NCBI RefSeq assembly: GCF_032884065.1 | Contig: NC_088867.1 | Span: 44,951,453-45,015,452, forward strand | DNA from: Artemia franciscana | Lineage: Eukaryota > Arthropoda > Branchiopoda > Anostraca > Artemiidae | DNA length: 64,000 nucleotides | Reading direction: 5' to 3' | Shown: one piece after another, positions 1 to 64,000 of the stretch | Position numbering within the stretch: the first letter of the stretch is position 1 | Layout: each line of letters begins with the position of its first letter | Notes under the pieces: generated by a model | What the model was told of the DNA's origin: nothing | The model's input: only the letters and a program-made list of their open reading frames with translations | Databases searched by the model: none | Position numbers and translations under genes: made by a program

Positions 1-767
1 ATCACTGAAAGTTTCGTTTTCCTAGCCTAAACCTTTTCCGAGATAGCAAGAAGTCAATTAACAATAATTTTACCCTAGAATCTTACTGAATACAGCATTA
101 ATACCATGTTTACTTATGGGGAGTAAAACTAGGCTACTAAATACTTTTCTTAGGCTATTTTTGATGCTACATTTGGAATCCCAAGATCAACAGGCTAGTT
201 TGGAATTAGGCTATAATATCCTGTTTGATCAATATCTTAGAAATAGCCTATGAAAAAAACATTACTACAAACTACTAACAGCTTACCAGAGCACCAAGCC
301 ACCTGAAGGCCAACACAGCTACGCAAGGCTAGTTCTTAAAACATAAGACAAAGTTTTATCTTATGAGTAATCTGAAGGATACATGGAAAGTGAAAGTCCA
401 GACTGATAGATGCAAAAAAAAACTCAATTTAGTTTGAGATTGATGAATTTTCCCGGAATAGGAACAGTTATTTTTGAATTTCAGCAGCAGAGTTGCCGCC
501 GCTTTTACTTCCTTTAGTGCTACAATTGCGAAAATTCGCCTGTTACACAGCGATTTTCAGTGCTACAGTCGAATTTTTTTTTGTGTGTGTCACGTTTTCA
601 CGTGAACGCGTATGTTTTCTCTAAGAGTACTTAAATTACTTTAAAGTCAATTTTAATTTTTTTTAATGTAAAGAAATAGAAATGTATCCTGAGCTGATCG
701 GAGCGCTGAATAGGAATTGTGTGCGAGCACATGCATATCCCAGATCTAAATACATTTTGATTATACT
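1..767. other. Intergenic, no gene seen
   Basis: No coding signal was found here. Positions 262-335 hold a diverged copy of the last ~70 bp of the RTE LINE (CTA-rich run followed by a stretch like accaagccacctgaaggcc), in the same orientation as the larger RTE copies. The rest is AT-rich sequence without recognised structure. Confidence 0.6.
262..335 (-). repeat. RTE LINE 3' tail fragment
   Basis: The sequence matches the 3' terminus of the RTE LINE copies at 768 and 44136: an ACTACT-type run, then the segment coding near the C-terminus, with several substitutions. It is a very short, old, 5'-truncated insertion. Confidence 0.6.
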
Positions 768-1909
768 AACTACTACTACTACTAATAACTCACTGCAGTA
801 CCAAGCCGCCTGAGGCCAACACAGCTACGCACGCTTTTCCTCCAACCTAATCTATTTAAAGCCTCCCTCTTTACACCCTTCCAGGAAGTTCCCATTTCCT
901 TTAAATCTTTATTTATGACATCCTCCTAACCCAGACAAGGACGACCTGCTTTCCGTGTAGCCCCAGACAATTGGCCAAAAAGGACAATCTTCGGTAATCT
1001 GTCATCCTTCATCCGTAGAACGTGGCCTAGCCATCTCAGCCTTTCTTTCATTATAGCCCCAAAAGGTGGGATTGGACCACACTTTTCGTAGAGCCTACTG
1101 TTTGAAATACGGTCAGTCAGCCGGGTTCCCAAAACAATTCGTAGGCAATTTCTCTGGAAAACATCTAATAAATTTTCATCTAGTTTTCGGAGTGCCCATG
1201 CTTCAGAGCCATATTTGACCACTGTCATCACTGTAGCTTCCAATATTCTAATCTTGGTTTGTAGACTTATCTTTCTATTCTTCAAAACTTTTTTAACTGT
1301 GAAAAAAGACCCTGGGCCTTAGCTATTCTACTTTTAACATCTTCACTGCTCCCACCATCTTTACTAATAATACTATCAAGGTAACTGAAGCTCCCAACCT
1401 GATCAATCTTTTCGTTACCTAATGTCACCTGTTCATCTTCACTTATTCCTAGCCTTAGTGACTTAGTCTTCTTAACATTAATTTTCAAGCCTATTTTAGC
1501 ACCCTGAACTCGTAAATCCTCTAAAAATTCGTTCATTTTGCTCACACTTTCATCTAATATGCTTAAATCATCAGCATAAGTCCAGGAGCGTTCTTCCTCC
1601 ACATTTGATTCCATGGTCTCCAATTGCCTTTCCTGTGATCCTTAAGACGAAGTCCGTCAAAATGATTCATATAAAGGGGGATAGAACACAATCCTGCTTA
1701 ATTCCTGATTTAATACAAAAGCAGTTGCTAACCTCATTTCCTACCTTAACGGCAGCAGTATTATTCTCGTACATAGCGCAAATCACTTTAATGTATTTCT
1801 AAGGTATACCATATAACGACAAGACCTTTGCTAACGCTGTTCTATCAACAGATTCGAAAGCTTGCTCATAATCGATGAAACTGAGGACCAAAGGTGTTTG
1901 ACAACGAAG
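768..1909 (-). mobile_element. RTE-type LINE, 5'-truncated copy
   Basis: This minus-strand copy matches 44143-45290 of the near-complete RTE LINE closely and starts at the same (CTA)n tail at 768-782. It covers the end of the reverse transcriptase domain and the C-terminal region. It keeps the catalytic YADD box (about 1570-1585) and the C-terminal strings YGSEAW and RLRWLGHV. Reading is split over at least two frames (pieces at 926-1285 and 1282-1623) and a short stretch before YADD is missing, so it is dead. Homology ends abruptly at about 1909, as expected for 5' truncation during target-primed reverse transcription. No clear target-site duplication was found. Confidence 0.9.
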
Positions 1910-3010
1910 GGAAAAAAAGTGTCCAGACATATATCTCAATGTGATACAAATCCTGCAATTGCATTTTATGCGTCTATACTTTCAATTTGGTCATATATGA
2001 GAAAAAGTACTACATTAAATGTATCACGCGCTACAGTGCTACATGTGATTGTGATGACATAGTGCTATAGTAGAAGTTTTGTGCTTCAAAAAGAACACTA
2101 TCACACAAGAACTGCGTTTTAAAAAGGCTAATATTTTTTGCAATGTCTCTAAAATGGAAGAGTTTATTATTTGCATTTTTTTTGCATTTTAAAATGCGGT
2201 CAATCAATCTCTATTTAATTTGAAGATAGTTGTAGGCCAAATAAAAAAAAATTCCTTCATTAACAAAATATTTATTTATTAACCAAATTCTTCATTTATA
2301 TAAACCTGAATTCCCTTACTTTATATGGGAAAAGATGTGCGAAAAAAGATAATTTTGGATTCAGTTTGCTTATACTTACTGCTGACTGCGGCCTCTACTT
2401 TATTTCAATAAAATAAAATTTCAATAATTACGAAATTATTATAAATGTTAGATTATTTATTTGAAATTTTGCACCCCTACAATGTCTGTGCCCAGGGCAA
2501 GTGCCCCCTCCATTCCCCCTAAAAGCCCCTCTGAGTAACACTGTATATACTGTTTGGATAATAGCCATTTATTCTGTATGGACTGCAAATCTGCCTAAGT
2601 ACAGTTGTGAACCCATATGGTAGTATAATCCCTGAAGATGGGCACATATCTATAATACTTTTAGATAGTTCTAGCTGATTGGCTATCTCAGGATAACTAA
2701 GGTTGAGGTAGGCTAATAAGAGGTTTATTGCTGCGGTGAAGATCTGGATGAGGATAGGGGGAAAAGGCAAAGGAGAGAAAACTCTCTCATATCTATTTCC
2801 GAAGCCCCATAATCTTACCTAGACCCAATAAGCAATGGTTGATAAGCCAGAGGGGATAGCTGAGAGTGAGCGCCGGGGCTATCCGAAGCTGTTTCCTACT
2901 TCAAGTCTGGAAGGAACTTTGTTGTAAGAAGAGGTCAGTGTTCAAATTTACGCAAATGTTGGGAAGGGGGTCGCCTTTGTAATGGAGATACAAGAAAAAC
3001 ATGGAGCGAA
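1910..3010. other. No gene seen
   Basis: AT-rich sequence with short, unrelated open frames only. Nothing was recognised on either strand. Confidence 0.5.
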
Positions 3011-3350
3011 TATACATAAAATAAGTGGTAGCGACGACTTTGCTTTTTGAAGAAATCGTTGACTAATTTATCTAAATCCAGTTTCTTCATCTCCACTTTT
3101 TTGACGGTCATGATCAGGATATCACTGAGTCTGTTATTTTATCATTGAGTATTACATCCCTGATAATCCTTCACACGCCCTAATACCGAGAATAATCGTT
3201 CACTGCTGGCAGCGGTAATAGGCAAAGTGCCAATTAGGTTCATTAGTTTAGACTGCAGAGTGTTCAATTGGGAGATCGGATAAAATTTCGATAGCACAGA
3301 GAAGATGCATTTTTGAAATATCACTTTTCGAAAGATGCAACTTTGCAAGC
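3010..3350 (-). pseudogene. hAT transposase C-terminal remnant
   Basis: On the minus strand the frame ending near 3142 reads LPITAASSERLFSVLGRVKDY. This is the conserved core of the hAT dimerisation domain (P-x-S-x-x-x-E-R-x-F-S). Further downstream on the same strand, around 3110-3020 in another frame, the translation TVKKVEMKKLDLDKLVNDF fits the tail that follows this core in ZMYM/hAT-type transposases. Frame changes between the two blocks and the absence of the catalytic core show a decayed C-terminal fragment. No terminal inverted repeats were identified. Confidence 0.75.
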
Positions 3351-4208
3351 AAAAGCTTGGATTCTAAGACATAATCAGCAACCCGAGAATACTTTGATAA
3401 TAACACACAACCCTTTCCACTTTCGAAAATTCAAGAAAATCGGAACCTGAGAAATCGAAGGCAGATAAAACGTTGAGCAGTGGCGTCTTTTTCATGTAAC
3501 GTTGGCTCGTCTCGGTCCTGAAATGGTCTCTTATCTCAAATTACAGAAGTTCACAAGGCATACATGATCCTGTATTTACGGATTGTTAAATTTGAAGAAA
3601 CTATTTGAGGCGAATGCAGATGGCTGGAATCTTTTTGCTTCAAGCTCTGGCTTTTTATTTGGGAGATTTTGACTCCTGGATATTGCGTAAAGCCAGGAAA
3701 TCGGATGTGTTTTTACTTAATTGCTCCACTCGTTATCACTTATTTGTGTTTGGAGTGCCACGTATGCCCCAGAAATCAGTGCAAGTGCCTTATAACTCAG
3801 CAAACTTTCTGATGAAGTTCTTCTGATGAACTATTTACAACAGCTAACACCTTCTTCCTTACGCGTAAAAATGAGAGAAAAAAGACCGTGGTGATTTTGT
3901 TCAGTAGTTCTTTGCTTCACACGATGTCAATTCGGATCATCACAGACTGTGCATATATTGGTGCAAGGCATTTCCTATCAGTGTTACTGCATCATTTTGG
4001 AACTGATGAATGCAATAATGACCAGGTGGTTGACATTGCAGACAGCAATGTCAACCATCAATAGTTACCAAGATGTACGCCACGATGCCCTTTTGATTTT
4101 GACTAAAATTCAATTTAAAATAGTATTTAAAAGAAGTATTTTTAAAGAACTTTAAGACTTTAGTAAAACTTTCATTTTCTATTTAATTATAAGCTAAAAG
4201 AACCATAG
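3351..4208. other. Unassigned sequence between hAT remnant and family A copy
   Basis: Contains open frames of 68-73 codons at 3605-3826 and 3949-4155 that match nothing I recognise. They may be further decayed transposon sequence. Confidence 0.35.
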
Positions 4209-4209
4209 C

Positions 4210-6378
4210 CAATTAGTTCATGGTAACGAATAGTAAGTAGGGACTCGGCGCAATAGCAACCCAATAGTAACTCTAAAAGACGGAATTTTGATAGCAAAAG
4301 ATGTATACAAAGAATTGGCTTTTCGTGCTCTTCCTAAATATACAAAACTTATTAAGTTTAAGGTTGCCCTTCAGAAGCTAGGAGCATTAGAAATTTTACC
4401 TGATTCTCTAAAAAGGGGAAAACACCCTACAAAGGATCAAAAGATCGTAGCGAAAATTACGCTGCCAGATTTAGCATATCATAGAAATCGACTGTAGAGG
4501 TTCCAAGCTCCTATCTGTAAAAATGTGGAATTTATTTATTTATTTTTCCCAGGGGTTATTGTATCAAACAAATGGTCCTAAAAGATCGAGAGAGGGTTGA
4601 CTTGGACGAAAATCAAAAGTTCTAGCGCCCTTTTCAAGTGACCAAAAAGATTGGAGCCCCTTCCCACGCTCCTTTTTCCCGAAGACATCTGATCGAATTC
4701 TTGAGATAGCCATTCAATTCAGCATAGTTGAAAAGTCCAATAACTGCGTATTTGGGGATAAAATAGCCCCCCCCCCGTAGAGAAAGGGCTGCAAGTTACA
4801 AAATTTTCCCTTTGTTCGCATTAAACAGAAAAAAATTCAACTGAAAGTAAGGAACAACATTGAAACTTCAAACGAGTAGTAATTATTCCATAAATGAGGG
4901 GGGTTAACCTCTCCTCCATACCAGCTCTTCACGCTGAAGTACTTTAGAACTTTTAAAAAAGCTTTTTATTGTAATTAAACGGCCCTAGCGTGTCAAGAGT
5001 AGCTCTTACAAAATAAAAAAAAAAATCAAACTTGACCGCAAAGAGCGAGGTATTAAGGAGGAGGCAAACCCCTTAATATACAAAATAATTTTTGCTGGTC
5101 TTAAGTTTTAATGTTACTCCTTACTTTTAGCTGAAAAAACCTATTTTTTAATTAAATTTATAATCTTTTTTCATTTAATGCCCGAGAAATCCCCTCCATA
5201 GAAAAAACCCTCCCTCTACAGGAAATTTCTCAAAATAAAGTTACTCTCATGTAAAATACCCACCCACGGAAAATTTCCCCCCGACAAATTCATCCTCGCT
5301 GAAAATCCCCTAGGAAAACTGTGATGAACAATTTCATCTGCAAAAATTTTCCTTGGTATACCTTCATTTGAAAGACAATTTGTTTTCTGGCCTATTTTTA
5401 AATCATGTCAAAAATCCACCCTCTGTTGAAATTTCCCCCTAAATCCCCCATCCCCAGTGGAAAGTTCCCCCCTCCCCCCCGGAAAATTCCCTCATGGAGA
5501 ATTTCTTCTAGGGATAATCCCCCCCCCAAGGAAACAATTCACCAGATAATCCCAGCCCCGCTGAAAATTTCCTCGAGAACATCTCGACGTGTTAAATTTA
5601 GTTGGAAAAGTAAGACAAGTAAGATAAATAAAAAGATTTTCATGTGGGAGTCCTGACGAAGTTTCCCAGTGTAAAATTTCCCCTGGAAAGCTTACCCCTG
5701 GAAACTTCCCTCCCTACGAAAAATTATCACGATAGGGAATCCCCCCAGCAGAAAATCCCCCCTCCCCCGTTATGTGTCTGTATGCTTTCCAATAACATAC
5801 ACCATATGCAAAGAATGGGTAAATTACGTAACTTTCAGCCCCCAGGTCTGTGGCCAGCTGTGGGGCTAATGTTATCGGCAAAGGCAGAGTCATTGGAGAT
5901 TGCCATCTTAAATTTTTGATCGGAAAACTTCACTGATCACTGGTTAAATACAATCACCCCTGATGAACACAACCCCCACTAAAAAAAAACAAATCATTCA
6001 AATCAAATAAACGCTCATCCGTGATCTTACTTCTGGCAAAAACTGCGAAATTCCATTTTTTTGTTGTATATAGGAGCTTGAAACCTCTACAATAGGGTTC
6101 TTGGATATGCTTAATCTGATGGTGTTATTTGTTATTAAGATCACTTGACGTTTGGGGGGGGGGTGTTTCTCCCCTTTTTCAAAAATTGGGCAAATTTTCT
6201 CTGGCTTGTAACTTTTGATGGGTAACACTAAACTTAATGAACTTTATATATTTTGAATCAGTATACGAATTAAATTCTTTTGATGTTCTATTGTTATCAA
6301 AACTCTGTTTTTTAGAGTTTGGGTTACTATTGATCCGCATAACTCCTATTTACAATTCGTAGCCCCCGACTGTTTGAT
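4210..6378. mobile_element. Family A long-TIR element, copy 1
   Basis: The left end (4214 on) starts with a degenerate form of the family's palindromic terminus (gttcatggtaacgaa) and continues with about 350 bp. The right end (about 5975-6375) repeats that stretch as its reverse complement, ending at a degenerate gactgtttgat. Between them are the family's internal modules: a G-rich block and a 'ctctttacgctaaag' hairpin arm. No transposase frame was seen, so it is probably non-autonomous or of an unrecognised type. It is well diverged from copy 4, hence older. Confidence 0.7.
5180..5770. repeat. Degenerate GAAAATTTCCCC-type short tandem repeat
   Basis: A run of units resembling ggaaaatttcccc, spaced roughly 20-25 bp apart with variable linkers, lies inside family A copy 1. 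It looks like local expansion of the purine/pyrimidine-biased block that other copies contain only once or twice. Proline-rich open frames at 5405-5919 are by-products of this composition. Confidence 0.6.
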
Positions 6379-6399
6379 ATTGTCTTTATTTAATGGAAT

Positions 6400-7800
6400 T
6401 ATTTTTAAAGTTTTCGGGTGAATTTTTCAGAGGTAATATTACAAGGGGAGGGGGAGTCTTTCCTAGTATAATTTAAAATATAGCCAGAAATTAACACAAA
6501 AACAAGTTATTTCAGCTGAGAATAAGCAGTAATATTAACATTCAACGGAACAAAAAATATTCCATATAGGAGTCCCCTCATTAACCCTTGCTCTTTACGC
6601 TAAAGTTTGTCTTTTTGTCCCAATTCCTTAAGAAACACCCCCTAAAAGACATAGAATCTTAATGAAAATCATACCATCAGATTCGATGTATCAGAGGACC
6701 CTACTGTAGAGGTTTCAAGCTCCTATCTGCACAAATGTGGAATTTTGTACTTTTTGCCAGAAGAAAGATCACAGCTGCGTATTAATTTGTTGTTGTTTTC
6801 CAAGGGATGATCGTGTTGACCCAGTGGTCCTAGAATTTTGCGAGAGGGCTCACTCGAACAGAAATCCAAAGTTCTAGTGGCCTTTTTAAGGGACCAAAAA
6901 ATTCGAGGGCAACTAGACCCCCAAAGTCATCGGCTCCAAATTTTGAGATAGCCATTTTGTTCAGCATAGTCGAATTATCTAATAACTATGTCTTTGAGGA
7001 GACTTAATCCTCCACAGTCCCTTGGGGAAGGGCTGGAACTAATGAACTTTGCCCATTGTTTACATGTAGCCTAGTATTGGTTATTGGGAAGTATACATAC
7101 GTTTTCAGGGGGGATTCTTTCTGATAGGGGCTTCGGGGGAGAGGGTTATGTGGGAGGATCTTTCCACGGAGAAAATTTCATGGGGAGAAGAGAATTTCTA
7201 TGAAGGGGGTGCTGGGTTTCCCAGCATTATTTAAAAAACAATAAGAAATTAAATAAAAAAAACAAGTTTTTTCAACTGAAATTAATGAGTAATATTAAAA
7301 CTTAAAATGAACAGAAGTTTTTACGTATATGAGGGGATTCTTCACCTCGTCAATGCCTCGTTTTTGAAACTAAAATAATTTTTTGCAATTTCTAAAGAGC
7401 TATTTATTATAGTTAAATGGCCATTGTGATTCGGGGGTCATTCTTAAACAATTGGAACAAAAATCGAATTTTGGCGTAAAGAGCGAGGTATTGACGAGGG
7501 GGAAAACCGTCTCATATTATGTATATGAGGGAGTTTGCCATCTCCTCGATACCTTCATCTTTACGCTAAAGCTCGATTTTTTTTAAATAATGGCCGATAT
7601 AAACAATAATTTGTTTGTGTTATTTTCCAGCCAATCTTAGCATTTAGGTTTACCTTAAGCAGCTTCATAAATATGATTTTTATGTGATAATAAACCAAAG
7701 ATATTGTATGTCTTCGGCTTGTGGTTGCTATTAAATAGAAAAAAAGTGTTTTTCCAACTGAAAGTAAGGAATAACCTTAAAACTTAAAAAAAAACGTATA
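6400..7800 (+). repeat. Family A internal fragment, copy 2
   Basis: In the order seen in copies 4 and 8, this stretch shows the block ending in 'gtagaggtttcaagctcc', the segment around 'gatcac', the 'agatagccattttgttcag' block, the G-rich block and the 'cgtatatgagggg' hairpin arms (7310-7580). The palindromic ends are missing. A diverged hairpin arm recurs at 7735-7800. Confidence 0.65.
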
Positions 7801-7914
7801 TTAGTACGTATATCTTTTAAAGATCTTTTCTATCATTCATTTAAGTCATTTGAAAATTGCTCAGCCTGTGATTTTCATAAAAATGATTTGTGCTATTGCA
7901 CTACACAAAAAAGA

Positions 7915-8530
7915 GGCTGTGAAGGACCCGGCAAACTATCTGCTGAAGAGGCCTATATGTAACCTGTCTGCTTTTAGGAAGGTTATTGAAGTTTGTTAGT
8001 ACGTAAGAATTATTAATTTTCTAGAGAAGAACCGTTTTTCAGTAACTTGGGTTTCAGAAAGACCTTTCTACAGAGCATGCTATTTTAGAAGTAATCCAGT
8101 TTATACATGATGCCTTGGATAAGGAGAAAGTTCAAGCTTCTATATTCGTATCAACGAATACGGTAAGCGTTCGACACTTTTAGTCATATAATTTTAAATA
8201 AAAAGTTTCCAAATTGTGGAATACGTGGTATGTTTATTCGCTAGACTTCATCGTTTTAATGAGGTTGATGTTACAGCGAAATCTTTGAACCAGTCAGATA
8301 AATTGGAGTGCCCCAAGGTTCAACTCTAGGTCCTCTACTGTTTTTAATTTACGTTAATAATTTTAGTAATTGAACTGTGGAACTAGGGATGAACGTTCTC
8401 TCTGTAGATGAAACAGCTTGAATTATTTCTGGAATTGATGAATACCGTGTCAAACATAATTTGACTCTTGCGTTCGACAGACTTGTAGCATCGTTTACGT
8501 ACAAATAGACTAGCTTTGATTACTTTAAAA
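7915..8530 (+). pseudogene. Decayed LINE reverse transcriptase (CR1/Jockey-like)
   Basis: Translated pieces in shifting frames keep the order of a non-LTR reverse transcriptase. RPICNLSAFRKVIE lies near 7950, FRKTFSTEHAILEVIQ near 8055, and a degenerate motif A follows at about 8150. The motif B region GVPQGSTLGPLLFLIY starts at 8305. A weak VDETA-type relic of the ADD box lies near 8410. Stops and frame changes are frequent, so it is dead. The motif B wording is common to CR1, Jockey, Rex1 and R1 clades, so I do not assign a clade. Confidence 0.8.
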
Positions 8531-9350
8531 ATTAAATTTATGGTATATAAGCGTACACCACGGGCCCTTCCATATTTGAAGTTGATTATGTCTTTTGTGT
8601 CACGGCGCTTCTTATTTTAAAGAAGTTTTCTTCCTTCCCCAACGTCTTTCTTAGAAAGTCCTCTACAAAGAGTTTATATTGTCTATTGAATGTTCTTCTT
8701 GTCAAACTGGCAGTTATTTTTAACTTGTTATTATTCCAGGTTAAGCAAAATCTTCTCACAGTGCCTAGTTATTTCTCTTCTTTTTATTTGTTCCCAGTTG
8801 CTGCGCCATCTTCACATTAGTTCACAATACACATAAAATACGTCAGCCACAGATGATTTCAGATGGGTCTCTTTTGTCTCTTAATATGTGAGTCTGCTTC
8901 CGATTTTGATGTATCGTTTGGAATTTTTCCAAATGAGTTAAAATCATTCCTTTTTGATAGTTATTAGTTATTTTATTTATCTATTTATTCATTGGGTGAT
9001 TCCCTCGGCTCTTGATTTCCTTCTTGTTGTGGATTTCTTTTTTGTGTCGTCGGGTGCTGTGGCGTAGTGAGTAATTAATGTCATGTATTTCATCTTGACT
9101 GACTATTCATTCATTTATTTCCTTATTTTATTAATTCCTTATTTTATTAATTCCTTTAATCAATTCTTTATTTCTTATCTGTGCAAAACGAGCTTGTATC
9201 TCTGCCAGATATTTGCATATTTAGTATCTTATTTTATGTTATGTATTTATATATTATGTTATATTTTATGTTATGTATTTTATATGTTATGTATTTAGTA
9301 TGATATTTGCATATTTAATATGTTATGATTGAAAAATAAATGAGCCTGAA
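8531..9350 (+). other. Probable 3' part of decayed LINE plus low-complexity AT
   Basis: Follows the reverse transcriptase remnant without a boundary. It includes KIKFMVYKRT-like residue at 8525 and a T/A-rich repeat of TTATGTTATGTATTTA type at 9100-9330. It ends in gaaaaataaatgagcctga, which would suit a LINE 3' end. No gene is called. Confidence 0.35.
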
Positions 9351-11320
9351 CCACACAACATACAAGTCCAGGGTTCATTTTCAAGTGATAGCAGAACTTT
9401 CAAGCTATTTTGATGTTTAACACGGGTAAACCCGTGTTAAACGTCACTACGTACAACGTGCTGTGATTAAGAACTGGCTTTAAGGAAGTTGACGCCTACA
9501 AGTTCGAAAATTTGTCCATGTGATTTGTGTGTATGTTAAAAGTATGCCCACATTTAAAGATATTTCGCAGTGACAGTTCGAAACTGAATACAAGGATGAC
9601 ACTTTTTTCCTTTTTTGTTAGTTGATTGAAGGTTTATAAGATTAATTCCTACCGACCGACAGCAAAAAAATCTTTTAAATTTTCACCTAAGTTACCCTGA
9701 TTTATGCTATTTTTATAACTCCAAAACCCTGAAAAGGACGAGAATTTTGCATGATATCATGACGTTATATGTGAACTAGATTATAAACAGTAAAATAATA
9801 GAAACTTTTTTATACATTAACAGCGTATAATCTAACAATTACAACTAAAAAAAAAAAACGCATAACCAAACACAATTTGAAAACATTCAATGTCTTTTCA
9901 ACATTTGAGCCGTATAGAGACCATATCGATTAAGTTTCTTTTTGAAAGTTTTATTATCCAAGCGTCAGCACACTTGACTGAGTTTTATCTTTATATACAA
10001 AGAAAAACTAAATAAAAAGGATTGATAAAGTCAAATAGTCAAAAGCTTTTGGACGCAATAATTTAATAGAAGTAAAATAAAGTAAGGCTTTGTAAGCGAG
10101 GGGTGACCTACTCTCAGAAATCATGCACACCAGGTAGCACATTCTAAGCGTGGCGAAACTGTGCCAAGGGTAGTGGAACGAATTCTACAATTTTAATTTC
10201 TTTTTTTGTCAACAAAATCCTTCCCAATTCAAGAATGTTAGGAAATTTCCTTTAAATCTGAACTGTGCCAAGCGTGCCGGAACTGTGAGGCAAATGTGGC
10301 AGTCCGGGATGTACATCAGGTGGCGTGAAGTGGGAAACCCCTCGTTTGCAATACGCTATAATATATAATTTAATTGCGCAGATATATCCTTGATATTCGA
10401 ACACATAAAAAAATTTAACTAAAAGGACAGATTTTCTTTTAACTAGAAATACATTTAAACCCAAGTAGTCTGCTTTTATTTATTTTTTTCGTCTTTTTTT
10501 AAACTTAATCGATTTGGTATCTGAGCTTTCATTAATTTTCATATTAATGTAACTACTTTCCAAACCCGTTTCAGCAGATGTTGATATAGCACATGTAATA
10601 TCAATGGCAAGAGTGAAATTTGGAAATTGAAATTTTCCTTGAACGTTTTGAAAAACAAAAATTGAGTTAAAACAAAAACAAAAAACTCTTCAGAGTAGAA
10701 AGTGAAAAGCATATTATTAATTTCGGATTTAAAAGCTTTGAGAATGGATTGAAAATTAGGAATCTTGAAAGAGTTCCGATTCTTTTCCAAGTAAAAAAAA
10801 AAAAAAATTCCAAAAGTTTCAGTTCCAAAAAAACTTCCCATTATTGATATAACTTACTAAAACTAATTCGGTAAAAGCAAAGTCAGTGCATCTGTACCCG
10901 GGTTGGGCTTTTTTAAATTTAAAATCCACTTCCTAAAATCAACTTTTAAAAGTTGATCACTTTTAAAAAATCAGTTTTAAAAAATCATCTTTTAAATCAC
11001 TTTTCAAAAGATCACTTTTAAAAAATTAACTATAAAAAAAAACAATAAAGTTTTGACAAGATATCTGGTGATCAGCGCTTCTCCAAAATAGATCCCTGAT
11101 CAGGAATACGAATCAATATTTCACGTGGACCCCCAACAGTTTTTATTAGAAAATTGTGTTGATTGGATTCTCGAACCGTCTAAGATTGGAAAAGAAAAAA
11201 AAATCTGAGAAACATCTCTTACGATCATGATGGCTCATGGATACTTATGGTGAAGAATAACAAAAAAATAAAAAAATAAAATAAACAATCTCAAGGTTGA
11301 AAAGCGAACAGACGGTGCAA
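9351..11320. other. No gene seen
   Basis: AT-rich. At about 10918-11030 a local repeat of 'cacttttaaaa'-type units (roughly 16 bp, some inverted) forms short hairpins. Open frames at 10252-10464 and 10539-10841 are low-complexity and not supported as genes. Confidence 0.5.
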
Positions 11321-11389
11321 TTTTGTATGTCCGAGAATCGTCTATATGTTTATCAGGTTATAACTTAAAACAGAAAAATGAACAAAAGC

Positions 11390-11785
11390 ATGCAATTTCG
11401 ATGTGTGTGATGTCTATCTTTTTCTTGGGTTGCAACACAAACAAGAAGAAGAAGAAAAAATCAAAATTCAATATGAAAAAAATAAGCGATTTGAATTCCA
11501 AAGAATTGCATGTAGTTTGTTCACATTAAAACTTGAAAAATAAATCAATAACAGAAATACAAAAAACGTGACTTCAATGTGTAAAATTTCTATCATTTTT
11601 TTTCGTCTGGTTGTGAAATATATATGTATAAAACATGCCTATTGTATGCTCAAAATAATATTCCAAAAAAATATTCAAAAAAAAAATTTCTAAAAAAAAA
11701 TATACAAAAAAGTTCCAATTTTTCATAATTTTTAACAGTGTGTATGATTTTTTGTATATTGGGTGCCATGTATAAGAAAAAAAAA
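11390..11785 (+). repeat. Three degenerate ~170-bp repeats before the PLE frame
   Basis: Similar stretches (gtgtgtgatg-tctatc-tttt-cttggg-like, then A-rich) occur near 11399, 11575 and 11735, about 165-175 bp apart. The third overlaps the start of the reverse transcriptase frame. This may be the PLE's repeated leader; divergence is high, so the call is tentative. Confidence 0.4.
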
Positions 11786-13747
11786 CATGCTAATATTATC
11801 AATCAACAAAAATTTTTAGAATCCTGTAGAAAGGAAAACCTTATTCCCAAGTCTTTAAGATATAAATTACATTTAAATACCCGAAAAGAAGCGCAATTTG
11901 CCCATACACTACAGTTAAAAACCCTAGTCCATATTATTAAGGACAAAAAACAGAAACGACATATTATTTCTTCAGAGAGAAAATCGTTGGAAACTTTTTT
12001 GCTGGAAAACTTGTCCACTGTTGATTTTGCTCAAGTTGTTAGATTAGAAAGGAATTTGTTTAGCCACGATTTTCGCTTGTCCAAGGAACGCCTCTATAAA
12101 AAATTAGAGGGCTTACGAAATGAATCTTCGATGAGAAACCGTATTTATTCTCCAAGATTCACTCCTGGGCCTGCTATCGTTAACCTCTCTTCTAAAACAT
12201 TGGAACCCCAGGAAATCGAAACACTAGAAAAAGGTCCAAAATTTTCTTTTCTACCGAAACAGGTTCCTGTGGCAGATATAGTTTCCTCTCTAGAGTCCGC
12301 TTTGCATAAACACTATCCTTCTGTCTCTAACTCGGATGAAGTTAGATCTGGTCTAATAAATATCCTTTATAATAGCCAAAAAAAGTTTAAGCCTCCTACT
12401 AATTCCACACCGGAAAATTTGCATGACATAAAAATACTATCTAATCTCCGAAAAGATCCTTCTATTATAATAACTAAAGCAGACAAAAGCAATTCACTTG
12501 TTGTCATGAATACAACAGACTATGACAACAAAATTTTTTCGCATTTAAATGACACAATTACATATCAAACAATAACTCATGATCCTACTGATCAGTTCAC
12601 TAATAATATTATAAATGAATTAAAGCAGTTAAAACAAAATGGTAAAATCACCCCACAACTATACAATAAATTTTTTCCCCGTGGTAGTTTCTGTCCTAAA
12701 CTCTACGGTTTACCAAAAATACATAAACAGGGTATTCCCTTAAGACCTATTGTAGCTTGTACTAAAGCTCCCGCTGCCAATATTGGAAAATGGCTTTGTG
12801 CAGCTTTCAAACCTTTATTGTATTCTCAAAATTCCTATATTCATAACTCGGCAGATTTGATTAAAAAACTTAGCAACACAAGTATTTCAGAAAACACAAT
12901 AGTTAGTAGTTTCGACATTGTTTCCATGTATACAAATATAGATGTAACTATTTCAGAGGAATTATTAAAAAACAAAATAGAAGAAAATTACCACTTGATC
13001 GAGACTTCAGCGACAGGAATTGATTGTGAAGTTTTAATGACTCTTGTTAAAATTTGTAATAAGTTTTCTATGTATTTTCAATTTCGCGATTCTTTTTATC
13101 AGCAAAAAAATGGATTACCCATGGGGGCACCTTTATCCGGGCTACTAGCAAATATTTACGTCGAGAATCTTGAGAATTGGGCATTGAATTCTTATTTTCT
13201 AAAACATGTCTATTGGGGTCGTTATATGGATGACGTAATTTCACTTTGGAATTATGGGGAAGCTGAACTTCGGGGCTTCTTAGATCATCTTAACACTTAT
13301 GACCGAAATTTGCAGTTCACCCTTGAAGTTGAAATTGAAAATAAACTACCGTTTTTAGATGTATTAATTATTCGTAAAGCTGATGAACTGGATTTTACTA
13401 TATATCGAAAGCCAACACAAAACAATAGATATCTTCACTTTAATTCAAATCACCCCCCACAAGTTAAAAGAGCAGTTGTAATTTCCCTCATTGATCGTGC
13501 CCTAAATATTTGCTCCCATTCATATATAAATGCAGAAATAAATTTTATCAGAGATATTCTTTTTGGTAATGGATACCCCATTCCTTTTGTAAATAAAATA
13601 ATTAGCCGTAGAATAAAAAGACATTCTTGTAAAATCGAAGAAGATACTTCACAATGTGAGGCTATTGATAAGCCCTCAAATATTGTCTATCTTCCGTATA
13701 TCCCAAAGATTACAACAAAATTAAAAAATATTTGCACAAAAAAATAA
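11744..13747 (+). CDS. Penelope-like reverse transcriptase
   Basis: Copies element RNA into DNA at the target site. The open frame runs from 11738, where it begins with GTG. The first ATG is 11744 and a second is at 11768; the true start is undecided. Counting from 11738, the residues show KADK at 247-250, YGLPKIHK at 323-330, motif A FDIVSMYTNID at 392-402, motif B GLPMGAPLSG at 459-468 and the catalytic YMDD at 496-499. LPFLD and IYRKPTQ follow near 537-560. These are typical of PLE reverse transcriptases, which are related to telomerase RT. At 669 codons it covers the N-terminal region and RT core at about the usual length. The endonuclease lies downstream in another frame, abutting at an A-rich stretch. 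Confidence 0.93.
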   Translation: MIFCILGAMYKKKKHANIINQQKFLESCRKENLIPKSLRYKLHLNTRKEAQFAHTLQLKTLVHIIKDKKQKRHIISSERKSLETFLLENLSTVDFAQVVRLERNLFSHDFRLSKERLYKKLEGLRNESSMRNRIYSPRFTPGPAIVNLSSKTLEPQEIETLEKGPKFSFLPKQVPVADIVSSLESALHKHYPSVSNSDEVRSGLINILYNSQKKFKPPTNSTPENLHDIKILSNLRKDPSIIITKADKSNSLVVMNTTDYDNKIFSHLNDTITYQTITHDPTDQFTNNIINELKQLKQNGKITPQLYNKFFPRGSFCPKLYGLPKIHKQGIPLRPIVACTKAPAANIGKWLCAAFKPLLYSQNSYIHNSADLIKKLSNTSISENTIVSSFDIVSMYTNIDVTISEELLKNKIEENYHLIETSATGIDCEVLMTLVKICNKFSMYFQFRDSFYQQKNGLPMGAPLSGLLANIYVENLENWALNSYFLKHVYWGRYMDDVISLWNYGEAELRGFLDHLNTYDRNLQFTLEVEIENKLPFLDVLIIRKADELDFTIYRKPTQNNRYLHFNSNHPPQVKRAVVISLIDRALNICSHSYINAEINFIRDILFGNGYPIPFVNKIISRRIKRHSCKIEEDTSQCEAIDKPSNIVYLPYIPKITTKLKNICTKK

Positions 13748-14288
13748 TCTGTACGTAGTTTTTACTAATAATTTTAAAATCATCAATTTCTTAAATTCGG
13801 GTAAAGATAAGACCCCAGTTACTCGCCAAAGAGGGGTCTATCAAATACCCTGTGATTGCGGAAAATACTATGTCGGCAGGACCCATCAGAATCTAGACAA
13901 AAGGTTACAACAGCATAAAAATGACATAGACAAGGCCTTAATTTCAAATGGTTCCAACAATTCCTTTGATTCTGCTCTAGGTTGGCATATATTTAATAAT
14001 CCGTCCCACATGATACTTTTTGAAAACTCTTCACTCATTAGTAATGATTTGGGAATAAAACAGGTGGTTCGAGAATCAATTGAAATTAATCTCAAAATAA
14101 ATAAAAATATTTCTTTGAACAGGGACTTGGGGGAATACTCATTAAATTCTTTATACTCAAATTTAATTAAAAATGATCTAACAAAATATTTTACTAAACC
14201 AATTTATAATAGTACTGAACCAACTACGAAAAGGCCTTTGAGACAGGCTGCTAAACAAGCAAGATTAGCTTTAAGAAATTGCATCTAA
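13743..14288 (+). CDS. PLE GIY-YIG endonuclease region
   Basis: Frame 3 is open from before 13743 to the stop at 14286-14288. It reads GVYQIPCDCGKYYVGRT from 13833: the GIY element as GVY, a C-x-C pair, then YVG. R-x-x-QH follows (LDKRLQQHK), then an alpha-helical tail with a VRESIEI segment (the glutamate expected at the catalytic position). In PLEs this domain nicks target DNA. It is in a different frame from the upstream reverse transcriptase and has no start codon of its own at its head. The frame continues after the domain for about 80 residues. Confidence 0.88.
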   Translation, partial: NNLYVVFTNNFKIINFLNSGKDKTPVTRQRGVYQIPCDCGKYYVGRTHQNLDKRLQQHKNDIDKALISNGSNNSFDSALGWHIFNNPSHMILFENSSLISNDLGIKQVVRESIEINLKINKNISLNRDLGEYSLNSLYSNLIKNDLTKYFTKPIYNSTEPTTKRPLRQAAKQARLALRNCI

Positions 14289-14492
14289 TCATTTTATTCT
14301 CTTTAGTTTGAATGAGCTTATATTTCTTCATTTCATTCTTTTCGCCAGTCCTGGTTGAACTTCGCTGAAGTAAGGATGCTAGGGCTATATTTTTAAAAAA
14401 AAAAATTGTTTTAATAAGTGTTTTTATATTCAGTTTTAATTCTCACAATTTGATGTAAGTTCTTTTATATATATATATAGTATTGTATTGTG

Positions 14493-14520
14493 CTGAAGAC
14501 GGCCCTTGGACATAGGGCCG
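14493..14520 (+). ncRNA. Hammerhead-ribozyme-like stem-loop of the PLE
   Basis: CTGAAGA at 14493-14499 fits the CUGANGA core. It is followed by a perfect stem (GGCCCT 14501-14506 with AGGGCC 14514-14519, extendable by C14500-G14520) and then GAAATATC. Hammerheads are known in Penelope-like elements, and this is the right place. However, C14500 is one base too many if G14520 is to serve as the conserved G after stem II. It is therefore either a degenerate ribozyme or only a conserved hairpin. Confidence 0.4.
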
Positions 14521-14560
14521 AAATATCTACATAAATAATTTCCATTGTCTTGAAAAAACT

Positions 14561-15524
14561 TTCCCTATTGTTTCTACGTTGTATTTGTTTGTTATGGAAA
14601 GGCAGTGTGGTCTTCGTCGCTATTTAAATAATAATGCATTAGTAGTTAGTAATGTGTATCACAATGAAAGTACAAAGATACATTAAGATTTATCACAATT
14701 TCTTTCTGAAAACCGCAAGGTACCCAAATATACAATTTTGAAAATTAAACAGAAATTTACCAGTGAATTAGTTTATGAAAACTCTTATTCGTGACTTATC
14801 TGACTATATTACGAGTCACCAATATCGAGTAATTTTCTTTTTCGAAATGAAAAATTATCCTACTTTAACTGATTTGTGTCAAGGGGGGGGGGGGGTAAAT
14901 TACAGGTTCACCTGATTTATGTGCCTATAGAAACTTGTAATTTTCGGTAGAAAATAAATCCTAATGGTGGCAGGCAGCCAAAATATACAGTTTATAATGG
15001 TAAATTGTCATAGCAGTCATTAGTATTTAAGAATGCTTATTCTGAAATGACACGATTGATTTGATGGTAATGGCAGTGTTTGCTACTTTATCTAATGGAG
15101 TTGGAATGGAGATATAGGTCCGTGGGCCCTGCCAGAGGGGCACGGGACATAAATGTTTGTTAAAGGGAATATCACATGACTACGGGGAGGTAGAAGGGGC
15201 AACAAAATCTTTTTAGAAGTAGAAAGGAACAGGTTGAATCCAAAACAAAATTTGCAACTGCATTTCGACATGTGCTGCAGAATTTTTCGCAAGTGGACGA
15301 CATGAGTTACAAATACTGGCAAAATTGATGCGAAAATATTTGTGACTTCAAACTCCTGTGACATGGATGTGAATTTATCTAGCATAAGCACAAAAGAACG
15401 AAACATCCAATTTAAAATGTAAAATTGACTAAACCGCTTGACTTGAGTCCAAAAAAAGAAAAACACTAGAAAGCCTCGTGTAAAACAATAACTTCACCTA
15501 GATACATTAAAACACTAAGGTCCG
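14561..15524. other. Downstream flank of the Mitf-like gene
   Basis: Transcription of the Mitf-like gene on the minus strand would run through here as 3' UTR. There is a G run at 14882-14896. I saw no clear minus-strand AATAAA nearer than 14293-14298, which lies in the PLE. The 124-codon minus-strand frame at 15092-15466 resembles nothing known. Confidence 0.45.
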
Positions 15525-15731
15525 TCACGAGTTCAAATCCATAATATCGGGGCTTAGTACTTCAGTATGACTAGCGTGGGAAGAAGGGCTTGTTAGGGGG
15601 TGAGGCACAGTGGACGGTGAGTGGGAGCACAGCATCGGATCACCTGATGTGGCTATGTCACCATCTATTAACGCATCTAAGGCACCAAACGTTGATATGA
15701 AATCCCCCAATCCAGACGAAGGGTCGAAAAG
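15525..15731 (-). CDS. Mitf: Mitf-like transcription factor, terminal coding exon
   Basis: Sixty-eight codons plus TGA. A good acceptor (pyrimidine tract ending tgttttcag) precedes 15731, and the exon begins on a codon boundary: LFDPSSGLGDF, then LDALIDGD, SGDPMLCSHSP, and an end at LSPDIMDLNS. The order LD-x-x-(L/I)-x-D, then (S/G)GDP(M/L)L-x-S-x-SP, is the conserved C-terminus of the MITF/TFE family, whose vertebrate members read close to GGDPLLASVSP. Serine/proline-rich sequence follows, as in that family. It acts in the nucleus as part of an E-box-binding factor controlling lysosomal and metabolic genes. The phase matches the end of the previous exon only if that exon is read in its second frame. 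Confidence 0.8.
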   Translation of the reverse strand, partial: LFDPSSGLGDFISTFGALDALIDGDIATSGDPMLCSHSPSTVPHPLTSPSSHASHTEVLSPDIMDLNS

Positions 15732-16465
15732 CTGAAAACAAACTAAACTGTCAAAAATTGAATAGAATTAGAAGAATTGCATGAATTAAAAGAAAAATTG
15801 CTTAGAATTTTTTTATTTAAAGAAACAGTTCAGAGAAATGGCAGGGTTATCAAAGTTAAAGAAGAATGCTATTCAAACAACCAAAGTTCCATCTGGAGTA
15901 TTCAGCAGCTATTTGTCCGGTTACTCCCCTTTTGTAGTTATCATACTAAATGTGGATGAAAATCTGTTGCTGGATTAGTTCTGAAGCAAAATTATGGAAA
16001 TAAAGGGTTCATTTTTCGGCAATAATTGGCTTTTGGAACGAGTCCTGGAGTAATATTTTGGAAGGATGTTAAACATTCGTTGTAGATTAAGCAACAAAAC
16101 GTATAGTAGTATAGCAACAGAATAGCCGAAAATTTCACAATAAGTTTTTTTTTATGATTTCAAGCTACGGAGAGAAATTGAAAGAGAGACAGAGAGAGAA
16201 AGAGAGAAAAATGGAAATAGAGAGAGAGAGAGAGAGGGAACCAGAGTTGATGTATACGTTTCCCATTTGAAATTTAACCTCTGTTCACACGACTTAATAT
16301 TTAATCGCTTTGTTGAAAAAAATTGTATATTAACGAGTTTTGCTTGACTTAACACAAGCTGGCCCATAATAAGACCTGAAATCAGCTAGCAACAGAGAAT
16401 AATTAGTAGATGAAGTGGTCTTTTCATGAATTAATTAAAAAAAACTCAAGTTTTTTAATTAATTT
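15732..16465 (-). other. Mitf-like intron, with GA-rich microsatellite
   Basis: No exon was recognised. Positions 16170-16240 carry an imperfect (GA)n tract in two blocks. The rest is unremarkable AT-rich sequence. Confidence 0.6.
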
Positions 16466-17935
16466 CGATTATTGAAAAGGCCACTAGCGCTTTCAATTTC
16501 CAATCGAACGAGCCCTTTTTGAAGTTTCTACGACAACGTTTTCAATAAAAACCTTATAAGGTTTATATAACTATGGGCATAATTTACAGTCCTTGTCCTG
16601 AGGGCTGTGGGGAGGGGGAATGTCATCCTCAAAGACATAATTTCTAGACCTTTTAACTACGTTAAACAAAATGGCTATTACAAAATTTTGATCGAAAGTG
16701 TTTGGGGAAATAATAAGTGTGGGGAGGGGGGCATTAGCCCTCTGATTACCTTCGACTATTAATAAGGGCACTAGAACTCTCAATTTATAATCAAATAAGC
16801 CCTTTTTGTAATTTCTACGACAACATTTTCTATAAAAGCCTTATATGCACCCGGGCACAAATTACAACCTTTGCCCTTGATGACTCTGAGGGATGTCATC
16901 CTCAAAGTTATAATTTTTGATTATATTTGATCTCATAAGACATAAAGACATAATTTTAATCTCGAAGTTTTGATTTGATGTGTTAGGGGAAATTTTTGGC
17001 GTGGGAGGGGGAAATGTTGCTCTCCAATCACTTTCCGACTATTGAAAAGGACACTAGCCTTTTCAATTTCCAGACGAATGAGTCCTTTTTGAAGTTTCTA
17101 TGACAGTACTTTCTATAAAAACCTTATAGGTCCTGAGGGCATAACTTACAACCCTTTTCCTGAGAGCTGTTGAGGGATTGATCCTCAAAGACATAATTTC
17201 CAGACCTTTCAACTACGTTAAACAAAATGGCTATATCAAAATGTTAATCAGAAGTGTTTGGGGATATAATGGACGTGAGGAGGGAGGAGGGAGGGGGCAT
17301 TCACCACCTTCGACTATTAATAAGGGCACTAGCTCTCTCAAATTCCAATCAAATAAGCCCTTTTGAAATATCTACGCCAACACTTTCTAGAAGAACCTTA
17401 TATGTCCCCAGGGCATAGATTACAACCTTTGCCCATGAGGACTGTGGGGGGGGGGGTCATACTCAGAGAAATAATTTCTAAACCTTTCAAATACGTTTTA
17501 AAAAATGGCAAAATTTTGACTGGATGTGTTTTGGGGAAATAATGGGCGTGGGAGGGGGTTAATTACCCTCAAATCACTTTCGACTATTAAAAAAGGCACT
17601 AGAACTCTCAATTTCCAGTATAATGAGCCCTTTTGAAGTTTCTACAACAGCACCTTCTATAAAAACCTTATATTCCCTTAGGGCATAGCTTACAACCCTT
17701 GCGCTGAGAGAGTTGGGGGGGGGGGTCCGGATTTCCGGATCTTTCAACTATGCTGGACAAAATGGCTATCTCAAAATTTTGATAGAATGTGTTTGGGGAA
17801 ATGGTTAGCGTGGGAGGGGGATAAGTTTCCCAGCAATTACGTGTGGCAATTAAAAAGTGCATTAGCCCTTTCAATTTCCAATCGAATAGGCCCTTTTTGA
17901 AGTTTGTACGACAACTCCTTCAATACGGTGCCCTG
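16466..17935. repeat. ~275-bp tandem array (five full units plus part)
   Basis: The phrase 'cgactatt(a/g)a(a/t)aagg(g/c)cactag' starts at 16466, 16753, 17036, 17311, 17581 and, degenerate, 17843, giving spacings of 287, 283, 275, 270 and 262 bp. Each unit then has a 'gagcccttttgaagtttctac' block, a 'ttacaaccctt' block, a G-rich run, 'caaaatggctat..caaaattttgat', and a 'gtgggaggggg' block. The order and wording match, in reverse orientation, a module of the family A repeats, so the array seems to be an amplified relative of that module. It lies in the intron before the terminal Mitf-like exon. Confidence 0.85.
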
Positions 17936-19022
17936 GTCAAAACAAAAAAAAATATATTACATTGTGCCAATATCGTTCTTTACTTAGGCAACACTATTGC
18001 GCTGCCTATGATATTCGCAAAATATGAAGTAAATGCTTAAACATCGAGTTTACCCTTAATATGTTTACCATCACCAGCCACGCATGAATGGACTGAAGGA
18101 GACTGGAAGGAGGGCCTAAGGACAGAGTTTATCACCTGCCAACTTTTAGAAACATCTTTACAGAAACTTTACCGTACGTTAAGTAAAGAACAATGTGTCC
18201 TTTATGCATTATTTCTTTTTCATTGTATTATATAGAATGTATGGCAGTGGAAAGTTGGGGGCTCATACAATCACAAATTCTAGGTTCTGGTGCTTTTTTT
18301 TAATGAAAAAAGGATCATAGGGCATCCAGCTTCTATTTCTGCGCTCTGAGTCCCTGGGCATCCTATATATATCCAAGAGTAATATGATTATTACTTGTAG
18401 CCCTAGAGGCAAGGGCCAAGAAATTATGCAAATACTGCATTTTAAAACACAGGCTTCATAGGTGACATCTAACATTACCTAAAAAAATATTCTAAACTAA
18501 TGCATAATTTTTTCAGTTTTATTCTGTACGGTTGTGTTGCCAAATACACATTCCAGTAATCTCTACTTGTTCCCTATTCGTAGGCTAGACCAACCCCGGA
18601 GAAGTTAATGCTTCAAAAGCCTGGAAATATGTGGAATTGGATTTTCAGTCCTTAGAAGAAAGTAAAGACCCAATCTCGATATTAATCCTTAGTTTTAAGG
18701 GACATCCAGCCACAGTCTTAAAGTTAAGAGTGCATTGCATAATGTTTAATATTTTTCAACGAAACATTTAATTTAAACTTTTAGCTTCTTTTTTTGTGTT
18801 AGATAGTACTTGAGACCTTTGGCCAGGTGTGAAATTATCTCGGGCATGCCTTTTTAATTTTCAAATTCAACTGGGTAGCCCACATGTATGTGGGGCTTGT
18901 AGTTTCAATTATAGCTAGGACCCTTTTGGAATTTTGGCTTCAACACTCAAAAATGCAGTTATCATCCCTTTTCCATTTTTTTTTCAAGAAGCAAACAAAG
19001 AATAAGTAATATATCATCTTAC
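17936..19022 (-). other. Mitf-like intron
   Basis: No exon or repeat family was recognised. The minus-strand open frame at 18263-18475 has no family resemblance. Confidence 0.5.
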
Positions 19023-19144
19023 CGTTTTTGTAATAAAGTCCTCGTCTTGTTCATTTTTAACATCTTCTGATGGCATGGACTGGAGTAGTGGCTGGTCATC
19101 CCTATCACAGGCAGACCATGCAGGCGAGCTTGCCGTTCTAGTCC
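19023..19144 (-). CDS. Mitf: Mitf-like transcription factor, internal exon
   Basis: The acceptor is ttcataaag before 19144 and the donor GTAAGA follows 19023. Read in phase with the leucine-zipper exon (phase 0), it starts GLERQARLHGLPVIG, matching the MITF segment ELEMQARAHGL that follows the zipper. Read two bases later it gives QPLLQSMPSEDVKNEQDED...FITKT. That frame contains a VKNE sumoylation-type site, like IKQE of MITF, and joins in phase to the terminal exon. At 122 nt the exon is not a multiple of three, although both neighbours require it. Either a one-base indel (real or from assembly) lies in its middle, or this copy is no longer intact. In the first frame the protein would stop early in the terminal exon. 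Confidence 0.75.
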
Positions 19145-19272
19145 CTTTATGAAATAAAAAATATACTAGATTACGGAGAAATTGCGGGAGATAAAAAAAT
19201 TAGAAGTAGATGTCAGTTTCCATTAGAGTATGTTTAATTAATGTCATTCAAGCACCCAGTCTCAAGTTGACC

Positions 19273-19299
19273 TTACAATAGAGATTGTCGTTCTAGCTG
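19273..19299 (-). pseudogene. Extra copy 2 of Mitf-like exon start
   Basis: After an acceptor (atttcattaag) the in-phase reading is QLERQSLL then TAA. It aligns without gaps to the first nine codons of the complete exon (GLERQARLH), and the similarity continues beyond the stop. It could serve as an alternative terminal exon giving a protein cut just after the zipper, or it is a dead duplicate. A GTAAGG directly at the stop codon could also act as a donor. Confidence 0.6.
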
Positions 19300-19438
19300 C
19301 TTAATGAAATAAAAACATAGTAGATTACCGAGAAATTACCGTAGATTCCAAAATTAGAAGCAGAACTCAGTTTACATTAGAGGATGTTTAATTATGCCAC
19401 CACTTCACGTCAGGCAAGCGCCCTGTTACAGGGAGACC

Positions 19439-19465
19439 CTACAGTACATCTTGTCGTTCTAGTTG
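19439..19465 (-). pseudogene. Extra copy 3 of Mitf-like exon start
   Basis: After an acceptor (tattttgtttag) the in-phase reading is QLERQDVL then TAG. The stop falls at exactly the same codon as in copy 2, where the complete exon has CAT (His). Beyond the stop the frame would continue GLPVTG, like GLPVIG of the complete exon, which proves the duplication. It may be an alternative truncating exon or a dead copy. Confidence 0.6.
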
Positions 19466-19560
19466 CTAAACAAAATAAATATATACCATATTACAGAGAA
19501 GTAGCAGCAGATTCAAAAATTAGAAGCCGATCGAGTTTTAAGAAATAACAAAGACTTCAA

Positions 19561-20344
19561 ATAGACATTACTAATATGACCCTAGAATAACGTGAACATC
19601 CAAGTGTCTTATAGTTTTAATACTACCACTTAAGTACAATTGAAGAATCAAAAACAAATATAAACAGTGTCAGAGAAACAAGGCCGAACTTCATTTTGAC
19701 AATAATTTTATTACTGGATTTATATTATTTTTATAATATATTATATTATATTATATTTATATTATATTATATTACTTTATAATTATATTACTGGATAGTA
19801 CAGTAAAGCTGAGTTTTCCCAAATAGCCTGATTGTAATCCAATTGTGGTACAGACTTTCAAAAGCATTATTTTGTAGCTATCCATGTTTTAAAGAAGGAA
19901 GATAGGGGGAGGGGGAGGGTAAAACGACCTTGAAGACTAAATCTTTCTCAAATATGTATTTTTCCTTCTCGGCAAAAAATTTCACTTATTAGATGGACAA
20001 ATAAAATCCCTGTATCACTTACTACCTTGTGCTCTATTTTTAATCCGAATACGCTTTAGGTAGAATAGGAATTTAGCTTAATAAATTAATGAAATAAATT
20101 ATTAAAATGGAACCTAAGACCATATTTCAATTTGTTTTAATATTTTAAAATCTTTCTCTTGACTGTACTAGGAATAATCTTGGTGAAAGGCTCTACAGGA
20201 AAACTATTACTGATATTTTGAATAATAGCTGAAATTTTATGGTGAAAAGGTGGGTAAACAAATCTAGATTCCTTTGTTTTGTATTATCCTTGAAATAGTA
20301 TACATACTGCCTTCTGAATAACTATAGCCAATCTCTCTGAAGCC
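19561..20344 (-). other. Mitf-like intron with AT microsatellite
   Basis: Positions 19725-19790 hold a (TATAT)n-type repeat. No coding sequence was recognised. Confidence 0.5.
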
Positions 20345-21160
20345 TAATATTCTTTTAGAGGGGGTTACGTGGGAGGATCTTTCCATGAAGGAATTTATCA
20401 CGAGGGAAGAGAATTTCCATGAAGGGGGCGCATGATTTTCTAGCATTGTTTAAAAAAAATGACAAGAAAATAAATAATTTTTTTTTCAACTGGAAGTAGT
20501 GAGCAGCATTAAAACTTAAAACGAACATAAAATATTACGTATATAAGGGGGTTCGTCTCCTCCACAATACATTGCTCTTTACACTAAAGCATTTTTAGTA
20601 ATTTCAACTATTTATTTTACGGCCTTTGTGATTCAGGGGTCATTCTTTAGGGTTTGGGACAAAATTAAAGCTATAGTGTAAAGAGCGAGGTATTGACGAG
20701 GAGGCGAAAACCCTCATATACGTAATAAAAACACACAAATATAGAAGTTCGTTACATAGTTTAATTCGTAGGGTCCGCATGTTTATTACAAACAAAAATG
20801 TTCGTAAAAAAAACTAGTTGCACTTTTAAGTAACTAAAAATTGGAGGGTAACTAGGCCTCCTCCCCCACCCCATTTTTTTTTATCAAAATCGTCCAATCA
20901 AAACTATGAGAAAGTCATTTAGCAAAAAAAATTAATATGCAAATTTCGTTTTAATTTATCATGTAAGGTGAGCCAAAATCAAAACATGCATTAATTCAAA
21001 AACGTTCAGAAATTAAATAAAAAACAAGTTTTTTTAACTGCAAGTAAGGAACGACATTAAAACTTAAAACGAACAGAAATTGTTCCGTACATGAAAGGGG
21101 TTGTCCCCTCCTCAACGCCTCGCTCTTTACGCTAAAGTTGAAATATTTTATAATAAACTT
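20345..21160 (+). repeat. Family A fragment, copy 3
   Basis: Carries the G-rich block, two 'ctctttac.ctaaag' hairpin arms and the 'ggagggtaactaggcctcc' block in the same order as copy 4, but lacks both palindromic ends. It lies in the large intron before the second Mitf-like exon. Confidence 0.75.
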
Positions 21161-21835
21161 GAATATTTTCACGTTATCTCTGCCTTTCGAGACAGCTTCG
21201 GAATTCAAAAAGACAAATATTAGAGTCTGGAACAAAGAACAATGAGAAAATAAATAAATGTAATTTTTTTTATTGTTTTAAAAAGCAAGGCGTTGAGGAG
21301 GGGAAAACCCCTTTCATATACGGAATAATTTCTGTTCGTTTTAAGTTTTAATGTCGTTCCTTACTTGCAGTTAGAAAAACTTGTTTTTTATTTAATTACA
21401 ATATAGGACTGCAATCTGTTTGGCATATTTTTGACAACTTGAATATTTTCTCGGTATCTCTGCCTTTCGAGACAGCGTCGGAATCCAAAAAGATAAATAT
21501 TAGAGTCTGGAACAAAGAACAATGAGAAAATAAATAAATAATTTTTTTTTATTGTTTTAAAAAGTAGAGTTGTGAGAAAGAGTCAAACTTTAGCGTAAAG
21601 AGCGAAGCGTTGAGGAAGGGACAACTCCTTTCATATACGGAATAATTTCTGTTCGTTTTAAGTTTTAATGTCGTTCCTTACTTGCAGTTAGAAATTTCTT
21701 TTTTATTTAATTTCAATATAACACAGCAATCTGTTTGGCATATTTTTGACAAGTTGAATATTTTCTCGTTATCTCTGCCTTTCGAGACAGCGTCGGAATC
21801 CAAAAAGACAAATATTAGAGTCTGGAACAAAGACA
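21160..21835 (+). repeat. Three ~90-bp units alternating with family A hairpin arms
   Basis: The stretch from 'ttgaatattttc' through 'gtctggaacaaaga' occurs near 21162, 21428 and 21753 with only a few differences. The copies are separated by family A arms (cgtatatgaaagggg / ccctttcatatacgg). It looks like tandem duplication of a junction between family A and its former target. Confidence 0.75.
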
Positions 21836-22358
21836 GGAAAAAAAGCGAATAGGTGATAAATCATAGCATAATTCTCTATTCTCAAGTCTCAGATTGCTAA
21901 AAATTTTCTTTTTGAAGAGGGAAGATGTATATAAATCAAGGGGAAATTTGTACTTGGATTTTTTTGCTTAGGCGATGACTCGACTCCAAACAAAAGAAAA
22001 TCCAAATATTGTAAAATATGATAGATTTTGACAATTTGGTTCAAAAAAATATATTGCAAACTTCCATGGAGATAATCACCAGTGGCTTGTGCATTTTTGG
22101 TAACATTAAGTGACATAATTTCCAAGTGACATTAATTAAGTGACATTAATAAGTAGTGACATAAGTGGATTTTAAGCAGATTACAATTAAACATAATAGG
22201 CCTCCGAAAATTGAAAAAAATCTTTTTTGAGAAGTTTGATGAGACTAATCTGGTCCATTTTAATTTAATTTAATTAATATTTAATTAATTAATTAATAAA
22301 TAATTAATAAATAATAATTTATTAAATTAAATTAAATTTTATTTTTAATTTTACTTAC
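21836..22358 (-). other. Mitf-like intron
   Basis: Positions 22258-22340 are a (TTAAT)n-like low-complexity tract directly next to the zipper exon's donor. Nothing else was recognised. Confidence 0.5.
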
Positions 22359-22524
22359 TTGAATTCTAAGCAAAAGTTTTTGATTTTGAGCTTCCAACTG
22401 CTTCTGCCGTAGTTCAGATTGCCTCAATTTGTCTTGATCCTGCCTGAGTCTTCGAATGTATTCCACAGACGCCTTAAGAATTCCACCTTTATTCTGACGG
22501 ATATCACGAAAATTATCAAATAAC
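22359..22524 (-). CDS. Mitf: Mitf/TFE-like bHLH-leucine zipper exon
   Basis: The acceptor tttatttctag precedes 22524 and the donor GTAAGT follows 22359. The first base completes a codon, and 55 codons follow. They read [19 protein letters not shown], then [14 protein letters not shown] and [21 protein letters not shown]. In human MITF the corresponding stretch is WNKGTILKASVDYIRKLQ, ending HLLLRIQ, so helix 2 and the leucine zipper are clear and the exon ends at the same residue. The protein dimerises through this part and binds E-box/M-box DNA in the nucleus. The exon with the basic region and helix 1 should lie upstream (higher coordinates) but was not found; a 100-N gap lies 3.7 kb away. 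Confidence 0.93.
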
Positions 22525-22864
22525 CTAGAAATAAAAGAACTTGGATTCCAGAACAGAAAATACCAATGCTGTCTATTTAACGTTTAAAATTGCAGAATAG
22601 TAAAAGAGATAATAGGCTATTGCCCTATACTTCTGAGTCAAAAATGTGCTTTATTTCTATTGGTTTATCTTTGTAACGGCAAACGTTATTGGATTTTTTT
22701 TTAGCAAATTACGTTGTTCCTTAAGCGTATGTCAAAAATAGAAACCATATAGCGCCGCCTTTTTACCTGCTATTGCATTTATCTATCATTGCTATGTCAA
22801 AATTTTCGGAAATAAGAATTCAAAATGTCTGTATTCAAAATGTGTTAGCTAAAATTATATTAAT

Positions 22865-24884
22865 CAAACAGTTCGTGGTAACAAACTGGAGTAAGGAGCG
22901 ATTCGGCTCAATAGTAACCGAAACTCTAAAAAATGGAATTTTGATACCAATAGTTGTAACAAACGAATCGCATTTTGATGCTGATTTTATATATATAAGT
23001 TTCATCAAGATCAGTTATATTTATCAAAAGTTACGAGCCTGAGAAAATTTGCCTTGTTTTAGAAAATAGGGGGAAACACCCTCAAAATTCATACAATCTT
23101 AACGAAAATTACGCCATCAGATTCAGCGTATTAGAGAACCTTATTGTAGTAGTTTCAAGCTCCTATCTACAAAAATGTGGAATTTCGCATTTTTTGCCAG
23201 AAGACAGATCACGGATGCGTGTTTATTTGTTGTTTTTTTTGTTTTTTTTTGCTTTTTCCAGGGATGATCGTATCGACCCAGTGGTACTGGAATGTCGCGA
23301 GAAGGCTCATTCTAACGGAATTAAAGGTTCTAATTTCCTTTTTAAGTGACCAAAAAATTTGGAGGGCACATAGGGCCCCTCCCACGCACATTTCCCCCTA
23401 AAGTCACCGAATCAAAATTTTGAAATAGCCGTTCTGTTCAGCTTAGTCGAAAACATAATAACTTATGGCTTTGGGGACGACTTAATCTCCCACAGTCCCC
23501 GGGAGAGGGGCTGCAAATTACAAACTTTGACCATTGTTTACACATAGTAATGGTTATTATGAAGTGTAGAGATATTTTCAGGGGGGCTTTTTCGCGTTTG
23601 GGTGTGGGTAGGTCGTGGGGAGGGGGTTACATGGGAGGTTCTTCCCACGGATGAATTTATCATGAGGGAAGAGAATTTCCATGAAGGGGGCGCAGGATTT
23701 CTAGCATTATTAAAAAAAAACAATGAGAAAATAAATAATTTTTTTTTCAACTGGAAGTATTGAGCAGCATTAAAACTTAAAACGAACAGAAAATATTACG
23801 TATATAAGCGAGTTCGTCTCCTCCACAAAACCTTGCTCTTTATGCTAAAGTATTTTTAGTAATTTCAACTATCTATTCTACTGCCTTTGTGATTCAGGGG
23901 CCATTCTTAAAGATTTGGTACAAATTCAAACTTTAGTGTAAAGAGCGAGGTATTGACGAGAGAGCGAACCCCCTCATATACGTAATAAAAATAAATAAAT
24001 ATAGGAGTTCGTTACGTAAGTTAATTCGTAATATAGAAGGCACGTATGTTTATTACTAACAAAAACATTCGTAAAAAAAATCTAGTTGGATTTTTAAGTA
24101 ACCAAAAATTGGAGAGCAACTAGGCCTCCTCCCCCACCCCTTTTTCATCAAAATCATCCGATCAAAACTACTAGAAAGTCATTTAGCAAAAAAAAATTAA
24201 TATACAAATTTTGGTTTAATTATTTATGTGCACTAAGCCAAAATCAAACCATGCATTAATTCAAAAACATTCAGAAATTAAATTAAAAATAATTTTTTTT
24301 AATGAAAGTAAATACTTAATTAAAACTTAAAACGAACAGAAATTATTCCGTATATGAAAGGGGTTGTCCCCTCCTGAACGCCTCGCTCTATACGCTAAAG
24401 TTTTCTTATTGTTTTGAAAAGTAGAGTTGTGACAAAGAGTCGAACTTTAGCGAAAAGAGAGGGGCTATGAGGAGGGGACAACCCATCTGATCCGATCACC
24501 CCTGGGGAAAAAAAACAACAAATAAACACGCATGTGTGATCTGTCTTCTGGCAAAAAATACAAAATTCCGCATATTTGTAGATAGGGGATTAAAGCTTCT
24601 ACAGTAGGGTTCTCTGATGTGCTGAATCTGATGGTGTGATTTTCGTTAAGATTCTATGACTTTTAGGGGATGTTTTTCTCCTATTTTCTAAAAAAGGCAA
24701 ACATTCTCAGGCTCGTAACTTTTGACAAGTAAGACCAATCTTGATGAAACTTATATATTTAAAATCAGCATAAAAATACGGTTCTTTTGATGTAACTATC
24801 GGTATCAAAATTTCGTCTTTTAGAGTTTCGGTTACTATTGAGCCGGGTCACTCCTTACTACAGTTCGTTACCACGAACTGTTTG
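22865..24884 (+). mobile_element. Family A long-TIR element, copy 4 (both ends present)
   Basis: It begins CAAACAGTTCGTGGTAAC and ends GTTACCACGAACTGTTTG. The first ~400 bp (22865-23270) recur as the reverse complement at 24485-24884, giving long terminal inverted repeats. Each end contains the palindrome CAGTTCGT-GGTA-ACGAACTG (slightly decayed on the left). The inside holds, in order, a block with 'aaaattggagggca', a G-rich block, two 'ctctttac.ctaaag' arms, and a 'cattaattcaaaaac.ttcagaaatt' block. No transposase was found. The inner ends AATC/GATT are symmetrical, so any target duplication is at most a few bases. It lies in the Mitf-like gene region, upstream of the zipper exon. Confidence 0.85.
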
Positions 24885-25019
24885 ATTGGACAATAGAACA
24901 TTTTACACAATTGTGTATTTTTTCCAGCATGGTAGAATACACATTAAAACTTATCAGTAGCTAACTAATTATTTGAATGGTCTTTAAAAGCCGTCACACT
25001 TAGTTTTGTAATGCCTATC

Positions 25020-25810
25020 CAATTATTTCGTGGTAACGAACAGTAAGTAAGGAGCGACTCGTCTCAATAGTAACCAAAACTAAAAAAAAGTAAATTTGAT
25101 AACGTTAGATATATCAAAGGAATTAGCTTTTTATGCTGATTCCAAGTATATAAGATGCATTAAGTTTAATGTTACTCACAAAAAGTTACGAGTCTGAGAA
25201 TGTTTTCTTCATTTTCGAAAAAAGTGGAAATCTCCCTCAAAAGTCGCAGAATCTTATTGAAAATCGCTTTATCAGATTCAGCTTATCAGAAAACCGAATT
25301 GTAGATGTATCAAGTTTCTGTCTGCAAAAATGAGAAATGTAGTATTTTTTGCCAGAAGAAAGATCACGGATGCATGTTTATTAGTTTTTTTTGTCTCCCC
25401 ATGGGTGATCCTATCGAACAAATGTTTCTAGAATATTGGGATAGGGCTCTCTTGAAGGAAATTAAAAGTTCTAGTGCAGTTTTTAAGTCCCCAAAATAAT
25501 TGGAGGGCAACTAGTTTCCTTACAACACCCCGTTTTCCCCAAACTCAGCCGATCAAACACCCCTTTCGCGACCTATCAGTATTTTGAGATAGCCATTTTG
25601 TTCAGTAAAGTCAAAAGGTCCAATAACCATGTCTTTGGGGATGACATGATCCCCCAAAGTCCCTGAGGAAAGGGCTCAAATTATGGAATTTGCCTATTGT
25701 TCAAATATAGTACTTGTTATTGGGAAGTATCCATACATTTTACGGAAGGGGGAATTTTCTGAAGAGGGATTTTTGAAGAGAAGAATTTCCCGTTGGGATT
25801 TCTTTTTATT
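25020..25810 (+). mobile_element. Family A element, copy 5 (left part)
   Basis: Starts at a degenerate terminus (tttcgtggtaacgaacagtaagtaaggagcgac) and follows the copy 4 order up to the G-rich 'gaattttctgaagaggg' block. The right half is absent. It is only ~135 bp from the right end of copy 4, in direct orientation. Confidence 0.75.
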
Positions 25811-26242
25811 TGGTATTGTACAAGAGGGAAAAAATTGACTAACGAGCAGTTATTTGGACTACGAAGGTCGTCAAGATAAGACAAAATACTATTTCGATAA
25901 CAAAAGCTCCAAATTCCGGCTATATCTGTAACTGAGAAAAAGAAATATAGAACTTCTTCAAAAATGCTGAAACTACTAATTAACTTAATCAAGGTCGAAT
26001 TATCTCAAATTTAAAATCTAACAAAGCATGGAGAGACAGATTGAACGGATGCTATTTTGTTTATTGATATGAAATGCCAATAAAATGTTTGAAGTAGTAT
26101 AGCTGTTGCTCGTCTTGTAAAAACTGTGATGTCTCGACGAGCAGCTTCCGCAAATTCTTTGATTCTTTTTATATGTATAACAATTCATATAAATATGTGT
26201 AAAACCATATACATCGAAATGCAATATTTTCTTCTCCTCTTC

Positions 26243-26342
26243 NNNNNNNNNNNNNNNNNNNNNNNNNNNNNNNNNNNNNNNNNNNNNNNNNNNNNNNNNN
26301 NNNNNNNNNNNNNNNNNNNNNNNNNNNNNNNNNNNNNNNNNN
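26243..26342. other. Assembly gap (100 N)
   Basis: Exactly 100 N, the conventional size for a scaffold gap of unknown length. Open frames that appear to cross it are artefacts. Confidence 0.99.
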
Positions 26343-26432
26343 TCCATGCAATTCCTAGCCCTCCTACTGCAGGGATCAAACCCCAGGCCCCGTATTGCCA
26401 ATCTGAGACCACTGTGCCATTACAGGGTTTAA
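26343..26432 (-). mobile_element. tRNA-derived SINE head beside the gap
   Basis: On the minus strand an A box TGGCACAGTGG (26419-26409) and a B box GGTTTGATCCC (26382-26372) are spaced as in a tRNA gene. The flanks do not form an acceptor stem, so this is a SINE head rather than a working tRNA. Its body would extend into the gap. Confidence 0.65.
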
Positions 26433-27640
26433 TAGTTTTCACTTTGATTAGTTAATTCCTTCATTATTCTGTTGACAGACGTCAATAGAATCAATGTCAA
26501 CATAAATCAACGTATTTTGTCTATTATGTAATTCTTTTTTATACTGGACGAATATTCTGTCTAGTGGAATAATTGTTGTCTAAATTATATGCCGGCCATG
26601 GCGTGCTGTTTTCATTCTGTAAAGTTGAAATAATCTTTTATTGATAGTTAGGCAAATGCCTTGCTATATTTTCAAACATTTCTAGATGAGCTGTTGGTGA
26701 AATACTGTTTAGACTTCATAATCTAGAATCTAGATTATAGAAGTAGCAAAAAATGAAAAAAAAATGAACCTCTAGAATCTATAGCGGCCAAGTGTACTAT
26801 CACATGTTCCTAGATGAGCTTTTAGCAATAATATGTTGAGAGGCATGTATTAAACATAGATTAAGCACTAAGCATATACAAAATTACAATTATAGAGGAC
26901 TCTGTACAACTTTTCCAATAAACTTTCCGTACAGGGAAAACAACACCCTACCTTACGTCTAAAGAAAACCATATCGCAATAAAACTTAGAAAATACTAGC
27001 AAACGATAGCTCCAAGTAAGCAGAACACTTTATAAACCACAAAGAAACCACAAAAATATACTGATAACGTTAGTTCATGTATAAGTAAAGTATCGGAAAC
27101 TTTGTATTGAAGTATGAATTGAATCTAAAAACACAAGTTGTGCTGCCATATTATTATAGCTGGTGCAACACCTCCAAAGTCTTTAGAGGTTAGCAGTATC
27201 CCTCTGACGAAGCCAATTTGATTCGAAACGGTAATTTTTTATAGAAAATTCAAATTTTTAGTTAAATAAAATATTGGAAATGTTTCCAAATAACGCTTGT
27301 TTTATGCTCGGGCAACATTGCAGTCACACCTGTCAAAAGGTGAAGACTTACCAGAAGCTCTGACATAGGCAGAGGGTTGCAATCCATGGTAATTAATCGC
27401 TAGATTTTGTAATTTTTCTTCGTTTTGGTGATTTCTAGTGATTTCGCTTTTTTTTCATTGCATGGATGGATTTTCTGGGCTATTCTAGTCTTCATAAGAT
27501 AGCCTAGTGAAGCACAAAATAAATTCAAAGTTGACTAAACGAATTTGGGCAGTTACTGAGAGTTAAAGACACAACCGCAGCCTCAATGTTAGTAAAAAAA
27601 TTTTATCCCTACATTCACGGCGCCAGGTACTTAAAGGTAT
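26433..27640. other. No gene seen
   Basis: AT-rich. No reading frame or repeat family was recognised on either strand. Confidence 0.5.
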
Positions 27641-27644
27641 TTGA

Positions 27645-28110
27645 TGTGCCGCTATTCAATTACCTCTTTTTGAATACATCGAGGTTTTAAATGTCTGCTG
27701 AACCTTCTTTTGAAGGAGTCAACAGAGGGATTAGCAGGAATAACTTCCCCTGGAAGATGGTTCCAGATAGAAGTCCAACACCGGATGAAGTTCTTCCTCA
27801 AGTACTCAGTTCTTGGAGTGTCCTCTTTCAGATAATAGGGCAGAGCTATGCGCCTTTGCGTCCGCCTTGTCGGTTGGACAAAGGGGGGAACAATAGGAGA
27901 GAGCTCGTTTAGGAAAGCAAATTTAAGGCAAATTTATGTACTTGTAGAAATTAGCCAGCGAAGCTACATCAAACCTTCCATTTAGAGGCTGGAGCCAGTC
28001 ATGTGCAGAGGCACAGCCCGCATTGTTTGCCCTATTTTGGATGCCGCTAGGCAGTCTAATGTTCAGCATTTCCTCCGGAATCCATATTGGCATTCGTCTA
28101 GAAGGCCATT
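27645..28110 (-). pseudogene. Decayed LINE fragment (RT start joined to C-terminal end)
   Basis: On the minus strand near 28100 one frame reads ESNGLLDECQYGFRRK, the start of LINE reverse transcriptase motif 2 (QYGFR). From about 27860 the translation RTQRRIALPYYLKED, then WTSIWNHLPGEVIPANPSVDSFKRRF, is the typical CR1/Jockey-like C-terminal end (WN-x-LP...FK). The core between them is mostly missing, so this is an internally deleted, frame-broken relic. Confidence 0.7.
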
Positions 28111-29997
28111 TGATTCCAGGAACTGTTGGAATGTTTTATTGGACGCTCTCATAGACTTTGCCCCATAGTTATCTTTATAGCTTAGTTATCTTATTCCCTC
28201 TGTAGTGAATTGTTTCTTAATTTGGTGATTTCTTGTTTCTTTTCTGTTTAAGTTATTTTTTATAGGACAAAATACTTCTTACATATGCTTTTAACTCCGA
28301 AATAAAGAAAATCTAAATAAATGAATACAAAAAAAATCAAATGTAATCTAAATGGTTATGGATGATTTATCCTGCGGTTAATTTCTAAGAATGGTGGTCA
28401 CCTTAACCTTTTTCTGAAGGGTGAGGGGTGTTGACCTCAAACGAGTAGGACCTTCGAATTCCAATCATACTGCACATAAGAAAACAAAGAACGATACTTT
28501 CTAGAAGGTCCGAAGGGCCATCCACCTTCAAAACCGTGTCCACCAGGTTGCACACACCATACATGGCGGGAGGGTACCGTGTATATTTTGAAATGCATAT
28601 AATCTGGCGCAAACTGGCACAGTGTACCATTCCTGGCAGTCTAAGAGTTGTTCCCATGATTTACGCCAGGTGGAGGAGAGTGGATGAACCTCCAAAAATA
28701 TACAGAATTATTTTGTCATTTTTTCATATTAGAGACTGGATAAATAGTTGGGAATTCAAACACTTCATATTTATCTTGGTTTATATAAGTTGTTTTTACT
28801 TTAAACTTTATTCTGAGAAATTTCTAAGTAACAACAAAATGTTCCGTCATCGCTTGGTTTTGGCTGGAAACCTCTATTTTGTTTTCTAATCAATTTTCTT
28901 AGATTTACTTTTTTCAGGGAATGGGAAAGCTTGCATTGGGCAATAAAAATAATGAAGTTTTAAATCGTAGCAAATTAAACATAAGATTTTGCCTTGAAGA
29001 AAACACGCCAAATAATAATCAAAAAGATATCATTATGTTGGTTCTTCGGATTTAAGGTTTATTTACTTTTTTTTAGAAAGTCGTATTTCATTTCAACTGT
29101 TTATGGCTCTGTTCAGCATCATGGGTAATCTTTCCAATTAATTTCCAACAGTACTTGCAAAAACAATGGAAAATCGCTATACACATAGTTCATTCTACTT
29201 TGCTTTATCAATTAAAAAAGACGGTTCCTCATGTCTACAGATTCAAGGGTGGGTAAGAAAAAATTCTTCCAAGATTCATACTAAATACACTTACCTTCCA
29301 AAAAATTCATAATTTAAACTTCAAATTTTACCTTTCAGCAAACAAAATATTGTGGCCGCAGAGTCACGGCTCAAAGCGCTACGATTTGACCAATTTTGGA
29401 CTGATCAGTAAATTCAAAGAATCTACAAACGAATACTGTGACCCTAACTGGTTTTAAAAAGAAGAAGAAAATAAAAACCCAGCATATACCAAGACAGATT
29501 GTCCCGCTTCTGGGCAATACTACATTTGTCCCTTTTCTGCTTTAATAATGTCAAAACACTGTCCCTCTCTTTTTTTTCGAACTACAGAAAATCATTTTCC
29601 CTTTAGCCTAAATAATTTTTCCAAAACAGCTTCCTTTTTCCACTGCAGAAAAAGATAACCTAAATTATTCAGAACGTCTACTTTAAGGCAAATTTTTATC
29701 TTGATCCCTTCGTAGGTCTTTAATAATGAATTCTTTGTTGGGAGCATCTGCAAATACAGAGCACTAACCGATTTATTTTTGTTCCCCTTCTCCTGTAATC
29801 CCTTCAGACTGCTAAGCAAAGCTTTTTTTCAAAACTGCATTGCAGGATTGATTCTACTTTTGGGACGGTTGTAGAATATCTAAAAGGATACAATCTCTTC
29901 TGTAATCTGAAAGGGGTAGCAGACTCTTTTTCCCGAAAACCAACTCAATTCTGTTGAAGGTACTGGCCAAAAATTAGGAATAAACAAAGAAGACATA
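28111..29997. other. No gene supported
   Basis: The end of the 'aataaagaaaatctaaataaatgaa' stretch near 28300-28325 could be a plus-strand LINE 3' end. Overlapping frames at 28403-28657 (minus) and 28536-28889 (plus) lie in locally GC-richer DNA but match nothing recognised. Confidence 0.4.
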
Positions 29998-30063
29998 ACT
30001 GCTACTAATAGCACTAATAGCAAGTAATCACAGTGCAAAGCCACCTGAAGCCAAGACAGCCCG
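29998..30063 (-). repeat. RTE LINE 3' tail fragment
   Basis: A diverged (CTA)-rich run is followed by 'gcaaagccacctgaagcc', matching the last ~65 bp of the RTE LINE. It is a very short 5'-truncated copy. Confidence 0.6.
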
Positions 30064-30084
30064 AAACCCTGTCGGTTCCTTGGC

Positions 30085-30300
30085 TATACTAAACAGTTTG
30101 TGGTAACGGACTTTAAGTAAAGAATGACTCGTGCTAAGAATACCCAAAATTCAAAATTTTGATCATGCATCCTAAATTAACAGATTAGGCCTTATATGGT
30201 GATTCCAAATACGTACAATTAAAATTCGAAGTTACTCATTAAGTGTTACAAGTCTGAGAAAATGTGTCTATTTTCTTACCTTATGGGTTACCAGTTCCCA
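30085..30300 (+). repeat. Family A left-end fragment, copy 6
   Basis: Begins aaacagtttgtggtaacggact and follows the family A left arm for ~200 bp at high divergence, through 'gttacaagtctgagaaaatg'. Confidence 0.65.
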
Positions 30301-31720
30301 AGAAAAATGAGTGCGGCAGCGAGATTTTGACCACAGCCTGACGCGCACGCAGGATTAAAAAAAAAACTTGCTCCATTTCCCCTCTCGACAAATTTATCCC
30401 TTCCATAATTATTTCATGTAATATTAGTTTTAAATTATTTCGATCAAAATATTCTGTCTAACCAAATGACCCTCTTATTTACAAGATAAAAGGCAGGTTC
30501 AAGTCCTCCAATGTCTATATCCTCTTTCCCAATCACACAATTTTAATTTAGGATGAAAAGGGTTCATGGAGCCTCCATTTCAGGAGGTTCCAGAGTTCAT
30601 AGAGGAGGTTCATGAGCATCCTATCCTCATTGCTCAGTTCCTTTGTGGAGAAACACACTGGACGGCCCAATCTATCTTTTTCACTCTAGATTATAGCAAA
30701 TAGCCAGTCTTGTCTAAGATTAAATAAAACACAAACTTTTTCAAATGACAGTAAGAAGCAACATTTAAGCTTAAAAAGAACAGAAATTATTGCGTATATG
30801 AGGGGAGAATAAAAATAAACAAAATAACTCTTTCGCATGCGGACCAATCGTCTGCATTGTGCAGGCACCCCCCCCACTCCCTTCTAACTCAGATAGCTCG
30901 GGATCTGATAAGAAACAGAATAAACAGAAGTTGAATAAACAGAAGTTCATTAAATGGACATGTTCTTTCACTTGAAAATAAAAAGCAAAATAGAAACTTG
31001 AATCGAACGGAAATTATTCTGAGTTTGAGGGACTCCCCCCTCCCACCATAAATATCCAGTCGTTTGAATTACTTCCCAGATAGGCTACTTCAGAAGCAAG
31101 GAGAATGAACAAAGAAGTATGGAGAGGCTAACTGATGTACATTTACTTTTAACAATTTTCATTTCAAATGTTTCGAAAAGGCATTGACAAGTAAAACCTT
31201 TGTAATTACCAAATAGCTATGTTAGTTGCCCTCAAAAATGCTTTCAGTAAAGCACAAGTAAAACATTACCGTAAAGGGCAAGTGACTGAGGAGGTAGCAA
31301 TCGGCCAAATACAAAAAAATGTATTAGTTTGAAATTTCAATATCACTCATTTCTTCCATTTGAAAGAAAATCGTATTGAGTAGACTGAGGGCATACCATG
31401 TAGATGGCGACAATTTCTTACCGGCCGTATTTGCTCCTTCTTATTCTTTCTTATTTACAGTAATCCTTTATGACAATCCTTTAAAAGGCAAACCTTTTAT
31501 CGTTCAAAACTCAATTCATTCCTACGGAAATATAGAGATTAATTTGCTTTGAAAAACAAATACAAAAAAGAGAACGAATTGAAGAGTAATGAGCAAAGAT
31601 GGATTATTATTTGGTATAAACACCTTTTATTTTCCTTTGGAACTAGTTCAGATGTTTCAAACCATTCCAAATACACAATCAATAGCTTTATACGTCTTCT
31701 TGGGCATACCAAGCAATCAA
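30301..31720. other. Intergenic with two family A hairpin-arm scraps
   Basis: Arms of the type 'aacagaaattatt.cgtatatgagggg' occur at about 30735-30805 and 30965-31045. No gene was recognised. Confidence 0.5.
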
Positions 31721-33005
31721 ATCGTGAGGGAGGGGGGAGAGACGCCGAATTCTTATAAGGGAAAGAAAAAAAGGAGGATCACAAACTTGTACAGGAATAT
31801 GTCAAGCAAAAATATAAATCAATAAAATAAAAAATAAAGTCATAACAATTACTCAGATGCGCACTCTAAATTACCGAACTGGCAGGTTTTAACAGTTATA
31901 TTACAAAACAATCACAATAGGAAGTGAGGACTGAGAGGGGGGGGGGCTAAGAGCCCAGATCTTCATAAAGGGAAAAAAAGAGGAGGAAGAAGGGAAGAAG
32001 TTGCCATATTGACGAACTACTGAAAGTAGACAGCAGAGAAAATTTGTGAAACCAGATATGTCGGTATCCCAATCAAGATTGCCTTTTCTTAAATTTGCTT
32101 ATACATTACAAAACAGACTTTTTTCAGCATATTTTTAAAATGGGTTCTAAAAATGATTTAATACCCAAATTCCCAATTTTATTTGTCGTTTTGGGAGAAA
32201 ATAATAGTTTTAGGGATCATACATGAGCCTGTAAACTTCAAAGAAAGAAACAAAAAAAATTAAATTAAAATCAAGCTTTAGTCACCCAAGAAAATTATAA
32301 GTTGAGTCTTTCGATTTAGGTTCTTAACAGTGACTACTCTCTTCTCTTTTATATTATATTTTCTAGTCAAAACTTTTGGGGCTTCATTATTCAATGCCAA
32401 ATTAGAACGAATTTGAGGATACAACAACAGAGAAAAGAGCTTCAGTAGATAAGAAAATAGAAAATAGTAGTATCTCTATATGCACTCCGACAACAGCACA
32501 CCCCCTTCGATCCCAGGTACCTGCATTTTCTTTTTAAGATCCTCCATACGCCTTCAATTGGTCCGAGCAGACACATATTACGTCATTTCGAGCAGAGACA
32601 TATCCCATCATTCTGAGCAAACATATATCACATGATTCCTGCGAAACATATGGTGTTATCTCAACTTCCGGAGATAAGGAAATTCATGGAAACATCATTA
32701 TTCGAGTTTAGTTTGCCAAGTATTTTATTCCATAGTTGAAGTGAGTTTAAGTGACATGATGTCTAATAAACGAAGTTTTGTTATGGATCCTATTATATAA
32801 TTGGAAGAGATCTTTCTGTACTCTAATTGTATCGAGCCTTTTATTATTAATTGATTATGACTGACTAGCTAGCAAAATTCTACACGAATATGTCGAGCAA
32901 AAATGTAAATCAATAAAAAGGATGATGAAGTTGCAACAATTACTCAAATACGCACTCTAAATTAACAATTGCCAGGTTTTAACATTTATATTGAAAAAAA
33001 TCAAA
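31720..33005 (+). repeat. Dispersed 0.87-kb segment between partial direct repeats
   Basis: Positions 32005-32862 match 39560-40438 in the same orientation with high similarity. They include the 'tatgcactccgacaacag' end of the large inverted structure and ~480 bp outside it. The copy is flanked by direct repeats of ~130 bp ('gaatatgtc.agcaaaaat.taaatcaataaaa' at 31790-31922 and 32880-33005). A further partial repeat, 'ataaggg(g)aaa.aaaagagg', lies at 31755 and 31968. No coding capacity was seen. Confidence 0.8.
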
Positions 33006-33185
33006 ATAAACAAATTCAACAAAATCGCAAGTGTTCTGTAGTATTATAGCACATCTTTACAACGCGGAAGAGCTTTGGGGGTGGAAGCGGAGCTTCAGCC
33101 CCTCTTGGGTACGCACCTCTATGCCTTATCATCCCTTGAGAGCCTCTACTTACTCCGCCCACTATTTAGCCAGTTAAGGATTATA

Positions 33186-33825
33186 TTATAAGGATTATAT
33201 AGTTAAGGATAGTGAAACAAGCAATTTTATTTAAGCATACAGTACTAATTTGCACCAAAATAAGAAATTTTGTCATGTTCCTATTTTTGCATTTTTTAAT
33301 CTAAAAGAACACAAAGCGAATACCAAAATTTAATACGGCAGGTGGTTGAAACCGAGTCCCAGTTACCGATTTATCGGAAATTTTCATTTTATGTGGAATC
33401 CTTAAAACCTTACAATCCTTAGAATCCTTATGCGGAAAACCTTCTACATGATTAGCATCAATTCTGTTCGAAATTTTAAATAAAAAATGCCATCTTTTTT
33501 CATTATCTTATTTTAGTAATGAATGCTCAATGAAGGCATTTTGTATATATTATTATAAGGATTATATTATCAGGATTAAAAGGATTATAAGGATTATATA
33601 GTTAAGGATAGTGAAACAAGCAATGTTATTTAAGCATACAGTACTAATTTGCACCAAAATAAGAAATTTTGTCATGTTACTATTTTTGCGTTTTCCAATC
33701 TAAAAGAATACGAACCGAATTCCAAAATTTAATACGGCAGGTGGTTGAGACCGAATCCCAGTTACCGATTTATCGGAAATTTCCATCTTATGCGGAATCC
33801 TTAAAATCATACAACTGCAGAAAAA
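33186..33825 (+). repeat. 399-bp direct duplication with a shared open frame
   Basis: The block starting 'agttaaggatagtgaaacaagcaa' at 33201 recurs at 33600. Both copies carry a pyrimidine-rich stretch ending in 'aatctaaaag', then a frame reading QNLIRQVVETESQLPIYRKF. The other differences in that stretch are mostly silent or conservative. It could be a duplicated exon, but no good splice donor was seen and the product is unknown. Confidence 0.7.
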
Positions 33826-35560
33826 TACCACAGAAAAAAAACTTACACAGACAACGCAACCCTTAAGGCAATAACTTACCTTCCCCCTTTCCAGTCCTAA
33901 TCAAGACTACAGTTTTATGCCTCGTCACAATTTTTTTTTAGTATGACCTGTTTTTGGAGTTTTGTTCATTTTGTGAAATAGCTGATATTGCATGTTCATC
34001 AGCATATTTAATTACGTTTCTGTTATATTTAATGTGTTTGAATCTTTAAATTTTTAATCGCACTTCCATGCATGTCATTGGAGCGAAATGCGGTTTGGAA
34101 AAAATAGTAAAGAGCTACACAAGACCTATTTGTCCATGGGACTACAATGCCATCTACAACGTAAAATATACCATATTAACAGTTTATGCTTCCCTCGTTA
34201 GAAAAACATAGAAAGCTTTGAAGACTTATTCTATAATTGCGTCCTAGAGACCATTGGAACAATCTAAAGGAAATACAGGGGAGTGGGAGAGGGGGGCAAA
34301 ATGTTCCTTTTCGAAACCTATGGGTGGCAATTTTTTTTACTTTTTTCCAATGAAAATGCCCTCAAAACCATTTTTCCGTAACAGTATGAAAAAACATACT
34401 TTTCAAAATATGGGAAAGGGCATCATGGTGGTACAAATGGCACGTTCCATATTGGCGCCACCGCTTAAACCTTTACAAGTTTTCCTCTTTTTCGGCCACA
34501 ACAAAATTTTCGAGAGAATGTGTCCCCGATTTAATTAAATCAATGACTAGGACTGTTCCAAGAGCATGCTCAAGGCATACAATATTTCTAAGTAATTTTT
34601 TAAAAATCAAAATAGTGCAAATTTGGCTCAATATATTCGTCGCTATATTCATCATACAAGAAAAATAAATGACAACTGGTGCATGCACCGAGAGGTCGTC
34701 ACTTTCCACCACATCGTGTAAATCTTGAAGCGCCGTGTGTGCCGCGCAATTCCACCGCGTGCAGAACTCCCCACCAGGCTTGATACACTTTCACCAAGAC
34801 CTCCCAGTGGCGAGCAGTTTACGTTATTTCTGAAAGTCTAGAACTACTCAACCTAGACATAGGCTAAATAATTGCCTTCTAGACAAACTTCTTTTGAAAT
34901 ACTAAAAACAATCCGTGGAGCTAATTGAAAGAAGCTAAAAATTTTAATAAATATTACCACGCTGACTATGCATGACGAAGTGAAGCAAATTGTGAAGAAG
35001 AAGAAAACGAGGATATTTCCAGCCAGCGAAAAAATAGGAAGAACATATAAGCAGGTTTCTCGACAGAAACCTCCGTTCGACCGTCCTCGGTACACGAAAA
35101 TAAACAAAGAGTAAAAAATTAACAGAAAATACCTTTCAACGTATATACGGCACTTCTCACCGTTGCTTAGAAAAGGTTTATTCTAATCTAGTGGTTTGTT
35201 GTTTTAGGTTAGTTTAGTTTTATTTGTCCATAGGACTTCATATGTATATTTTCTTTCAGAATTTGATATTTGAGGGCTTCATTCATATAAAAGTTCTGAA
35301 AGTTCCATTCACCTGGCTCTAATACTCTCTATGAAATATCAAAGAGAGTCTGTTCAAAAAGCGGTTGTTTTCCTCAGGGCTCATAGATCTAGGATTGAAA
35401 GCTTGGCTACAACTCATTTAACCTCATAAACTGAGTTACGCGCCTGAACAAGAGTTGCCCTTCTGATTGAATATCGTATATTCATTGTATCAATAGCACT
35501 AAATTAGCCGAATATATAGAACATATTCTGGAATTTCTTGTATTTTTGGAATGACCCAAA
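33826..35560. other. No gene supported
   Basis: A GC-richer patch at about 34680-34830 is open on the minus strand for ~107 codons (34795 to 34473), including AAHTALQDLHDVVESDD. It has no recognised relatives and no convincing splice sites. The rest is AT-rich. Confidence 0.35.
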
Positions 35561-35564
35561 GCCA

Positions 35565-35990
35565 GGATAACCCTAATTATCCTATAACCTTTAACCTTTG
35601 ATAGCCTACAATAACCCTAGACCGTGTCTTCTATTTTTTTTTCTTAGTCACACAGGTTTTTAGTTCTTCACACGCTCCACGCTCAATAATGGTTGGATCA
35701 ATAGCTATATTCGGATTTCTACTGGATTTTTACGACACTTATGCCTTGATATTTTCTACCATAACCCTAATTAATTAAGGATAACCCTAATTATCCTATA
35801 AACTTTAACCGTTGATAGCCTACAATAACCCTAGACCGTGTCTTCTATTTTTATTTCTTAGTCACATAGATTTTTAGTTCTTCACACGCGTCACGCTCAA
35901 TAATGGCTGAATCAATGGTTATTTTTGGGTTTCTACAGAATTTTTACGACACTTATGCCTTGATATTTTCTACCATTAAACCTAGCAGAT
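35565..35990. repeat. 214-bp direct tandem duplication
   Basis: Two copies start at 35565 and 35779 (ggataaccctaattatcctata) and run through 'ttgatattttctacca'. They are about nine-tenths identical by eye. No coding frame is shared. Confidence 0.85.
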
Positions 35991-38900
35991 AAAGACCATT
36001 ACCTATCCTTTAAAAGCTTGAAATATAGCCTACTCCAAGACATTGTTTTTGTCCTTCAAGGGAAAATAGCCTTGTATTGATTCATTTGATCGCCAATAAA
36101 AAGTCCCATGTGAAGGCTAAAGAGTTTCCTAGATATACATTAAATAACACAAGTTAGAAGTTAGCTTCGTAGCATAATTATGACAATGAATCGATTAAAT
36201 GATGAATTGAGAGCCAGATTTAAATCTTTGGTGCCCCTAGGCCCAAGCAATTTTTTTGGGGGACACAGAGATTTACAGGAAATCCCCGAAAATTCGGGGA
36301 TAGTGGAAGCCAGGAACATAAGGCAACTGATGAGTGGTGAGCCAAAAGTGGTGCAAGAGGGAGGTGATACCGAGATCTAAGGTGCCATTCTTGGGAGATA
36401 TATTACAGTTTAGAAGCTGTTATGGAATTTCAGTGTTGTTTTAAAATCACTTTTCTGTGAATAGGCAGCGCAGCAGCAAAGTGCACCACCCAGCACTTCG
36501 ACGATAATCACATCAGTCCAGTTTTGTAAAAAAAAAAAAAAAAACACTCAATGTTTTTTTTGCGCCCCTAGGCCCTGGCCTAGTGGGTCTATGCGTAAAT
36601 CCTAGCCTGGAAGAACTTTCAAGCGGTGATGGGAAACAGAATCGGTAATTAGAAAATCGGTGTTTTCAAGAATTTAGAATCGTAAAAAATTCTGATTCCA
36701 ATTTAACCACCTGCCGACTCAAATTTTGCTCTTTACTAATTGACGTTGGTTAAGTTATTAGTTATTACCAAAATGCACTCCCTACACACTCAAGGTTTAC
36801 TCTGTCGTGGCAAAGTAAAATACAAAAATAATACGTTGTAACACGATATAGACTGATAGATTTTCGGAGCCTACGAAAGGTATTTCGAGAAGTATTTCTG
36901 ATATCACCTTTTGCTCCTATTTCGCAAGGTCGATTTTTTAGAACCATTGAAGAAATGTCACCTTGCTTCAGATAAGTTTGATATCTCTTTTTAAAGCAGT
37001 CCTTTAAAACAGACGACTTAATGAATCTTGATCCATGCTTCACATGCTTTAAATTCAAATGTAGTAACAAGAAATGTCACAGACTGACTTTGTTCCTACC
37101 ACGACTTGCCTAAGAGCCTACCGAAGGCCAGGCATAAAAAAAGTAGACTCTCTTGTGAGCATTGGGAACCAGCTGACTCTGATTGTACAGGGAAAAATAT
37201 TTGCTTCAGATATACTGCCTAGTTCCTGCTCTATACTGATAGATAATTTCAGATTAGTGTTTGGCTGAGAGTTACAAAAATTTATATGAATTAAGAAATC
37301 TATGAATATATAATTCTTTTATATTCATATTAGATGAGAAATAAGACTTAACAAACACAAGAAAAGGGAAAAAAACCATTAATCAAGCTTACAAGAATTC
37401 TTATTTCAAGCCTTTACTTCAGAGCACATTATTCGCAATAACCATAATATTTAAGATTTTTGAGCAATTTGAATCCTTGCCCATGGGCACCCATGAGGTG
37501 AATTTCAGTGGGGGCTTATCTGATCTAATCGGCAATTCTAATGCAGTATAATAGAAATTCATAACAAAAACATAAGTCATCATCAATTAGCCAGGGAGGG
37601 GGGGGGGGCTGCCCCCCATGGGAGTCCATGTCCTTGCCCTCATTAACAGAGGGGGAAGGGGTATAAGGGGATGAATTCCCTCTCACATGAAAAGACACAA
37701 AATTTCATAAGAAAAAAAGGAAACTTAAAAAGAATAAATGCATTTAAAAAAAATCATAACTATTCCCATATAGAATAAAAAAACATAAATAATAAATAAA
37801 ATAAATTTCCCATATAAATAAAAAAAATCATATTCTATAAAATCATAACTATATGTACAGATTTGTAAACTTTGAGTTACCCTCATGGGATTTTCTCATC
37901 ATAGAAAGTTTGGAATTGTTTTATTTTGTATATACTTTTAATTTGTACATATTCCTGTTCTGCTATTTGCATTTCTTTGCATTTGTTTTTCTATACAATA
38001 TGTTTCTTTATTTCTATTTTGTTAGAATTTCTAATGTTTCGTATTTTTTTATTCTTTCTATTTCTACTCTTAATAAACTACTATCGATTGAGAACAAGTC
38101 AAATATAAATGGAAATAGACTTTAAAACGAGTTAATTGCTATGGATTTGAATTATGTTGTAAATTTAGAAATTTTATTAACACTCCTGTCTGTACAGTCA
38201 CTAGGGAAGGAAGATTGTTCTCTCAAACTGAAATTAATAAAACACTACTTGAGAAGCTCAATAGGCCAAACGAAACTTATAAATTTGTCGTTAATTTTTA
38301 GTAAATCTACATTGGCTGGCACTCTAGACTGAAAATTCCAAATCAAGGAATTTTCTAAGTTAAAGTTAGAAGAGTAAAAACGTAGAAAAATTCTTAAACT
38401 ATTCTTATATTCTAAAATTAATACAGTTCTTTTAATATAATTGTAAAATATTATTGATAGCAATTAATATGATCATATCCAATATAATCAATATATCAAA
38501 ATAACTGTAATTCCAAAATTAAAAAGAAAAATCTCAATAATAGTTGACATCATTTTCAATATTTTCAAAATGAAAATGCTGAATCGAAGTTTTTTTTTTT
38601 TAACGAAATGTTGGATATTTTTCTTATCACATCCAAAAGCTCCAAGAATCCAAGAGGACAAGAAAAAAGAGATTTGAACTATAAGGTGTATCGAAGCTTA
38701 ATTCGTCCCAACCTTAATACTGCAATCAAAAAAATAAAAATTCAAGAACAGTGCCAAAATAAGCACATCTTATGAAAAATAAGGGATTATAGGGAAATCA
38801 TAAAAATTCTACGATTTCCTGGCAGCGATGGAGGGGGCATGTGCGAAAAGCCCCCTTCGCATATGCCTGAATATTGCATAGTTTTTACATGTTTTTCTTC

Positions 38901-39555
38901 GACATTCATACAAAAGTACTTTTTTATTCAGCTGTTTCTTTGTTGCGTTATCAATCAAGGAGGTAGTTCTTTCCTTTTTCAAATTCTCTGCGAAAATCAA
39001 TGGCTTTTCACAATTTATAACGTTTTCCATATAATTCTCCCCCACCCCTCCTGAACAAAGTACACACGCTCGAACAAGACTAAACTCATTTTTTCGAGGC
39101 GGTGAACAAAATAGTTAATATTTCTGAATGAATTAATTTTAGGAAAAAAGAAAAAAAATCAGAACAAGGTCCTATACCACCCCTAAGTTACTTTATCTAT
39201 ACTTTGGACAACTAGAAATGAAAGTTTTATTCGGCCAATTGTGAGGCTTCTGTCTTATACCTAAGCTGTCTTATACAATACTAAAAACCGAGATAAAGAG
39301 TTATGATAACTACATGTCAGCAACAAATTTTCCTATGAAATTTGTCACACTCTAAAAAAATGACCAGACGATTCTAGTTAATTATTCACGAGCTCGATCA
39401 ATGTCGTTTAATTATGTCATCCTTAAATTCGACTTGAAAGAAGGTACCCGGACTTTGACAATTTAATACCGAGATAAATTCCACGGAGCACTGCCAAGAA
39501 TTCTTTTCTTTGGAATCATTTCCTGGAATTTCTTTGCGGAAGAATTCATTACAAG
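35991..39555. other. No gene supported
   Basis: Open frames of 60-100 codons exist (36180-36380 plus, 36765-37070 minus, 37853-38125 plus), but none resembles a known family; the last is low-complexity. An A run lies at 36529-36542, and G runs lie near 37600. No repeats were recognised. Confidence 0.45.
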
Positions 39556-39559
39556 TGTG

Positions 39560-40438
39560 GAGAAGTTGCCATATTGACGAACTACTGAAAGTAAACAGCT
39601 GAGAACATTTGGGAAACCAGATATGTCGGTATCCCAATCAAGATTGCCTTTTTTTTTTAATTTGTTCACACATTACAAAACAGACTTTTTTCGGCATATT
39701 TTTAAAAAGGGTTCTAGAAATTATTTAATACCCAAATTCCCAATTTTATTTGTCGTTTTGGGAGCAAATAATAGTTTTAGGGATCATATATGAGCCTATA
39801 AACTTCAAAGAAAAAAAAAACAAAAAATTGAAATTAAAATCAAGCCAAGGTTTAGTCACCCAAGAAACTTACAAGTTGAGTCGTTCGATTTAGGTTCGTA
39901 ACAGTGACCACTCTCTTCTCTTTTATATTATATTTTCTAGTCAAAACTTTTGGGGCTTCATTATTCAATGCCAAATTAGAACGAATTTGAGGATAAAACA
40001 ACAGAGAAAAGAGCTTCAGTAGATAAGAAAATAAAAAATAGTAGTATCTCCATATGCACTCCGACAACAGCACACCCCCTTCGATCCCAGGTACCTGCAT
40101 TTCCTTTTTAAAATCCTCCATACGCCTTCAATTGGTCCGAGCAGACACATATTCCGTCATTCCGAGCAGAGACATATCCCATCGTTCTGAGCAAACATAT
40201 ATCACATGATTCATGCGAAACATATGGTGTTATCTCAACTTCCGGAGATAAGGAAATTCGTGGAAACATTATTATCTGAGTTTAGTTTGCCAAGTATTTT
40301 ATTCAATAATTGAAGTGAGCTCGAAGTGACATGATGTCTAATAAACGAAGTTTTGTTATGGATTCTATTATATAATTGGAAGAGATCTTTCTGTACTCTA
40401 ATTGTATCGAGCCGATTATTGATAATTGAATATGACTA
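39560..40438 (+). repeat. Second copy of the 0.87-kb dispersed segment
   Basis: Matches 32005-32862 in direct orientation. Its last ~400 bp (from 40040) form the left terminus of the inverted structure described next. Its first ~480 bp have no partner at the right end of that structure. Confidence 0.85.
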
Positions 40439-42050
40439 CAACCGGCAAGGCATCATTTTTGTAATGTAATGGTCCTGAACACATCTGTTTCCCATTACCG
40501 AGGCTTGCACATGAGTTTGGGTTCCCACATAACCATCCAGGACCCAACGCCGCAGGTCAGGGAACCGAGTATTTATTAAGTATTTATTCCCACGTCTTTG
40601 CATCACATGTATATTCTTTGATTGGTATAAAACTGTTTTAACAGCTACAAAAACAAAGTGCTTAGTGTTGGCATTTGATACAAAAACGTCCAGTTATCTT
40701 AAGGATTCTGCCTCATTCTTACATGCATTCAAAAATGGTTTTGTAAATTCATTGAATCGAAGAAATTGTTTTAACAGCTAAAAAAAATAAAGTGGTTTAT
40801 ATGAATATTTCATGCACAAAAAAACCCGCTTTTGAAGGAATCGGCCTTCTTCTTATATGCTGTAAAAAACAGTTCGTACATTCTTTGATTCGTATAAGAT
40901 TCTTTTAACAGCTAGAAAAACAATAGTGGTTTGTTTGGGTATTTCAAGTAAAGCCGTCCCGTTTGATAAGGAATCGGCCTTTTTCTTACATGCTGTCAAA
41001 AATGGGTTTTATAATCTTTGATTCATATAAAATTGTTTTAACAGCTAGAAAAACAAAGTGGTTTTTATGGGCATTTCAGGCATAGTCACCTCTTTTTTTT
41101 AAGGATTCGGCCTTTTTCTGAGATGCATACAAAAATAGTTCGAGAATATTCATGGAAACTTTATTATGAGTTTAGTTTGCCAAGTATTTTATTCCATAAT
41201 TGAAGTGAGCTTGATGTGACATGATGTCTAATAAACGAAGTTTTGTTATGGATTCTATTATATAATTGGAAGAGATCTTTCTGTACTATAGTTGTATCGA
41301 GCCGATTATTGATAATTGATTATGACTACAACCGGCCAGGTATAATTTTTGTAATGTAATGGTCCTGAACACATCTGTTTCCCATTACCAAGGCTTGCGC
41401 ACGAGTTTGGGTTCTCACACAACCATCGAGGACCCAACGTCCCAGGCCAGGGACCCGAGTCCCCCTCCAAGAGTTTTGTTAACTGAATTTTTTCAACTAT
41501 TTTTTCCCACGTCTTTGCATCACATGTATATTCTTTGATTGGTATAAAATTGTTTTAATAGCTAGAAAAATAATGTGCTTAGTGTTGGCATTTGATACAA
41601 ACACGTCCAGTTTTCTTGAGGACTCTACTTCATTCTTACATGCATTCAAAATGGTTTTGTAAATTCATTGAATCGAAGAAATTGTTTTAACAGCTAAAAA
41701 AATAAAGTGGTTTATATGAATATTTCATGCAAAAAAAAACGTTTTTTAAGGAATCGGCCTTCTTCTTACATGTTGTAAAAAACAGTTCGTACATTCTTTG
41801 ATTCGTATAAGATTCTTTTAACAGCTAGAAAAACAATAGTGGTTTGTGTGGTTATTTCAAGCAAAGCCGTCCCATTTTTCAAGGAATCGGCCTTTTCCTT
41901 ACATGCTGTCAAAAATGGGTTGTATATTCTTTGACTCATATAAAATTGTAATAACAGCTAGAAAATCCAAGTGGTTTGTATGGCCATTTCAGGCACAGTC
42001 GCCCTTTTTTTTTAAGGATTCGGCCTTTTTCTTACATGCATACAAAAATA
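40262..42050 (+). repeat. ~890-bp tandem duplication in the left arm
   Basis: The segment with 'gacatgatgtctaataaacg' at 40328 recurs at 41218. Both copies continue through 'ggtcctgaacacatctgttt', 'cacatgtatattctttgatt' and several ~132-bp units in the same order. The left terminus is thus present twice in a row, which is absent from the right arm. Confidence 0.85.
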
Positions 42051-43600
42051 GTTCGTTCATTCCTTGATTGAAAAACAAAGTGGTTTGCGTGGACACTTCA
42101 TGAAAAGTCGCCCCAATTTATAAGGATTCGACTTTTATTTTTAAATGCATTAAAAATTGGTTCGTACATTCTTTGACTTGTATAAAATTGTATTAACAGC
42201 TAGAAAAACAAAGTGGGTTTTGTAGACATTTCGTGCAAATTCGCCCCGTTTTTATGGCACTTGGTATTTACCAAGTGACATATAGCGATCGCAATTTCTG
42301 TCCGTAGGTCTGTCTGTCTGTCGCTCAGTCTGTCGGTCCCGGTTTTGCTAGTTTTGATACGTGATCAATGTAGCGATCACTGAAATTTGGCAGTCGTATC
42401 AGGGACCAGAACAGATTAAATTAGAAATAGATGCTTCCCCGATTCAACCATCTGGAGGAGGGGAGGGAGTTGGAAGGAGGGTTAATTCGGAAAAATTAGA
42501 CAAAATGAGGTATTCTTAACTTGCGAAGAGGAGATCGGATCTTAATGAAGTTTGATATTTAGAAGGAACTCGTGTCTCAGAGCTCTTATATTAAATCTCG
42601 ACCGGATCCGCTGAAATTGGGGAGAGTTGGAGGGGAAACCAGAAATCTTGGAAATGATTAGAGTGGAGAGATCGGGACGAAACTTGGTGGGAAGAATAAG
42701 CACAAGTCCTTTGTGGGTATTGGTGTATTTCGAGTGCTTTGGCGAATTCGGTCTTTCTGGACATACTAGGATGATGAAAATTGGTAGACGTGTCAGGGAC
42801 CTACACAAATTCACTTGATAACAGTCATTTCGCCGAATTGACCATCTGGGGGGCTGGAGGGAGAGGAAATTGTGAAAATTGAGGTATTTTTATCTCACAA
42901 ATGGGAGATCGGATCTTATTGAAACTTGTTATATAGAAAGATACCACGTCTCAGATGCTCAATTTTCAATTCGGATCGGATCCGGGGACATTGGGCGGTG
43001 GATGGGAGAAACGAAAATCTTGGAAAACGATTAAAGTGGAGAGATCGGATGAAACTTGATAGGAAGAATAAGCAAAAGTTCTAGATACGTGATTGACATA
43101 ACCGGACCAGATCCGATCTTTTTTGGAAGAGTTGGAGGGATTTCCAGAGATTTGGCGAGTTCGAGAATAAGCTCAAGCTTTAAATGCATGATTGACATAA
43201 CTAGGACAGGATCCAATTGCCCGTCAAGAGTGCCATAGGAACTCTTAGCTATTGTTTTTAAGAATTCAGCTTGTTTCTTAGATGCATTCAAAAAATGGTT
43301 TGTACATTCTTTGGTCCGTATAAAATTGTTTTAAAAGCTAGAAAAACAAAGTGGTTAATATGGATATTTCATGCAAAATTGCCCCCATTTTTATAGAGTC
43401 AGTGTTTTTGTTAGATGCATTCAAAAACGGTTCGTAAATTCTTTTATTTATTTTAAGTTCTTTTAACAGCTAGAACAACAAAGTAGTTTGTGTGGGCATT
43501 TCATGCAAAGTCGTTCCGTTTTGTAAGGAGTCAGCCCTTTTCGTACATGCATTCAGAAATGGTTTGTAAATTCTTTGCTTTGTACAGAATTGAATTGATG
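40600..43600 (-). repeat. ~132-bp satellite, left arm
   Basis: The unit reads roughly tcgtataaaattgttttaac, then agctagaaaaacaaagtggt, a 'ggcatttcatgcaaagtcgcccc' block, 'aaggattcggcctttttctt', and 'catgcattcaaaaatggttc'. Copies diverge by perhaps 10-25 percent. The array is broken by the duplicated terminus at ~41150-41510 and by element B (42254-43253). Confidence 0.88.
42254..43253. mobile_element. Element B, 1.0-kb insertion in the satellite
   Basis: GTTTTT at 42248-42253 and at 43254-43259 flank it, a likely 6-bp target duplication within the satellite unit. It starts ATGGCACTTGGTATTTACCAAGTG; bases CACTTGGTA-TT-TACCAAGTG form a perfect palindrome. GTGCCAT near the right end mirrors ATGGCAC. 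The interior is made of ~300-bp repeats (g-g-a-t-c-g-g-a-t-c-t type) related, in opposite orientation, to the array at 56.8-58.4 kb. No protein frame was supported. Confidence 0.65.
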
Positions 43601-43712
43601 GCGCCACAAGTGATTTTTTTTTCACGAAGATTACATAATGTTAACTGATTTTTAGTTAGGTTAGTTTGGGCTTAGTAAGCGTGCGCGCACACTTATTGAG
43701 TTACTCATTTTG
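43601..43712. other. Unique centre of the inverted structure
   Basis: About 110 bp between oppositely oriented satellite arrays. It contains a 'tgcgcgca' palindrome (near 43682) and no satellite sequence. Confidence 0.6.
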
Positions 43713-44135
43713 TTTTTCTAGCAATTTAAAACAATGTTACATGAATCAAAGAATGTACAAACCATTTTTAACAGCATGTATGAAAAAGGCTGAATCCTTA
43801 AAAACAAGACGAAATTGCATGAAATGTCCGCACAAACCACTTTGTTTTTCTAGCTATTCAAACAAGTTTTTGCAAATCAAAGAATTTACAAACCATTTTT
43901 GACCGCAAGTAAGAGAAAGGCTGACTCCTTAAAAACGGGGCAATTGTGCATGAAATACCCATACAAACTGCTTTGTTTTTCTGGCTGCTAAAACAATTTT
44001 ATACGAATCAAAGAATATACACACGATTACAATGAATATTGAATACATCTAAGAAAAGGGCTGAATTATTAAAAAAGAAACGGGGCGATTTTGCATGGAG
44101 TGCCCACACAAACCATTGTTTTCTAGCTGTTAAAA
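43713..44135 (+). repeat. ~132-bp satellite, right arm, first part
   Basis: The same unit as at 40600-43600 but in reverse orientation (tttgtttttctagct, ttaaaacaatgtt, caaagaatgtacaaaccattttt). It is cut off at 44135 by the RTE LINE insertion. Confidence 0.88.
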
Positions 44136-47100
44136 TACTACTACTACTACTAATAACTCACTGCAGCACCAAGCCGCCTGAGGCCAACACAGCTACGCAC
44201 GCTCCTCCTCCAACCTAATCTATTTAAAGCCTCCCTCTTTACACCCTCCCAGGAAGTTCCCATTTCCTTTAAATCCTTATTTATGACATCCTCCCAACCC
44301 AGACAAGGACGACCTGCTTTCCGTGTAGCCCCAGACGGTTGGCCAAAAAGGACAATCTTCGGCAATCTGTCATCCTTCATCCGTAGAACGTGGCCTAGCC
44401 ATCTCAACCTTTCTTTCATTATAGCCCCAGAAAGCGGGATTGAACCACACTTTTCGTACAACCTACTGTTTGAAATACGGTCAGTCAGCCGGGTACCCAG
44501 AAAAATCCGTAGGCAATTTCTCTGGAAAACATCTAGTAAATTTTCATCTGCTTTTCGGAGTGTCCATGCTTCAGAGCCATATTTGACCACTGTCATCACT
44601 GTAGCTTCCAATATTCTAATCTTGGTTTGTAGGCTTATCTTTCTATTCTTCCAAACTTTTTTTAACTGTGAAAAAAAACCACCCTGAGCTTTAGCTATTC
44701 TACTTTTAACATCTTCACTGCTCCCACCATCTTTACTAATAATACTACCAAGGTAACTGAAGCTCCCGACCTGATCAATCTTTTCGTTACCTAAGGTCAC
44801 CTGTTCATCTTCACTTATTCCTAGCCTTAGTGACTTAGTCTTCTTAACATTCATTTTCAAGCCTATTTTAGCACCCTGAACTCGTAAAACCTCTAAAAAT
44901 TCATTCATTTTGCTCACACTTTCATCTAATATGCTTAAATCATCAGTATAATCTAAGTCCAGGAGCGTTCTTCCTCCCCATTTGATTCCATGGTCTCCAA
45001 TTGCCTTTCCTGTGCTCCTTAAGACGAAGTCCATCAAAATGATCCATATAAAGGGGGATAGAACACAACCCTGCTTAACTCCTGATTTAATACAAAACCA
45101 GTTGCTAACCTCATTTCCTACCTTAACCGCAGCAGTATTATTCTCGTACATAGCGCAAATCACTTTAATGTATTTTTCTGGTATACCATATAACGATAAG
45201 ACCTTTGTTAACGCTGTTCTATCAACAGAATCGAAAGCTTGCTCATAATCGATAAAACTAAGGACCAAAGGTGTTTGACAACGAAGGGACTTCTCAATTA
45301 TTAACCTAAGAGTGAAAACATGGTCGACACATCCTCTACCTTTTCTAAAACCGCATTGTTCTTCCCTTAAAACTTTGTCTACAGCATGTCTCAGTCTAAA
45401 AAGTATCATATTACTCAGTAATTTGCTACCCACAGAGACCAGACTAATGCCTCGATAATTACGACATTCACTCTTGTCACCTTTCTTATACAGCGGTTTA
45501 ATTAAGGTTTTCCTAAAATCATTGGGTACTTCCCCTTTTTCAAAAATCATGTTCATAATCTTCAGTAGCTTATTCCTAACCTCAGAGCCACCATATTTAA
45601 GGAACTCATTAATCATACTATCAGCACCTGGGGCCTTATTATTTTTTAATCCTTCTAGTACTGTCGCTAATTCTTCCTCACTAAACAAATCTTCCTTCAC
45701 ATCCAAGGTATCACAAACTTTTTCATTTTCATCTATATCTTTTCCTGCAACTGTATCTCGGTTTAGCACATTCTCAAAATGTTCCACCCATCTTTCTTTA
45801 ACTTTTTCCTTATCACTAATTGTGGCCCCATTTCTATCTTTAACTGGGACTAGTCCGGATCGGCTACTCCCTTTCAATTTATTAACATGCCAGTATAATA
45901 TTATACTATTATGCCGTCTAGCCGCATCTTCCAGATCCTCAGCAATTTTATCCATCGCCTCCATTTCACATCTCCTTAGTTCATATTTTAATGCTTTCTC
46001 CACTTTCTTTACATTCCTTTTGTTTTCATACGACCTATCGCTCAGATAATTCTTATACAAACCCCTTCTACTCGCTATTAAACCTAAAGCTTTTTCACTA
46101 ATATTCCTAGTTGCTGTCTTAGCACTCTTCCCTAGGACACCATCAGCAACTTCACAAATTGTTTTTCTGAAATTATTCCATCCATCTTCCACATTGTCAA
46201 ATTTTAAACCCTCAAGTTTAGTACTCAACTGTTCCTGGAATTTTTTTCTCAAATTTTCATCCTGAAGTCTACCAACATCATAACTTTCCGGGAGGGAGTT
46301 ACTCTTCCGAAATTTCAGCTTTAAATTAACCTTAGACACTACTAGATGGTGATCTTTACTTTTAACATCAATAACGGCACTCCTATACACCCTAGTATCT
46401 TGTATTGATCCTGCTAGTCTTCTGTTTACAATAACATAATCAATAAGGTTTGCTGTCTTACCATCACGTGAATACCATGTCAACTTATGGGCCATTTTGT
46501 GACCAAACACCGTATTGGTTATAACTAGGTTGTTATACCTACAAAATTGCAAAAGCCTATAGCCATTACTGTTTTCTTTTCCTACACCAAAACTACCTAG
46601 GCTAGGATACCATCTATCCCTATTTCTACCAACCTGGGCATTAAAATCTCCTAGCAAAAACACCATATTTCTACCTGGTACCCTGTCTATTTGCCCCTGT
46701 AACTGTAAGTAAAATTCATCTGAGTCACTAGTATCTCCATCAGTTGGTTCAATGGGGGCATATACTACTATAACTGATACCCTAAACTTTTTAGTCATAA
46801 AATGAGCAATTAGTATTCTATTATTAATACCTTCCCAGCCTAAACAAGACTTAGCAGCTTCCTTGTTCATCATGAGCCCTACTCCCTGTCTACGTACCCC
46901 ATCCTTCCTTCCTGAGTAAACAAATTCTATGTCCCCTAATTTCATGCTTCCTACCCCTGGGATATGAGTTTCTGAAACTCCTAATAAATCCAGTTCAAAC
47001 CGCCTGAATTCGTCAGTCAAAATGTCGATGCGATAGTCATTTTTTAACGTCGTAACATTCCAAGTTCCAATTTTCATGTTCTTTAAATCTTTGAAATTAT

Positions 47101-47785
47101 TTTGGCCTCAAGAAAAGCAGTGATCCCGGATACCAGTGCAGGATGGGGACCAACATATCTTCTCAAGTCTACACCGAAGCGCTTAAGCCGGCTTAGAACC
47201 GGACAGCAAGAAGTCCCTGGGACCTCCAGTAAGTTGGAGGCTTTGTGCAATCCTGGGCCCATCTTGGTCACAACATGGTTTTCAGCACTTGGCGATGCTC
47301 TTCTATCAACAAGAGTCGAAATCCTGCACAGACAGTCCCAAGCCTATTACCTCCGACTCATTATATATTCATGCCTACAAATATTATGCTACAACGGGGA
47401 GGCAGCCCATAGTAGATAAATCAGCTAGGAAGAGGTTTTTCATTCCGAAAACGCCCATCAAAACAAACCAAGCCCAGAAAATTATCCAATAATCAGAATC
47501 CCGTACGAGTGCTGTGTTGTTTACTAGGCTATAATTTCCTCGAGGGGCGCCACTCCTCAAGTGGGAAAAATTGACCGCAAGTTTCCCAGTCTTGCAGGTA
47601 CCCCGAAAGGGTCGAGGCAGCCCTTTACAGAGGCCGTTGTCCATAAATCTGGATCTTACGCCCTGCCGCAGTTGTCCTCCTATAGAGGATCCTCCCACGA
47701 TGGTGTTCTGCTTCACCATGCAATTTAACCCATTACTGGGAGAAGGTTTGTAACTCATCTGACGCGTGAACACGGCAGTTGGCCC
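44136..47785 (-). mobile_element. RTE-type LINE, near-complete
   Basis: The 3' end is a (CTA)n run at 44136-44151, inside the satellite phrase 'tagctgttaaaa'. One long EN-RT frame follows, then ~700 bp upstream holding smaller minus-strand frames (47083-47271 and 47384-47773). These are likely the 5' region of the element, since the stretch is complex sequence ending where the 80-bp array begins. A single apurinic-like endonuclease plus RT, a minimal 3' UTR and a simple-repeat tail are RTE features. The intact ORF suggests a young copy. Confidence 0.88.
44150..47077 (-). CDS. RTE LINE endonuclease-reverse transcriptase
   Basis: An uninterrupted 975-codon frame starts at ATG 47077 with MKIGTWNVTTL, a standard start for this family. 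The endonuclease (about 1-245) has TWN at 5-7, SETH at 35-38, VVYAP near 104, GDFNAQVG near 143 and KDHHLV near 241, where most relatives have SDH. The RT (about 480-760) has FIDYEQAFD at 608-616, GVKQGCVLSP at 666-675 and YTDD at 710-713. The truncated sister copy at 768-1909 has YADD, so Thr replaces Ala next to the catalytic aspartates. The C-terminus carries KYGSEAWTLR and RLRWLGHV. The stop TAG is supplied by the CTA tail itself. It nicks target DNA and primes reverse transcription there. Confidence 0.95.
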   Translation of the reverse strand: MKIGTWNVTTLKNDYRIDILTDEFRRFELDLLGVSETHIPGVGSMKLGDIEFVYSGRKDGVRRQGVGLMMNKEAAKSCLGWEGINNRILIAHFMTKKFRVSVIVVYAPIEPTDGDTSDSDEFYLQLQGQIDRVPGRNMVFLLGDFNAQVGRNRDRWYPSLGSFGVGKENSNGYRLLQFCRYNNLVITNTVFGHKMAHKLTWYSRDGKTANLIDYVIVNRRLAGSIQDTRVYRSAVIDVKSKDHHLVVSKVNLKLKFRKSNSLPESYDVGRLQDENLRKKFQEQLSTKLEGLKFDNVEDGWNNFRKTICEVADGVLGKSAKTATRNISEKALGLIASRRGLYKNYLSDRSYENKRNVKKVEKALKYELRRCEMEAMDKIAEDLEDAARRHNSIILYWHVNKLKGSSRSGLVPVKDRNGATISDKEKVKERWVEHFENVLNRDTVAGKDIDENEKVCDTLDVKEDLFSEEELATVLEGLKNNKAPGADSMINEFLKYGGSEVRNKLLKIMNMIFEKGEVPNDFRKTLIKPLYKKGDKSECRNYRGISLVSVGSKLLSNMILFRLRHAVDKVLREEQCGFRKGRGCVDHVFTLRLIIEKSLRCQTPLVLSFIDYEQAFDSVDRTALTKVLSLYGIPEKYIKVICAMYENNTAAVKVGNEVSNWFCIKSGVKQGCVLSPFIWIILMDFVLRSTGKAIGDHGIKWGGRTLLDLDYTDDLSILDESVSKMNEFLEVLRVQGAKIGLKMNVKKTKSLRLGISEDEQVTLGNEKIDQVGSFSYLGSIISKDGGSSEDVKSRIAKAQGGFFSQLKKVWKNRKISLQTKIRILEATVMTVVKYGSEAWTLRKADENLLDVFQRNCLRIFLGTRLTDRISNSRLYEKCGSIPLSGAIMKERLRWLGHVLRMKDDRLPKIVLFGQPSGATRKAGRPCLGWEDVINKDLKEMGTSWEGVKREALNRLGWRRSVRSCVGLRRLGAAVSY

Positions 47786-47790
47786 AATTC

Positions 47791-48160
47791 AACTAAATAA
47801 CTCTATAAGATAAACATATTCATAAATTTAACTCTATAAATACAAATTTACAACCATTATCCGCAAATCCAACTAAATAACTCTATAAGATAAATATATG
47901 CATAAATATAACTCTATAAATATAAATTTGCAATCATTATCCGAAAATTCAACTAAATAACCCCATAATATTAATATATACATAAATATAACTCAATAAA
48001 TATAAATTTGCAATCAATATCCGTAAATTCAACTAAATAACTCTATAAGATAAATATATCCATAAATATAACTCTATAAGTATAAATTTGCAATCATTAT
48101 CCGTAAATTCAACTAAATAACTCCATAAGATAAATATATACATAAATATAATAACAGTAC
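47791..48160. repeat. 80-bp tandem array (4.5 copies)
   Basis: 'aactaaataa' begins at 47791, 47871, 47951, 48031 and 48111, an exact 80-bp period with few substitutions and no length changes. The unit is AT-rich (ctctataagataaatatat, cataaatataactctataaa, tataaatttgcaatcattatccg). It directly abuts the RTE LINE 5' end on one side and a LINE C-terminal relic on the other, so it may be that relic's tail. Confidence 0.92.
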
Positions 48161-48460
48161 ATAGAACAAATGTCAAAAATCAATCTCTCTTGTAAAAAGA
48201 AAAGAAAAAAAAACAATGATCTCTAATCCCCCTCCCAATAAATACTTCTTTAATCTTTCCTTACATTTAATTGTTCAGCCACCTTAATACTTGTCGGAAG
48301 TACATTCCAAACACACGGTTCCAAATGGCAAATCGTAAATCCTGCCCGATCGCTCAACCACAAGGTTATCCACAATTCTGGTACTATATTCGGGTAAATA
48401 GCTATTACTCTTATAAAAATGAGAAGAAATATCTGGGCATATATCCGAGTCAAAATCCCG
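48161..48460 (-). pseudogene. LINE C-terminal fragment (CR1/L2-like)
   Basis: The minus-strand translation has CHLEPCVWNVLPTSIKVAEQ (48380-48310), followed in another frame by KCKERLKKYLLGGGLE. Together these are the WN-x-LP and F/Y-K-x-x-LKxYL ending of CR1/L2-type LINE proteins. A frame change separates the two. The rest of the element is absent. Confidence 0.65.
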
Positions 48461-49188
48461 ATTCAGATAGGTTTAATTCTCCTACTTAACTGTTTATTTA
48501 TTTCAGGTAAAATTGCAAAATTTAAACATTAGCTCCTGACGGAGAGCAGAGCTCGTAAAGTTCGATAAGTAAATAGTAGGACGTATCATAAATAAAACGA
48601 TTTATCTCGTCGTAATGCTATTAATAGCAAAAATAAAACCTGGTTAACCAAAACAACGACAAAAAGTAAAAAAAAAGACAAAAATACTGCGCAGGATGGA
48701 TGTGGGCCCCAGTATGGGTACACTAAAATAAATACACACAAAAAATCTAACATATTTTAGTATCCCACCATTTTTGGTCAGTGAACAATCCTTGATATTT
48801 CTCTCTTTAATTTCAGCGTCGGGACAAATCAATTCGAGTTTTATCATTCAACTTATATTTGTTTGAAATTAATGGTATTTGGTGCCTAATCGAAAATCTA
48901 GGCCGCTCAGAACTAATAAAAGGAATCCGTCGATACACCCTAGAGCGCCAAAGAGCCGAAGGAAGGGGCAGAATCAGTAGCGATTTTTCATAAGAATAAC
49001 TACTAAAATTTTGTATTTGAACATGCCATATGAAAATATCACCTTCTGTTATATGTTTTAAATCAAACAGATTTGCGAAAAAACTTTATGCATGACAGTT
49101 AACAATGTTGAACTAGGAAAAAATTATTAAACGACCTAGTTGTGCGTAATTTGATTTAATCGACAAGTGTGGCTATATTTTCAAGAAA
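48461..49188. other. No gene seen
   Basis: Unclassified AT-rich sequence within the right arm of the inverted structure, between the LINE relic and the resumed satellite. Confidence 0.5.
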
Positions 49189-51592
49189 TGAATATATATT
49201 TCAAGAAATGAACAAACCATTTTTTTTTTAATGCATTTAAGAAAAAACGTAGAACCCTTAGAAAACGGGGACGACTTTTCAAGAAATGTCCACACAATGC
49301 ACTTTGTTTTTTAGCTGTTAAAACAATTTTATATATATCAAAGAACGTACGAACAATTTTTGAATGCATTTAAGAAAAATGGTCGAATCCTTAAAAAACG
49401 GGACGACTTTTCATGAAATGTCTACACAAACCACTTTGTTTTTCTAGCTGTTACAACAATTTCACACAAATCAAAGAATGTACGAACCATTTTGACAGCA
49501 CATAAAATGGTGATGACAGCATGATTTTGCATGAAATGTTCCACACACACCACTTTGTTTTTTTACCTGCTGATTCAATTTTATACGAATCCAAGAATGC
49601 ACAAACTATTTTTGAATACATGTAAGAAAAAGGCCGGATCCTTAAAAAACGGGGTAGCTGTGCACGAATAACTCACACAACTAATTTTTTCTTGCTGTTA
49701 AAGTAATTTTATACAAGTCAACGAATGTATAAACCATTTTTGACACAATGTAAAAAAAAGGCTGAATCCTTTAAAAACGGGCCAATATTGTAAGAAATGC
49801 CACACAAGCCACTTTGTTTTTCTAGCTGTTAAAAAAATTTTTTATACGAATTTTAAGAGTGAATAAACCGTTTTTGAATGCACGTAAAAACAGGCTGAAT
49901 CCTTAAAAAACCGGGCGGTTGTGCATGATAAGCCCAGACAAACCATTTGTTTTCTAGCTGTTAAAACAATTTTATATGAATCAAAGAATGTATAAACCAT
50001 TTTTGAATGTATTTAAGACAGAAAATCCGAATTCTTCAAAAACGGGACGATTGTGCAAGTAATGCCCACACACCACTTTTATTGTTCTAGCTGTCAAAAC
50101 AATTTTATATGAATCAAGGATTGTACAAACCATTTTTGAACGAATGTAAGAAAAAGGCTGAGTCCTTAAAAAATGGGGCGAGCGTGCATGAAATAAACAT
50201 AAAAACCGCTTTGTTTTTCTAGCTGTTAAAACAATTTTATACAAATCAAAGAATGTAAAAACCCCTTTTTAAAATACGTGCTAGAAAAAAGGCTGAATCC
50301 TTAAAAAAAGGGGCGACTGTGCATGATATGCGAAACCAAACAATTTGTTTTTCTAGCTGATAAAACCATTTTATACAGATCAAAGAATGTGTGAACCATT
50401 TTTGACAGAATGTAAGAAAAAGGCTGAATCCTTAAAAAACGAGACAACTTCGTATGAAATGCCACAGAAGCCACTTTGTTTAACTAGTTTCGAAATTTTT
50501 TTTATACGAATCAATGAATGCACAAACCCTTTTTTGAACAGATTGTATGAAAAATACCGAGTTCTTAAAAAATGGGTTGATTGTGCATGAAATATCCACA
50601 CAAACCACTTTGTTTTTCAAGGTGTTAATTTTTTGATACGAATCAAAGAATGTACAAACAATCTACTTTGAATGCATGTGAGAAAAAGCCGAATCCTTAA
50701 AAACGGGACGATTGTGCATGAAATGCCAACACAAACTACTTTGTTTTTGTATCTGTTAAAACAATTTTATACGAATCAAAGAATGTAAAAACCATTTTTG
50801 ACAACATGCATACAAATGGCCGAATCCTTAAAAAAACGGAGTAATTGTCCATGAAATACCCACAACAAATTTTGTTTTTCTAGCTGTTAAAACAATTTTA
50901 TACTCATCAAAGAACTTACAAACCATTTTTGAATGCATTTAGGAAAAATATCGAGTCCTTAAAAAAGCGGGACGACTGAGCATGAAATATCCAAACCAAC
51001 CACTTTGTTTTTCTAGCAGTTAAAACAAACTTATACGAATCAAAGAATGTACGAACCATTTTTGAATGCATGCAAGATAAAGACCGAATACTTAAAAAAC
51101 AGGGTGACTGTTCATGAAATGCCCGCACAAACCACTTTGTTTTTCTAGCTATCAAAAAAGTTTTATATAAATCAAGGAATGTACGAACCATTTTTGATAG
51201 AATGCAAAAAAATGGCTGAATCCTTAAAAAACGGAACGACTTTGCATAAAATGCCCAAAAAAAACACTATTATTTTTCTAGCTGTTAAAAGCCTTTAATA
51301 CGAATACAAGAATGTACGAACCATTTTTGACAGTATGTGAGAAAAGGACCGATTCCTTAAGAAACGGGGTGATTGTGCATGAAATATCCATATAAGCCAC
51401 TTTTTTTGCTGTTAAAATAATTTTATTCGAATCAATGAATTTACAAAACTATTTTGAATGCATGTAAGAATGAGGCTGAATCCTTAAAAAAACGGGACAA
51501 GTACGCATGTAATGCCAATACAAAGCACTTGATTTTTCTAGCTGTTAAAACAATTTTATACGAATCAAAGAATGTACATGTGATTTTAAGAC
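49189..51592 (+). repeat. ~132-bp satellite, right arm, main part (~18 copies)
   Basis: Uninterrupted units in the order 'caaagaatgta.gaaccatttttgaatgcat', 'gtaagaaaaaggc.gaatcctt', 'aaaaacgggacgac', 'gtgcatgaaatgccca', 'acaaaccactttgtttttct', 'agctgttaaaacaattttat'. They are opposite in orientation to the left arm. Short open frames here are by-products. Confidence 0.9.
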
Positions 51593-52333
51593 ATGGAAAA
51601 AATACTTGAAAAAAATTCAGTTAAAAAAAGTAAAAAAAATGGTTAGGGGAAAAAATTTGGGGGATATTAAGAGCCCTGGAGGGTGATATTGGACCCTGGA
51701 AAGGCATTCTGGACCCTGGTGGGGGACATTGGGTCCTGGATGGGAATGCGGGGATCCAAACTCATGCACAAGCCTCGGAAGTGAAAAACAGATGTGCTCA
51801 GGACCATCACATTAGTAAAATGATACCTAGCCGATTGCAGTCATAATCAATGATCAATAATCAGTAATCAACTCGATCCCATTAGAATACAAAAAGATAT
51901 CTTTCAATTATATAATAGAATCCATAACAAAACTTCGTTTATGTTACGATCACCTACATCATATCACCTAAAGCTCACTTCAGTTATTAAATTAAAAACT
52001 TGGCAAACAAAAACTCAGATAATAATGTTTCCATGAATATGCTTTCCCCAGAAGTTGAGATAACACCATCCGTGTCATTAGAACGATGAGATATATGTCT
52101 GCTCGGAATGATGGGTAATTTTTTTCTCGGACGAATTGAAGGAATACGGACGATTTAAAAAAAGTGCCGGTACCTGGGATCGAAGCGGGTGGGTTGTTGT
52201 CGGAGTGCATATAGGGATACTACTGAAAATTATATTTTTCCCACCATTTTCCAATTGCGCGTATGCCCGATTTCACTTCGTGCCCTTCGTTGTACAAGTG
52301 TGTACTTAATTATTAGATATTAATTAGACTTAC

Positions 52334-52467
52334 CAGTCCATCTGTTTCGCAATTTTTGTCATAGACTATTTCTTGTTTATCTGCTGGGTCCGTATCAATG
52401 TGAAAAAATGACGTAGGTTTATAACAGCCTTCTTCTTTTGGTTTTGGAGGTCCAGTCGGAATAATAC
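52334..52467 (-). CDS. Probable exon of an unrecognised host protein
   Basis: The acceptor tgtgtctcttgtag precedes 52467 and a perfect GTAAGT donor follows 52334. Two bases complete a codon, then 44 codons are open: IIPTGPPKPKEEGCYKPTS, FFHIDTDPADKQEIVYDK, NCETDGL. The composition is that of a soluble acidic segment, with no motif I can name. It is on the same strand as the Mitf-like exons 30 kb further on. A distant resemblance to the N-terminal GIVPD...PKTYYEL region of MITF-A could make it an upstream exon of that gene, but this is speculation. Confidence 0.6.
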
Positions 52468-52589
52468 CTACAAGAGACACAATTTAAGGGAAATAGGAAC
52501 TTGTTGGAATGGTGCAAAGAGAGATAGTTCAAACAGATTGGAATGGCAAAATTGAGAATCACAATGACTTCCAGAAGAAAACAAATCCA

Positions 52590-53760
52590 ATAAGAAGAAG
52601 AAGAAGTTTATTCAATACAATACAATACAAAATACAATTCAAAATGGAATTACAATACACTTATTCCTCCTCGAAAGGCTCCAAGGTTCAAGGTTTAATC
52701 GGGTTTAATTAAAAAAAAGGGAAATAACTAAACTTAAAGTACATTGCTCTGTGACAAAACTCACGTTGAGACCCATAAACATAAAAGATTCTTCACTAAC
52801 ACGTAGTACGGCTCCCACTTCACTCTTCGACACAACCACACGCCTCCTCATTATATGATTTTTTAATCTTAACCATAGGGTTCCTCCCTCCCTCCCTCCC
52901 CGGACGTACAACCACCTCACCTGAATATACTAAAAAATCTAAACTTCATCTAATTTAATTTATCTTTCTTTTTTTATCTTTCACTTATTGACCTTTAACT
53001 AAATATTTATTTAAATTATTTTTGAAAGACCCGAGGGAGCTCCTACATCTCAGCTCTTTTGGAAACATGTTCCACACTTTAGCACATGCTACATCCGAGG
53101 AAAAATCTGAACGTACTGTTGGGGTTCGTCTCACTTGAAGGTCAAAGGCAGAGCGCGTGTTTCGATTATGTTGTTCAGATATCAACCGAAACAGATTGTG
53201 GAAGGGAGATGAAAGTAAACCGGATAAAAATTTAAAAACAAAAACTGAACACGACAGACGGTAAAGGGAACCAAGGGACAGATAGTCGTCTACATTTCCA
53301 ATAATTTTCAACGCACGCTTGTGGATTGAGTCAAGTCTCTTCAGGTGTAATTTGAAGGTTGACTGCCAAATTATGGCACAATACTGCAAGTGAGGTTTCA
53401 GAAGTCCGTTGTAAAGTAGACGAAGGGTTTTTTGAGGAAATACGTGCTTCAGTTTCCTGATGATGCAAAGGTTGCGAGAGAGTTTCAGCTCCACAGCCTG
53501 GATGTGGTTTAGAAAGGAGAGGTTTTCGTCCAGGAGTACACATAGATACCTCGCAAAACCCGTTTCTGGCCGCCTGATCGTTCCTCTAGAAGTTGTAATT
53601 CCAGTTATATCTGGATGAATAGTTCCAATCCTTGAAAAGAATAGCAAACGCGATCTGTCGAAATTTGGGGAGTTTCGTTCATGTCCAGGGATACAAGGGG
53701 GATGATTCCATGGTCAATAAAATGGATAATTCTTTGATGTATTAGGAAGGAGGAATTAAA
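52590..53760 (-). pseudogene. LINE 3' half (CR1/L2-like), internally deleted
   Basis: An open frame at 53647-52985 carries the C-terminal part of a reverse transcriptase: FARYLCVLLDENLSFLNHI (usual RYLGV), LRLLYNGLLKPHLQYC, IIWQST, KRALKIIG, and WNMFPKELRCRSSLGSFKNN at the end. Upstream, NSPNFDRSRLLFFSR continues the same frame. Near 53715, a stretch GIIPLVSLDM in another frame resembles the start of motif A, so most of the RT core is missing. The 3' end, read on the minus strand, has an ATTGTATTG repeat, then aataaac and (TTC)n at 52590-52605. Confidence 0.8.
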
Positions 53761-53980
53761 TTCAAGCAAGAGTTTCTTAATTCAATTGTTAGTGCTTATT
53801 TGACATTTCATGACTTAAAACAAAAGAAAAACGAACACATATAATCTTCTTAAATGAACAACTTTCTATTTACTTAAAACATCATTTTGTCAGAATAATA
53901 TGCCTTTTAAGCATTTTTCCCAGGGAGGTTTTATCAAGCCTAACCTGACTTCCTGACATAAAGAAGAAGTTTACATTATT
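53761..53980. other. No gene seen
   Basis: AT-rich spacer between the LINE fragment and the Helitron remnant. Confidence 0.4.
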
Positions 53981-53982
53981 TG

Positions 53983-56230
53983 CAGCTATAAGACAAGCGA
54001 CGACGAGAATCAATATATACAAGCCTGTCTTGTGCCGAGTGCCGGGTCCCGGCCTCTAGATGTCCGGGCCCGGAAAACGAATCAAAAACGACAATGAAGA
54101 TCAAAGAAATATACGATTGCAAGACATGAGTCAAAGAGGATCAAAATGAATGTGAAGAGCAAAGAAATATGCGGTTAGAAAATAAGCGACAGTGAGAATA
54201 CAAAAAGTCAAAAACAAAAGTGAAGGACAAAGAAATGTGTGGTTACAAGAAATGCGTCAAAGAGAATTAGAACGAACCGAATCAAGATGAAGAGCAAAGA
54301 AATATGTGCTAGAAGATATACGACAGCAAGAAAAAACAAATATGCGATTAGATGATACGAGGCAATGAGAATTACAACAATCCAAAAATGACACTGAAGA
54401 ACAAGGAAATATGCGGCTTTAAGACATGCGACGAGGATCAGAACAAATCAAAAATGAGAGTGAAGAACATAGAAATATGCTATTAAAAGACATGCGACAG
54501 CGAGAATCATAACGAGTCAAAACGGAAGTGAAAAAAAAAAGGAACATGCAATTAGAAGATATGTGACAAACGACAATCACAACGAATAAAAAACGAAACT
54601 GACCCTCATGACATAAAACTAAAGAATAACGCGATGGTTATGCTAACGCGCGATAAGAAAATCAAATAGATACAAGCCTGCCGCGAAAGCGAAAAACAAA
54701 GAAATATATGGTTACAAGACATGTGACAACGCGGATCAGAAGGAATCAAAATGAAAGTGAAGAACAAAAAAATATTCAGTTAAAAGATATGCGACAGCGA
54801 GACTCACAACGAGTCAAAAACAAAAGTGAAAAACAAAGGAATATGCGGTTAGAAGAAATAAGCAGCCACAAGAAATGCGACAACGAGAATCAGAACGAAT
54901 CAAAAATGGAAGTGAAGAGCAAAGAAATATGCAGTTAAAAGATACGCGACAGCGAGACTCACAACGAGTCAAAAACAAAAGTGAAAAACAAAGGAATATG
55001 CGGTTAGAAGATATGCGACAACAACAATCACAAAGAATAAAAAACGAAAGTGGGACCCCATGACTTAAAACTAAAGGATAACGTGATGATTATGCTAATA
55101 CACAATTAAAGAATCAAATAGATACAAGCCTGCCGCCAAAAGCAAAAAAAAAGAAATATACGGTTACAAGCCATGCGACAACGAGGATCTGAACGAATCA
55201 AAAACGTATTTTTAGAACAATGAAGCATGCGGTTATATCAGAATGTGCTAAAAATGACAGTGACAAACAAAGAATTAGGCGATGAGAAGACAAGCGACAG
55301 CCAGAGTCCAAAAGCGCCAAAAATGAAAGTGAAGAACAAAGAATTGCACGGTTGGAAGACATGCAAAAGCAGGTATCAGAATGTGTCAAAAATGAAAGCG
55401 ATGAACAAAAAATTGTAGAGTTACAAGACAAGCAACGTCGAGAATCAGGCGGCCAAAAATGAAAGTGAAGAAGAAAAAAGTATTTGGTTAGCAGAACAAT
55501 GCCTTCGTAATCTATTACGCCAACAAACTGTGGCGCAAAACCCAGTACAAACCACAAAGATGCCATAAATTACGCAAGTATTAATAACAAGTCATTGGCA
55601 CACTTCAACGTTGAATGTGTTCACTGTGGAGCCCTTCATTTTCCCGAACAAAGAATAGCTAACAAATGTGATTCGTTTGGAGATTGCTGCTTGCTTGGTC
55701 GAAATGATTGCCATCTCCACAATTTCCCAATAAATTGGTTTGTCTTTTCTTAGGGCGTCACTTGCTCTCTAAAGAATTCGACAAAAGAATCCGAAATGTG
55801 AACTCATGTTTTGTTTTAGCTTCACTCAACATAAGCGAAGAACGAACTACCAATAGTCATAATGTTTTCAGCTTCAAAGTAGCTCGACAAATTCATCACA
55901 AGGCCAATTTAGCAGCACATCCATCACAGACCCCTATAGGTGATTTTGAATAATCTTCATACGGCCAAATGTACTTTTTAGACCCTGATAAAGCTGTTGA
56001 AGAACGCCTTACACATCCTTTAAATTACGGGATCTCCCGTAACCTAATTGATCTCTTGGAAAAAATATTGCGAGAAACAAACAAATATGCAAAGTTAACA
56101 TGAAAATGCGAGAAGTGGAAAATGACGTAAATCAACGTGCTGCTTCACTGGGACAACAACCTCGGTTATAAGGCAAGCAACGATGAGAATCAATATACAC
56201 AAACTTGTCGCGTAGCCGGATCGGGGACCG
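53983..56230 (+). mobile_element. Helitron N-terminal region, decayed
   Basis: From 55575 the translation in shifting frames follows the conserved N-terminal part of Helitron Rep/helicase proteins. It reads HFNVECVHCGALHFPEQR, FGDCCLLGR, then EFDKRIRNVNSCFVLASLNI, FSFKVARQIHHK, YGQMYFLDPDKAVEERL and LIDLLEKILRETNKYA. Known Helitrons read C-x-x-CGA-x-H(W/F), F-x-x-CC-x-x-G, F-x-x-NIR-x-YNS-x-x-A(F)-x-S and QLY-x-x-D in this order. Upstream lie charged repeats. The Rep HUH and helicase domains are absent. A ~70-bp stretch (ataag.caagc.acga.gagaatcaatata.acaa) occurs at both 53985 and 56168 as direct repeats. Confidence 0.8.
54070..55470 (+). repeat. ~69-bp repeats coding a charged coiled-coil, nested in a ~465-bp duplication
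   Basis: The cleanest frames (54708-54938 and 54875-55063) repeat a 23-residue unit close to MRQRESERIKNESEEQRNMR plus LED. It is extremely rich in E, R, K, Q and N and fits a helical coiled coil. Such arrays precede the Rep region in many arthropod Helitrons. A larger unit, including 'gataacg.gatg.ttatgctaa', recurs at 54601 and 55066, about 465 bp apart. Frame changes are frequent. Confidence 0.75.
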
Positions 56231-56780
56231 GCGGCGAAGCCGAAGGTCTCCCGGTACTATATATATTTGTTTAGAATGTATAAAGAATAAATATCGTTTA
56301 CCATCCTTTAGAATTAGAAGCTTTGAGACCAAACTAATATGGGTTAACTGCATCAATTTTAGTGACCAATTTTCAAACTATATTCAAACACATAATTATT
56401 GGGTCAGGTTATATTTTAAAAATATTTCATTGTCAATATATCATTATTGCAAAAGGTCATAATCAAAACTTATTTTCTTCACTTATTTTATTGTATTTTC
56501 TTCAAAGGCAATAGTAGTAATACGATGCTGTGACGCAAACTCTGATGGGAGTTCTAAACCCTGTATACAAGCCACCCCACAGACAACACAGCGCTGAACA
56601 CAGGATCTGCAGATCATAGTTTTGGACAACCCTCGTTTGAACAAGAGCTAAGAGCTCATATGGCACTTGTGACGAGGCAAGAAGAGCTAAGAGCCAAGAG
56701 ATCATATGGTATGAGCTCTAACAACATTCTATGAATCAATAGATTGATTTAAAAAGGAAAATAAGAGGCTTAATGCCGGT
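56231..56780. other. No gene seen
   Basis: AT-rich. Contains no recognised repeat or frame. Confidence 0.45.
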
Positions 56781-56783
56781 CAG

Positions 56784-58400
56784 GATTTAAAATAAGAGCT
56801 CTGAGTCACGATGTTCTTCTAAATATCAAAATTCATTAAGATCCGATCACCCACTCGTAAGTTATAAATATCTAATTTTTTCTAATTTTTCCTCTCTCTT
56901 TAGCCCCCCAGATGGTCGAATCTGGGAAAACGACTTTATCAAGTCAAATTGTGTATCTCCCTGACACGCCTACCAATTTTCATCGTCCTAGCACGTCCAG
57001 AAGCACCAAACTCGCCAAATCACTAAGCCCCTCCCCCAAAGAGAGCGAATCCAGTACGATTCTGTCAATCACGTATCAAGGACATTTGCTTATTCTCTCC
57101 ACCAAGCTTCATCACGATTCCTCCACTCCAAGTGTTTTTCCAAGATTTCCCCCTCCAACTCCCCCCAGTGTCAAAAGATCTGGTCGGGATTTGAAATAAG
57201 AGCTCTGAGACATGAATTCCTTCTAAATATCAAATTTCATTAAGATCCGATCACCTATTCGTAAGATAAAAATACCCAAATTTTCACGTTTTCCAAGAAT
57301 TCCGGTTTCCCCCTCCAACTCCCCCCAATGTCACAGGACTTGGTCGGAATTTAAAATTAGAGCTTTAAAGCACAAGATCCTTCTAAATATCAAATTTCAT
57401 TAAGGTCTGGTCACCCTTTCGTAAGTTACAAATACTTAAATTTTCAAAATTACCCCCCCCCAACTCCACCAAAGAGAGCAGATCCGGTCCGGTTGTGTCA
57501 GTCACATATCTTAGACAGGTTTCTATTCTTCCCATCCAGTTTCATCCTGATCTCACCGCTTTAAGTATTTTCTAAGATTTCCAGTCCCCCCAACTGCCCT
57601 CCCACCAATTACGCTTGATCCGGTTGAGATTTAAAATAAGAGATCTGAGTTACGAGGTCCTTCTAAATATGAAGTTTCATGAAGATCCAATCACTCCTTC
57701 GTAAGTAAAAAATACGTCATTTTTTCTTATTTTTCAGAATTAACCCCTCCCCAATAGAGCGGATCCGTTCCAATTATGTAAATCACGTATCTAAGACTTC
57801 TGCTTATTTTTCCCACCAAGTTTCATCCCGATCCCTCCAATCTAAGCGTTTTCCATGATTTTAGGTTCCCCCACCCCAAACTCCCCCAATGTCACCAGAT
57901 CCGGTTGGGATTTAAAATAAGAGCTTAGAGACACAATATCCTTCTAAATATCGAATTTCATTGAGATCCGATCACCCGTTCGTAAGTTAAAAATATCTCA
58001 TTTTTTCTAATTTTTCCGAATTACTTTCCCCCAACTACCCCAAAGAGAGCGGATCCGTTCCGGTTATGTCAATCATGTATCTAGGACTTGTGTTTATTTT
58101 TCCCACCAAGTTTCATCCCGATCCCTCCACTCTAAGTGTTTTCCAAGTTTTAGGTTTCCCCCTCCCAAATCCCCCCCAGTGTCACCAGATCCGGTCGGGA
58201 TATAAAATAACAGCTTTGAGACATGATATCCTTCCAAATATCATATTTCATTAAGATCTGATCAACCGTGGGAGAAAGATTTGAAATTTGAGCTCTAAGA
58301 CACGATATCGTTCTAAATATCAAATTTCATTGAGATCCGATCATCCGTTCGTAAGTTAAAAATACCTCATTTTTTCTAATTTTTCAGAATTACTCCCCCC
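56784..58400 (+). repeat. ~280-bp tandem array related to element B
   Basis: The phrase 'gg.atttaaaataagagctctgag' occurs at 56784, 57189, 57347, 57628, 57909, 58199 and 58278, mostly ~280-290 bp apart with some deleted units. Each unit contains 'atcaaatttcattaagatccgatcacc', 'gtaagttaaaaatacctcatttt', a C-rich block, 'gagcggatccg.tc.ggttatgtcaatca' and 'caccaagtttcatcccgatcc'. The inside of element B (42254-43253) has the same blocks on the other strand. Confidence 0.88.
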
Positions 58401-58984
58401 CCCCCAACTACGCTCTAATTATGAATGACACCCGGCTTTCGAGCCAGTCGGGGATGTTATGTGAATAGTTTGAATATGTATAGTTAAAGAATAATAAAGA
58501 ACTTGAACTTGAAGAAGTGTTCAACATGCTTAGAACCCATATATGAAAATGCTTTGAAGTTTTGCTGGGTTGGACACGCTGAACCAGAAAATGATTTTTG
58601 TATAACCTGATAAAAACACGCTTCAAACCCGGTTTCTTATACCCGGACTCTACTGTTCCGTAGTTTATAAGTCAATTAGTACCAGGGACTTTTTTTTGAG
58701 AGATGAAGACTTCAAAAATGCACAACGCGTAAAAAGAGGTCACGGGACCTTATACTTGTTCCTGTAAAAAAGACGTAGCAAGTGATGCGTCGACGTGACG
58801 CCCTATGCGCCAGCAATAGCTCTAGAGGATCCTTTTCTTTTTTTTGAAAAGAGGCTAAATTTCTAAGGAGAATAATGGTAAACAGTTGCCATTTTTAATA
58901 TATAGTCTTGAAAGTGTAAGCAGGTCCCTCTATGTAAGGAACTATTTCTGAATGTAGAAATTGAATTGTAGGCTAGTTAAATAA
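58401..58984. other. Possible LINE 3' tail, otherwise empty
   Basis: At 58430-58520 'gttaaagaataataaagaacttgaacttgaa' resembles the 3' end of a LINE on the plus strand. No coding sequence precedes it. Nothing else was recognised. Confidence 0.4.
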
Positions 58985-60724
58985 TTAAATAATAAAAAAA
59001 ACAAGTTTTTTCAACTGAAAGTAAGGAGCGACATTAAAACTTAAAACGAACAGATATTACTTCGTATATGTAAGGGGCTGCTTCCTCATCAACACCCCGC
59101 TCTTTACGCTAAAGTTTGACTCTTTCTCTACACTCTTCTTTTTAAAACAGTAAAAAACTTTAGCGTAAAGAGCGGGGCGTTGATGAGGAAGCAGTCCCTT
59201 TCATATACGAAGTAATTTCTGTTCGTTTTAAGTTTTAATGTCGCTCCTTACTTTCAGTTGAAAAAACTTGTTTTTTTTATTATTTAATTTCTGAACGTTT
59301 TTGAATCAATACATGTTTTGATTTTGGCTCTCCGCAGAGGAATAATTAAAACCAAATTTGCATATTTTTTTTTTTTTTTTTTTGGCTAAATGGCTTTCTC
59401 ATAATTTTGATCGAATGATTTTGAGAAAAAAAGTGCGGGGGAGGTAGTCTAGTTGCCCGCCAATTTTTTGGTTAATTAAAAAGGCAACTAGAACTTTTAA
59501 TTTTTTACGAATCTTTTTATTAGTTAAAGATATACGTAACTTGTAAATTAGCTTACGTAAAGAACTTTTTATTCTCATGTTTTTATTACATATATGAGAG
59601 GGTTCGCCCCCTCGTCAGTACCTCTCTCTTTACACTAAATCTTAAATTTTGTCCCAATCCATTAAGAATGATCCCTGAATCACAAAAGCCGTAGAATAAA
59701 TACTTGACATTACTAAAAATGCTTTAGCGTAAAGAGCGAGGTAATAGGAGGAGGTGAGCCCCTCATATGGGTAATAATTTCTGTTTGTTTTAAGTTTTAA
59801 TGCTGCTCCTTACTTCCAGCTGAAAAAAAAACTTTTTCATATTTATTTTTTCAATGTTTTTTTTTTTTTTTTTAATAATGCTAGTAAATCCTGCGCTCCC
59901 TTCATGGAAATTTTCTTCCCCCATGACAAATTCCTCGATGGAAAGTTCCTCCAGCATATCCCCCTCTTCTCAACCCCTCCCCCAACCAAAAACTCCTCCT
60001 GAAAACGCCTGTACACTTCCCAATAGCCATTACTATGTGTAAGCACTGGTCAAAGTTTGTAACTTGTAGCCCCACCCACGGGGACTGTGGGGGAGTAAGT
60101 CGTCCCCAAAGACATAGTTATAAGGTTTTTCGACTACGCTGAATAAAATGGCTATCTCAGAATTTTGATCCGTTGACTTCGGGAAAATAATTAGTGTGGG
60201 AGGGGGCTTAGGTGCCCTCCAATTTTTTTGGTCACTTAAAAAGGGCGCTAGAACTTTTCATTTCCGTTAGAATGAGCCCTCTCGCAACATTCTAGGACAA
60301 CTGGATCTATACGATCACCCCTGGGAAAAAAAAACAACAAACAAATAAACACGCATCCGTGATCTGCCTTCTGGCAAAAAATACAAAATTCCACATTTTT
60401 GTAGATAGGAGCTTGAAACTTCTACAGTAGGGTTCTCTGATACGCTGAATCTGATTATGTAATTTTCGTTAAGATTCTGTGACTTGTAGAGGGTGCTTCC
60501 CCCTATTTTCTAAAATAACGCAAATTTTCTCAGGCTCGTAACTTTTGATGGGTAAGACTAAACTAGATGAAACTTATATATTTAAAATCAGCATTAAAAT
60601 GTGATTCTTTTGATGTAGCTATTGGTATCAAAATTCCAATTTTGATCCAAAATTTCAATTTTTAGAGTTTTGGTTACTATTGAGCCGGGTCGCTCCTTAC
60701 TACAGTTCGTTACCACGAACTGTT
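58985..60724 (-). mobile_element. Family A element, copy 7 (reverse orientation)
   Basis: Ends at 60724 with GTTACCACGAACTGTTTG; its last ~420 bp match the left arm of copy 4 in reverse. Running leftwards it holds the 'gactatgctgaa.aaaatggctatctca' block, the G/C-rich block, the hairpin arms and the 'gaacgtttttgaat' block, up to the palindrome at 59001-59271. The opposite terminal repeat is missing. Confidence 0.8.
59001..59271. repeat. 117-bp inverted repeat with 37-bp spacer
   Basis: Arms at 59001-59117 and 59155-59271 are nearly perfect complements of equal length (from acaagttttttcaactgaaa to ctttacgctaaagttt and back). RNA or single-stranded DNA from here would form a hairpin of over 100 bp. 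Confidence 0.92.
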
Positions 60725-62804
60725 TGATGTGTGAATCATAAATGTGTTGCGATGTATTTTAAATAAATTTGTTTCCATTAATATTAGCTATAATTACTTT
60801 TACTTTGTGTTAATTCATTTTCAATATGCTCTCATCTGGAGTTGCTCATATTCATTCAAAAATAAAAAAAAAACAGGATAATTTTTTTTATTATTATTTA
60901 GCCCATTTTTTCAAGATAAGTACAGCGTCCATGTATGAATGAATAAATGACTTTCATCGAGAAAATAGTCATAACTATACAAAAAAAAGCAATTTCCCTA
61001 ACAGTAAAGGTTAGGCCTACATCTATTCAGTAATGATCAAATTGTGTGATCAAAATGATGTTCAATGTGACTGATCAAACCGCAAAACTGATTTATGATG
61101 TTTTTTATTTTTCATCAGTATGATACTAAATAATTTTATTGTCATTAATAAGATACTAAATAATTATAAATGGTATTTGTTCATTTTTAAGCGTTCATCA
61201 TTAGTATTTCGCATTATATTTTTTGTATACACGGTCTACCTCATTGAAAGCCTGATTGTAGCAGCACGATATCAATTATGGAAATAGTTCTCTTCTTGGA
61301 TTTAACTTTTTTCCCATTCAAATTGAGAAACTTTATATTAATATTTGTCTTTTTATACTGCTCGCATTGGAGCTGGCAGGGACAGCGGACCCGATACGTC
61401 AACCAAGAATGGGAGCAGTTATTTTAATAGCCCATGAAATATACAAAAATGCCGCTTAAAGTGGCATTCTGCTCTGTGATAAAACCCGAAACCCCTTCAT
61501 TAAGCCTTGAAAGGCATAAATATATCGAAATTTTTTATCAGAAGATACTTTTTTCATCTATTATTTGACTAAAAAATGGCCATTTTGAGAAAATCATCAA
61601 CTTCTGAACGTTTTGAAAGCCAAATATAATACAGGAGGAGAAACCGAGCCAACCAATAGAATAATTCCGAGTTAACAATGGAGACCAAGAATCTCACGTT
61701 GACAGAAAATGTCACGTAAGGTTTTTGAATTAACATAGCTAAATTCACATTTTTTCTTTTTTAAATATTATCAAAAAGAGAATACTCAAACGGGCTATAA
61801 ACTTTCCAAATTATTCACTGTTTTATCGCAATACACCAGGGACAAAGGAAAGGGAAATTGGGGCCCGGTTCCCCTCCCTCTCACCCGACATATTGAATAT
61901 TCACAATTTTCTGGGTACTTCTTGTTCAAAGTATCATACAAAAAAAATGACATTATCCCCCTCCCTCGGATAAAGTTCTGCGAAACTGCCAGCAATAAAT
62001 TGTTTCGCTTCACACACGCGAATAAAGATTCAAGCAAATATGACTAATAACGTAATTCCATGAAACCAAACAAGCTTTATTTGAATTGTAATTGATAATC
62101 TAAGCACAAATCTATCAGTAAGTGAAGAGGAATACTTGACTCAAAAACTCTTGATCATAATAATCAAAGACAAGTCCTTGGAAAAGCTAAGACACTTTAG
62201 CAAGTCATTTAAAACAAACAATTTAACAAATATTTAACATTTATAATTATTTAATAATTATTTAATCATTTAACAATTAAAATAAATATTATTTTATATT
62301 CAAAATATATTTTTATTATTAGCAACGTAACCCAACATGACAAATCTATATAATTTTCCATAGAGCTTTAGACGAATGAATCTACCATATTTAATTAAGA
62401 TATCCATTATTAGTAATTTTGATAATCAATAAATCAATAAGTAATCAATAAGCAAAGTATGGCTTGTCAAGTCGATTATTCGCTTGATAGCAATCAAAGT
62501 TAAAGCTGGCTCTGGAAGTCTTTTAAACAACTAAGGCTCTTTAGCACGTATCGTAAGATATCTTTTTATTTCTTCTTCAAGGGGAGAATATGATCTACGG
62601 AAAGTAAGGATCAATATCTGGGGAAAAGGAATAATTGTAAAAAAAAACAAATAAAGCGACTATTGACACCAATCATTGTCAGGAAAATAAACATAGGGAG
62701 AAAAATCAAATGGATATAGGCTACCCATAAAATTAGTCTTGTGTCCCTAAGCTATTTGAAATTGAATATCAGACATCAGATTGGGAAGAAAAAAGTTTAA
62801 TTTT
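60725..62804. other. No gene seen
   Basis: AT-rich sequence. A minus-strand frame at 61795-62037 has no recognised relatives. At 62225-62300 there is a short ATTTAAC/ATAATTATTTAA-type low-complexity stretch. Confidence 0.5.
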
Positions 62805-62807
62805 TCA

Positions 62808-64000
62808 AACAGTTCGTGGTAACGAACTGTAGTAAGGAGTGACCCGGCTCAATAGCAACCGAAACTCTAAAAAAAGGAATTTCGATGCTAAGAGATATAT
62901 AAAAAGAATCGGATTTTTACGCTGATTTTAAATATATAAGTTTCATCAAATTTAGTCTTTTTCATCAAAAATTACGAGCCTGAGAAAATTTGCCTTATTT
63001 TGGAAAATAGGGGAAAACACCCCCTAAAAGTCATAGGACCTTAACGAAAATCACACCATCGCATTCAGCGTATCAGAGAACCCTATAGAAAAAATTTCAA
63101 GGTCCAATCTACAAAAATGTGGAGGACAAATCACGGGTGCGTGTTTATTTGTTTGTTTCTTTGTTTGTTTTTTTTGTGTTTTTTCCCCAGGGGTTCCCCA
63201 GAAATGAAAAGTTCTAGTGCCCTTTTTAAGTGACAAAAAAAATTGGAGGGCACCTAGGCTCATTTTTTCCCCAAAGTCAACGGATCAAGATTTTGAGATA
63301 GCCATTTTGTTCCGCATAGTCGAAACCCATAATAACTATGTCTTTGGGGATGACTTACCCCCCCCCCACAGTCCCTGGGGGAGGGGCTGCAAGTTACAAA
63401 CTTTGACCAATGTTTACATACAGTAACGGTTATTGGAAAGTGTACCGACGTTCTCAGGGGGATTTTCTTGGTTTGGGTGTGGGGTTCAGGGAAGGGGGTT
63501 ATATGGGAGGATCTTTCCTTGGAGGAATATTTCATGGGGGAAGAGAAATTCAATGAAAAGGGCGCAGGATTTTCTAGCATTACTATTAAAAAAAATGAAA
63601 ATATAAACATGATTTTTTTTTTCAATTGAAAGGAAGGAGAAGCATTAAAACTTAAAACGAACGGAGATTATTACGCATATGAGGGGTTCTAAAAATACTT
63701 CAGCATAAAGAGCGAGGTATTTAGGAGGAGATAAATACTTCGCTCTTTATGCTAAATTATTTTTAGTAATTTCAACTATTTATTCTACGGCCTTTCTGAT
63801 CCAGGGGTCATTATTAAAGAATTGGGACAAAACTTAGGATTTAGTATGAAGAGCGAGGTATTAACGAGGGGACAAACCCCCTCACATATATAATCAAAAA
63901 TATAAGAATATATAAGTTTTCTACGTAAGTTAATTCTTAAGTTACGTATATTTTTTACTAATAAAAACGTTCGTTAAAAATTAAAAGTTCTAGTTGCCTT
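62808..64000 (+). mobile_element. Family A element, copy 8 (runs off the window)
   Basis: Starts CAAACAGTTCGTGGTAACGAACTG, an intact palindromic terminus, and follows copy 4 in order: 'aattacgagcctgagaaaattt', 'agatagccattttgttc', the G-rich block, hairpin arms at 63640-63760 and 63840-63890, and 'gttctagttgcctt' at the window edge. It is the best-preserved left end in the window. Confidence 0.85.

Follow-up and report, generated by a model that had tools for sequence, protein, structure and literature searches.

Structure of the inverted element

A 12-kb inverted structure built on a satellite of ~132 bp raises two questions: whether it is a mobile element or a single rearrangement and, if mobile, to which group of transposons it belongs. 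It lies in the window, the whole analyzed stretch of 64,000 nucleotides of Artemia franciscana DNA. We consider it, with a probability of roughly 80%, to be a non-autonomous foldback element, present here as an old copy riddled with insertions, with ends of the type found in Mavericks/Polintons, which are giant virus-like transposons.

The element spans positions 40040-52224 (12,185 bp). Its exact left end, AGTAGTATC..., lies at 40040, where the earlier note had placed it, and its exact right end, ...GATACTACT, lies at 52224 by the tip rather than at 52225. In self-BLAST, 40040-40547 matched the opposite strand of 52224-51729 over 528 columns at 78.6% identity (E = 4.6e-82), which confirmed the proposed inverted match at a length of ~500 bp instead of 550-600 bp. 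A profile of the 132-bp monomer was grown from one natural unit, and the whole window was scanned at a threshold of E <= 0.01. This search detected 35 monomers, all facing inward (35/35), and none beyond 40040-52225. The 13 monomers of the left half were all on one strand and the 22 of the right half all on the opposite strand. The orientations switched between 43573 and 43705, in agreement with the unique centre of ~110 bp described before (~110-130 bp). The inverted structure is real, and its foldback architecture was borne out by the inverted termini, the inward arrays, and the short centre.

The left terminal domain (40040-40607, plus strand) begins with AGTAGTATC and contains a ~25-bp minisatellite at 40136-40212. 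It is followed on the same strand by a first array block of four inward monomers (40608-41142), a further, incomplete inner terminal domain (41144-41524), and a second array block of six monomers, two of them partial (41525-42259). In this half, the inner terminus and array are present twice, at 40253-41142 and 41144-42055, with 88.9% identity in self-BLAST, and the partial domain copy is part of this repeat. An unrelated repeat with relatives in locus L033 occupies 42260-43225, and the three innermost left monomers (one partial) lie at 43254-43573 on the plus strand. The unique centre at 43574-43704 separates the arms. The right arm, on the minus strand, comprises four inverted innermost monomers (two partial, 43705-44136), an inserted block (44137-49206), an array of 18 inward monomers (49207-51578), and the right terminal domain (51579-52224), which ends in ...GATACTACT. 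The inserted block carries a LINE-type ORF with endonuclease and RT (44150-47077, minus strand) and an 80-bp tandem repeat (47786-48151); this block and the left-arm repeat make up ~6 kb of inserted material. Pfam searches with three of the ten window ORFs returned RT-type elements or nothing, and Rfam and tRNA searches of the window gave no matches. The target-site duplications, AAAAAT at 40034-40039 and GAAAAT at 52225-52230, are identical at five of six bases.

A second left end with its flank was found by self-BLAST at 31996-32862 (93.6% identity). This local duplication of the left terminus occupies 32466-32863 on the plus strand, with left flank included from 31996, and is flanked by GAAAAT at ~32466. 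A near-identical paralogue is located 87 kb upstream of the window element. It appears to be without the larger inserted block, judged from the positions of satellite matches, and its flanking hexamers agree at just four of six bases.

A dispersed family with variable satellites

Relatives of the element were found on many A. franciscana chromosomes, and several are inverted pairs around other tandem repeats of 53 to 273 bp. Six stretches were fetched, and the terminus formed inverted pairs in L031, L032, L034, and L036. L031 and L032 had been chosen since the pair was already visible, and a partner was present in two of the remaining four; L033 and L035 had no partner terminus within the fetched stretch. 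Further inverted pairs were detected at C1:3785630/3791142, C13:4777975/4782510, and C3:11553674/11559113, and on C32, C10, and C21. The family fits the foldback structural class: tandem repeats lie within long inverted arms, the middle is short, and the copies are dispersed in the genome. L036 is an exception, as its interior array is direct and not mirrored.

The earlier note expected inverted pairs of the terminus around the satellite. The pairs do recur, but the 132-bp satellite is not shared and varies from one subfamily to another. When the 40 candidates with the best scores were compared, the 132-bp array was largely restricted to the window locus and its duplicate. Therefore, the satellite is a non-defining part of the family.

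A one-off event, whether an ordinary satellite locus duplicated in inverted orientation or the breakpoint of an inversion, would agree with the near confinement of the 132-bp array to this locus and its copy, and with the duplication of the window locus itself. This reading was refuted, because other copies of the terminus form inverted pairs, dispersed on many chromosomes and with duplicated target sites; we regard it as scarcely credible. Thus, the window structure is a mobile element of a dispersed family and not a one-off rearrangement.

Tips and target-site duplications

The family tip is AGTAGTAT, a repeated tip of the (AGT)2 type. A 26-base tip pattern with up to three mismatches gave 67 matches in the genome compared to 0 for the reversed control; a loosened pattern gave at least 601 matches against 290 in the control and was set aside. 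In 30 loci that were read, the flanks beyond the tip were unrelated, except for two groups of flank-sharing copies.

Target duplications were compared in nine pairs. The boundary was set by tip alignment, not blind to the flanks, because the tips of L032, C32, and C21 are substituted within the first two bases. The count left out L031, which has lost its left tip; L034, whose outer ends are truncated; the upstream paralogue of the window element (not independent; 4/6); L058, a paralogue of L057; and the partnerless L033 and L035. At length 6, the flanks agreed in 44 of 54 bases, compared to 0.22-0.39 at lengths 3-5 and 7-11 in the same pairs. Hexamers matched at all six bases in three pairs, at five in three, at four in two, and at three in one, whereas 72 wrongly paired flanks used as a control matched at a mean of 1.94 of 6 and a maximum not above 4. 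The check for short target duplications that the earlier note proposed thus gave 6 bp next to the paired copies, although only three of nine are perfect and three, including those of C13 and C3, reach only 3-4 of 6. At least one tip base was substituted in six of the nine pairs, and the first eight tip bases were intact at both ends in just three: C13, C3, and the window element (hexamers 5/6). The suggestion of an inversion breakpoint found no support, since the hexamers were alike at five or six bases in 6/9 pairs.

In vertebrate Mavericks, the commonest ends are (AGT)2//(ACT)2 with 6-bp duplications, and intact copies have inverted repeats of 46-1447 bp (PMC8097293). The window element's inverted repeat of ~500 bp falls inside this range. 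A 6-bp duplication together with an (AGT)2 tip is the Maverick signature, and the family was therefore not filed under Foldback/Galileo, whose architecture the earlier note had recognized in the structure.

We also considered an origin from a cut-and-paste transposon of the Foldback/Galileo or Mutator type by loss of the transposase and extension of the inverted repeats, the course suggested for Tetris. Galileo belongs to the P superfamily, with a P-type transposase, a 7-8-bp duplication, and long inverted arms with internal repeats; the family shares such arms, but its 6 bp do not match the 7-bp duplication of Galileo. Tetris and other Drosophila Foldbacks resemble the family in gross anatomy, with an outer flanking domain, inner tandem repeats inside the inverted termini, a middle domain, and no ORF (PMC4079207). 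However, the target duplications of Tetris, assigned to Mutator by its authors as are most foldback elements, are 8-10 bp long (PMC4079207), so the family with its 6 bp does not qualify as Mutator-like (MULE). The family also carries a Maverick tip, and we judge such an origin very unlikely. Foldback tips and insertion scars here point to Mavericks, rather than to Mutator or P.

Helentrons and HINEs, which also carry satellites, have asymmetric ends and no target duplication. The symmetric ends and the 6-bp duplications of the family do not fit this identity.

Resident Mavericks and their relation to the family

Maverick proteins were detected in the genome, namely DNA_pol_B_2 (up to E = 1.5e-27), rve (E = 7.9e-9), and a Pox_A32-type ATPase (E = 9.7e-8). 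The 877-aa PolB frame of L071 had no Pfam match as a whole, and a 419-aa piece of it matched. Remaining Maverick ORFs are those we take to be protease and capsid. The presumed protease had no PDB match, the presumed capsid piece matched only a hexapeptide transferase weakly (E = 0.21), and the last ORFs matched no Pfam family below E = 0.04. The resident Maverick tip AGTAGTATAGGCC gave 51 matches with up to three mismatches, many at three being internal array units, compared to 0 in the control. Perfect 6-bp target duplications were CAAAAG, GCTCTT, and TATATA. These Mavericks have inward subterminal arrays with a unit of ~140 bp: in C583, a unit of 139-140 bp is repeated eight times at one end, and C904 and C991 carry array units at both ends.

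The family shares (AGT)2//(ACT)2 tips, 6-bp duplications, and long inverted repeats with Mavericks/Polintons, and differs from them by its satellite foldback arms and by tip identity with the resident Mavericks over the first eight bases only. BLAST with the one Maverick end that was read (L080) matched only L080 and L078 among the collected loci and the window. No autonomous Maverick carrying the family's full terminus (AGTAGTATCCC; AGTAGTATCCCTNTATGCA) was found among the best-scored candidates. Maverick protein pieces gave no match at E = 1e-3 in the window and L001-L066, most of these loci reaching only ~1.5 kb inside the tip. An autonomous Maverick would have genes for a protein-primed PolB, an integrase, a packaging ATPase, and a capsid; in these searches, the window element showed no coding for PolB, integrase, or ATPase and does not qualify as one. 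Among the best-scored candidates, none of the 157 family positions lay within 25 kb of any of the 85 Maverick positions (nearest ~32 kb), in lists restricted to primary matches with each copy entered once.

The lack of detected Maverick homology past 8 bp and of a found autonomous partner with the full terminus would suit an unrelated DNA-transposon superfamily with a chance AGTAGTAT tip and 6-bp duplication. However, with this base composition the eight tip bases would agree by chance in ~1 of 28,000 cases by our calculation. Mavericks are also matched in the length of the duplication, the long inverted termini, the inward subterminal arrays, and the palindromic tendency. Such a coincidence is unlikely, and Maverick-type ends are the preferred reading.

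Palindromic Maverick derivatives

Palindromic Maverick derivatives occur in the same genome at C12:14642959-14653372, twice on C1, and once on C15. In the C12 palindrome (10.4 kb, read in part), the arms are 98.9% identical across 1,003 aligned bases, and 99.0% identical across 990 bases spanning the centre. Its loop is no longer than ~14 nt, and its 6-bp target duplication, CGCAAT, is perfect. It is young, given the 99% arm identity where read. The two C1 copies are inverted pairs sharing its internal breakpoint.

Read-folding assembly artefacts were considered for these palindromes and rejected: the C12 flanks differ, the same 6-bp target is found on both sides, and the arms diverge by ~1%.

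The palindromic derivatives share the Maverick tip, an inward array, symmetrical inverted arms, and a 6-bp duplication (C12, C15) with the window element. Unlike the old window copy with its 132-bp units, C12 is young, retains a Maverick ORF fragment, and is filled with an AT-rich repeat of the ~14-bp type. Such a derivative suggests how foldback elements could arise.

Possible origin by snap-back replication

Tentatively, and short of even odds, the foldback elements of Artemia may be a genomic record of defective Maverick genomes. These would have formed as one-ended palindromes by snap-back during protein-primed replication, and their later replication and insertion in trans may have been to the detriment of the parent Mavericks. 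In the preferred reading, the (AGT)2 tip would be where a linear replicon with protein-primed synthesis jumps back, a role that the tip repeats of Mavericks are expected to have (PMC8097293). A displaced strand would fold back and be copied into a one-ended palindrome, the foldback form. Maverick PolB would copy the element extrachromosomally in trans, and Maverick integrase would insert it in trans. Tandem repeats near the tip would expand and diverge afterwards, and thus each subfamily would acquire its own satellite. Arrays growing just inside mobile-element tips are one possible source of locus-private satellites.

Snap-back defective AAV genomes and one-ended adenovirus palindromes are known. 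They too are linear replicons that underwent head-to-head duplication starting at one end, but they are free viral genomes, unlike the genomic elements of Artemia. AAV replicates by rolling hairpin without protein priming (PMC8235507, PMC11575299). The proposed origin likens the Artemia foldbacks to defective interfering viral genomes.

In the titles and abstract openings of the open-access papers listed by the searches, no foldback or palindromic Maverick was seen. To our knowledge, Maverick replication in animals has been inferred and never seen directly. Maverick particles are described as not observed so far (PMC8097293). If the proposed origin is true, Mavericks would add a replication-based route to the known origins of foldback transposons and of dispersed satellites, and these elements would be sequence evidence for a free linear replicating form of animal Mavericks. 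Snap-back copying of a protein-primed linear genome would leave such a trace: an almost perfect palindrome of 10 kb that ends in Maverick tips and is bordered by a clean insertion scar. The replication mode thus becomes directly testable. Artemia is a cheap laboratory animal for such a test.

Anatomy of the 12-kb foldback element

The searched genome comprised 1,270,528,402 bases in 6468 contigs, with the window at C5:44951453-45015452. The element spans 40040-52224, its ends set from the tip reading. In a self-comparison of the window, its inverted termini shared 78.6% identity over 528 aligned columns. When the whole window was scanned, all 35 of the 132-bp monomers lay inside the element and pointed inward (13 left, 22 right). 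The foldback architecture claimed in the earlier note was thereby confirmed, and the centre between the opposed arrays, put there at about 110 bp, measured about 110-130 bp. The inner terminus and array are present twice within the left half. The element also contains a LINE-containing inserted block of ~5 kb (about 44137-49206) and a separate ~1-kb inserted repeat (42260-43225).

A paralogue 87 kb upstream showed 99% identity to the element at the left end. Judged by the positions of satellite matches, the 5-kb block appears to be missing from it. The neighbourhood is also near-identical: window ~31996-52224 matched C5 ~87 kb upstream at 98-99% in the matched pieces. These C5 copies and contigs C904 and C991, which carry a Maverick at one shared target site, suggest unmerged haplotypes in the assembly. 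If so, the LINE-containing block would be an insertion polymorphism.

Within the 132-bp array, an ~88-bp piece (bases ~329-417 of the query window 50000-50560, minus strand) was found at scattered genomic sites. It sometimes forms close inverted pairs (C8:11155843/11155970 and C15:8531193/8531340) and resembles a small MITE. Elsewhere in the window, an open reverse transcriptase ORF of 669 aa lies at 11738-13747 (RVT_1, E 1.1e-11); by eye, we take it to be Penelope-like.

Dispersed relatives of the element

The left-terminus search gave 46 matches among the best 40 of 605 first-look candidates scored, and a second subfamily search gave 84 among the best 40 of 794. An inverted pair was present in four of six fetched stretches (L031, L032, L034 and L036), although L031 and L032 were fetched since an earlier terminus search already showed a pair there. 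The interiors carried 53-bp repeats in mirror image (L031), 75-bp and 176-bp repeats (L034), or 75-bp and 273-bp repeats in direct orientation (L036). Among the best 40 of 85 candidates scored, the 132-bp array was nearly confined to the window locus and its duplicate; related pieces occurred at C7:9711342 (family member L035), C7:9440282 and two C1 sites, with shorter fragments elsewhere. The genome-wide terminus search proposed in the earlier note therefore revealed a dispersed family with the same terminus in inverted pairs, which excludes a one-off inverted satellite duplication. The inversion-breakpoint alternative was also excluded.

Tips and target-site duplications

A 26-base tip pattern, allowing ≤3 mismatches, gave 67 matches in the genome versus none for the reversed control. 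The sequence just outside the tip was unrelated among the 30 loci read, except in two groups with common flanks, which look as if they were duplicated together with their surroundings. In these two groups (L051, L053-L055, L059 and L063; L060-L062, L065 and L066), the family tips had nearly identical 40-bp outer flanks at several sites, so they travel inside another repeat or duplicated segment.

The check for short target duplications used nine pairs in which both ends could be read. Agreement between flanks peaked sharply at 6 bp (44/54 bases), compared with 6/27, 14/36, 12/45 and 20/63 at 3, 4, 5 and 7 bp and 28/72, 18/81, 34/90 and 24/99 at 8, 9, 10 and 11 bp. Duplications were perfect in three pairs (TGGGAG, TATATT and AAAGAC), matched 5/6 bases in three (window, C32 and C21), 4/6 in two (C13 and L032) and 3/6 in one (C3). 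Among 72 mismatched flank pairings, the mean was 1.94/6 and the maximum 4. Two points count against a 6-bp duplication. In six of the nine pairs, the first eight tip bases included a substitution, which in three of these fell at base one or two, and the element boundary was therefore placed by eye in this comparison. In the three intact-tip pairs, the flanking hexamers matched 5, 4 and 3 of 6 bases.

In vertebrate Mavericks, the ends are most commonly (AGT)2//(ACT)2, target duplications are 6 bp, inverted repeats of intact elements span 46-1447 bp, and the repeated tip is expected to permit jumping-back in protein-primed replication, as in adenovirus (PMC8097293). The window family resembles these elements in its (AGT)2-type tip, 6-bp duplications and long inverted repeats. 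Membership in Foldback/Galileo was not supported, since the ends are Maverick-type. Tetris was the closest foldback by anatomy among those found; its duplications are 8-10 bp, versus 6 bp here, and it was assigned to Mutator (PMC4079207). With Maverick-type ends, Mutator membership of the window element was likewise not supported.

Resident Mavericks

DNA_pol_B_2 matched this genome 44 times, whereas 14 control genomes yielded no match. One Maverick copy (stretches L071 and L079) carries PolB (E 2.4e-22, a 419-aa piece), a Pox_A32-like ATPase (9.7e-8) and an integrase core (7.9e-9), all on one strand. In the C583 Maverick, eight 139-140-bp units follow the last ORF, and then the element ends in AGTAGTATAGGCCC. 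With ≤3 mismatches, this tip gave 51 matches versus 0 in the control, and internal array units accounted for many of the weakest matches. Seven tip pairs lay within 20 kb (C583, C991, C904, C6, C12, C14 and C15), and the flanks of all but C6 were read. The C904 and C991 Mavericks have inward array units at both ends. Target duplications were CAAAAG at C583 and GCTCTT at both C991 and C904, which are probably one insertion held twice because their 20-bp flanks are identical. The C14 duplication TATATA sits within a TA repeat and is hence uninformative. The identical 8-bp tip, inward subterminal array and 6-bp duplication give resident Mavericks the plan of the window element, whereas only the first 8 tip bases are common to them and the window family.

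Palindromic derivatives and a proposed origin

The Maverick at C12:14642959-14653372 (10,414 bp) is palindromic. The subterminal region used as a 617-bp query occurs twice in opposite orientations, at exactly 1,047 bp from the respective end, and is followed on both sides by a fragment of the last-ORF region and then by AT-rich ~14-bp-type repeats. The arms were 98.9% identical over the 1,003 aligned bases read per side. At the centre, comparing a 990-base stretch with its reverse complement gave 99.0% identity and left no more than ~14 nt unpaired at the axis. Besides the tips, reading covered about 3.1 kb (L103-L105) of the 10.4 kb, so symmetry elsewhere is inferred from match positions. The element is flanked by a perfect target duplication, CGCAAT. 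On C1, two inverted pairs (51.19 and 51.56 Mb) break off internally at one and the same point (query base 1065), with one tip each, 2.5 and 2.9 kb past the outer arm match, and different outer flanks. The common breakpoint and differing flanks, with one tip read at each, are consistent with a palindrome that moved as a unit. C15:14281005-14290770 is also symmetrical (491 bp on each side), with the duplication GAGGTC provided that one tip lost 2 bases, and C14 has PolB matches near both ends in opposite orientations. Judged by match positions, three of the seven tip pairs (C12, C14 and C15) are inverted duplicates.

Tips, duplications, arrays and palindromes were observed directly, and from them a route can be proposed. 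A linear copy would be made by protein-primed replication starting at the (AGT)2 tip. If a displaced strand snapped back on itself and served as template, the product would bear one end at both termini, with a short loop between the arms. Because these molecules would retain what integrase and polymerase require, they could spread in trans. Short repeats close to the tip would then expand, and the arms would diverge with age. Expansion and drift fit the constant tips and changing satellites of the window family; arm identity was 99% in C12, 86% in the L036 termini and 79% in the window. Palindromic Maverick derivatives are plausible intermediates towards foldback-shaped elements. No autonomous element bearing AGTAGTATCCC termini appeared among the best candidates of the genome searches, most family loci extending just ~1.5 kb inward from the tip. 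Such a partner has perhaps died out or gone unseen here; alternatively, resident Mavericks may serve the family. These data lead us to class the window element as a non-autonomous, foldback-shaped Maverick-type element.

Other observations on resident Mavericks

At C103:2080446-2080505, two Maverick tips stand back to back with 8 bases between them, either because two elements inserted side by side or because they are joined end to end. In stretch L078 (about 2214-2245), a tip is followed almost immediately by a truncated PolB match, an arrangement that looks like a Maverick with an internal deletion. The C583, C991/C904 and C12 insertions sit in what looks like one repeat (L080, which is the C583 end, and insertion sites L081-L086, L089 and L090), probably the Artemia AluI satellite, which Mavericks may favour as a target. 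In L080, 62-bp pieces of this repeat recur at 113-bp spacing.
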